Shown here: one piece after another, positions 1 to 38,272 of the stretch
Layout of the letters: each line of letters opens with the position of its first letter
How positions within the stretch are numbered: position 1 is the stretch's first letter
Source: Candidatus Acidiferrales bacterium
GTDB taxonomy: Bacteria > Acidobacteriota > Terriglobia > Acidiferrales > UBA7541
Direction of reading: 5' to 3'
NCBI GenBank assembly: GCA_031296075.1
Contig: JARLGK010000132.1
Span: 1 to 38,272 of the forward strand
DNA: 38,272 bases
Program-made: the position numbers and the translations under genes
The notes under the pieces: generated by a model
What the model was told of the DNA's origin: nothing
Databases searched by the model: none
What the model saw: the letters and a program-made list of their open reading frames with translations, nothing else

Positions 1-163
1 AAACTCGTGACAGGTATATCAAGACCGTTATCCGCACTAGGAAAGATCTGAGCTGCAGGATGGCTCGCAACGCTGGCCCCACTGTTTTCCATCGAAGTGC
101 TCCTCCGTTCGGCTACCTCAAACGCTAATGCTGCCTTCCTCCAATCGCTCCAGGTTGTCGAAG

Positions 164-1039
164 ATGCAGATGACGCTAGTGATGTTCTGCATGCTCGTAT
201 TGGTGCCTGGTACGCCTTCGCGCGGAACAGAGTTGAAGCAGGAAACGGCGGCGTCGTTCGACCGCTACATTCGCGCTGTCGAAGCTCGGCTGGGCGACGA
301 TATAAACAGGGACCAATTCCTTGCTGTCGATCGTTTGCCTGATGCACGCCGTCAGCAGGCTTACAATCGGCTGCGACTTGGCGAAATCTATATTGACGAA
401 CTGCATGCCCGGGAAGGCGATCACTCGATTCGCATTCCCAGTGGCCATATCCATCACTGGGTAGGAATAATCTTCATACCCAATGCCACGCTCCCGGAAA
501 CAATCGACGTGCTGCACGATTACGCCAACCAGCAGGACCTTTACAAACCCCAGGTTCGCCGGTCGCAATTGATCGAGCAAAGTGGGAGCGAATCCAAGAT
601 TTACCTTCAACTTTTCAATGATGCGGTGGTTACAGTCGTCCTGAACGCTTATTTCGACGTCAACGACGTAGATTTCGGAAGCATCCGCCATCAAATCGAG
701 GTCCGCTCCACGCGAATTGCCGAAGTTGCGAATCCGGGCAAGCCCAACGAACAGGAGCATCCACCTGGAAACGATCATGGATACATGTGGCGCTTCAACA
801 GCTATTGGCGAGTGGAGGAAAAGGACGGAGGCGTATATGTCCAGAACGAATCGGTGGTGTTAAGCCGGACCAGTCCGGCGGTACTCGCGTGGCTGATCAA
901 CCCTATGACCAAAAAAATTCCCCGCAACATTCTGCTCAACCTTCTGAAAGCCACACGAAACGCTGCAATGTCCTCGAAAGCTTATACTCACAGCTCCCTA
1001 GAAGCAGACCGCGCCTCGGAAGCGTCACATGGACGATAA
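164..1039 (+). CDS. Secreted START/SRPBCC-like protein, function unknown
   Basis: The frame stops at 1037-1039. I choose the ATG at 164 because the protein then opens with a short hydrophobic signal peptide (about residues 3-20, followed by a polar mature region). The in-frame ATG at 128 would place 12 extra polar residues in front. No strong ribosome site decides between them. The mature part is mixed alpha/beta. Its C-terminal third carries the pattern YWRVEEKDGGVYVQNES followed by LSRTSP and a Trp-Leu-Ile-Asn-Pro segment. I associate this pattern with START/SRPBCC-like ligand-binding folds seen often in Acidobacteriota; that assignment is from memory of the family, not from a search. The gene is convergent with lemA, about 100 bases away. 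Ligand and role are unknown. Confidence 0.65.
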   Translation: MQMTLVMFCMLVLVPGTPSRGTELKQETAASFDRYIRAVEARLGDDINRDQFLAVDRLPDARRQQAYNRLRLGEIYIDELHAREGDHSIRIPSGHIHHWVGIIFIPNATLPETIDVLHDYANQQDLYKPQVRRSQLIEQSGSESKIYLQLFNDAVVTVVLNAYFDVNDVDFGSIRHQIEVRSTRIAEVANPGKPNEQEHPPGNDHGYMWRFNSYWRVEEKDGGVYVQNESVVLSRTSPAVLAWLINPMTKKIPRNILLNLLKATRNAAMSSKAYTHSSLEADRASEASHGR

Positions 1040-1139
1040 ACGCGTTGACCGGACGAGTGCCCGCTGAAAAAGGCCGTCCTTTCCAAACTGCACGACCACG
1101 CGCCACGCGCACTAGCGCGAAGCACTGCGCCTTAGCTCA

Positions 1140-1721
1140 CTAGCGATTCGGCGGCGGGAACTGCACCTTCGGCACCGCGCGGGAGGCTTCCGTAGCCGCG
1201 AAGTACGCGTCGTTGCGCGCGAATCCGGCCATGCCCGCGATGACGTTGTTTGGGAACTGCAGGATGAAGGTGTTGTACGCCTGAATCGCGTCGTCGTAGC
1301 GCTTGCGCTCAACGGCGATGCGATTCTCGGTGCCCGCCAGCTCGTCCTGCAACCGCAGGAAATTTTCGTTCGATTTGAGCTGCGGATAGTTTTCGACAAT
1401 CAGCAGCAAGCGGCTCAGCGCGCCGTCCAGCTGTCCGTTCGCGGCGATCTTATCCTTCGGAGTCTGCGCGCCACCCAGGGCCGCGCGCGCCTTGGCGATG
1501 TCGTCGTACACGGTCTGCTCTTGCGCGGCGAAGCCCTTGACCGTCTCAACGAGGTTCGGAATCAGGTCGGAGCGGCGCTGGAGGACCACGTCCACCTGCG
1601 CCCAGTCGGACTTGACCGTTTCATTCAGCGTGACCATCTGATTCCGGCGCGAGATGAACATGCCGCCACAAAGCAGCGCAAGAATCACCAGTACCGCGAC
1701 AATTCCGAGAAATACCTTCAT
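1140..1721 (-). CDS. lemA: LemA family membrane protein
   Basis: This is a 193-residue LemA-type protein: one N-terminal membrane helix (about residues 3-23, rich in Val/Leu/Ile), a short basic stretch, then a long helical region. The family core is clear: LNETVKSDWAQVDVVLQRR, DLIPNLVETVKG, ENYPQLKSNENF and YNTFILQFPNN. The ATG at 1721 is preceded by GGAGG with six bases of spacing, which rules out the longer frame starting at 1748. LemA proteins have a short outward N-terminus and a cytoplasmic helical bundle; their biochemical role is not settled. A TPM-domain gene lies upstream on the same strand, the usual LemA partner, but a nucleotidyltransferase-like gene lies between them here. All three are probably one transcript. 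Confidence 0.93.
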   Translation of the reverse strand: MKVFLGIVAVLVILALLCGGMFISRRNQMVTLNETVKSDWAQVDVVLQRRSDLIPNLVETVKGFAAQEQTVYDDIAKARAALGGAQTPKDKIAANGQLDGALSRLLLIVENYPQLKSNENFLRLQDELAGTENRIAVERKRYDDAIQAYNTFILQFPNNVIAGMAGFARNDAYFAATEASRAVPKVQFPPPNR

Positions 1722-1799
1722 GAGAAGCCTCCGCCGAAAGTCTATCACCGAACAACCGACCGCTATCGCGCGACCCTACATCAAATACGCTCGGCCGGC

Positions 1800-2516
1800 C
1801 TAGGAAGTTTCGAGCCGCCGGTCCACTTCGTTGGTCACGATCTCGACAAACTCGAGGTAAGTCTGCAGCGCCGCTTCGACATCAATTTCCTTCTCCTTGC
1901 GCTTCCCCGCGCGGAATTCCAGGATGCTGTGGAATCCGGACGCGTCCGCTCCGGCGAGCGCCGCGACGCCATCCACGGCTTCCCGCTTTCCATGCGGCGG
2001 CGGCTGGCCCAGCGCGATCAACGCGTGGCGGAACATCACGCAGAACGTCGCCATGGACGCAAGCATGATGCCAAGATGAGCCTTCTTCTTCGGAGGCGCC
2101 GTGAGGATGGCCTGCCGCAGCCGCAGCCAGTTGGTCCGCAGCTCGCGCTCGACTTGCAGCCGATGCAGCTTCATAGGCACCTCCATCTGCTCCAGAAAAT
2201 CCGCGCCGAATAGCATCCGGTGATGCCGCTTCATATCGAACAGCTCGATCGCAAACACGTCCGCCGACCGCTCCAGTTCGTCGAGCGTCAGAATCTGCGG
2301 CGCGGGATTGCGCTGGCCCATCCACCATTCCGCGACTCCGTGAAGGCGCTCGAGTTCGGGAACCGTCGCGCGATCCACCACGCACAGGATGTTCAGGTCG
2401 GAGTGCTGCCCCTGAAACTCCGCAGTCGCGCCCGAGCCGTAAAGCACCACGGCCTTCAAATTCTCGCCTGCCGCCGATTTCAGCCGCGCCACCAATTCGC
2501 TCAGTTTCGTTTCCAT
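1800..2516 (-). CDS. Nucleotidyltransferase-fold protein with altered catalytic motif
   Basis: The 238-residue protein has a polymerase-beta/MNT-type nucleotidyltransferase start: VVLYGSGATAEFQGQHSDLN corresponds to the family motif G-S-x(9-12)-D-x-D. The second metal-binding Asp is Asn here (SDLN), so ordinary two-metal nucleotidyl transfer may be lost or changed. The rest is helical, with a basic RHHRMLFGADFLEQ stretch and a hydrophobic helix near residues 150-170. I use the ATG at 2516; a TTG at 2543 would add nine residues, and GAGG upstream of the ATG is rather far away (11 bases). The gene lies 48 bases downstream of the TPM-domain gene and about 80 upstream of lemA, all on the minus strand. 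The substrate cannot be named. Confidence 0.75.
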   Translation of the reverse strand: METKLSELVARLKSAAGENLKAVVLYGSGATAEFQGQHSDLNILCVVDRATVPELERLHGVAEWWMGQRNPAPQILTLDELERSADVFAIELFDMKRHHRMLFGADFLEQMEVPMKLHRLQVERELRTNWLRLRQAILTAPPKKKAHLGIMLASMATFCVMFRHALIALGQPPPHGKREAVDGVAALAGADASGFHSILEFRAGKRKEKEIDVEAALQTYLEFVEIVTNEVDRRLETS

Positions 2517-2564
2517 GCCTTGAACCACCTCGCCGCGTAACAAACGCGATCAATTGCTACCATG

Positions 2565-3455
2565 TCACCAGCCGCCGCTAGCTCCGCCGCCCCCAAAGCC
2601 ACCGCCTCCGCCAAACCCACCGCCCCCGAATCCACCGAAACCTCCACCGCCCCCACCTCCGAAACCGCCTCCACCGCCCCGCCCGCCACCACCCATGCTT
2701 CCGCCGATCAGGGGCCAGATCCACCATCCGCTACCCATCCCTCCCCGCCCGCGAGGCCCGGCGCCGCTACTCATGGCTCGTATCACGTAAAAAACAAAGA
2801 TGACAATCATGAATATGGCGAACGGAGGGATCCGAGGGGCACCTCTTTCTTCCTCGCGGCGCGAGGGAGAAGCGCCCGTCAGCGTCACGCCCTTGTCCGT
2901 GGCAATCACATCCGCGACTCTCCGCGTCACCAGATAGAGCGCAGCGTCGTAGTTGTTGGCGCGCAAATCGGGCGTGGCTTCGCGCAGGAAACCACCGACC
3001 TTCCCGTCGGGCAGAATTGACTCCAGCGCGTACCCTACTTCGACGCGGTCTTTGTGATCGTCCGTGGCGAAAAGAATCAGGACGCCACGGCCCGCACCCT
3101 TCGGGCCAAGACCAATTCGCTCGGCAAGGTCGTGCGAATAGTCTTCGATTGGCCCGCCGCCGAGCGACTTAATCGTGACGACTGCGATCTCCGCTTGGGT
3201 TTTCTGGCTGACTTCCGTACACAGCGACGTGAGCTCGTCGCGCCCACCCTGGCTCAAAACTCCCGCCAGATCCGTAACATACCCGGTGGCCTTGACCTGA
3301 ACGGCTACCTGGTCGGCGGATTGCGCGCGGGCATTGCCGGCCGAGAAACTCAGGGCGATGGCGACGCCGGAGAGCAGCAGAATCGCGCACATCCGTTGCC
3401 GAGCGCGTTTAGGTAACCAGGGTGAGGGCATGAGCGGTTTAACCGGCTGCGCCAT
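2565..3455 (-). CDS. TPM-domain (YgcG-type) protein with glycine-rich tail
   Basis: The 296-residue protein has an N-terminal signal or anchor segment (about 22-45, ending near NARAQS). A TPM domain follows at roughly 55-195, recognisable by TGYVTDLAGVLS, AEIAVVTIKSLGG, GVLILFATDDHKDRVEVGY and LESILPDGKVG. A membrane helix lies near 215-235. The tail of about 45 residues is almost only Gly and Phe, ending GGGASGGW. TPM proteins with Gly-rich tails commonly accompany LemA in bacteria and are thought to act at the cell envelope. The start ATG at 3455 has GAGG seven bases upstream. It heads the minus-strand group leading to the nucleotidyltransferase-like gene and lemA. The GGC/GGT-rich tail produces a proline-rich shadow frame on the other strand. 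Confidence 0.9.
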   Translation of the reverse strand: MAQPVKPLMPSPWLPKRARQRMCAILLLSGVAIALSFSAGNARAQSADQVAVQVKATGYVTDLAGVLSQGGRDELTSLCTEVSQKTQAEIAVVTIKSLGGGPIEDYSHDLAERIGLGPKGAGRGVLILFATDDHKDRVEVGYALESILPDGKVGGFLREATPDLRANNYDAALYLVTRRVADVIATDKGVTLTGASPSRREEERGAPRIPPFAIFMIVIFVFYVIRAMSSGAGPRGRGGMGSGWWIWPLIGGSMGGGGRGGGGGFGGGGGGGFGGFGGGGFGGGGGFGGGGASGGW

Positions 3456-3766
3456 GTTAGTTCCTCGCTTCCTCCAGTGTCAACGAGCGCGCGGAACCGA
3501 AAGTTTCACCGCAGCGCCAATCGCCGCCCCGCGAGGGTGTGCTAGACTTATGCGTTCGCCGGTTCGAATGTGCCGGAAGTATCGCGGAATGAACTTTTTG
3601 GAGCGCCCGAGTTCCCTCCTGTACGTCCAATGGCACGGGAACAAGCATTGCTGCGGTGCCCTATGACTGGATTCTTTCTGAAACAAATTGTGCCCCCCGC
3701 ACGTTTCAATACATTGGGGTTGTGCACACGTCTCCGAAGGCCTGATATCTTGAGAGGACAAACACG
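3456..3766. other. Gene-free divergent intergenic region
   Basis: This stretch separates the minus-strand TPM start (3455) from the plus-strand TolC start (3767), so both promoters should lie here. I see no convincing -35/-10 pair. TTGTGC at 3720 with GATATC at 3744 has acceptable spacing but a poor -10. An AGAGGA ribosome site precedes the TolC start by about eight bases. A TTCGAAT at about 3563 resembles a tRNA T-loop, but the flanking bases do not pair. Confidence 0.5.
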
Positions 3767-5755
3767 ATGAGTGGAAGGTTAACGCATGCGGCGATGGCTC
3801 TGTTGACGGCGGCGTCCCTGGCTCTCTCGCCGGTACTCGTACAAGCGCAGGACGCGCCTGCTCAGACAACGCCCGCTCCAACGGTGCAGGCTCCGGCACC
3901 GGCGGCACCTGTGACTCCGCCCCCGGCCCGCAAACTAGACCTGTCCACGGGACCGAACTACTCGAATGGGCCGCAGTGGTTCCCGAACGTGTTCGCGCCG
4001 TACGTGCCGATGAACACGCCGCAGCCCATCTTGACCAATTCGCCGCGCATCGGCCAGTTGATTGACAACGGCAAGCTCGTGCTCAGCCTGGACGACGCCA
4101 TTTCGCTCGCGCTCGAAAACAACCTCGACATCGCCGTCCAGCGCTATACGCCCTGGCTCAATCAGGCCAGCCTGCTGCTGGCAAAATCAGGCGTCAACGG
4201 TAAGACGGTCTTCGATCCTTCGGTCACTTCGACCCTCAGCCTGGAAGAGCAGACGGTTCCGGTCAATAACCCGTTTTTCGCCGGCGTCAGCGCCGGATCG
4301 GCCATCAACGACATCATCCAGCATTCTACGGTTGCGAATTTCGCCTATACGCAAGGATTCGAGCCGGGCACTCAGCTCCAGGTGACGTTCGACAATACGC
4401 GCTCGTCCACCACCTCCGCGTTCAACTCCTTTAACCCGTCCGTGCAAACCAGCATGCAGGTTGAACTCATTCAACCGCTCCTGAATGGCTTCGGGCGAAC
4501 GATCAACGACCGCTACATCATCGAGGCGAAGAACACGCTGAAAGTCGGCGAATCGCAATTCGCCCAGCAGGTGATGACCACCATCGCGGCGGTCGCGAAC
4601 GACTACTGGGAACTTGTCTACGCCCGCGAGAACGTGAAAGTCGAGCAGGCCGCCGTCGGCGTGTCCCAGAAACTTTACGAGGACAACAAGAAGCAGCTGG
4701 AAATTGGCACCATGGCTCCGCTGGACGTTCTCACCGCGGAATCGCAGCTCGCCACAGACCAGCAGAATCTGATCGTCGCGCAGACCGTCCAATTGCAGGA
4801 CGAAACCATTCTGATGAACGCCATCACCAAGGACCCGCTCAGCGGCCCACTCGCCAGCGTCGAAATCATTCCCACCACGCCCATCCTGCCGCCGGACGTG
4901 ACTGAAAACATCTCCATCCAGGATGCCGTGAAGGAAGCCTGGCAGAAGCGGCCCGAGCTTCTGCAAGCCGACCTGAACCTGAAGAACGCGGCGGTTGAAG
5001 TAAAGGCAACGAAGAATCTGCTGCTGCCGACGGTAAACCTCTTCGGACTCTACAACTCGACGGGTCTCGATGGAGTCGCCACGCCGAAGGTGCTGACCGG
5101 CGCGTTCGCCGTAACCGGCGAAGTTTTTGGTACAGCCGGAACGGGCGGCATAATCCCCCCAGGCACGTTGCCTACGGGGTTCGTGGGAACTCCAGTAAGC
5201 ACCCCCGGTACGCCGATCTCAACTGGTTTAAGTGATAGTTGGGATCAACTCTTCCACAGCAAGTTTCCGACCTTCGAGGGCGGTATCAACCTCACCCTTC
5301 CGATCCGCAATCGCGCAGCGCAGTCGGCCAACGCGACGGCGCTATTGAATGAACGGGAGCAGGATGTTTCGTACCGCCGCCTGCAGAACAGCATCTTCCT
5401 CAGCGTGCGCAACGCCCAGATCGCGCTCACGCAGGGCCGCGGGCAGGTTGCTGCCGCGGAAAAGGCGCGCAGCCTGGCGCAGCAGACTCTGGACGACGAG
5501 GAGAAAAAGTATCAGCTCGGTTCGTCCACCAGCTACAACGTCGTATTGCGTTCCCGCGACCTGACCACCGCCAAAGGCACCGAACTCCGCGCGCGTATCA
5601 ATTTGATCGAGGCTGCGGTAGCCTTCAATCAAGCCGTCGGCCGCACGCTCGAAGTCAACAACATCAGCGTGGCCGACGCTCTCAAGGGTGCCGTCTCGGG
5701 CGTCCCGAATATTCCCGGCACGCCGGACGCGGACGCTCAGGCCGGCCACAGATAA
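3767..5755 (+). CDS. TolC-family outer membrane efflux protein
   Basis: The 662-residue protein starts with a signal peptide (about residues 1-28, ending VLVQAQ). A Pro/Ala/Thr-rich linker follows (about 28-55), then two TolC/OEP repeats. Typical markers are LSLDDAISLALENNLDIAV near residue 105, EDNKKQLEIGTMAPLDVLTA near 310 (periplasmic helix with the G-x-x-x-x-x-D/L-V pattern) and the second repeat QLGSSTSYNVVLRSRDLTT near 580. TolC proteins trimerise into an outer-membrane beta barrel plus periplasmic tunnel that serves efflux pumps or type I secretion. At 662 residues it is longer than E. coli TolC (493), with the extra length in the N-terminal linker and the Gly/Thr-rich insert near 440-490. 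No inner-membrane pump gene is adjacent. Only 16 bases separate it from the mutase gene downstream, so read-through is likely. Confidence 0.9.
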   Translation: MSGRLTHAAMALLTAASLALSPVLVQAQDAPAQTTPAPTVQAPAPAAPVTPPPARKLDLSTGPNYSNGPQWFPNVFAPYVPMNTPQPILTNSPRIGQLIDNGKLVLSLDDAISLALENNLDIAVQRYTPWLNQASLLLAKSGVNGKTVFDPSVTSTLSLEEQTVPVNNPFFAGVSAGSAINDIIQHSTVANFAYTQGFEPGTQLQVTFDNTRSSTTSAFNSFNPSVQTSMQVELIQPLLNGFGRTINDRYIIEAKNTLKVGESQFAQQVMTTIAAVANDYWELVYARENVKVEQAAVGVSQKLYEDNKKQLEIGTMAPLDVLTAESQLATDQQNLIVAQTVQLQDETILMNAITKDPLSGPLASVEIIPTTPILPPDVTENISIQDAVKEAWQKRPELLQADLNLKNAAVEVKATKNLLLPTVNLFGLYNSTGLDGVATPKVLTGAFAVTGEVFGTAGTGGIIPPGTLPTGFVGTPVSTPGTPISTGLSDSWDQLFHSKFPTFEGGINLTLPIRNRAAQSANATALLNEREQDVSYRRLQNSIFLSVRNAQIALTQGRGQVAAAEKARSLAQQTLDDEEKKYQLGSSTSYNVVLRSRDLTTAKGTELRARINLIEAAVAFNQAVGRTLEVNNISVADALKGAVSGVPNIPGTPDADAQAGHR

Positions 5756-5771
5756 CATCGAGGGGTGACGC

Positions 5772-7481
<1,710 letters not shown>

Positions 7482-7490
7482 CCGCGAAAG

Positions 7491-7542
7491 GGTTTCAGGT
7501 TTCAGGTTTCAGGTTTCAGGTTTCAGGTTTCAGGTTTCAGGT
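7491..7542 (+). repeat. Heptamer tandem repeat (GGTTTCA)x7
   Basis: Seven perfect head-to-tail copies of GGTTTCA (7491-7539) are followed by a partial GGT. It begins ten bases after the mutase stop codon. The copies are identical, so the array is probably young or prone to slippage. It lies directly outside the left inverted repeat of the GxxExxY cassette. Confidence 0.97.
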
Positions 7543-7551
7543 CTTGCCTTT

Positions 7552-7596
7552 GCGCTACCTCTGTGGTCTCTGTGCCGTCTCTGTGAACTCTGTGTT
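7552..7596 (-). repeat. Left inverted repeat of GxxExxY cassette (CACAGAG family, reverse orientation)
   Basis: The 45-base tract carries four CTCTGTG cores. Its reverse complement matches 8014-8058 at 37 of 45 positions with no gap. On the minus strand the heptamers are arranged heptamer-2-heptamer-4-heptamer-2-heptamer. The inner end is 24 bases from the GxxExxY start codon. Confidence 0.9.
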
Positions 7597-7620
7597 AAAT
7601 TCCCCTTCCGGACGTACCTC

Positions 7621-7992
7621 ATGCCCGACAACGACCTCACCCACGCAATCATCGGCGCCGCTATCGAGGTTCACCGACTCCTCGGTCCGGGACTACTCGA
7701 ATCCGCCTACGAAGAATGCCTGGCCCGAGAATTTGTCCTTCGCCGAATTGCGTTCGAGCGGCAGAAGCCCGCGCCGGTGATCTACAAAGACGTGAAGCTT
7801 GAATGCGGCTATCGCTTGGATTTTCTCGTCGATGGCAAAGTAGTAGTCGAATTGAAAGCGGTCGAGTGCTTCGCTCCGGTTCACGAGGCAATCGTGCTAA
7901 CTTATTTGAGACTCTCGGGCTGCGGGCTTGGCCTGTTGATAAACTTCAATGTGCCGATACTCAAAGACGGTATTCGCCGATACGCTCTCTGA
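7621..7992 (+). CDS. GxxExxY family protein, PD-(D/E)xK nuclease-like
   Basis: The 123-residue protein matches the GxxExxY family closely: the naming motif is G24-L-L-E27-S-A-Y30, inside HRLLGPGLLESAYEECLARE. A nuclease-superfamily core follows: YRLDFLVDGKVVVELKAVE, with Asp67 and Glu77-x-Lys79 in the positions of the PD-(D/E)xK metal site. The C-terminus (LGLLINFNVPILKDGIRR) is also typical. Family length is about 120-130 residues, so the gene looks intact. Its activity has not, to my knowledge, been defined; nuclease action is inferred from the fold. It begins at the ATG at 7621 and lies between the two mutase subunit genes, flanked by inverted CACAGAG-family repeats. It has no evident link to acyl-CoA metabolism and probably arrived by insertion. 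Confidence 0.92.
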   Translation: MPDNDLTHAIIGAAIEVHRLLGPGLLESAYEECLAREFVLRRIAFERQKPAPVIYKDVKLECGYRLDFLVDGKVVVELKAVECFAPVHEAIVLTYLRLSGCGLGLLINFNVPILKDGIRRYAL

Positions 7993-8013
7993 TTGCAAAG
8001 CACGAAAAGCTGC

Positions 8014-8058
8014 AACACAGAGACCACTGAGAAGGCACAGAGTCCACAGAGACACCGC
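8014..8058 (+). repeat. Right inverted repeat of GxxExxY cassette (CACAGAG family)
   Basis: Heptamers are CACAGAG (8016), CACTGAG (8025), CACAGAG (8036) and CACAGAG (8045), with spacers of 2, 4 (AAGG) and 2 bases. The tract is the inverted partner of 7552-7596 and ends six bases before the start codon of the B12-subunit gene, so it also supplies that gene's leader. Confidence 0.9.
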
Positions 8059-8064
8059 CACCAA

Positions 8065-8478
8065 ATGCCTGAGAAGAAGATACGCGTCCTGATCGCCAAG
8101 CCCGGCCTCGACGGCCACGACCGCGGCGCCAAAGTGATCGCCCGCGCGCTCCGCGACGCCGGTATGGAAGTGATCTACACGGGCCTGCGCCAGACGCCCG
8201 AAATGATCGCCTCGGCCGCCGTGCAGGAAGACGTTGACGTCATCGGCCTCTCGATCCTTTCCGGCGCGCACAACACGCTCTGCGCCCGCCTGATGGAACT
8301 CCTGCATGCCAAGGGCATGACCGACGTCACCGTCTTGATCGGCGGCATCATCCCCGAAGCCGACATTGCCGACCTCAAGAAAATAGGCATCGCCGAAGTT
8401 TTTCTTCCGGGGACCACGACCCAAGCCATTGTAGACTTCATCCGCCAGCGCGTTGCCGCGGCGCCGCGAGGCGCTTGA
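8065..8478 (+). CDS. B12-binding small subunit of acyl-CoA mutase (IcmB-like)
   Basis: The 137-residue protein is a free-standing cobalamin-binding Rossmann domain, matching IcmB in size (about 136). The base-off B12 signature is complete: D16-G-H18-D-R-G21 with His18 as the lower cobalt ligand, S63-I-L65, and G93-G94 in LIGGIIP. It partners the large subunit encoded at 5772-7481 to form the coenzyme-B12 mutase. The ATG at 8065 is chosen because [14 protein letters not shown] is the normal family start; the in-frame extension to 7993 is made of repeat DNA. The repeat leaves no clear ribosome site upstream, which may lower translation relative to the large subunit. Its stop TGA overlaps the first possible start of the carboxyltransferase frame. 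Confidence 0.93.
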
Positions 8479-8510
8479 CGCACTCCGCGCCGCGCCAAAA
8501 GGGACTTCGA

Positions 8511-10187
8511 GTGAAGGAACCGGTCATCGAAACTCACCTGGATCGCAAGGCCACGGCGTTCCAACAGAACAGCCGCGCGATGGTGGACCGCCTCACGCAA
8601 ATCAAGAACGAGGAAGAAAAGATCCGCCAGGGCGGCGGCGCGAAGGCCATTGAGGGCCAGCACAAGAAGAACCGGCTCACCGCCCGCGAACGCGTCGCCA
8701 AGCTGATTGACCCCAAGACGGAATTCTTCGAGTTGGGCATCTATGCCGCCCACGAGATGTATCAGGAATGGGGCGGGGCGCCCGCCGCGGGCACGATCAC
8801 TGGCCTCGGCCGCGTCGAGGGCCGGCGACTGATGATCATCGCCAACGACGCTACCGTGAAAGCCGGCGCCTTTTTCCCCATGACCGCGAAGAAAGTGATT
8901 CGCGCGCAAAACATTGCCATCGAGAATCACATCCCTACGATCTATCTCGTCGATTCCGGCGGCGTTTTTCTTCCGCTGCAAGAGGACGTCTTCCCGGACA
9001 CGGACGATTTCGGCCGCGTGTTTCGCAACAACGCCGTCATGAGCGCCATGGGTATTCCGCAGATCGCCGCGATTATGGGTCTCTGTGTTGCCGGCGGAGC
9101 GTATCTGCCCGTGATGTGCGATCACATTCTGATCACCGAGGGCAGCGGACTTTTCCTCGCGGGCCCTGCGCTGGTGCAAACGGCCATCGGCCAGAAAACC
9201 TCGCTCGAGGATCTCGGCGGAGCCAAGATGCACGCGCAGACCAGCGGCACCGTTGACTTTCGCGAGCCCGACGACGACTCCTGTCTCCGTCGCATTCGCG
9301 CGCTGGTCGACAAAATGGGCCACCCGCCCGGCGCGCCCTTCGATCACAAGCCTTTGAAGCCGCCTGCGTATTTCGCGGAAGACATCTACGGAATCGTCGC
9401 GGGCGATTCGTCAAAGCAGTACGACATGCGCGAAGTGATCGCGCGCATCGTGGACGCGGGCGAATTCGAGGAATATCGCGCCGAGCGTGGCCAGACGCTT
9501 CTGTGCGGCTACGCGCGCATCGGCGGCTGGGCCGTCGGCATCGTCGCGAACCAAAAGAAGAGCGTCAATATCACGATTCCCGGCACTGGTGAAAAGCGTA
9601 TCGAGTTCGGCGGCGTGATTTACACGGAGTCAGCGGACAAAGCCGCGCGCTTTATCCTCGACTGCAACCAAAACCTTGTCCCGCTGATTTTCCTGCATGA
9701 CGTGAACGGCTTCATGGTGGGCAAGGAAGCGGAATGGAGCGGAATCATCCGCGCGGGCGCAAAAATGGTCAACGCCGTAGCCAATAGCGTGGTGCCGAAA
9801 ATCGTCGTGATCTGTGGCGGCACCTTTGGCGCGGGCCACTACGCCATGTGCGGAAAAGCCTACGATCCACGATTTATTTTCGCCTGGCCCCTGGCGCGCT
9901 ACGCCGTGATGAGCGGTGAATCGGCCGCCGGCACTCTCGTCGAGCTCAGGATCAAGCAGCTCGAGCGCGAAGGAAAGAAGCTCACCGAAAAGGACAAGAA
10001 AGAGTTGTACGAATCTATCCGCTCGACCTACGAACGCCAGACCGACGCCCGCTACGCCGCCGCGCGGCTCTGGGTGGACGCCATCATTGATCCTGCGCAC
10101 ACGCGCGAGGCTTTGATCGAAGCGCTTGAGTCCGCGGCGCTGAATCCGCACGTCGCCGAGTTCAAAACCGGCGTTTTGCAGACATAG
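8511..10187 (+). CDS. Acyl-CoA carboxylase carboxyltransferase (beta) subunit, methylcrotonyl-CoA type
   Basis: The 558-residue protein has the two crotonase-fold halves of a biotin-dependent carboxyltransferase. Markers are RLTARERVAKLIDPKTEFFE at the start, IPTIYLVDSGGVFLPLQ, GIPQIAAIMGLCVAGGAYLP, then in the C-half GFMVGKEAEWSGIIRAGAKM and GGTFGAGHYAMCGKAYDPRF. These resemble methylcrotonyl-CoA carboxylase beta (MccB/LiuB) more than propionyl-CoA carboxylase beta (judged from the sequence by eye). It would carboxylate 3-methylcrotonyl-CoA in leucine breakdown, which fits the HMG-CoA lyase-like and LiuC-like genes downstream. The biotin carboxylase/BCCP alpha subunit is absent from the window. 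I choose the GTG at 8511, preceded by AAGGGA with six bases of spacing; a TTG at 8475 overlapping the upstream stop is the alternative. Confidence 0.88.
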   Translation: MKEPVIETHLDRKATAFQQNSRAMVDRLTQIKNEEEKIRQGGGAKAIEGQHKKNRLTARERVAKLIDPKTEFFELGIYAAHEMYQEWGGAPAAGTITGLGRVEGRRLMIIANDATVKAGAFFPMTAKKVIRAQNIAIENHIPTIYLVDSGGVFLPLQEDVFPDTDDFGRVFRNNAVMSAMGIPQIAAIMGLCVAGGAYLPVMCDHILITEGSGLFLAGPALVQTAIGQKTSLEDLGGAKMHAQTSGTVDFREPDDDSCLRRIRALVDKMGHPPGAPFDHKPLKPPAYFAEDIYGIVAGDSSKQYDMREVIARIVDAGEFEEYRAERGQTLLCGYARIGGWAVGIVANQKKSVNITIPGTGEKRIEFGGVIYTESADKAARFILDCNQNLVPLIFLHDVNGFMVGKEAEWSGIIRAGAKMVNAVANSVVPKIVVICGGTFGAGHYAMCGKAYDPRFIFAWPLARYAVMSGESAAGTLVELRIKQLEREGKKLTEKDKKELYESIRSTYERQTDARYAAARLWVDAIIDPAHTREALIEALESAALNPHVAEFKTGVLQT

Positions 10188-10520
10188 ATGGAGACCATTC
10201 TGCAGCCGCGCAAGCTGGGTGGCCCCGGGATGCTGGCGTTTACGCTGCTGTTCGTCGCGCCGTCCGTGCTCGCATTCTTCACCTCATACGCGCTCGTTCA
10301 CCGAACATTTTACTTTGTTTCCGCGCTTTGGTTCGTCTACGAGGTTTCTTTCTATCTGGGAGCCGCTGGAGCCGCTTTGGCGTTTGCCATGACGGTCGCC
10401 GGCGTCGTGCGGCGAAAAATTCCGTTGGCGTTTGTATGGCTGATGGGCATTGCCGCAGTCGCAGCCGTTTTGTTCGAGTGGTACGCGTCGCATATTTACC
10501 GGAACCCTTGGAGTTCGTAA
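10188..10520 (+). CDS. Small three-helix membrane protein, function unknown
   Basis: The 110-residue protein has three hydrophobic helices (about 15-34, 43-67 and 78-95) and a short polar C-terminus ending NPWSS. The ATG follows the carboxyltransferase stop with no gap (TAG then ATG), and the next gene starts two bases after its own stop. It is therefore tightly coupled in the operon. I do not recognise the family. A transport or scaffolding role for the acyl-CoA enzymes would be a guess. Confidence 0.75.
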   Translation: METILQPRKLGGPGMLAFTLLFVAPSVLAFFTSYALVHRTFYFVSALWFVYEVSFYLGAAGAALAFAMTVAGVVRRKIPLAFVWLMGIAAVAAVLFEWYASHIYRNPWSS

Positions 10521-10522
10521 AC

Positions 10523-11431
10523 ATGTCCCCATCGGCAGTCACCATCGTCGAATGCCCGCGAGACGCCTGGCAGGGTCTCACCGAAATTATTCCCACCGAC
10601 ACGAAGGTGGAATACCTGAAACGCCTCGTCTCGCTCGGCTTTTCACACATCGACGCCGTCAGTTTCGTATCCCCGAAGCACGTGCCGCAGATGGCCGATA
10701 GCGAAACGGTCATGCAGGAGCTCGGCCAAGTCAAGCTGCCGTCGGGCGAAGCGCCGGAAATCATCGGCATCGTCGTCAATGAGCAGGGCCTGGAACGCGC
10801 CCTCGCAGCGCCTGGCGTGACCACGATCGGATATCCCTATTCGATCTCGGCCTATTTCCGCCGCGCCAATGCGAACATGTCGAAACTGGAATCGCGCAAT
10901 CTGGTCGGACAACTTCAGCGTCGAACAAAGGCCGCCGGGCGCAAGCTGGTTGTGTATATCTCCATGGCGTTCGGTAACCCGTACGACGAGCCTTGGGGCA
11001 CGGAAATCGTCGAGGACGCGCTGGTGTGGCTCAAGGACGTGGGCGTGCGGACTGTCTCGCTCGCGGACACGGTCGGCACGGCGTCGCCTGAAGATGTCGC
11101 GCACCTCTATAGCACCGTGAAAGATTGCGTCGCGGGCCTGGAGATCGGCGTGCACTTGCACAGCCGTCCGGACGGCGCGGCCGCCAAAGTCCTTGCCGCC
11201 TACGAGGCTGGCTGCCGGCGGTTCGACGGCGCGCTCACCGGGCTTGGCGGCTGTCCGTTTGCCGGTGACCGGCTCGTGGGCAACATTCCCACCGAGACGG
11301 TGTTGACGACGCTTGCCGCGCGCGGCGTTTCGACCGGCATTGACGCGAAATCGCTCGCCATCGCGTGCGCGATCACCGGCGAGCTGCGCGAAAAGTACGC
11401 GCATCAACCCGAACCGGCTAAACCAAACTAG
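10523..11431 (+). CDS. HMG-CoA lyase-like protein (DRE-TIM aldolase family)
   Basis: The 302-residue protein matches hydroxymethylglutaryl-CoA lyases along its length: SFVSPKHVPQMADS near 47, GLGGCPFAGDRLVGNIPTE near 240. Catalytic positions are mostly kept: Arg13-Asp14 (human Arg41-Asp42), His211 and His213 (human His233/His235), and Cys244 (human Cys266). The normally strict GPRDGLQNE block reads CPRDAWQGL, the Glu in SxIE is Asp44, and HxHDTxG reads HLHSRPDG. It is thus a divergent member that may act on a related 3-hydroxyacyl-CoA, or the normal HMG-CoA of leucine breakdown. Neighbours (carboxyltransferase, LiuC-type hydratase) favour the leucine route. The ATG at 10523 is used; the longer frame overlaps the membrane protein gene. 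GGAG lies upstream at about nine bases. Confidence 0.8.
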   Translation: MSPSAVTIVECPRDAWQGLTEIIPTDTKVEYLKRLVSLGFSHIDAVSFVSPKHVPQMADSETVMQELGQVKLPSGEAPEIIGIVVNEQGLERALAAPGVTTIGYPYSISAYFRRANANMSKLESRNLVGQLQRRTKAAGRKLVVYISMAFGNPYDEPWGTEIVEDALVWLKDVGVRTVSLADTVGTASPEDVAHLYSTVKDCVAGLEIGVHLHSRPDGAAAKVLAAYEAGCRRFDGALTGLGGCPFAGDRLVGNIPTETVLTTLAARGVSTGIDAKSLAIACAITGELREKYAHQPEPAKPN

Positions 11432-11435
11432 CCAC

Positions 11436-11463
11436 GGAAACACAGAGGCACTGAGACACTGAA
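11436..11463 (+). repeat. CACAGAG-family intergenic repeat, short copy
   Basis: CACAGAG, CACTGAG and CACTGAA occur at an eight-base period right after the HMG-CoA lyase-like stop. It faces the opposite way to the tract at 11585-11624, so the two bracket a 120-base spacer. Confidence 0.7.
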
Positions 11464-11465
11464 TA

Positions 11466-11480
11466 TGATTTTCAAAATCA
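11466..11480. repeat. Palindrome TGATTTT-C-AAAATCA
   Basis: Two perfect seven-base arms around a single C. As RNA the loop is too tight to form a full hairpin, so a DNA-binding dyad is more plausible. It sits within the spacer ahead of the enoyl-CoA hydratase gene. Confidence 0.5.
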
Positions 11481-11534
11481 ATGCCAAGCATTTCGCTTTT
11501 GAGATTCAGTTAGTTCTTTCTATGCGTCTCCCTG

Positions 11535-11563
11535 CCCTGAGTCCGCCGTGGGCGGACGAAGGG
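11535..11563 (+). other. 29-base stem-loop with tandem G-A internal loop
   Basis: GTCCGCC (11541-11547) pairs with GGCGGAC (11551-11557) across a GTG loop. Outside this, GA faces GA symmetrically, and CCCT (11535) pairs with AGGG (11560). Tandem sheared G-A pairs would stabilise the RNA. No U-run follows, so it is not a normal intrinsic terminator. It lies 77 bases before the hydratase start. Confidence 0.5.
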
Positions 11564-11584
11564 TGCTGTGGATGTTTTTGATTT

Positions 11585-11624
11585 TTCTGTCCATCAGTGT
11601 TTATCTGTGTTCATCTGTGGCTAC
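11585..11624 (-). repeat. CACAGAT-type intergenic repeat (ten-base period)
   Basis: Read on the minus strand, CACAGAT, CACAGAT and CACTGAT recur at exactly ten-base steps with three-base spacers. This is a subfamily of the heptamer repeats seen at several other places in the window. It ends 15 bases before the hydratase GTG. Confidence 0.75.
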
Positions 11625-11639
11625 AAGAGGGCTCGAATC

Positions 11640-12422
11640 GTGGGCTATCCAACACTGACCTATCAGTGCGAAAACGGAATCGCTACCATCGCCCTGACCG
11701 TGCCCGAGAAGCGCAATGCCATCTCCTCGCAGATGGTCGTCGATCTTCTTCGCGCGCTCCAGCAGGCGGACGAAGGACCCGCGCGAGTCGTCATCGTCAC
11801 GGGTTCGGGCAAATCCTTCTGCGCCGGGATGGACCTGGATGAACTACAGGTTGTCGCCAAGCAGTCGCAACAGAAGAACATGGAGGACGCGCGGCGAATC
11901 TCGAAGATGTTTTATCGCCTGTACAGCTTTCCCAAGCCGGTCATCGCCGCCGTGAACGGCGCCGCGGTCGCCGGCGGATGCGGGATCGCCACTCTCGCGG
12001 ATTTCACGCTCGCCGTTCCCGAAGCCAAATTTGGGTACAGCGAGGTCAGGCTCGGATTCATGCCCGCAATGGTCGCCATCTTCCTCCGCCACCAGATCGC
12101 CGACCGCCACGCGCGCGATCTTCTGCTGACCGGCAGGATCATTGACGCGGCCGAAGCATTTCGCATGGGCCTCGTCACAGAAATCGTCCCCGCCGAAAAG
12201 CTGATGGACCGCGCGCGTGAACTCGCGGCTGCCTTGCTGGCCGTCAGCCCCACAGCTGTCGCGCGCACGAAGAAATTCATGCTGAGTTTTGAAGACTCCG
12301 CCATCCGCGCCGAGCTCGAAGCGGCCGTCGAGGCGAATGCCGACATTCGCGCGACCCCCGATTTCCGCGAAGGCGTTTCCGCGTTTCTCGAAAAGCGCGC
12401 GCCCAAATGGGGCAAACAGTAA
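11640..12422 (+). CDS. Enoyl-CoA hydratase/isomerase family, LiuC-like (methylglutaconyl-CoA hydratase candidate)
   Basis: The 260-residue crotonase-fold protein starts at a GTG at 11640; upstream codons in the same frame lie in repeat DNA. Oxyanion-hole segments are AGMDL (62-66) and NGAAVAGGCG (106-115). The general-acid/base region reads SEVRLGFMPA (134-143) with Glu135 kept. The SEVRxGxxPA form, in place of PGAGGTQRL, is what I know from LiuC-type methylglutaconyl-CoA hydratases. That fits a leucine pathway with the carboxyltransferase and HMG-CoA lyase-like genes just upstream. Other short-chain enoyl-CoA substrates are possible. It overlaps no neighbour and is followed six bases later by a thioesterase gene, so both are probably cotranscribed. 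Confidence 0.88.
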   Translation: MGYPTLTYQCENGIATIALTVPEKRNAISSQMVVDLLRALQQADEGPARVVIVTGSGKSFCAGMDLDELQVVAKQSQQKNMEDARRISKMFYRLYSFPKPVIAAVNGAAVAGGCGIATLADFTLAVPEAKFGYSEVRLGFMPAMVAIFLRHQIADRHARDLLLTGRIIDAAEAFRMGLVTEIVPAEKLMDRARELAAALLAVSPTAVARTKKFMLSFEDSAIRAELEAAVEANADIRATPDFREGVSAFLEKRAPKWGKQ

Positions 12423-12428
12423 ACGCCT

Positions 12429-12881
12429 GTGAAGGATTTCGCCGACGCCACCGTCCGAGTGCGTTACGCCGAGACCGACCAGATGGGCGTCGTCTATCAC
12501 GCCAACTATTTCATATGGTTTGAGGTCGGGCGCGTCGAGCTTTGCCGCCATCTCGGTTTCGAATACAAGCAGATGGAAAGTGAGGACGACACGTTAATTG
12601 TGGTCGCCGAAGCTTCCTGTCGCTACAAGCGCCCGGCGAGATTCGACGACATCCTAGTCGTGCGCACGCGCGTCACGCGTTTCGATAAGCGCACCATGCG
12701 GTTCGCCTACGAAGTTCTTCGACAGCCGTCCGACGAACTGCCCGCCACCGGCGAAACAACGCACGTGATTTGCGATCATCTGGGCCGCCCGAAATCGATG
12801 CCGGAAAAGTACCGCAAGTATTTTTCGCCCGGCCACTCGGATGGCTCCGCGCATTCCGACGGAAAGTCCAACTCTGCCTAG
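12429..12881 (+). CDS. Acyl-CoA thioesterase, YbgC/4HBT hotdog family
   Basis: The 150-residue protein is a single hotdog domain. The catalytic pattern VRYAETDQMGVVYHANYF carries Asp17, followed by FIWFEVGRVEL on the central helix, as in YbgC and 4-hydroxybenzoyl-CoA thioesterases. The strand CDHLGRPKSMPEKYRK near the C-terminus is also typical. It would hydrolyse short acyl-CoA esters and release CoA, a natural companion of the upstream acyl-CoA enzymes. The GTG at 12429 is six bases after the hydratase stop. The last 15 residues are Ser/Asp-rich and poorly conserved in kind. Confidence 0.9.
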   Translation: MKDFADATVRVRYAETDQMGVVYHANYFIWFEVGRVELCRHLGFEYKQMESEDDTLIVVAEASCRYKRPARFDDILVVRTRVTRFDKRTMRFAYEVLRQPSDELPATGETTHVICDHLGRPKSMPEKYRKYFSPGHSDGSAHSDGKSNSA

Positions 12882-12892
12882 AAAGGTCACCC

Positions 12893-13762
12893 ATGAGCGC
12901 ACCCGATCCTGCCAAAATCGAAAGATTCCGCGAAACACTCCGCGAGGAGTGGACCGCCGAACAAACCGTAGCGGCTTGGCGCAAGTGGCAAGGGCCGCTC
13001 TCCGCATTCACTCGCGGCGCCACCGCCGCGGTCCTCGAAGCCGCGCAACTTCGCCCGGGAATGTGGGTCCTCGATCTCGCCAGCGGCGTGGGCGATCCCG
13101 CGCTTTCGATTGCGGAGGCCGTTGGTCCGTCCGGCCATGTCGTCGCAACCGATCTCGGACCGGGAATGATCGGCCTCGCGGAAGAGATGGCGAAATCAAA
13201 GGGCCTCCGGAACATGGAATTCCGCGTGGCGGATGTCGAGGCGCTTCCCTTTCCGGACGCGTCGTTCGATGTCGTCTCCTGCCGATTCGGCGTCATGTTT
13301 TTTCCGGAGCAGGTGAAAGCGTTTCGCGAATGCCGGCGAGTCTTGAAGCCTGGTGGCCGCGTCTCGTTCGTCGTATGGGGCAAGCGCGAGCAGCCGTTTC
13401 TAGGAGCCACGATCGGCGTATTGATGAAGTACGTCGAGGCGCCGACGCCCGATCCCGACGCGCCGCATGCCTTCATGTTAGGCGAGCGCGGCCTGCTCGA
13501 AAGCCGGCTCAAGGCCGCGGGATTCGCGGACGTGCGCGAAGAAGTGCGGACCGTCACCGCGCGCTGGGAAGGAACTCCGGAGGATTACTGGCAACAGTTC
13601 ACCGAGGTCGCCGCGCCGTTTCGTCCGCTGATCGCGAAGCTCACGCCCGAAACGCGCGCCAAAGCCGAGGCCGAGATTTTCGCAGGCTTGCGAAAACTTT
13701 CCGACGGCAAAGTCATAACCATGCCGCTCGAAATCGTGATCGGCACAGGCGTGAAAACATGA
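12893..13762 (+). CDS. Class I SAM-dependent methyltransferase (UbiE/Methyltransf_11 type)
   Basis: The 289-residue protein has the SAM-binding fold: motif I VLDLASGVGDPAL (59-71), an acidic strand end VVATDLGPGM, motif II/III ADVEALPFPDASFDVVSCRF, and LKPGGRVSFVVWG after the hinge. These resemble UbiE/COQ5-type small-molecule methyltransferases, but the substrate cannot be read from sequence. The C-terminal part (GTPEDYWQQFTEVAAPF) appears in a group often annotated only as methyltransferase. The ATG at 12893 has AAAGG upstream; the frame open from 12770 overlaps the thioesterase gene. The stop TGA overlaps the hutH start (ATGA), showing translational coupling. Confidence 0.9.
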   Translation: MSAPDPAKIERFRETLREEWTAEQTVAAWRKWQGPLSAFTRGATAAVLEAAQLRPGMWVLDLASGVGDPALSIAEAVGPSGHVVATDLGPGMIGLAEEMAKSKGLRNMEFRVADVEALPFPDASFDVVSCRFGVMFFPEQVKAFRECRRVLKPGGRVSFVVWGKREQPFLGATIGVLMKYVEAPTPDPDAPHAFMLGERGLLESRLKAAGFADVREEVRTVTARWEGTPEDYWQQFTEVAAPFRPLIAKLTPETRAKAEAEIFAGLRKLSDGKVITMPLEIVIGTGVKT

Positions 13763-15288
13763 GCCGCATCGCCATCGACGGCGAGCGCCTGACGCTGGAG
13801 AACCTCTACAGCGTCGCCTTCGACGGCGCCAAGGCAGAAATTCCACCGGCGGCGCGCGAACGAATGAACGCGTCCCGCGCCGTGATCGAGCGGCTGGTTG
13901 AGGCCGGCACCGCGGTGTACGGCGTGAACACCGGCTTCGGCAAGATGGCTTCGACGCGTGTCTCGCGCGACGAAATCCGCCAGCTCCAGCTCAATCTTGT
14001 GCGCAGTCACGCCTGCGGCGTCGGCGCGCCGCCTAGCGAACACGCGGTGCGCGCGATGCTCGCGCTGCGGGCCAACGCCATCGCCAAGGGATTTTCCGGC
14101 GTCCGGCCCGTGGTCGCGGAAACGCTTGTCGCGATGCTCAATCGCGGCGTGCATCCCGTGATTCCCTCGCAAGGCTCCGTCGGCGCGTCGGGCGATCTCG
14201 CGCCGCTCGCGCATCTCGCGCAGGTGGCGATCGGCGAGGGCCGCGCGATTTTCCAGGGCCGCACGATGCCGGGGGCGGAAGCGATGCGCGCCGCAGGAAT
14301 CGCGCCGCTCGTGCTCGAAGCGAAAGAAGGCCTCGCGCTTCTCAACGGCACCCAAGCCATGCTCGCGCTCGCGGCGCTCGCCTTGCGCGAAGCAGAAATC
14401 GCGGTGGACACGGCGGACGTCGCCGCGGCGCTGTCGCTTGACGCGCTGCGCGGCAGCCCGGCGGCGTTCGATGCGCGCATCGCCCGAGTACGGCCGCACG
14501 CGGGGCACGCGATCACCGCGCGCAACATCCAGCGGCTGAATCGCGGCAGCGAAATCCGCGAGTCACACCGCTCGCCTGACAAGGACCCGCGCGTGCAGGA
14601 CCCCTACAGCCTGCGCTGCGCGCCGCAAGTTCACGGAGCGGTGCGCGACGCGCTCGCTCAAATCCGCGCGACACTCGCTATCGAACTCAACAGCGCCACG
14701 GACAATCCGCTCGTCTTTGCTGATTCCAGCGCCGGTCCTGGGGAAGTGATCAGCGGCGGCAATTTTCACGGCCAGCCTCTGGCGATGGCCGCCGATCAAA
14801 TGGCCGTCGCGCTCGCCACGCTCGGCGGAATTTCCGAGCGGCGCATCGAGCAGATGACCAATCCGCAGACCAGCCAGTTGCCGGCGTTCTTGGTTCGCCA
14901 TGCCGGGCTGAATTCCGGCTTCATGATTTTGCAGGTCACGGCCGCGGCGCTCGCGAGCGAAATGAAACCGCTCGCCGCTCCGCATTCCGTGGATTCAATT
15001 CCCACGTCCGCGAACCAGGAAGATTACGTCTCGATGGGCATGGGCGCAGCGCGGCGGCTCGAGCCGATGCTCGCCAATCTGAAGAATATTCTTGCGATCG
15101 AATTGCTGGCGGCATGCCAGGGGATCGATTTGCTGGCGCCGCTGCGGACCGGGCCGGAGACGCGCAAAGCGTACGACATCGTGCGGTCGCTTTCGCCGGC
15201 CGTAGATGCGGACCGCTCGCTTGCGCCGGATATTGAGGCGGTTGCGGGCGCGGTGGCGAAAGGATCGTTTGCGGCGATGCTTCGGTAA
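13759..15288 (+). CDS. hutH: Histidine ammonia-lyase
   Basis: The 509-residue protein deaminates L-histidine to trans-urocanate, the first step of histidine use. The MIO cofactor triad Ala143-Ser144-Gly145 lies in GSVGASGDLAPLAHL (P. putida HAL uses 142-144). The active-site loop YGVNTGFG begins at Tyr54, and the family block QDPYSLRCAPQVHGA is intact, as is ATDNPL. Length matches the family (about 505-515). Related aromatic-lyases share the MIO, but the overall match is to HutH. No hutU, hutI or hutG is in the window; it is coupled instead to a methyltransferase (4-base overlap), so its physiological partner genes are elsewhere. A CACAGAG-family composite repeat begins 25 bases after its stop. 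Confidence 0.92.
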   Translation: MSRIAIDGERLTLENLYSVAFDGAKAEIPPAARERMNASRAVIERLVEAGTAVYGVNTGFGKMASTRVSRDEIRQLQLNLVRSHACGVGAPPSEHAVRAMLALRANAIAKGFSGVRPVVAETLVAMLNRGVHPVIPSQGSVGASGDLAPLAHLAQVAIGEGRAIFQGRTMPGAEAMRAAGIAPLVLEAKEGLALLNGTQAMLALAALALREAEIAVDTADVAAALSLDALRGSPAAFDARIARVRPHAGHAITARNIQRLNRGSEIRESHRSPDKDPRVQDPYSLRCAPQVHGAVRDALAQIRATLAIELNSATDNPLVFADSSAGPGEVISGGNFHGQPLAMAADQMAVALATLGGISERRIEQMTNPQTSQLPAFLVRHAGLNSGFMILQVTAAALASEMKPLAAPHSVDSIPTSANQEDYVSMGMGAARRLEPMLANLKNILAIELLAACQGIDLLAPLRTGPETRKAYDIVRSLSPAVDADRSLAPDIEAVAGAVAKGSFAAMLR

Positions 15289-15312
15289 CAGCAATAAAAG
15301 AAGGAAACATCC

Positions 15313-15406
15313 ACCGCAGAGACGCAGAGGACGCAGAGAAGAGCAACGTCAAAAACGGAACAGGAACACAGAGTCCACAGAGAAGACACCGAGACCACAG
15401 AGAAGG
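15313..15406 (+). repeat. Composite CGCAGAG/CACAGAG intergenic repeat
   Basis: First block: CGCAGAG at 15315, 15323 and 15332. Second block: CACAGAG (15367), CACAGAG (15376), CACCGAG (15387) and CACAGAG (15396), with spacers 2, 4 and 2. From the first to the last heptamer the unit spans 88 bases, and the second block starts at offset 52. The copy at 26508-26600 has exactly these numbers. It fills the convergent gap between hutH and the hydrolase gene. Confidence 0.9.
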
Positions 15407-15419
15407 CTCTGAGTCTTCT

Positions 15420-16454
15420 CTACCTTAGCGACTTTTGCAGGAATTTGCCGAAGCGGTGGCCGGCGATATAGCTGAAGGGTTTCACACCCAGCGAGTAGTG
15501 CCCGCACGGAAGATCCATCCCCTCGAAATGCACGCGCTCGAGGCGTAGCTTTGCGAGAAGCGCGTGGGTGTATTCGGGCCAGAACGTGGGGTCGTAGCGC
15601 GCGGTGATGAGGAGAAGTTTCTTCTTCGCTTCGGGGAGTCGCGCGATGTATGGAAACGGACTGATCGGCGACCAGAAGTGGCGAAGATCGCCGTGCGAGA
15701 CTCCGGCGGCGGCGATCGGCTCCCAGACGGTTTTGGTCGTGAGGCCGGTGGCGACAACGTCGCCGAAATACGTCGAAGCGTGCAGGAACGCGGCCGCCTC
15801 GACCGCCGGCTCGTGACACATGGTGATAAATCCGATGGCGGAGCCGATGCTCGTGCCCAGGATGCCGAGCGGGCCGTAGCCCTGCTGCTCGAGCCAGCGC
15901 AGCGTGCGGCGAACGTCGAGGACGGCCTGGCGGCCCGCCTGCATGGTGAGGCCGATGTTCGGGCCAACGAGATGGTCGGCGCGCGGATGATCGGGGATCG
16001 CCCGGCGATCGTGATACGGCAGGCTCATCTTGACCGCCGTAAGGCCCAGTTTGTTTAGCCAGAGGCAGACGTTCTGCTGCTCATCCCAGCGCGCGTTCCA
16101 CTGCGCGAGGACGACGACGGCGGGGCCGCGCGTTCCGTTTTGCGAATGGCGAGTGGGGAAAAATTGTGCGTGGACTCGATTGTTGGCGGGCCAGGGCGAA
16201 GCGATGGCGCTGGTGAAGGTGAGGACGTTGTCCGCGAGCGCGTAGTCGGTGGCGGGCGCGACGGCGTACCAATCGTGGCTGCGGGCGACGGCATCGGCGA
16301 CGTAGCGGTCGAAGAATTTTCTGGGATTCGGGTCAGCGGCATCGCCGCCGATGTGCTCGACGCCCCACGCGAACGGAAGCGTGCGGCGCTTCGGCTCTTG
16401 GTCAAAGCGCATCTGCTCGTAGCGGCGGACTCTTCTTTCGTACCAGGATGGCAT
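15420..16454 (-). CDS. Alpha/beta-hydrolase family protein
   Basis: The 344-residue protein shows a complete hydrolase triad: nucleophile Ser202 in GILGTSIGSAIGF, Asp288 in LLITARYDPTFWPEY, and His319 in LPCGHYSLGVKPF. The N-terminal 90 residues (MPSWYERRVRRYEQMRF...) precede the first beta strand AVVVLAQWNARWDEQ and have no signal peptide, so it is cytoplasmic. I do not recognise a specific substrate; it resembles uncharacterised esterase-like proteins often called alpha/beta hydrolase. The ATG at 16454 is chosen because the open frame above it (to 16766) has low-complexity, non-protein-like sequence. Its 3' end faces hutH across the composite repeat. Confidence 0.82.
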   Translation of the reverse strand: MPSWYERRVRRYEQMRFDQEPKRRTLPFAWGVEHIGGDAADPNPRKFFDRYVADAVARSHDWYAVAPATDYALADNVLTFTSAIASPWPANNRVHAQFFPTRHSQNGTRGPAVVVLAQWNARWDEQQNVCLWLNKLGLTAVKMSLPYHDRRAIPDHPRADHLVGPNIGLTMQAGRQAVLDVRRTLRWLEQQGYGPLGILGTSIGSAIGFITMCHEPAVEAAAFLHASTYFGDVVATGLTTKTVWEPIAAAGVSHGDLRHFWSPISPFPYIARLPEAKKKLLLITARYDPTFWPEYTHALLAKLRLERVHFEGMDLPCGHYSLGVKPFSYIAGHRFGKFLQKSLR

Positions 16455-17087
16455 GGGGCGAGAATCTAAATATACCTTACGCGGCTGGGGACTGAAACTC
16501 TTGCTCGCCGGCAGGCGAAATTCCTCCCATTTTCGGGATTTCAGTCCGAGCGGCAAAATAGGCCCTACCTTCGAAAATTCTCGATTAGAACCATGTTCAC
16601 ATGCGTGTTTATCCGGGTTTTCAAGCATATCTAATATTTCATTTTTTCGATTAAGAAAATCATAGGTACCCGCAGGTCTGCGTACACGCCCAGTGGGGGG
16701 CGGGGGACGAGAGATTAGGGCCGAGGGATGAGGCGCAAGGTGACACCGTCGCGGGTTCAGGCGCATCCATTGTGCGCGCGATCACCCGTGGCTGCCGGCT
16801 TGGCGTTCGCTTCGCGCTTGTCGCTTCCAATCTCAATTCCGTCACTTCGATACTGCGATTCCAGACTGGCACGATGCGTAAGGCGGCGCGACTGGACGAA
16901 GGTACAGTAAACGTTCAAGTGGACACGCTGGCTGGAAAGAGCAGAAGGATGGGATTTGAGAGTCGAAAGGAAGATCAGGATCAGCGAGGCGGATGGACAA
17001 CCTGACGCCAAGGAACTGTGCCGGGCGTGGCCCGCCGCGGCGGACTACGCTCCTACAACCACGAAGAGCGGGCGGCAACGTGGCCGG
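16455..17087. other. 633-base gene-free stretch with structured and AT-rich parts
   Basis: No frame here has a believable protein; short frames on both strands look like chance. It holds a nested stem-loop (16489-16547), an AT-rich island (about 16562-16670) unlike the GC-rich surroundings, a CGCAG/CTGCG mini-hairpin at 16671-16682, and a perfect 12-base palindrome at 17032-17043 inside a GC-rich segment resembling intergenic palindromic elements. The mixture suggests decayed or inserted noncoding DNA. The hydrolase promoter should be at the left end. Confidence 0.5.
16489..16547. repeat. Nested stem-loop with perfect nine-base outer arms
   Basis: GGACTGAAA (16489-16497) pairs perfectly with TTTCAGTCC (16539-16547). 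Inside, TCGCC (16505) pairs with GGCGA (16514) over a GGCA loop. It lies 35 bases upstream of the hydrolase start on its 5' side, so it could be part of the leader or an inserted palindromic element. Confidence 0.6.
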
Positions 17088-17594
17088 TTATGCGCGGGGG
17101 CAGGCTAGTCTGCGGATGTGCTTATGCGCAAGACGGGTGAGGACCCAGGTTTTGTCGAGGCGGGCGCCGAGGCGGGCATAGAAGCGAATTGCCGGGGCGT
17201 TCCAGCCGAGGACGATCCACTCCATCTGCCCACACCCCTTTCGGACGGCGATACGAGCGAGAGCGGACATCATCGCCTTGCCGGCGCCGGTTCCGCGCTC
17301 TTCGAGCAGGACGAAAAGATCCTCGATGAAGAGCACCGGTTCGCACGCGAAAGTGGAATACGCGAAGTAGTAGACGGCAACGCCAATCGGACGGCCCGCG
17401 CGCGTGCAGAGCAGCGTCTCGAAGTAGCGGTGGCGGCCGAAGCCGTCGCGGCGAAAACGTTTGGCGTTGACGCGGCAGTAGGGCGCGAGGCGCTCGTATT
17501 TTGCGAGGCCGCGGATCAGGGAGAGCATCGCGGGGATGTCGCGGGCCGTGCCGGGGTGAATGTGGAGTGGAGGAGACGTTTTCGAGCGCGGCAT
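17088..17594 (-). CDS. GNAT acetyltransferase, spermidine/diamine acetyltransferase (SSAT)-like
   Basis: The 168-residue GNAT protein aligns by eye with SSAT-type enzymes: ARDIPAMLSLIRGLAKYERL at the start, DGFGRHRYFETLL, IGVAVYYFAYSTF, LFIEDLFVLLEERGTGAGKA with the acetyl-CoA loop (R-G-x-G-x-G/A), and GWNAPAIRFYARLGA. Human SSAT has the same order (LIKELAKYE, DGFGEHPFY, YYFTYDPW, YLEDFFV, WNEPSINFYKRRGA). It probably acetylates a diamine, polyamine or a related amine such as thialysine; the exact substrate is inferred. The ATG at 17594 gives the standard family N-terminus, whereas the frame extending to 17705 adds repeat-derived residues. It stands alone and diverges from pilD. Confidence 0.88.
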   Translation of the reverse strand: MPRSKTSPPLHIHPGTARDIPAMLSLIRGLAKYERLAPYCRVNAKRFRRDGFGRHRYFETLLCTRAGRPIGVAVYYFAYSTFACEPVLFIEDLFVLLEERGTGAGKAMMSALARIAVRKGCGQMEWIVLGWNAPAIRFYARLGARLDKTWVLTRLAHKHIRRLACPRA

Positions 17595-17671
17595 CAGGGA
17601 AGTATAGCCGCAAATTCGGGTGAATCGCGGTAGGGACCCAGAAAGCAGCAAAGTCAAAAACCCAAAGATTT

Positions 17672-17712
17672 GACACAGAGGACACCGAGACCGGATGGAG
17701 GACACGGAGAAA
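17672..17712 (+). repeat. CACAGAG-family intergenic repeat
   Basis: CACAGAG (17674), CACCGAG (17683), GATGGAG (17694) and CACGGAG (17703) again follow the 2-4-2 spacer rule. It lies upstream of the SSAT-like gene, in the divergent gap before pilD. Confidence 0.8.
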
Positions 17713-17720
17713 AGCGAAGA

Positions 17721-17737
17721 GCCGGCGGGACACCGGC
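17721..17737. repeat. GCCGG/CCGGC hairpin element
   Basis: GCCGG (17721) and CCGGC (17733) flank CGGGACA; the segment continues GCTACGAG. It directly follows the heptamer repeat. From memory, similar 'GGCGGGACxCCGGCGCTAC' segments recur between genes in Acidobacteriota, but this cannot be shown from this window. Confidence 0.45.
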
Positions 17738-17883
17738 GCTACGAGTGCAACTGCGCCGGGCATCCACCCTGAATTATTGGCGGACCGTGCCCCTACTAAC
17801 ACCAAAGCCGACCGCGCAAGGGGCGGGAGCGCGTTAGCGGTTGGGGCACCGCTGCGTGGGGGCGCGGGCGCAGGCGCGGGGCG

Positions 17884-18747
17884 ATGTGGCAAAATCCAAT
17901 TGTGGCGCCCTCTACGCTCATTGGCATATTCGCGTTCGTTTTCGGGCTGATCATTGGCAGCTTCCTGAACGTCTGCATCGTGCGCATCCCGGGTGGGAAG
18001 TCCATCGTGATGCCCGCATCGGCGTGCACGAAATGCGGTGCCGCGATTCGTCCGTGGGACAATATTCCGGTGGTGAGCTGGATGCTGCTCGGCGGGAAGT
18101 GCCGCGCATGCAAGACAAGAATCTCGTGGATGTATCCCGTGGTCGAGCTGCTGACGGCGGTGCTTTTCTGGGCATGCTACTACGCGTTCGGGCCGACGAC
18201 CGAGGCCTTGAAGTGGGCGATTTTTTCGGCGCTGATGATCGTGCTGGTGTTCACGGACATGCGCGAGAGAATCCTGCCGGATGTGGTGAACTATTCCGGA
18301 TTTGCGGCGGGATTGCTGCTGAGCCTGGTGACGAAGCCGTCGGACGGGGGCGCGCTGTGGATCGCGAATCGCGTATTCGACTTCCCTCCCCCGGCGCCGG
18401 TGATCTCGCTGGCGGATGCGTTGCTGGGCGCGGCGTTCGGGAGCGGGCTGCTGTGGCTGGTGGCGGAGACGTATTTCCGGCTGCGAGGGCGCGAAGGGAT
18501 GGGGCTCGGAGACGTGAAGATGATGCTGATGGCCGGGGCGTTTCTCGGATTGAAAAGGACGCTGCTGACGATTTTGGCGGGGTCGGTGCTCGGAAGCGTG
18601 CTGGGGCTGGCGTTCATGATGGCGCGGCGGAAGGAATCGGACTACGAGCTGCCGTTCGGAAGTTTTCTGGGGATGGCGGCGGTGCTGGTGATGTTCTTCG
18701 GCACGCCGCTGGTGAATTGGTATCTGTCGCTGATGATGGTGCGCTGA
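17884..18747 (+). CDS. pilD: Prepilin peptidase / N-methyltransferase
   Basis: The 287-residue integral membrane aspartic protease cleaves prepilin leaders and methylates the new N-terminus. The N-terminal region holds GSFLNVCIVRIP, then the zinc-binding pairs C48-x2-C51 and C73-x2-C76. The catalytic Asp pair is Asp125 (LVFTDMRERILPD) and Asp210 (GMGLGDVKMM). Seven or eight hydrophobic helices are evident. Length and motifs match PilD/GspO. It is separated from the pilus operon by more than 10 kb, but would process the pilins encoded at 37.5-38.3 kb. A histidine kinase gene starts 41 bases downstream, so the two may share a transcript. Codons are GC-rich like the rest. Confidence 0.95.
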   Translation: MWQNPIVAPSTLIGIFAFVFGLIIGSFLNVCIVRIPGGKSIVMPASACTKCGAAIRPWDNIPVVSWMLLGGKCRACKTRISWMYPVVELLTAVLFWACYYAFGPTTEALKWAIFSALMIVLVFTDMRERILPDVVNYSGFAAGLLLSLVTKPSDGGALWIANRVFDFPPPAPVISLADALLGAAFGSGLLWLVAETYFRLRGREGMGLGDVKMMLMAGAFLGLKRTLLTILAGSVLGSVLGLAFMMARRKESDYELPFGSFLGMAAVLVMFFGTPLVNWYLSLMMVR

Positions 18748-18787
18748 TGGGCGCGCGAACGGAAATCCGTCGAGGAGAGAGCGGGCG

Positions 18788-20206
18788 ATGAACGTGCCGC
18801 CGATTGCGCATCCTCCAATTTCGCCGGTGGGCATGGCCGATGCGGCCGTGATGCTGGTGCTGCTGGTCGGAGCGCTGCTGGCGCTCGTTATGATGGTGCG
18901 GAAATTTGTGCGCCGCGAGTCCGCGGCGCCGCGAAACGATTGGCAGGGCGCGAAGCCGGACACGGATAATGCGTCGGCGTTCATGGCCGCGTCCATGCAG
19001 GGCGTGATCGAGAAGCTGCGCACGCAGGAAAAGGAGTTGGCGCGTCTGCACGTGCTGGCGCAGGAGCGCGCGCAGGAATCGGAACGCATGACCGAAGAAG
19101 TGACGCGGAACATGCCGACCGGGTTGCTGCTGGTGAGCGCCACCGGGGCGATCAGCTCGTCGAATCCGGCGGCGGAAGAGGCGCTGGGGCTTCGGCCGAT
19201 GCGCTACCGGTCGTACAAGGAAATTCTGGGCGAAGAATCGGGACTAGCGCAGATGCTGACGGCATGCCTGCGGGACGGGAAAACGTTTCAGCGCGGCGAG
19301 GTGGAGCACTTGACCGCGGAAGGAGACGTGCGGCGGCTGGGCGTGACGATTTCGCCGATCTATCGGCACGCGCACGCGGCGGTGCGGAGGCATGTCTCGG
19401 ACCCGCGCACGATGCCCGAGAGGAAAGTGAGCGGCGCGCTGTGCCTGATGAGCGACCTTACCGAACTCACCGCGCTGCAGAAACAGATTCGCTGGAAGGA
19501 AAATCTTGCGGCGCTGGGCGAGATGTCGGCGGGCATCGCGCACGAATTCAAGAATTCGCTGGCGACGATTTCCGGATACGCGCAGATGATCCGCAGCGAG
19601 TCCAAACCAGGCGATACGCGCGACTCGGCGGAGAAGATACTCGACCAGACGCGGGCGCTGACGCACGTGGTGACGGAATTTCTGAAATTCGCCAAGCCAT
19701 TGGAAATCTGCTACGAAACGGTGGCGATGGAGCCGCTGGTCGAGCGCCTGGCCGAGGAACTGCAGGAATCCCTGCCGAAGTGCAAATTCGCATACGATGG
19801 AACGTTCCTGGAGTTGCCCGGTGATGAGGCGCTGCTGCGGCAGGCGCTGCTGAATCTGGCGCGCAACGGCGCGGAGTCCGCAAGCGCGGGCGGAAAAACG
19901 CCCAGCGTGACTATTTCGGGGACGCTCGAGGAGCTTGGCGGCCGAAAATGGCAGCGCATCTGCGTGGCGGACAACGGGCCCGGCATTCCCGACCACGACT
20001 TGCAAAAGATATTTTTGCCGTTCTACACGACGAAGTCGGAAGGCACGGGGCTGGGCCTCGCCGTGGTGCAGAAAGTGGCACTACAGCACGGCGGGAGCAT
20101 CGAGGCGCGCAACCGTCCCGACGGCGGAGCCGAATTCCTGCTGTGGTTACCTTTGCGGCAGGAGAACGCGCCGACGCTATTCCCCTCACAGGCAGCACGC
20201 ATCTAA
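18788..20206 (+). CDS. PAS-domain sensor histidine kinase (NtrB/PilS-like)
   Basis: The 472-residue kinase has one membrane helix (about 17-38) with almost no periplasmic part, a coiled segment (about 70-105), a PAS domain (about 105-225, NMPTGLLLVSATGAISSSNPA), then HisKA and HATPase domains. The phosphorylated His is His252 in AGIAHEFKNSLATISGYAQMI. The N-box has Asn360 (LLNLARNGAESA), G1 is DNGPGIP (395-401), and G2 is GTGLGL (419-424). This layout is typical of NtrB/ZraS/PilS kinases working with sigma-54 activators; its partner is almost certainly the regulator at 20882. Signals are likely sensed in the cytoplasm or membrane through PAS. The position after pilD suggests pilus control, but that is inference. 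Confidence 0.93.
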   Translation: MNVPPIAHPPISPVGMADAAVMLVLLVGALLALVMMVRKFVRRESAAPRNDWQGAKPDTDNASAFMAASMQGVIEKLRTQEKELARLHVLAQERAQESERMTEEVTRNMPTGLLLVSATGAISSSNPAAEEALGLRPMRYRSYKEILGEESGLAQMLTACLRDGKTFQRGEVEHLTAEGDVRRLGVTISPIYRHAHAAVRRHVSDPRTMPERKVSGALCLMSDLTELTALQKQIRWKENLAALGEMSAGIAHEFKNSLATISGYAQMIRSESKPGDTRDSAEKILDQTRALTHVVTEFLKFAKPLEICYETVAMEPLVERLAEELQESLPKCKFAYDGTFLELPGDEALLRQALLNLARNGAESASAGGKTPSVTISGTLEELGGRKWQRICVADNGPGIPDHDLQKIFLPFYTTKSEGTGLGLAVVQKVALQHGGSIEARNRPDGGAEFLLWLPLRQENAPTLFPSQAARI

Positions 20207-20251
20207 ACTGGTAGTGGGCGCGGCTCAGAGCGCGTCCCGGGAGGCGTAGCC

Positions 20252-20869
20252 ATGCGCAGAATCCTATCTTGGGCGGCGGCAGCGGCGATCGTCGCGATTG
20301 CAGGCGGCGGCTGGTGTCAGCAGACCACTGGGCAGCAGAGCCAGGCCCAGTCGTCCGACGGGACGAATACGACCACGGCGCAGCCACCCGCCCCGCAACA
20401 GGACTCGCTGGCGGACGCGGCGCGCAAGGCGCGCGAGGCGAAGAAGGATGCGCCAAAGCCGGCGAAAGTTTTCGACAACGACAATCTCCCCACATCGGGC
20501 GGGATTTCGACCGTGGGAGCGGCAAAGGCAGCCAAGGATGGAGACGCAGGCGCCGCGGATGCGGCCGGTGCAGCTAAGCCCGCTGCGGGGGAGAGGGCGT
20601 GGAAGGAAAAATTCGCCAGCTTGCGCGCAAAGCTTGCGCGGGATCAGGCCGATCTGGACGTGATGCAGCGCGAGCTGGGCGTGCTCAACGTGCAGAACTA
20701 CAGCGATCCGGTCAAGGCCATGCAGCAGGACTTGACGCGCGCCGACATCAATAAGAAGACCTCGGACATCGACGCGAAGCAGAAGCAGATTCAAGCCGAC
20801 CAGCAAGCCATTGACGACGCCACGGACGAATTGCGCAAATCCGGCGGCGACTCGGGTTGGGCGCGGTAG
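20252..20869 (+). CDS. Secreted coiled-coil protein, Acidobacteriota-type family
   Basis: The 205-residue protein has a signal peptide (about 1-23, ending GGGWCQ; the Cys could be a lipoprotein site but no good lipobox precedes it). A Gln/Thr-rich linker follows, then the conserved block SLADAARKAREAKKDAPKPA-KVFDNDNLPTSGGIS. The C-terminal 90 residues are a predicted coiled coil (KLARDQADLDVMQRELGVL and DIDAKQKQIQADQQAIDDA). I know this architecture from Acidobacteriota proteins without a known role. The start has GGAGG seven bases upstream. It lies between the kinase and its response regulator, 12 bases before the latter, so it is part of the same operon and may be a periplasmic input or target of the pair (inference). 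Confidence 0.85.
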   Translation: MRRILSWAAAAAIVAIAGGGWCQQTTGQQSQAQSSDGTNTTTAQPPAPQQDSLADAARKAREAKKDAPKPAKVFDNDNLPTSGGISTVGAAKAAKDGDAGAADAAGAAKPAAGERAWKEKFASLRAKLARDQADLDVMQRELGVLNVQNYSDPVKAMQQDLTRADINKKTSDIDAKQKQIQADQQAIDDATDELRKSGGDSGWAR

Positions 20870-20881
20870 AGATTTCAAGCG

Positions 20882-22270
20882 ATGGAGCCCGTCCTACTGG
20901 TCGAGGATAAAGCCGAGCTGCGCGCCATGCTGCGCAAGGCGCTGGAACGGGCGGGCTACACAATCGAAGAAGCGCCCGATGGAAAGGCCGCGATTGATAA
21001 AGTCCGCTCGCGGCGCTACCTGATGGTCCTCACGGATCTGAAACTTCCCGGCAATTCCGGAATCGACGTGCTGCGCGAGGCGAGGCGCGTCGAGCCGACG
21101 CTGCCCGTGATCATCATGACGGCGTACGGATCGGTTGAGGAAGCCGTGACGGCGATGAAGGAAGGCGCGTTCGATTTCATCCAGAAGCCCGTGGACCTCG
21201 ACCATTTGAGGCTGCTGTTGGAGCGGGCGGCGCGACAACAGGAATTATTGCGCGAGAATCTGCTGCTGCGCGAGGAATACGCGGCGCGGTATGGTTTCCC
21301 ACGGATCGTCGGCGAGCATCCGACGATGAAGGACGCGAGCAACATGACCCAGCGCGTGGCCGCGACCGATTCGACCGTCTTGCTGTTGGGCGAAAGCGGA
21401 ACGGGCAAGGAGCTTTTTGCGCGGGCGGTCCATCACCTGAGCCCGCGGGCGGAGCAGCCGTTCGTGGCGCTGAACTGCGGGGCGATTCCCGAGGGGCTGG
21501 TCGAAAACGAGCTGTTCGGACACGAGCGCGGGGCGTATACCGGAGCGGGCGCGCGAAAGATGGGCAAGCTCGAACTAGCGCACCGCGGCACGCTGTTTCT
21601 CGACGAAATCGGCGAGCTGCCGCTGGCGATTCAGAGCAAGCTACTGCGCGTGCTCGAAGAGCGGAGATTCGAGCGCGTCGGCGGAACGCAGGAAATCGAA
21701 GCGAACGTGCGCATCGTCACGGCGACGAACAAGGATCTGCACGCGGCGGTTGCGGGCAAGACATTTCGCGAGGATCTCTATTTCCGCATTTCTGCGGTGC
21801 CGATCACGATTCCGCCGCTGCGCGATCGCGGGGACGACGTGATCCTGCTAGCAGAACATTTTCTCGAACGGTTCAAGCGCGAGTTCCGCAAGCCGGCGCT
21901 TGTGTTGACTGCGGACGCGCGCGCGCGTCTGCGAACATATCCGTGGCCGGGGAATGTCCGCGAACTGCAGAATGCCATCGAACGCGCCGCGATTCTGGCG
22001 AACGGCGCGGAAATTGACTCGGAATCGATGCAATTGCCTGCCGCGAAGCCCACGGCGGAGGAATTGCCGGACGGCATGCTCGAGGAACGGTTTTTGTGGG
22101 AAGGGCCGCTCGAAGAAGTGTCGCAGCGGGCCGTCGCGCATGTGGAGCGGTTCAAGATTCAGAATGCGCTGCGGGAATCGAAGTGGAACAAGACACGGGC
22201 AGCGGAAAAGCTTGGCGTATCCTACAAAACCCTCCTTACGAAGATCCGCGGATTGGGCCTCGAGAATTAG
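20882..22270 (+). CDS. Sigma-54-dependent response regulator (NtrC family)
   Basis: The 462-residue protein has a receiver domain (1-120; phosphoacceptor Asp52, Thr80, Lys102), an AAA+ domain (about 140-370) and a Fis-type helix-turn-helix at the C-terminus (about 430-462, WNKTRAAEKLGVSYKTLLTK). The Walker A is GESGTGKE (170-177) and Walker B FLDEIG (239). The sigma-54 contact loop reads GAYTGA (217-222) in place of GAFTGA; Tyr for Phe is a tolerated conservative change in this family. It would activate sigma-54 promoters after phosphorylation by the kinase at 18788. Its stop codon overlaps, tail to tail, the stop of the minus-strand gene that follows. Target genes are not visible, but the nearby pilus genes are candidates. 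Confidence 0.95.
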   Translation: MEPVLLVEDKAELRAMLRKALERAGYTIEEAPDGKAAIDKVRSRRYLMVLTDLKLPGNSGIDVLREARRVEPTLPVIIMTAYGSVEEAVTAMKEGAFDFIQKPVDLDHLRLLLERAARQQELLRENLLLREEYAARYGFPRIVGEHPTMKDASNMTQRVAATDSTVLLLGESGTGKELFARAVHHLSPRAEQPFVALNCGAIPEGLVENELFGHERGAYTGAGARKMGKLELAHRGTLFLDEIGELPLAIQSKLLRVLEERRFERVGGTQEIEANVRIVTATNKDLHAAVAGKTFREDLYFRISAVPITIPPLRDRGDDVILLAEHFLERFKREFRKPALVLTADARARLRTYPWPGNVRELQNAIERAAILANGAEIDSESMQLPAAKPTAEELPDGMLEERFLWEGPLEEVSQRAVAHVERFKIQNALRESKWNKTRAAEKLGVSYKTLLTKIRGLGLEN

Positions 22271-22968
22271 TTCGGACTCAACTGTCCTCGGTTGAGCGGA
22301 CACACTGCGAGTTTCTCTGGAACATCGACACGGATCGGCAATGGTTCCGCAGTCAAAATACCGGTGTAGAGTTCCCCATAGGCTCTCCACTTCCGCGCCA
22401 ATGCCCTCGAGGTGTCCCTCTTTTCGCTCCACCATGTTCGGAACGATATCCCAAGGAAGTAGTTTCCGGAGTTGAGAACCATTCGTGGGATGGTTGATGG
22501 GTGATAGGTTACGAGAATTCCTGCGCGGTACTGAAGATTAAGGTTCTCGCCGGGTTTGAGAATCACATAGTTCTTCTCGGGGCGGTTAGAATACTTCCCC
22601 GGACGGTCGTAACCAAACATGTCGATGTTCATCCCGCCGTTGCGAACCTGGCCGGGTGTGCCGTCCGAGTTCACCAACGACAAAGTCGGCTCCTCGCCCA
22701 TCTCAATGCATTTCTTGCACAGGGTCATGGGATGGTCGCTGATGTTCTCGACTCGCAGATTCAGCAGCAGCCCAAGCGAACCAAGCCGCGGGTTATCACT
22801 ATCCTGACGGGGATCCAGACAATACCCTTGAGAAGCGATCTCAATCGTTGAGCGAACACGAGGTCGGGCGGATTCCGGCGCGCGTCCTCGCTTCGCCAAG
22901 CCCGAGATGGGGAGCAACGTACCAAAGAGAAGGGCAACGGCCAGCAGACGTGCATACTCTCCGAACAT
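22267..22968 (-). CDS. Secreted protein of unknown function
   Basis: The 233-residue protein has a signal peptide (about residues 5-25, LLAVALLFGTLLPISGLA). The mature part appears beta-rich: LGSLGLLLNLRVENISDHP, then a CKKC pair near 85, a Gly/Asn loop (GGMNIDMFGYDRPG) and NYVILKPGENLNLQYRAGIL, in the style of an Ig-like or beta-sandwich domain. I do not recognise a family. The ATG at 22968 lies five bases after the hemW stop on the same strand, so the two genes are probably cotranscribed, though no functional tie is obvious. Its stop TAA overlaps the NtrC-family regulator stop on the other strand. Confidence 0.75.
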   Translation of the reverse strand: MFGEYARLLAVALLFGTLLPISGLAKRGRAPESARPRVRSTIEIASQGYCLDPRQDSDNPRLGSLGLLLNLRVENISDHPMTLCKKCIEMGEEPTLSLVNSDGTPGQVRNGGMNIDMFGYDRPGKYSNRPEKNYVILKPGENLNLQYRAGILVTYHPSTIPRMVLNSGNYFLGISFRTWWSEKRDTSRALARKWRAYGELYTGILTAEPLPIRVDVPEKLAVCPLNRGQLSPN

Positions 22969-22973
22969 TCTAC

Positions 22974-24131
22974 CTATCCTAACAGTTGCACGAAGATTTC
23001 GTTTGATACCGTGAGGCGGTCGGGGGCGATGCGGAGGCGCGAGCCGTCCACTTCGATGAAGCCATTGGAGCGCAGGTAGTCGATGCGATCACGGAGAACG
23101 GCGAGGCGGTCGCTCAGGTGCGGGTCGAAGCTGTAATCGCGCTCGATCCTGGCGAAGTCGATGCCCTCCAGCTGGCGGAGGCCGAGGTAAAACTCCTCCT
23201 GTAGGGCCTGCGGTGGCACGACGGTCTCGAATTGCTCGTGCGCCGAGGCGCCGCGCTCTATTAGCGTGACGTAGCGGGCCGGCTCGTGAACGTTGGCCCA
23301 CCGCGAGCCCCCGTCAAACGAGTGGGCGCCTGCGCCGAGGCCGAGGTAAGGCTGGCGGCGCCAATATTTCAGGTTGTGCTGCGAGTGGCGGCCGGGCAGA
23401 CCCCAATTCGAAATCTCGTAGTGATCGTAGCCAGCAGAGGCGAGGCGCGCGGCGGCATAGTCGTAGAAATCGGCCATGGCGTCGTCGTCGGGGATCTTAG
23501 CCGCGCCATAGCGGCTGCCGCCGGCGAGCACTTCCTTGCCCAGGCGGCTGTCGTCGTCCACTTCGAGCATGTACACCGAAACGTGCTCAGGGAGAATCCG
23601 CAGGAGCTGGCCGACGGACGCCTCCCAGGACTCGTGCGTCTGGTGCGCCAGGCCCGCGATGAGGTCCATGCTGATATTGCGGAATCCGGCGGCGCGGAGG
23701 AAGTCCGCGGCGCGATAAATGTCCTCGCGGCGATGCATGCGGCCCGCGGCCTTAAGCTCGCGGTCGTCGAAGGATTGCGCGCCGAGGCTGATGCGATTGA
23801 AGCCGGCCGCGAGCCACGCGGCTGCCTTCTGCCGCGTGATGGTTTCGGGATCGGCTTCCAGCGTGACTTCCGTGAGTTCTGAGCCGCTCGCCTGGCGGAG
23901 ACTATCGAGAATCCGCGTGAGCAGAGCGGGGTCGAGAAGGCTGGGCGTGCCTCCGCCGAAGTACACGGTGTCCACGGTCGGGCCGGCGGAAAGGTCGGAG
24001 GTTTCGATCTCGCGGCAGATGGCGTCGGCGTAAGGCTCGAAGCGGTCGCGGGAGACCACACCCGTGTGGAAATTGCAGTAGGTGCAGCGCGTCTGGCAGA
24101 ACGGAACCTGGATGTAAACGCCAAGAGTCAT
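22974..24131 (-). CDS. hemW: HemW-type radical SAM protein (HemN-like)
   Basis: The 385-residue protein carries the radical SAM cluster motif C12-x3-C16-x2-C19 in VPFCQTRCTYCNF. The fourth Cys of true HemN (CxC) is absent, as in HemW. Other family blocks are VDTVYFGGGTPSLL, RISLGAQSFDDRELKAAGR, ISMDLIAGLAHQT and GLGAGAHSF. The C-terminal HemN domain (EEFYLGLRQLEGIDF and LRSNGFIEVDGSRLRIAPDR) is present. HemW proteins bind heme and act as heme chaperones, rather than coproporphyrinogen dehydrogenases. The ATG at 24131 gives the classic LGVYIQVPFC start; the longer frame to 24191 lies in repeat-like DNA. It is followed five bases later by a secreted unknown protein gene. Confidence 0.92.
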   Translation of the reverse strand: MTLGVYIQVPFCQTRCTYCNFHTGVVSRDRFEPYADAICREIETSDLSAGPTVDTVYFGGGTPSLLDPALLTRILDSLRQASGSELTEVTLEADPETITRQKAAAWLAAGFNRISLGAQSFDDRELKAAGRMHRREDIYRAADFLRAAGFRNISMDLIAGLAHQTHESWEASVGQLLRILPEHVSVYMLEVDDDSRLGKEVLAGGSRYGAAKIPDDDAMADFYDYAAARLASAGYDHYEISNWGLPGRHSQHNLKYWRRQPYLGLGAGAHSFDGGSRWANVHEPARYVTLIERGASAHEQFETVVPPQALQEEFYLGLRQLEGIDFARIERDYSFDPHLSDRLAVLRDRIDYLRSNGFIEVDGSRLRIAPDRLTVSNEIFVQLLG

Positions 24132-24143
24132 GGGAAGATTAAA

Positions 24144-24180
24144 CGTTAACACATAGAACACACGGAGGCCGCGGGGAGAA
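24144..24180 (+). repeat. Degenerate CACAGAG-family tract
   Basis: AACACATAGAACACACGGAG and GGGGAGAAA resemble an eroded heptamer tract at the hemW 5' side. Only two heptamers (CACATAG and CACGGAG) are near consensus, so the assignment is weak. Confidence 0.35.
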
Positions 24181-24194
24181 ACTCGCGCCACGCG

Positions 24195-25232
24195 TTAAAT
24201 GTAGCGGGGAATACCCGTGATAAATTTGAATAGAGCTGGATGCTCGAAAATGGTGGCATTGATCAGGGCGTGAAGATCGGCTTCGGCGTCGAGAAACTCA
24301 CTCACTCTGCTCTCCGGACCGCCGGTCACAACACGCTTCGCGTCTTCAACCAGTCGCTTTTCGATGTCTTTAGTGTGCGCGTGCATCGCTTCGCGTCGCA
24401 AATATTCGCTGATGGCCACGAATTCCCCGCCGTCGAGCCACACGCCATGGCACTGCGGACACCAATCAATTACGACCGAGGAGTGACCGAAAATCACTGA
24501 CACCATTCTCGTGGTCTTGCATTTGACGCAAGGGCGATTGGTGGCGACGACGCTCGTCCTTTCTATGTTGTCAACTTCGTCGTTCAACCAGCGAAGCGAT
24601 CCGTCGTCGACCCTGTTTTTCAATTTGCGCAATTCATCCTTGACCAGCCAGAGGCCCTTGCATTTGGGGCAGCCTTCGAACTCCATGCGAGAAATCGAGT
24701 AGAGATTCAGGCTGTTTCCGCACGCCGGGCAACTGTCCGTCGTGCCCTTCAACTTTTCGGCACCTTTAACCGGCGGGACATCCACATCAGAATCCGTCTC
24801 GCTGCTTTTCTTGATGCGCTTGAACCAGTAGGGCACGTGAACGTCATTTACAAAATCGGAAAAACCCTTGCCTTGCACGGGCATGGTCTTCGCGAGATTT
24901 TGGTCGATCAAATTCAACTCCCCACCATCGAGCCAAAAGCCCCCGCAGTTTGTGCAGTGGTGCAGGAAGATTTCATCGGATTCCAGGAACTTGACCTTCA
25001 CAAGATCAACAATGCCGCACCGGGGGCACTTCAGGTGCTGGTTCTCTGGCTCAACGTCTTTATTTTCTTCGCAGAATTCGATGCTTCCCTGAACGCGAAA
25101 GGCCATTTTGTCCAGCTCGCCGGCGTCGAGCCAGAGGCTGCCGCACTTCTCGCACACGTCGTAGGAAACCCTGTCCTTCTTCGTGACTACCGTGTTGTTG
25201 GTCATCTCAGTGCCGCAGTTCAGACAATTCAT
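24195..25232 (-). CDS. Four-repeat TFIIB-type zinc-ribbon protein
   Basis: The 345-residue protein contains four zf-TFIIB-like units, each CxxC...CxxCxxxWLDxGE. Cysteine pairs are C3/C6 with C27/C30, C69/C72 with C93/C96, C168/C171 with C188/C191, and C235/C238 with C258/C261. Units 1, 2 and 4 keep the WLDxGE(L/F) end; unit 3 reads WLVKDEL. The linkers are Lys/Asp-rich and the C-terminus is helical. Most relatives I know have one or two units, so four is unusual. The role is unknown; small family members are annotated only as zinc-ribbon proteins. There is no signal peptide. The ATG at 25232 opens directly with the first CxxC. It lies 63 bases upstream of hemW on the same strand. Confidence 0.88.
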   Translation of the reverse strand: MNCLNCGTEMTNNTVVTKKDRVSYDVCEKCGSLWLDAGELDKMAFRVQGSIEFCEENKDVEPENQHLKCPRCGIVDLVKVKFLESDEIFLHHCTNCGGFWLDGGELNLIDQNLAKTMPVQGKGFSDFVNDVHVPYWFKRIKKSSETDSDVDVPPVKGAEKLKGTTDSCPACGNSLNLYSISRMEFEGCPKCKGLWLVKDELRKLKNRVDDGSLRWLNDEVDNIERTSVVATNRPCVKCKTTRMVSVIFGHSSVVIDWCPQCHGVWLDGGEFVAISEYLRREAMHAHTKDIEKRLVEDAKRVVTGGPESRVSEFLDAEADLHALINATIFEHPALFKFITGIPRYI

Positions 25233-25393
25233 CTAGAATGCCTCCGGCGCAACATGGCTCGGTGTGCCACTTTCGAACGTTATTGTGACGGAAGAACGAT
25301 ACGTGGGCGGCGCTTGCGGGTCAAGGTAGGTTAACACGGTGCACGGGACCGACCTCAACGAGCATCTGATAACATGGGCGCGGAGAGAGAACA

Positions 25394-26479
25394 TTGACTA
25401 TGGAAACACCGCTGATCGAAGTGCATCGCGCGGCTGGCGCGCGAATCGGGGAATATTCCGGCGTCGCGCTGCCGGAAGCGTTCTCCGACCTCGAACGCGA
25501 GTACGGCGCGGCGCGGGAAAGCGTAGCGCTGTTCGACACAAGCTGGCACGCTGTGCTCGAGCTGACGGGGCGCGACCGCGTGAAATATCTGCACGCAATT
25601 TCATCGAACAATATTCAGGCGCTTGAGACCGGGCACGGGACGCTCGCGCTGCTGCTGAACCCACAGGGGCGCATACAGGCCGAGATCGAAGTGTATGCGC
25701 TGCCGGAAAAGCTGCTCGTCCTATCGCACGCTTCGCTGCGGGAACAAACCATTGTGCTGCTCAAGAAATACGTCATCGGATCGCAGGTGAAGATCGAGGA
25801 TGTGACCGACCAAATGGGAAGCCTCGCGATCGAGGGGCCGCGAGCGGGAGTAATTGTCGAACAGGCTTGCGGCGTGAAATTCGAGGATGTGCCCGAGATG
25901 GCCATCCGGGATGTGACGATCAAAGGCATTCCCTGCCAACTCGTTCGGCGGTCGAATTTTGGCGAGATGGGCGCAGAGTTCATTGCGGGGCGGGATTGCC
26001 TAGCTTCACTCTGGGGAATATTGCTCGCAGGCGTGCGCGCGCGCGGCGGCGAGCCGATCGGCATGGGAGCGCTGAACGCGCTGCGTCTCGAGGCCGGCGT
26101 GCCCTGGTTCCCTGCCGACTTTAACGACGCGATGATCCCGCACGAGGCCGCACTTGAGCATACGCACATCAGCTTCAACAAGGGCTGCTACACGGGACAG
26201 GAGATCGTCGAGCGGGTGCGGACGCGAGGGCACGTCAACCGGAAGCGCGTAGGGCTGAAGTTTTCGACTGTTGCGCCGCCGGCTCCCGGAACGAAGCTGC
26301 GCGCGGGTGGCGCGGAAATCGGATTTGTGACCAGCGCCGCGTTTTCGCCGGATGCCAAGCCCGCCATCGGCATGGGTTACGTGCGGCGCGAACAGTTTGC
26401 GCCAGGCAGCGTGGTCGAATTCGATGGCGGCACAGCAGAGGTTAAGGACAGCCCGACGTCAGCAGTCCACAGTCAGTAA
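25394..26479 (+). CDS. ygfZ: YgfZ/GcvT-like folate-binding protein
   Basis: The 361-residue protein belongs to the YgfZ/IBA57 group, tetrahydrofolate-binding proteins that help maturation or repair of some Fe-S enzymes. The defining motif K263-G-C265-Y-T-G-Q-E lies in FNKGCYTGQEIVERV, followed by RGHVNRKRVGL. The GcvT-like fold is also shown by LNPQGRIQAEIEVY and GMGALNALRLEAGVPWF. I use the TTG at 25394, since GGAG sits eight bases upstream and the protein then begins MTMETPL as in relatives; the ATG two codons later (25400) is the alternative. It stands alone, divergent from the zinc-ribbon gene, and ends before the second composite repeat. Confidence 0.9.
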   Translation: MTMETPLIEVHRAAGARIGEYSGVALPEAFSDLEREYGAARESVALFDTSWHAVLELTGRDRVKYLHAISSNNIQALETGHGTLALLLNPQGRIQAEIEVYALPEKLLVLSHASLREQTIVLLKKYVIGSQVKIEDVTDQMGSLAIEGPRAGVIVEQACGVKFEDVPEMAIRDVTIKGIPCQLVRRSNFGEMGAEFIAGRDCLASLWGILLAGVRARGGEPIGMGALNALRLEAGVPWFPADFNDAMIPHEAALEHTHISFNKGCYTGQEIVERVRTRGHVNRKRVGLKFSTVAPPAPGTKLRAGGAEIGFVTSAAFSPDAKPAIGMGYVRREQFAPGSVVEFDGGTAEVKDSPTSAVHSQ

Positions 26480-26507
26480 TTCACAACGAGGCTAAATCGC
26501 AGGACTC

Positions 26508-26600
26508 ACCGCAGAGGCGCAGAGAGCGCAGAGAAACCGCAACGATAACCGTGAGACCCACCACAGAGGACACTGAGAAGGCAAAGTGAGCACGGAGAAA
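26508..26600 (+). repeat. Composite CGCAGAG/CACAGAG intergenic repeat, second copy
   Basis: CGCAGAG at 26510, 26518 and 26527; then CACAGAG (26562), CACTGAG (26571), CAAAGTG (26582) and CACGGAG (26591) with spacers 2, 4 and 2. Total span 88 bases and second-block offset 52, identical to the copy at 15313-15406. Both share GCAACG in the middle. It lies in the convergent gap between ygfZ and the dinB-family gene. Confidence 0.9.
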
Positions 26601-26689
26601 GATTAGAACTCACCGCGCCCTTCCTCCGCTAGGGCAGGGAGCCGCGGAGACGGCGAAATAGAAAATCGACGAGGGATTCTTCGACTGCG

Positions 26690-26736
26690 TGGCCGGACGC
26701 CCTGCAGGAGCGGGGCGGAAGAAAACGCTCCGGCCA
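26690..26736. repeat. Nested stem-loop with perfect eight-base outer arms
   Basis: TGGCCGGA (26690-26697) pairs perfectly with TCCGGCCA (26729-26736). Inside, CGCCC (26698) can pair with GGGCG (26713). It is flanked by GGGATTCTTCGACTGCG on the left and CTCCGCTCAGAATGACG on the right. These look like two halves of a single repeat (from memory of Acidobacteriota intergenic DNA), so the stem-loop may be an insert. Confidence 0.55.
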
Positions 26737-26775
26737 CTCCGCTCAGAATGACGAGCACCTACTGAGAAACGGACG

Positions 26776-27330
26776 TTACGTCTTTTGCGCCTGCGCGGCC
26801 TGGGCACGCGCCGCCTGCTGGGCTTCGCGCTGGCGCGTGAGGTGCGGGACGACACCGACCATGCGCTCGAGGACCATCAGCTGTCCGCGATGATGCATTT
26901 CGTGCTCCTTCGCGGAAAGCAGCATGTCGAAGCGCGTCCTGGTGGCCGGCGTGGCGCCCGGCGGCATGGCCATCGCCTCGGCAAGGAACGATTCCGGCAG
27001 GCCTTCGAGATACGACGCGAACTTGTCGCCCTGCGCTTGCAGGAGCGCGATCAGTTCGGCTTTCGTTCGGTGCTTGGATTCCTCGGCGGAGATCTTCTGA
27101 AACAACTCCGGGAAATTGACCTTCGACAAATCGGCAATCTTATTGCCGTGAATGTGAAGAGCGAAATCCGATCCATAGGCAATGTGCGCCAGCGTTTGCG
27201 CGATGGTCCGCGAATCGGGCGTGGCCTTGAAGTCGTACTTGCCTTCGGGAATATCCGTCGCGATTTGAATCGTATTCTTCCGCACCGTGCGAAACGCTGC
27301 AGCCATCTCTTTCCCGCCGTAGTAACTCAT
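26776..27330 (-). CDS. DinB/YfiT-like family protein
   Basis: The 184-residue protein is a four-helix DinB-type protein. The three His positions of the likely metal site are visible in LAHIAYGSDF (helix 2) and KEHEMHHRGQLMVLERM (helix 3). DinB-family proteins bind a divalent metal and include thiol-dependent transferases; the exact reaction here is unknown. The C-terminal 25 residues are Ala/Gln-rich and probably disordered. I use the ATG at 27330, preceded by GGGAG; a GTG at 27336 is possible. No signal peptide is present. It lies 62 bases downstream of nuoB on the same strand and converges with ygfZ. Confidence 0.85.
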   Translation of the reverse strand: MSYYGGKEMAAAFRTVRKNTIQIATDIPEGKYDFKATPDSRTIAQTLAHIAYGSDFALHIHGNKIADLSKVNFPELFQKISAEESKHRTKAELIALLQAQGDKFASYLEGLPESFLAEAMAMPPGATPATRTRFDMLLSAKEHEMHHRGQLMVLERMVGVVPHLTRQREAQQAARAQAAQAQKT

Positions 27331-27392
27331 TTTCACTGTTCTCCCTGAATTCGATGCCGGTCTGTAGATTGATTCGTGTTGCCAAAAAAATG

Positions 27393-27998
27393 CTAGCTCT
27401 TGGTGAAATTCATCGAGCGGAGGAAGCTGCCGCGATCGGCGTCAATTTTCTTCTGAAGCTGGAAAACGGCGTAGAGAAGGGCTTCGGGGCGCGGCGGGCA
27501 GCCGGGCACGTACACGTCAATGGGAATCACCTGATTGACGCCCTGCACGATGGCGTAGTTGTTGAAGACGCCGCCGGAGGTTGCGCAAGCGCCCATGGAA
27601 ATGGCCCACTTGGGCTCGGGCATCTGCGCGTAAAGCTGCTTGATGATGGGCGCCATCTTCTGCGAAACGCGGCCGGCGATGATCATCAGATCAGACTGGC
27701 GGGGCGAGCCCCGAAAAACTTCGGCGCCGAAGCGCGAAATATCGTAGCGCGAGGCGGCCATCGACATCATCTCGATGGCGCAGCAGGCGAGGCCAAAGGA
27801 CATCGGCCAGATCGAGCTGCGGCGGGCCCAGTTAACGACCTTGTCGAGCGAGGCGAAGAGGATGCCTTCGTCCTTCAGGAAGTTTTCGTCATTCCCCGGC
27901 GTTTCGAGCGTGACGCCCTTTGCGAGTTCCACCGACATGGTTAGGAGCGGCTCCTGTGCCGGGACATCGGTCAATGTACCTACCCCCACATTTTGCAC
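27393..27998 (-). CDS. nuoB: NADH-quinone oxidoreductase subunit B (isolated gene)
   Basis: The protein (201 residues from GTG 27998) carries the N2 Fe-S cluster ligands of complex I subunit NuoB: C72-C73 in [12 protein letters not shown]138 in [10 protein letters not shown] and C167 in [12 protein letters not shown]. Length and the block [16 protein letters not shown] also fit. NuoB passes electrons to quinone at the base of the peripheral arm. Start choice is uncertain: GTG 27998, GTG 27989 (AGGG eight bases upstream) or ATG 27938 are possible, since the first 40 residues are variable. No other nuo gene is adjacent. It may belong to a split complex I, so the gene is not evidence of a local nuo operon. 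Confidence 0.9.
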
Positions 27999-28081
27999 CC
28001 TGGCGCGCAGGTTTGCAATGGAACAGACGCGGGCAGGTGAGCTAGAGTTGTGCCGGTTACGAGCAGTTTCCTGGAGGCGTT

Positions 28082-28582
28082 ATGAAATCGGAGATCTTGA
28101 TTCCGTGCGCGATCGCACTGAGTTTTGCCTTGGGAATGGCCTTGCAGTCGGCGCGAGGATCGGGCGACGAAAAGGACATGCCGCGGGTGACAGGTTTCGG
28201 CGGTTTTTTCTTCAAGGCACAGAGCCCGGGGAAACTCGGGGAGTGGTATCGCGTGCACCTGGGCATCGCGCTCCAGGCAGGAGGGAAAAGCGAACACCCG
28301 CCTCAATTCTACCCGTTTGAATGGCGCGAGAAGGGCCATCCGGACACGGTCGGCGCGACCGTCTTTTCCATTTTTCCGGCAGACACGAAGTATTTCGCCC
28401 CAAGCAACGCACCATTCATGTTGAATTTCCGCGTGGCGAATCTCGAACGTCTGCTCGCGCAGCTGCGCGAAGAGGGTGTGAAAGTGGACGACAAGATCCA
28501 GGACGACGGCAACGGCCGGTTCGGCTACGCAATGGACCCGGAGGGAAATCGCATCGAACTGTGGGAGCCGAAGGGCGAGTGA
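28082..28582 (+). CDS. VOC (glyoxalase-like) domain protein with signal peptide
   Basis: The 166-residue protein has a hydrophobic N-terminus (about residues 5-25, LIPCAIALSFALGMALQSA) ahead of one VOC domain. VOC markers are FFFKAQSPGKLGEWYRVHLGI, FMLNFRVANLERLLAQLREE and GRFGYAMDPEGNRIELWEP, the last holding the metal-ligand Glu region. Soluble relatives in this group begin at MPRVTGF (28178 here). GGAGG four bases before the ATG at 28082 supports the longer form, so it is probably exported or membrane-tethered. Substrate unknown (VOC enzymes include dioxygenases, isomerases and resistance proteins). It starts 83 bases from nuoB (divergent) and converges with the frameshifted Ig-like gene, one base apart. 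Confidence 0.85.
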   Translation: MKSEILIPCAIALSFALGMALQSARGSGDEKDMPRVTGFGGFFFKAQSPGKLGEWYRVHLGIALQAGGKSEHPPQFYPFEWREKGHPDTVGATVFSIFPADTKYFAPSNAPFMLNFRVANLERLLAQLREEGVKVDDKIQDDGNGRFGYAMDPEGNRIELWEPKGE

Positions 28583-28583
28583 C

Positions 28584-29031
28584 CTAGTGGACTTCGACGA
28601 TGGCCGTGGCGGTCTTTTTGTTCCCGGTGGCATCGGTGGCGGTGAAGGTGTAGGTCGTGGTCTTTTTCGGCGAGACGCTGACGCAGCGCTCAAATGCAGG
28701 CCAGACGGCGTTTGATTGCGGTTCAAGCGTAACGGACTTGGCGTTTGAAACACTGTAGCACAACGTGGTTAAATCGCCGCGCTGGATGACGCCGGGATAC
28801 GCGTAGAAATTCAGGATCTCGAAGCGGTCGCCGCCCATGGCCTGGAAAACTTTCTGATCGTGCGAGCGTTCCGTTTCCGACGCGCTCCTCCATGACACGG
28901 TTGCCGTTCCAACGCATGTAAAACACGCTGCCGACATATGCCGCAGCCAGGCAAACAACGACGAGGGAGCCGATTACGTACATGCGCATCCCCGTGCGCG
29001 GCGGAGTTCCCGGATTGGGATCGCTAAACAC
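28584..29031 (-). pseudogene. Frameshifted membrane-anchored Ig-like domain protein
   Basis: Two overlapping minus-strand frames join into one protein. The first (from GTG 29031, GGAG six bases upstream) gives a short cytoplasmic part and a membrane helix (MYVIGSLVVVCLAAAYVGSV) up to RWNGNRVMEER. The second resumes at ERSHDQKVFQAMGGDRF and continues with a beta-sandwich, Ig-like domain (SVSNAKSVTLEPQ and KKTTTYTFTATDATGNKKTAT). Moving from one frame to the other needs removal of one base near 28880-28892, around GGAGGAGCGCG. It is either a true one-base insertion or an assembly/sequencing error. It follows the pseudopilin-like gene directly and is probably the last cistron of the pilus operon. 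Confidence 0.7.
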
Positions 29032-29040
29032 AGGCAACTC

Positions 29041-30039
29041 CTACTGACTTTGCGGCTGGGGCTGCGACGGCGGCATGATCGTCCCGCCGAAGCCGGTAGG
29101 ATTGGCATTCGGGTTCGCGGTTCCGATTCCCCCGGCGCCCGTTGGCTGGCCGGCCGGCGCTCCCAGAGGCGAAAGCCCCTGCTGGACGGCGCGGGCCTGA
29201 TCCTCGAGCGGATTCCAAATGAACTCCCAGTCTTTGTATTTCTTCCCGCCGTCGTAAACCTTAATCGAGAGCGCCTCCGAGTCGGTCCCACCGCGGACGC
29301 CGGTCAGGAAAGCGCCAAGCACGGGACCATCCACCGGGCCGGTCGGCTTCAGAAGCGAAAGCGGATTCACCGGCTGGTCGGAAGACGAAGACTGCCCGGG
29401 GGCGGGATTCTGTGCGCCACCCGCCGCAGAATTGTCCGTGGTCGAGCCGGGCGCCGGCTGCCCTGAAGTATTTCCGCCCGGCGCAGAATTCGGAGCATTC
29501 GCGCCGCTCGCGCCGCTGGTTCCCGAAGCCATGCTCGAGACCGGCGTGCCGACGATCGCGCCCAGCGATGCGGTCGCTGGAATCGTTCCGCCGTTCAGTT
29601 TCATCAGCGCCATCTGCTGCAGAGTGGCGTAATGGGAGCTCCCGATGATCTGACCCGCGGCGTTTACGTAGATCAACCGCCAGGCACCGTCCCCGGACTT
29701 GTTCATCGGGTCCTTGTACGCCGCGTAGCGAAGGAAATGGAGCTCGGGAAGGCCTGTCTTGAGGTCATCGAGCGACTGCGGGTAATGGCCGGTCTTGCGG
29801 TAGTAGAGGCGAATGGCGCGGGTATACTGATTTCCGCGCCACACCATATCGTCCTCGCGGGCGCGACGCCCCTGCGTATAGAGGTTTTGCAGGGCCACCT
29901 GGGAAGCGGCCGCCATCACCAGGACCAGGAATAGCGCCAACAGATAGGCGGAGCCGGATTCCCCGCATCGGCGACGGCGCGGAGCGCTTTCACGAGCGCG
30001 CGAGACGCGTCTGGGCCGGGGGCTGGGCCGAGCGATCAC
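29041..30039 (-). CDS. Pseudopilin-like protein with low-complexity linker
   Basis: The 332-residue protein starts at a GTG at 30039 that overlaps the pilP stop (GTGA). A basic N-terminus precedes a hydrophobic helix (about 30-51, SAYLLALFLVLVMAAASQ), then a pseudopilin-like region: QYTRAIRLYYRKTGHYPQSLDDL and RYAAYKDPMNKSGDGAWRLIY, as in GspG. The expected cleavage site G-F-x-L-x-E is missing; only GESGSAYLL is there, so prepilin peptidase processing is uncertain. Residues about 170-235 are a Ser/Gly/Pro/Asn-rich linker. The end is Pro/Gln-rich (MPPSQPQPQSQ). It could be a minor pilin or assembly factor. It is translationally coupled to pilP. Confidence 0.75.
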   Translation of the reverse strand: MIARPSPRPRRVSRARESAPRRRRCGESGSAYLLALFLVLVMAAASQVALQNLYTQGRRAREDDMVWRGNQYTRAIRLYYRKTGHYPQSLDDLKTGLPELHFLRYAAYKDPMNKSGDGAWRLIYVNAAGQIIGSSHYATLQQMALMKLNGGTIPATASLGAIVGTPVSSMASGTSGASGANAPNSAPGGNTSGQPAPGSTTDNSAAGGAQNPAPGQSSSSDQPVNPLSLLKPTGPVDGPVLGAFLTGVRGGTDSEALSIKVYDGGKKYKDWEFIWNPLEDQARAVQQGLSPLGAPAGQPTGAGGIGTANPNANPTGFGGTIMPPSQPQPQSQ

Positions 30040-30587
30040 TGATTCCCCCCTAGATCCGGAGGCTGAACGAGAGCAACCGACGCCCGTCGGCCGGTGGCGA
30101 TCTCTTCGACATCGGCGGACTCGTTGCCGATGTGAAGCAGCCGGAAGGCGTTCAGGAACTTGTCGCCTTCGGCCACAACCAGAACGTCATCGCCGCTGGT
30201 AAAGAACGCCACGCGCTTTCCGGAGTGCGGCTGCGAGGCGTAGCCAAAAAATTCCGCGGGAACCTGCAAAGGCGGAGGCGGCGGAGGCAGCTTCGGCCCG
30301 ACCGGTTGCGGTTCAACCGGAACCTGGCTCACTGGTTTGGGAATGGGAGGCGGCGCAGCCACGAAAATATTCCTGTGCGAGCCTGCGTATTCAAGCTTGC
30401 GAAGTTTATCCAGCTCATCAATGCGAAGACCGGGTTCCTGCACGTCGAGCGGTTCGAATTTCGTATTCGCGGCAAACACCCCCGAAAGGCCGGGTACCGC
30501 CGTTCGATCGAACGCATAAAAATACGTCACCACCGCGAGCAGGACCAACAGTCCCGCGAAAACCCCAATTTTCGTGCGTTCCGACAT
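30036..30587 (-). CDS. pilP: Type IV pilus alignment protein, PilP-like
   Basis: The 183-residue protein has one N-terminal membrane helix (about 7-27), a spacer, a run of Pro residues (GPKLPPPPPPLQVP) and a C-terminal beta domain (AEFFGYASQPHSGKRVAFFT, DDVLVVAEGDKFLNAFRLL) of the GspC/PilP homology-region type. PilP links the inner-membrane PilMNO complex to the outer-membrane secretin. Typical PilP is a lipoprotein; here the anchor is a transmembrane helix, so the annotation rests on position after pilO and the C-terminal domain. It starts three bases after the pilO stop and overlaps the pseudopilin start. Confidence 0.75.
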   Translation of the reverse strand: MSERTKIGVFAGLLVLLAVVTYFYAFDRTAVPGLSGVFAANTKFEPLDVQEPGLRIDELDKLRKLEYAGSHRNIFVAAPPPIPKPVSQVPVEPQPVGPKLPPPPPPLQVPAEFFGYASQPHSGKRVAFFTSGDDVLVVAEGDKFLNAFRLLHIGNESADVEEIATGRRASVALVQPPDLGGNQ

Positions 30588-30590
30588 CGC

Positions 30591-31142
30591 TCAGGTCCTG
30601 AAGTACGTATGCAGATCGAGGTCCAACCGGATTCCACCCGTGGACGCCGAGGTCAAGCGCAAGCTATCGAGAAGGTAAAAATTCTTCGAACGCTCCAGCC
30701 CATTGATGAACTGAATCACCGCGGGGTAGTCGGCGTCGAGGTTCGTGGTGATTTCGATCTCGGTGACGCCGCGCTCCTTAATCACCGTCTGTTTGAACGT
30801 GTATCCGGATATCTTCACGCCCGATTTCTTGGCGATGGCGTCGAGATCGTCTTCGATTCGCGAATACCCCGTCGGTGAATCCAGGAAAGATTGCTGATAG
30901 AAATTATCGCAATCCTTCCCCGCCTGCGGCAAAGAGGCGCGTATTTTTTCGCCACGGCTGACGTCGGCGCGAAGCTTCTTGGCCTGGAGCGCCAACTGGT
31001 CGCGCTGGGCGCGCAAGGCTTGCGGCTGCTGGAACGAAGCGCGCCAGAGGTAAGCGGCCAGCGCAAAGTCCAGCGCCAAAACCAGAGCGAGCGCGATTCC
31101 CACCCACAATTTCCAGGCCCGCCATGTTGTATTCAAGGTCAT
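30591..31142 (-). CDS. pilO: Type IV pilus assembly protein PilO
   Basis: The 183-residue protein has a short cytoplasmic N-terminus, one membrane helix (about 13-34, LWVGIALALVLALDFALAAYL), a periplasmic coiled coil (RAQRDQLALQAKKLRADVSR) and a ferredoxin-like C-terminal domain with YPAVIQFINGLERSKNFYLLDS. This matches PilO, which dimerises with PilN in the inner membrane. Its ATG overlaps the pilN stop by four bases, showing coupling. The length (183) is near that of other PilO proteins (about 180-210). Confidence 0.88.
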   Translation of the reverse strand: MTLNTTWRAWKLWVGIALALVLALDFALAAYLWRASFQQPQALRAQRDQLALQAKKLRADVSRGEKIRASLPQAGKDCDNFYQQSFLDSPTGYSRIEDDLDAIAKKSGVKISGYTFKQTVIKERGVTEIEITTNLDADYPAVIQFINGLERSKNFYLLDSLRLTSASTGGIRLDLDLHTYFRT

Positions 31143-31705
31143 GTCGTCGAGTACCAGACGGTCAGGCTCAGCACGATCTTGTCGGGAGAGGTCGGCAAGT
31201 CCGAACGCTGCTCCTTTTTAACCACCAACCCCGAAAACATCTTCGACTTCTCGATCGCCTGCAGGAATTGAATCTTGCCTTCATCGGTGCTGGAGCCGAT
31301 TTCAAGCGTTACCTCGGCGCGGCCGTCCACCAGGCGGGGAGCGATGCTGACGACCCGCACTCCGGGAGGAAGCGTTTGCTCAAGATCCATGAATATCTTC
31401 GTCCAGGGAAAGCTGCGCTCGTCAATCAAGGAGTTCAGGAACGCGGAGCGGTCGAGAATCTGCTGGGCAGAAGGTCCGCGGAAATCGGACGCGAGCGAAC
31501 GCTGCCGCTGCTGATCGGCCTGAATGGAGTCTTCCCAGCGAGCCATGTCCGCATGCAGTTCCCGATTGGCGTGCCAGGACCGATATGCGGCGACGGAAAG
31601 CACCACCAGGGCAAGAACGCTAACCGTACCGATGAGCGACGCGTAGGCGAGAAACGGCCGATTGTTCGGTTGCGGCGCGGTCGAGAGATTGAGCTGAAGT
31701 TTCAT
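31139..31705 (-). CDS. pilN: Type IV pilus assembly protein PilN
   Basis: The 188-residue protein begins MKLQLNLSTAP with a short cytoplasmic segment like the PilM-binding N-terminus of PilN (LxINLLP-type). A membrane helix (about 22-41) follows, then a coiled coil and a ferredoxin-like periplasmic domain ending VKKEQRSDLPTSPDKIVLSL. It would bind PilM in the cytoplasm and PilO in the periplasm. It lies 30 bases after pilM and overlaps pilO, in the conserved M-N-O-P order. Confidence 0.9.
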   Translation of the reverse strand: MKLQLNLSTAPQPNNRPFLAYASLIGTVSVLALVVLSVAAYRSWHANRELHADMARWEDSIQADQQRQRSLASDFRGPSAQQILDRSAFLNSLIDERSFPWTKIFMDLEQTLPPGVRVVSIAPRLVDGRAEVTLEIGSSTDEGKIQFLQAIEKSKMFSGLVVKKEQRSDLPTSPDKIVLSLTVWYSTT

Positions 31706-31735
31706 CCGTAGGTATCCAGGAGCATTCCGGCGCGC

Positions 31736-32725
31736 TTAGGGCCTTCCGTTCATCATCCAGCCTGCTAGCGCATCCAGGCCGTGATTCACCAGGTCTTTCG
31801 CCGATGCCTCCAGATCCTGCACACCTTCCGCTTCGGCCATTGGCCCGGCACTGATTTTCAACTCCTCGGCCAGGGCGGCTCCGAAAATGGCCTCGCGTTC
31901 GCCAAAACCGGTGAGCCGCGCGCGGTCGATCACGGAACCCCACGTGTCCTGATAATAGGCTACCGCGGGAAACACTTCGTCGAGCATGGCCTGCGGCTCG
32001 AGCAGCTTGGCTTCGGACGCCATCTCACTCGAGCGATACACGCACAGATTCGACCCGTGCGTGACGACTGTGGTCAGCATCTTCCCGCAGAGGCGGACCA
32101 GGAGCGTGGCCCCGCGCTCTTCCAGAAGCGGCAGCGTGGCCAGTGTCGAACCCAGGACGACCCCGGCCTGGGCACCGAGAGATTCGATGATCTGCTCGTA
32201 TTCGCGCACGATCTGCTGCCTGGCCACAGCCGTGACGATTTCCAGGTTCCCCTCGCGGCCGATTTGGCGCGTCCAGGAAACGACCGTCTCGTCCACGTCG
32301 AAGGGCACGCTTTTCTTCAACCGCCAGCGGAGGAGCGGAAGCGCGTCATTGGCATTCCGCGGAAGGGTGTCGAAGGGCAAGATGAAAACGCGCACGACGA
32401 GATCCGGGACCAGCAACGCGAGAGGCGCTCCCTGGGCGGGAATCCGGGTGAAAACGCGGCGCAGCGCCGAGCGCACCGCGTCGGGCTGGGTAATGTTCGT
32501 CTCAACCGTGGAAGGCATGATCGCACCCAGAGGCAGCGGTTCCACCGCAACGCCTTCGAGATGCCCGCGGCGCTTGCCCCATCGGGCCGCGGCGACGTGC
32601 TCCGCGGCGACCTCCACAACTAGAGGAGGATGCGGCATGGCATGCAGCCAGCGGTCGATGCGTCCGAACACGCCGCCGCGGTAAAGCTGGCCTGCGGCGC
32701 TGTTCGAAGCCGTGAAGCTAGTCAA
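31736..32725 (-). CDS. pilM: Type IV pilus assembly ATPase-fold protein PilM
   Basis: The 329-residue protein has the actin-like (FtsA-type) fold of PilM: VVEVAAEHVAAARWG as first nucleotide strand, LALLVPDLVVRVFILPFDTLP, LRWRLKKSVPFDVDETVV, then GVVLGSTLATLPLLEE. PilM is a cytoplasmic ring component recruiting PilN. I choose the TTG at 32725, which overlaps the pilB stop; AAGGTGA sits six bases upstream. An ATG at 32638 is possible but would remove a segment usually present (GRIDRWLHAMPHPP). TTG use with a good ribosome site and overlap suggests coupled, perhaps lowered, translation. Confidence 0.88.
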   Translation of the reverse strand: MTSFTASNSAAGQLYRGGVFGRIDRWLHAMPHPPLVVEVAAEHVAAARWGKRRGHLEGVAVEPLPLGAIMPSTVETNITQPDAVRSALRRVFTRIPAQGAPLALLVPDLVVRVFILPFDTLPRNANDALPLLRWRLKKSVPFDVDETVVSWTRQIGREGNLEIVTAVARQQIVREYEQIIESLGAQAGVVLGSTLATLPLLEERGATLLVRLCGKMLTTVVTHGSNLCVYRSSEMASEAKLLEPQAMLDEVFPAVAYYQDTWGSVIDRARLTGFGEREAIFGAALAEELKISAGPMAEAEGVQDLEASAKDLVNHGLDALAGWMMNGRP

Positions 32726-34349
32726 GGAACGTCACCTTATTGATCTCGCGCAGCGTCGTGATCCCAGCGCGGACTTTCTTCAGTCCGGATTCGCGAAGAA
32801 ACATCATTCCGCCGTCCCGCGCGGCCCGCTTGATTTCCGAGGTCGGGCGGCGGTCAATGATCATTTCGCGGATGTGATCGGACAGATCGAGAAGCTCCGT
32901 GATGGCCGTGCGGCCGCGGTAACCGCTTCCCGAACATTCCAGGCAGCCGGGCCCTTCGCAGAATTGAACCGCGCCCCATTCTCCGGGATCGAGACCGGAC
33001 TCTCTCAGGGTGGCGTGATCGTAGGAAACCTTCTTCTTGCAGTTGTCGCAGATCACGCGAACCAGCCGCTGCGCCATGATGCAGTTCAGGGCGGAAACGA
33101 AGTTATAAGGCTCGACGCCCATGTTGATAAACCGGCCGATGACGTCGGTCACGTTATTGGCGTGGACGGTGGTGAAGACGAGATGGCCGGTGAGTGCCGA
33201 ATTGATGGCGATCTGCGCGGTTTCCTGGTCGCGGATTTCACCGACCATGATCTTGTCGGGATCGTGGCGCAAAATCGAGCGCAAGCCGCGGGCGAACGTC
33301 AGGCCCTTCTTTTCGTTCACGGGAATTTGGGTGATGCCGCGGACCTGATATTCGACCGGATCCTCGATGGTGATGATCTTGTCCTCGTCATTCTTGATCT
33401 CGTTGATGGCCGCATAGAGCGTGGTGGTCTTTCCGGAGCCGGTGGGGCCGGTGACGAGTACCATTCCGTACGGCTCGTGGATGTAGCGGCGGAATCGCGT
33501 GACCTCTTCGGCGTCGAAACCGACCACGTCAAGTGTGAGATTGCGAAACTTTTCGCTCAGAGTCTCTTTGTCGAGGACGCGGAGAACGGCATCCTCGCCG
33601 TGAACCGACGGCATGATGGAAACGCGAAAGTCCACGAAGCGTCCTTTGTAGCGGACGCGGAAGCGTCCATCCTGCGGCACGCGACGCTCGGCGATGTCGA
33701 GCTCGCTCATGACCTTGATGCGCGACAAGATCGTGGCATGCCACTCCTTGGCGAGCGGCTGCATGGCGAACTGCAAAACGCCGTCAATGCGGTACTTGAC
33801 GACGACTTCGGAATTGCGCGTCTCAATGTGGATGTCGCTTGCGCGCCGCTCAAGCGCCGTGAAGATCACGGTGTCCACCAGGCGAACCACGGGGCTCACG
33901 CCAGTGTCGCGCGTGAGCTTCTCCATGGAAATATTTTCTTCGCTGTCTTCTTCCTCGCTGACCACCTGAAGCGTAAAGCCCTCGGTGGCCTGGTCGAGCA
34001 CGCGCTGCGACTGCTCGGTGCGTTTCAGCAGATCCCCGATTTGCGACGCGGTGGCCACCTTGATTTGAAGGCGCTTGCCGAGCAGAAGCGCGAGCTCGTC
34101 GGTGAGCTGCAACTGGCTCGGGTCCACCATGGCGACCACCAGGGTCGAATCGTGCGCCGCGAGCGGCACGAAGTTGTAGCGGAACATCAGCTCGGCGGGT
34201 ATGCTGCGGAAAAGCTCCGCGTCGATCCGCTGCTCGGCGAGATCCACGAAGGGACAGCGGTAGCGCTCCGCCAGACGGCGGGCTTGCTCGCGCTCGGCCG
34301 CGGCGTCCGCAGCGTCACTGACCGCCGGATTGTTGCCTGGTGTGGCCAT
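32718..34349 (-). CDS. pilB: Type IV pilus assembly ATPase PilB (GspE/PulE family)
   Basis: The 543-residue hexameric motor powers pilus extension. The N-terminal GspE_N domain (about 20-115) precedes the ATPase core. Walker A is GPTGSGKTTT (301-310), the Asp box is near DIHIETR, Walker B DKIMVGEIRD (365-374), and the His box TGHLVFTTVHANN (387-399). A tetracysteine zinc site (C434, C437, C469, C472) is typical of PilB and GspE, not of PilT. The glycine-rich end of the Asp box and the length match PilB (about 560). It starts six bases after the pilC stop and overlaps pilM. No pilT retraction motor is in the window. Confidence 0.95.
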   Translation of the reverse strand: MATPGNNPAVSDAADAAAEREQARRLAERYRCPFVDLAEQRIDAELFRSIPAELMFRYNFVPLAAHDSTLVVAMVDPSQLQLTDELALLLGKRLQIKVATASQIGDLLKRTEQSQRVLDQATEGFTLQVVSEEEDSEENISMEKLTRDTGVSPVVRLVDTVIFTALERRASDIHIETRNSEVVVKYRIDGVLQFAMQPLAKEWHATILSRIKVMSELDIAERRVPQDGRFRVRYKGRFVDFRVSIMPSVHGEDAVLRVLDKETLSEKFRNLTLDVVGFDAEEVTRFRRYIHEPYGMVLVTGPTGSGKTTTLYAAINEIKNDEDKIITIEDPVEYQVRGITQIPVNEKKGLTFARGLRSILRHDPDKIMVGEIRDQETAQIAINSALTGHLVFTTVHANNVTDVIGRFINMGVEPYNFVSALNCIMAQRLVRVICDNCKKKVSYDHATLRESGLDPGEWGAVQFCEGPGCLECSGSGYRGRTAITELLDLSDHIREMIIDRRPTSEIKRAARDGGMMFLRESGLKKVRAGITTLREINKVTFLD

Positions 34350-34355
34350 CGGGTC

Positions 34356-35570
34356 CTATCCTCCTGCCGATCCGATCTGGAGGGAAAACATGGGCAGATA
34401 CAGCGAAATCAAAACGAAGCCTATCACAACGGCCATGACCACCAAAATCACGATCGGGATCCAGGAGAGCGTGCGCTGCAGCCGCGTGTCCACTTCCTCC
34501 TCGTAGAACTCAGCCACGCTGGTGAGCATCGCCGAGAGGGCGCCCGAGGCTTCGCCGACCTCGATCATCTCCAGCGCCAGGCTCGGAATCAGCTGCGTTT
34601 CCGCGAGGCTCGAATGAAGCGTCTGCCCTTCCTTGACGCGGTCGGATGCTTGCTCGACGGAAGTTGAAACCAGCCGGCTGCCGATGGCCGCCGCCGATGT
34701 ACGCAGCGCCGGGACCAGGGGAGTACCGCCTCCAAGCAGCGTCGCGAGCGTGCGCACGAACTGGGCGATCTGCGCCTTGATCCAGATGTCGCCGAAAACC
34801 GGGATGCGCGGCTTCAAACGATCGATGGCGATCGCTCCACGCTCGGACCGCGTCCAAAGAAAGAGCGCGGCGCCGGCGGCCAGAATCACACCCACCACAA
34901 CCAAAAAATAATTGCGCAACGGAAGTGCGATCGAAAGTAGGATCCGGGTGCTCGTCGGCAGAGGGACGTTTAACTGCTGATACAATCCCGCGAACTGCGG
35001 CAGGGCATAGGTGGCCAGGTATGTGACCACAATGACGGCCACGCAAACCAATACCGACGGATAGATCAGGGCGGTAATCAGCCGGCTGCGAAAACCCGTG
35101 CTCACACGCAGGTAGGAAATGTACTGTTCCAGCACGCCAGTGAGGTTGCCGCTTCGCTCGCCCGCTCCGATCACCGTGATGTACACGGGCGGGAAGGAGC
35201 CTTGTGCAGCCATCGCCTCGGACAACAACGCGCCCGCGCGCACGCGCTGCCTGACGTCTTCCAGGATGGGGCGGAGCCGGGGGGCTGCCGCGCGTTCCGC
35301 CAGCAGATCGAGAGCCCTCAATATTGGCAAGCCCGCGCGGACGAGAGTATTGAACTGCTGATTGAAGATCAGAAAATCGGCCGGCCGAAACTTGCGCTCG
35401 CGGCGTGCGCCGCTGAACTGCGCCAGAATATCGAACTGATTGCGGACGGAGAAGACGTAAAACCCGCGTTCGGCGAGCTTCTGCCTGGCTTCATCCTCGG
35501 ACTGCGCCGTCTCGACCTGTTGGAAGATCCGGCCGGAGGCATCCCCGACTTTGCATACGAAATCGGCCAT
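34356..35570 (-). CDS. pilC: Type IV pilus inner-membrane platform protein PilC (GspF family)
   Basis: The 404-residue protein has two GspF domains: the first near 60-185 (FNQQFNTLVRAGLPILRALDLLAER, VIGAGERSGNLTGVLEQY) and the second near 270-395 (FVRTLATLLGGGTPLVPALRTS, EMIEVGEASGALSAMLTSVAEFY). Three or four membrane helices are visible, including VLVCVAVIVVTYLATYA and IVILVVMAVVIGFVLISLYL. It couples the PilB motor to pilin insertion in the inner membrane. It is the first gene of the minus-strand operon; its ATG is at 35570. Promoters probably lie in the 224-base divergent gap upstream. Confidence 0.95.
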   Translation of the reverse strand: MADFVCKVGDASGRIFQQVETAQSEDEARQKLAERGFYVFSVRNQFDILAQFSGARRERKFRPADFLIFNQQFNTLVRAGLPILRALDLLAERAAAPRLRPILEDVRQRVRAGALLSEAMAAQGSFPPVYITVIGAGERSGNLTGVLEQYISYLRVSTGFRSRLITALIYPSVLVCVAVIVVTYLATYALPQFAGLYQQLNVPLPTSTRILLSIALPLRNYFLVVVGVILAAGAALFLWTRSERGAIAIDRLKPRIPVFGDIWIKAQIAQFVRTLATLLGGGTPLVPALRTSAAAIGSRLVSTSVEQASDRVKEGQTLHSSLAETQLIPSLALEMIEVGEASGALSAMLTSVAEFYEEEVDTRLQRTLSWIPIVILVVMAVVIGFVLISLYLPMFSLQIGSAGG

Positions 35571-35638
35571 AGTTGTCTATCGGCGCGCCGCTCCCAGAAG
35601 GGCGATTCACGCAAAGTTTAGCATACTGCGTTCAGTGC

Positions 35639-35664
35639 CAGGCTGAAGCCGGGAAAACAGCCTG
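35639..35664. promoter_or_regulatory. Candidate operator: inverted repeat CAGGCTG-N12-CAGCCTG
   Basis: A perfect seven-base inverted repeat (CAGGCTG at 35639, CAGCCTG at 35658; arm centres 19 bases apart) lies between the divergent pilC and hydrolase genes. A TTGACA on the minus strand (35668-35663) overlaps its edge but has no matching -10. Function as a protein-binding site is an inference from symmetry and position. Confidence 0.35.
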
Positions 35665-35794
35665 TCAATAGGATGTGACAACCTCGAAAATGGTGTGCCG
35701 CGCCAAACGCGTCCGAAGGTGATGGGCCCGGCAAGCAGCTATGGTAAAGTCTCCTGGATTCCAATCCCCCGTGTGGCGGACTTTCCCGAGCTCA

Positions 35795-36652
35795 ATGGAA
35801 CCGATCTCGCATTTCTTTTACTCCGACCGTCTGAAACTGCAATTTTGGGACTACGGCCAGGACGGAAAGCCGGCCCTGGTGCTGGTCCACGGGGGCCTGG
35901 ACCACGCGCGCAGCTGGGACTGGGTGGCGCGGTCTTTGCGCGAGCACTACCACGTATATGCGCTCGATTTGCGGGGGCACGGGAACAGCGCATGGGCGCC
36001 GGGCGCCATGTACAGCCTGATCGAACACGTTCTCGATCTCTCTGCGCTGCTGGACGTCATCGACGAATTCCCCATCCGCCTGATCGGACACTCGCTCGGA
36101 GGCATGATCGTGCTGCATTACTCAGCAGTGTATCCGGGGCGCGCGCAGAAAGCCGTCTCCATAGAGGGCTTGGGCGTGCCGGAGGACAGCAAGATCCATG
36201 GGCCGGCGTCCGAGCAGATGCGCTATTGGATCGAATCCGTCCGCAAAGCCGAAAAGCGCCAGCCCAAAACCTACCCGAACCTTGCGGCGGCCGTGGCGCG
36301 AATGCAGGAAGCCAACCCACATCTTTCCGACGAAGTGGCCCGACACCTGACTCTGCACGGCACCAATTGGGATCCGGACGGATCGCTGGTGTGGAAGTTC
36401 GACAATTATGCGCGCGTCTTCGCACCCTACGGACACCGCATCGAGGATTGCATCGAGCTCTATGGGCGGATCACTTGCCCAGTTCTGTTCTTCTGGGGCC
36501 TCGAAAGTTTCTTTCCCGTGCCAGAAACAGACCGGCGACTGAAAGCTCTTCGCCATGCGCGGCTGGTCAAAGTTCCGAACGCCGGGCACTGGCTGCACCA
36601 CGATCAATTGGATCCGTTTTTGCGGGAGACAACGGCGTTCCTGAAGGATTGA
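35795..36652 (+). CDS. Alpha/beta-hydrolase
   Basis: The 285-residue protein has the canonical lipase-like order: oxyanion-hole HGG in VLVHGGLDHARSWDW (near 32), YALDLRGHGNS, and nucleophile Ser100 in LIGHSLGGMIVLHYS. The catalytic His is His265 in VPNAGHWLHHD. The acid position in PVLFFWGLESFFPVPE appears to be Glu237 where most relatives have Asp; a nearby residue could also serve. No signal peptide. Substrate unknown. I use the ATG at 35795 because MEPISHFFYSDRLKL matches common starts of this group; the ATG at 35741 adds 18 less-typical residues. It diverges from the pilus operon and converges with the LolA-like gene 14 bases away. Confidence 0.88.
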   Translation: MEPISHFFYSDRLKLQFWDYGQDGKPALVLVHGGLDHARSWDWVARSLREHYHVYALDLRGHGNSAWAPGAMYSLIEHVLDLSALLDVIDEFPIRLIGHSLGGMIVLHYSAVYPGRAQKAVSIEGLGVPEDSKIHGPASEQMRYWIESVRKAEKRQPKTYPNLAAAVARMQEANPHLSDEVARHLTLHGTNWDPDGSLVWKFDNYARVFAPYGHRIEDCIELYGRITCPVLFFWGLESFFPVPETDRRLKALRHARLVKVPNAGHWLHHDQLDPFLRETTAFLKD

Positions 36653-36666
36653 CCGGTAAAACGCTG

Positions 36667-37359
36667 TTACCGAATCGAGCCCGCGAGGGACTCTTCGTCA
36701 ACGATTGCTACTCCCGGGGGCGGCTGGAAATGAAATTTCACCTCGGGGATCACCACGTTTTCTTCCCAGTTGCCGAAGCGAAACTCCGTTTCCACGTGGC
36801 CGGGCTCGCGAATCACCACGCGGACAAGTTTGGCGTCCGGATCGGTTTCAAATAGCACCCGAAACGCAGGATCGCTCCCGGTAGTGTCTCGGGGAATGCA
36901 AAGCAGGACCGTATCGCCGGGCGGCGCTTGTTCTCCGAGCCCTCTTCCCTTCTCCGCATCCGCGCCGACCAGCTGAATCGAACGGCAAAGCTTCGACAGA
37001 TCGGCTTTCCCTGCCAGCAGCGCGAGCGGAGTTCGCCAATCGGAGCTTTCCTTCATCTTTGCGCGGCTCGCTGTGCGGTCCGCGGGGACGTAGAACCAGG
37101 CATTCGTGCCGTCCACGATGAAGAGCTTCTGTTCCGGGGATTCGTACTCCCAGCGCATGCGGCCCGGGCGGGAGAAGTACACCGTGCCCGATTCCGTCGT
37201 TGCACCGCCGCTGCCATCCGTGTACCGCTCGAAGAAAATCGCTCGAAGCGTTCGCGCGTGCTGGTAGCGCGCTTCGAGCGTGTGTGCCACCGCGGAGGCG
37301 CTCGGGCCGGGCAGTGTCGCGAAAGCTAAGAAAAACAGGATTGCGCCGATGGAGTTCAT
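36667..37359 (-). CDS. LolA-like outer-membrane lipoprotein carrier
   Basis: The 230-residue protein starts with a signal peptide (about 1-23, SIGAILFFLAFATLPGPSASA). The mature domain has LolA features: LEARYQHARTLRAIFFERY, SGTVYFSRPGRMRWEYESP and EQKLFIVDGTNAWFYVPAD, then FRFGNWEENVVIPEVKFHF near the end. LolA is a periplasmic carrier for lipoproteins in didermic bacteria, moving them from LolCDE to LolB. A start at 37359 (ATG) gives the signal peptide; the frame to 37398 adds no sense. It lies 109 bases after the pilin gene on the same strand; no lolCDE gene is in the window. Confidence 0.85.
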   Translation of the reverse strand: MNSIGAILFFLAFATLPGPSASAVAHTLEARYQHARTLRAIFFERYTDGSGGATTESGTVYFSRPGRMRWEYESPEQKLFIVDGTNAWFYVPADRTASRAKMKESSDWRTPLALLAGKADLSKLCRSIQLVGADAEKGRGLGEQAPPGDTVLLCIPRDTTGSDPAFRVLFETDPDAKLVRVVIREPGHVETEFRFGNWEENVVIPEVKFHFQPPPGVAIVDEESLAGSIR

Positions 37360-37468
37360 GCGAGTCCAGAAACCGCTGGATCGCTCAGAGAATAGCACGA
37401 GCGGCCGAGCGTCGAGTTCCGCACATAAGCAATCGTCGAGTCCGGAGGGGTAATAGAGAAAGAGTGGG

Positions 37469-38002
37469 CTATTGAAGCGGGGGGTCCGAATCTGAGGCCG
37501 GTCCGGTCGTATTCACGCGAATGATGGCAGGCTCGTCAGCGAAGAAGTGCCGCGTTCCGGTGATTCCGGGCGTGAGGGGATCCGCGTTGAGCGTGTAATT
37601 CTGAAAATGGCCGCTCCCATCGGCCCCTAGCGCCACATAGGTGTATACGAAGCCAGTCTTCGTGCCTGTCACGAGAATATTATCCAGCAGGCCGGCGGCC
37701 GTTGGACTCGGGCTAGCCACGCCCGGATCCTGGAAGTCCGCAAGGGTGGGAGAAAATCCGACTCCGTAAGTCGTGTAGTAAATTACGTTGGCGCTGGTGA
37801 TTGTGCGGCAATTTGAGACCGCCGCCGCTTCATTCGCCGCGATACGCGAGCGCAACAGGTCCGGAATCGCGATGGCAGCAACAATTAGGATGATGGCGAC
37901 CACGATGAGAAGTTCGATCAGGGAAAAACCGCGCTGCCTCGACTGCGCGTTACGTTGCCGCGACCTGCCCTCCGGATTGTGATCTTCTTGGGCTGCGCGC
38001 AT
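37469..38002 (-). CDS. pilA: Type IV pilin (PilA-like)
   Basis: The 177-residue prepilin has a long basic leader of 25 residues ending at RQRG, then F26-S-L-I-E30-LLIVVAIILIVAAIAIPDLL; the Glu at mature position 5 is present. Prepilin peptidase would cut after Gly25. The mature protein has about 152 residues, with the helix followed by a small C-terminal domain (YTTYGVGFSPTLADFQDPG and TRHFFADEPAIIRVNTTG). Two Cys for a disulfide loop are not evident. The ATG at 38002 has AAGGA upstream; the longer frame to 38035 adds nothing useful. A second pilin gene ends 88 bases upstream, on the same strand. Confidence 0.93.
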   Translation of the reverse strand: MRAAQEDHNPEGRSRQRNAQSRQRGFSLIELLIVVAIILIVAAIAIPDLLRSRIAANEAAAVSNCRTITSANVIYYTTYGVGFSPTLADFQDPGVASPSPTAAGLLDNILVTGTKTGFVYTYVALGADGSGHFQNYTLNADPLTPGITGTRHFFADEPAIIRVNTTGPASDSDPPLQ

Positions 38003-38038
38003 GACCAAGGTTCCTTTAGTTCCACTCGATCTCACCTT

Positions 38039-38070
38039 AAAAGAAAACCTGGAGAAGGATAAGCCCCTCC
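38039..38070 (-). terminator. Candidate intrinsic terminator after upstream pilin gene
   Basis: On the minus strand, GGAGGGG and CTTCTCC form a seven-pair stem (two G-U) around a CTTATC loop, followed three bases later by TTTTCTTTT. It lies between the two pilin genes, so it may attenuate read-through from the upstream to the downstream pilin. Confidence 0.45.
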
Positions 38071-38089
38071 CCGGAGTCGATAACCGGTG

Positions 38090-38272
38090 TTACTGAATCG
38101 CCGGGCTGGCGTTCGTAGGTGCAGAGCCATTCGTCGTGAAGCGAATCACACCAGACTGGTCCGTGAAGAAACCACGCTGGCCGGTCTGTCCGATGCTGGT
38201 CGGAACCGCGGTCGCATTAAACGCGTTGGTCGGGGCCACTGCCGTACCAAGAGCGGTGCCTGGAGTCGCAAT
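38090..38272 (-). CDS. Second type IV pilin, C-terminal part (cut by window edge)
   Basis: Reading the minus strand from the window edge gives 60 residues to a TAA at 38090-38092. The end is GQRGFFTDQSGVIRFTTNGS followed by APTNASPAIQ. This corresponds to the end of the complete pilin (TRHFFADEPAIIRVNTTGPA...), so it is a paralogue in tandem. The start, leader and helix lie beyond position 38272. Tandem pilins are common; one can be minor or an alternative major subunit. Confidence 0.85.
   Translation of the reverse strand: MATPGTALGTAVAPTNAFNATAVPTSIGQTGQRGFFTDQSGVIRFTTNGSAPTNASPAIQ

Follow-up and report, generated by a model that had tools for sequence, protein, structure and literature searches.

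Two composite repeats at 15315 and 26510 of the window (the whole stretch of 38,272 nucleotides analysed here) are each composed of two adjacent directional units, A and B, of ~52 bp. They are probably non-autonomous copies, made through the action of a nuclease, of a dispersed directional repeat whose arrays belong to the GxxExxY element, a putative element in which a small PD-(D/E)XK nuclease gene lies between two such arrays in inverted orientation. Directly supported are the association of arrays with the nuclease, the specificity by motif class, the matched ends at most orthologous loci, the existence of dispersed copies and the lack of the first composite in the nearest relative; our confidence is high in the array-nuclease association and moderate in the mechanism.

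The original prediction described two composites of identical internal geometry, and heptamers at 0, 8, 17, 52, 61, 72 and 81 with a span of 88 bases are indeed present at both positions. The first composite has three CGCAGAG heptamers followed by CACAGAG, CACAGAG, CACCGAG and CACAGAG (score 48/49). Its unit A (15304-15349, + strand, outer ends approximate) comprises a leader, CGCAGAG at 0, 8 and 17 and a degenerate fourth heptamer (GCAACG), and its unit B (15355-15408, + strand) has CACAGAG-type heptamers at 0, 9, 20 and 29 (15367-15402). In the second composite three CGCAGAG heptamers in unit A (26499-26544, + strand, outer ends approximate) precede a more decayed unit B (26551-26602, + strand) with CACAGAG, CACTGAG, CAAAGTG and CACGGAG (score 45/49). 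Five shuffled windows reach at most 31/49 for the seven heptamers, and the window contains exactly two full composites and no third. The GCAACG core noted previously is common to both copies, at offset 28 in one and 29 in the other, and occupies the site of the fourth, decayed heptamer (CGCCGAG) in other unit A copies. Both composites are flanked by convergent genes, as had been stated, with an aromatic amino acid lyase and a hydrolase-like ORF at one and GCV_T and DinB at the other. The closest relative (G009) lacks the first composite, the two convergent genes nearly abutting at that junction, and the site of the second holds only a short, degenerate array-like stretch in that genome. No target-site duplication or exact unit boundary is definable from the empty-site alignment with G009. 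Further arrays that the original prediction did not mention occur at 7548-7594 (- strand), 8016-8051 (+), 11433 (+) and 11603 (-). The first two of these flank the nuclease gene, the decisive context, which falls beyond the coordinates covered by the original prediction, and are described below. The array at 11433-11455 (CACGGAA-CACAGAG-CACTGAG at 0, 8 and 16) is missing from G009 save its first GCC, and that at 11603-11619 is of the CACAGAT type (0, 10), a second GxxExxY-type motif, with a version 7 bp shorter in G009.

Unit A has the form ...GACTCAC-CGCAGAG-A-CGCAGAG-RR-CGCAGAG-AAAG-CGCCGAG with CGCAGAG at 0, 8 and 17 and the degenerate fourth heptamer at 28, and unit B the form AAGACTTAC-CACAGAG-NN-CACNGAG-AAGG-CACAGAG-NN-CACAGAG with heptamers at 0, 9, 20 and 29. 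Each is a directional heptamer array and is not self-complementary. Inspection of 28 further stretches around repeat matches in the source genome of the window (G000; 3.19 Mb in 241 contigs) shows the units occurring alone or as A-B, B-A, B-A-B and A-B-A with a single orientation per site. The offset from A to B is exactly 52 in five composites, both window copies included, and 58-61 in others; that of B-A composites is 50-53 in several and more in others. As several B-A composites show approximately the same offset, the 52-base offset most likely reflects the length of a single unit, with two units placed head-to-tail. The 16 A and 26 B units of G000 align free of gaps (one or two being register artefacts), and the heptamers are conserved at 97% in A and 93% in B, figures inflated by the choice of copies on heptamer score, compared with 69 and 63% for the linkers. 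The spacing is particular to each genome, with [0,8,16], for example, present in nearly all G035 copies examined. Conserved spacing with drifting sequence had been taken to suggest selection on geometry. The fixed spacing is real and defines the family, but it does not prove selection because the copying of a master unit with rare indels gives the same result.

The only GxxExxY gene of the genome (7621-7992, + strand; TIGR04256, PF13366, PD-(D/E)XK nuclease fold) lies in the window between the genes for the large subunit and the B12-binding subunit of methylmalonyl-CoA mutase. It is bracketed by two arrays of unit B type directed away from the gene, on the left at 7548-7594 (- strand; heptamers at 0, 9, 20, 29 and 40) and on the right at 8016-8051 (+ strand; 0, 9, 20 and 29). 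No other inverted pair occurs among the G000 sites examined. The element encodes only the PF13366 protein, with no recognised transposase gene inside. Profile scores are 137.9 bits against a cut-off of 22 (Pfam) and 146.2 against 35 (NCBIfam). The PD-(D/E)XK catalytic residues E27, D67, E77 and K79 are all invariant in 14 sequences; in 54 sequences E27, D67 and K79 are invariant and E77 is conserved in at least 90%. No solved structure of the family was found by sequence search. A structure model calculated from the 54 sequences has a pLDDT of 96.4, compared with 38.7 for a single-sequence model, which was of no use, and the nearest solved folds are Cas4 SSO0001 (best, Z 10.0) and lambda exonuclease. 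The predicted fold shared with these enzymes does not amount to a demonstration of GxxExxY function. To our knowledge, GxxExxY proteins are common and have no assigned function.

The enclosure of the gene by inverted arrays is a general feature of the family. For each gene the 250 bp on either side were compared for inverted repeats, and a TIR was called at a score of at least 13 reached by none of 100 dinucleotide shuffles. Within the class, TIRs are present at 72 of 90 GxxExxY genes and at none of 157 pseudo-genes or 149 other ORFs from these loci. A sequence search of titled genome records supplied 77 loci, in which TIRs occur at 56/77 GxxExxY genes compared with 2/146 controls, and the positive loci belong by record title to eleven phyla: Acidobacteriota, Chloroflexota, Bacteroidota, Planctomycetota, Verrucomicrobiota, Cyanobacteriota, Pseudomonadota, Nitrospinota, Hydrogenedentota, Armatimonadota and Spirochaetota. 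Nearly all of the GxxExxY TIRs in these loci contain heptamers of the form CRC-N-(G/A)-A-(G/T) or ACAGGAT. Array pairs ~400 bp apart that emerged from pattern scans of G029 and G052 proved to enclose GxxExxY reading frames. Loci of PF05635, a four-helix-bundle family related to the 23S rRNA intervening-sequence protein, have no CRCRGAG clusters and were rejected as a negative control when the unbiased TIR test revealed 7-bp arrays of their own, which is why pseudo-genes and other ORFs became the controls. TIRs of tandem 7-bp units (TCAGTGG, AGCTATC, TTAGGGA and others) are present in 24 of 28 PF05635 loci compared with 0 of 56 pseudo-genes, and the motif differs from that of the GxxExxY arrays (L042-L071, L010, L011). 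In a separate observation, some GxxExxY genes (L015, L017 and L175) are accompanied by two arrays rather than one, on a single side or on both; these are often inverted pairs, as if the gene had inserted between or beside complete hairpin units. Viral contigs of 50-80 kb (L316-L319) carry distant GxxExxY relatives with A/T-rich inverted repeats and not heptamer arrays.

The arrays were divided into four motif classes (GAG, AAG, GAT and ACAGGAT) and compared with a tree of 69 GxxExxY proteins, which has few columns and many weak forks. Motif class changes 8 times on this tree, compared with a mean of 31.4 (minimum 26) for shuffled labels and 28.8 (minimum 23) for labels shuffled within host families; the tree requires 33 changes of host family. 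Motif class thus follows the nuclease tree and not the host, an agreement equally expected if gene and arrays were simply linked and moved together. The mutase junction illustrates the match between the two ends. GxxExxY is present between the large and small subunit genes in six genomes of three families (L009, L031, L039, L184, L218 and L220), and in five of the six loci the left geometry equals the right, as [0,9,20,29], [0,8,17,27], [0,8,17], [0,9,18] and [0,8,17], with an extra overlapping heptamer call at 25 in L039 ignored. Geometry and letters of the arrays differ between several of the six genomes, and the matched ends point to concerted evolution of the pair or to replacement of the entire element more than once. 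In five congeners of G000 whose junction could be read (G009, G008, G010, G014 and G005), a gap of 59-74 bp is present there. A clean insertion of the element into the mcm operon was considered and rejected, as gain and loss are inseparable at a junction where the element recurs in other genera and families.

Across the class, 97 of 200 genomes hold GxxExxY. Those rich in CRCRGAG arrays usually do so (34/41 compared with 63/159, P = 5e-7), as do those with CACRGAT arrays (25/29 compared with 72/171, P = 1e-5), genome relatedness being ignored in both comparisons. Some genomes (G001, G023 and G126) have many arrays with no GxxExxY detected, and G000 has 16 CACRGAT matches without a resident gene of matching type, its single GxxExxY gene having CACAGAG-type arrays. 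MAG incompleteness or loss may be the cause of arrays without a matching gene, and the CACAGAT-type arrays of G000 may have been left by a second, lost or missed GxxExxY lineage. Genomes with arrays and no detected gene also agree with a different explanation, that the arrays are the ends of a MITE-like family moved by another enzyme (a transposase or reverse transcriptase that is lost or encoded at another locus) with GxxExxY as a captured passenger. Non-autonomous copies outnumber gene-bearing ones, as this explanation would have it, and a second small gene family, PF05635, lies in analogous 7-bp arrays as if small ORFs were cargo. A passenger role is nevertheless unlikely given that the same cargo gene recurs over the eleven phyla with a motif class that follows its own tree, that PF05635 is paired with a different motif, so that the cargo is not interchangeable, and that TIRs of this kind are lacking at all of the other ORFs in the loci.

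Around 30 loci of the acidobacterial source MAG carry units, singly or head-to-tail. The genome-wide counts for G000 are drawn from pattern and similarity searches: CRCAGAGNCRCAGAG has 24 matches and its reversed form 1, and similarity to a 121-base query yields 27. For CRCRGAGNCRCRGAG the reversed form is an imperfect control, because it too is matched by tandem arrays. Inverted array pairs ~50-180 bp apart are present in G035 and G052; the dispersed arrays of G000 are direct. The evidence on array movement consists of lineage-specific presence and absence. The copies are mostly intergenic, and this placement, together with the kept spacing and the higher conservation of heptamers than of linkers, would also be expected of selected operator or RNA sites, which GxxExxY would bind to regulate itself and other genes or which would act as transcript-end signals, with function maintaining the geometry. 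Such a role is improbable on several grounds. Array presence is patchy even within one genus (0 to 28 matches), and the closest relative lacks the composite of 15313 at the corresponding junction. The preference for convergent gene ends that the window copies had suggested did not extend genome-wide, where 9/26 copies are convergent compared with 22/106 neighbour pairs as defined by a home-made ORF caller (P = 0.19), and selection for convergent ends was set aside as not significant. The copies likewise have no clear orientation relative to tandem genes (8 compared with 4). Neutral spread of short tandem repeats through slippage or homologous recombination, with no dedicated enzyme, would account for the short units, degenerate copies and local head-to-tail placement, but this reading is already disfavoured and very improbable, as slippage would not be expected to place one motif family around one gene family in different phyla, with matched inverted arrays at both ends.

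For copying driven by the nuclease, the GxxExxY protein, or a complex containing it, would recognise the array as duplex, hairpin or ssDNA, and recognition would drive copying or conversion of array units into intergenic sites in a manner analogous to the role thought for RAYT proteins on REPs/REPINs. Two units that settled head-to-tail would then give the 52-base offset. In the RAYT (TnpA-REP) system the enzyme gene is flanked by a short repeat that is also dispersed extragenically as singlets and doublets (PMC3116915). The GxxExxY gene is similarly flanked by inverted copies of a dispersed repeat, with many copies lacking the gene, a repeat sequence tied to the gene lineage and a patchy distribution. 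The enzymes differ, as GxxExxY is a PF13366 protein with the restriction-endonuclease-like PD-(D/E)XK fold whereas RAYT is an IS200/IS605-like (Y1/HUH) transposase, and in place of the short palindrome of REPs the repeat is a heptamer array with linkers, the movement of which we infer from sequence. The best reading by analogy is a RAYT/REPIN-like system with an unrelated nuclease, one that falls outside the RAYT family itself. Bacterial MITEs, for example Chunjie of Geobacter uraniireducens (PMC10969869), resemble the arrays in arrangement, being short, intergenic and dispersed with inverted ends in many genomes; unlike these MITEs, the arrays have no recognised transposase-derived TIR or direct repeats, and the G000 copies are direct arrays. 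The 23S rRNA intervening sequences with the S23/IVP protein (PMC4990558) also have a small ORF between inverted repeats, which bears on the PF05635 arrays; in contrast with these sequences, the GxxExxY arrays are not in rRNA genes, and the protein family and motif differ.

The pairing of gene and arrays in eleven phyla points to a family of small mobile sequences that is widespread and has received little study. Among the papers searched, none links GxxExxY or PF05635 with heptamer repeats, and exact-repeat strings matched unrelated papers only. More tentatively, GxxExxY proteins could be the founders of a mobilisation system. Its nuclease, of a Cas4/lambda-exonuclease-like kind, would bind tandem heptamer arrays specifically, disperse them as miniature elements and maintain the match between the two arrays at its own flanks; four-helix-bundle proteins and their 7-bp arrays would make up a second system, parallel in mechanism. 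The GxxExxY system would be an independent counterpart of RAYT/REPIN built on an unrelated enzyme, and the parallel arrays of PF05635 suggest that tandem-heptamer ends may be a general design. The matched DNA motif gives each GxxExxY lineage a predicted substrate, and the association may account for how one class of hitherto unexplained heptamer repeats between genes arose. The STRR heptanucleotide repeats of cyanobacteria are, as here, dispersed arrays of 7-bp units, and we know of no gene to which they are tied. Directly beside the left GxxExxY array of the window, a tandem heptamer GGTTTCA is present in about seven copies (7494-7541, + strand) at a site with no PF05635 gene, and by eye it resembles the PF05635-type arrays.
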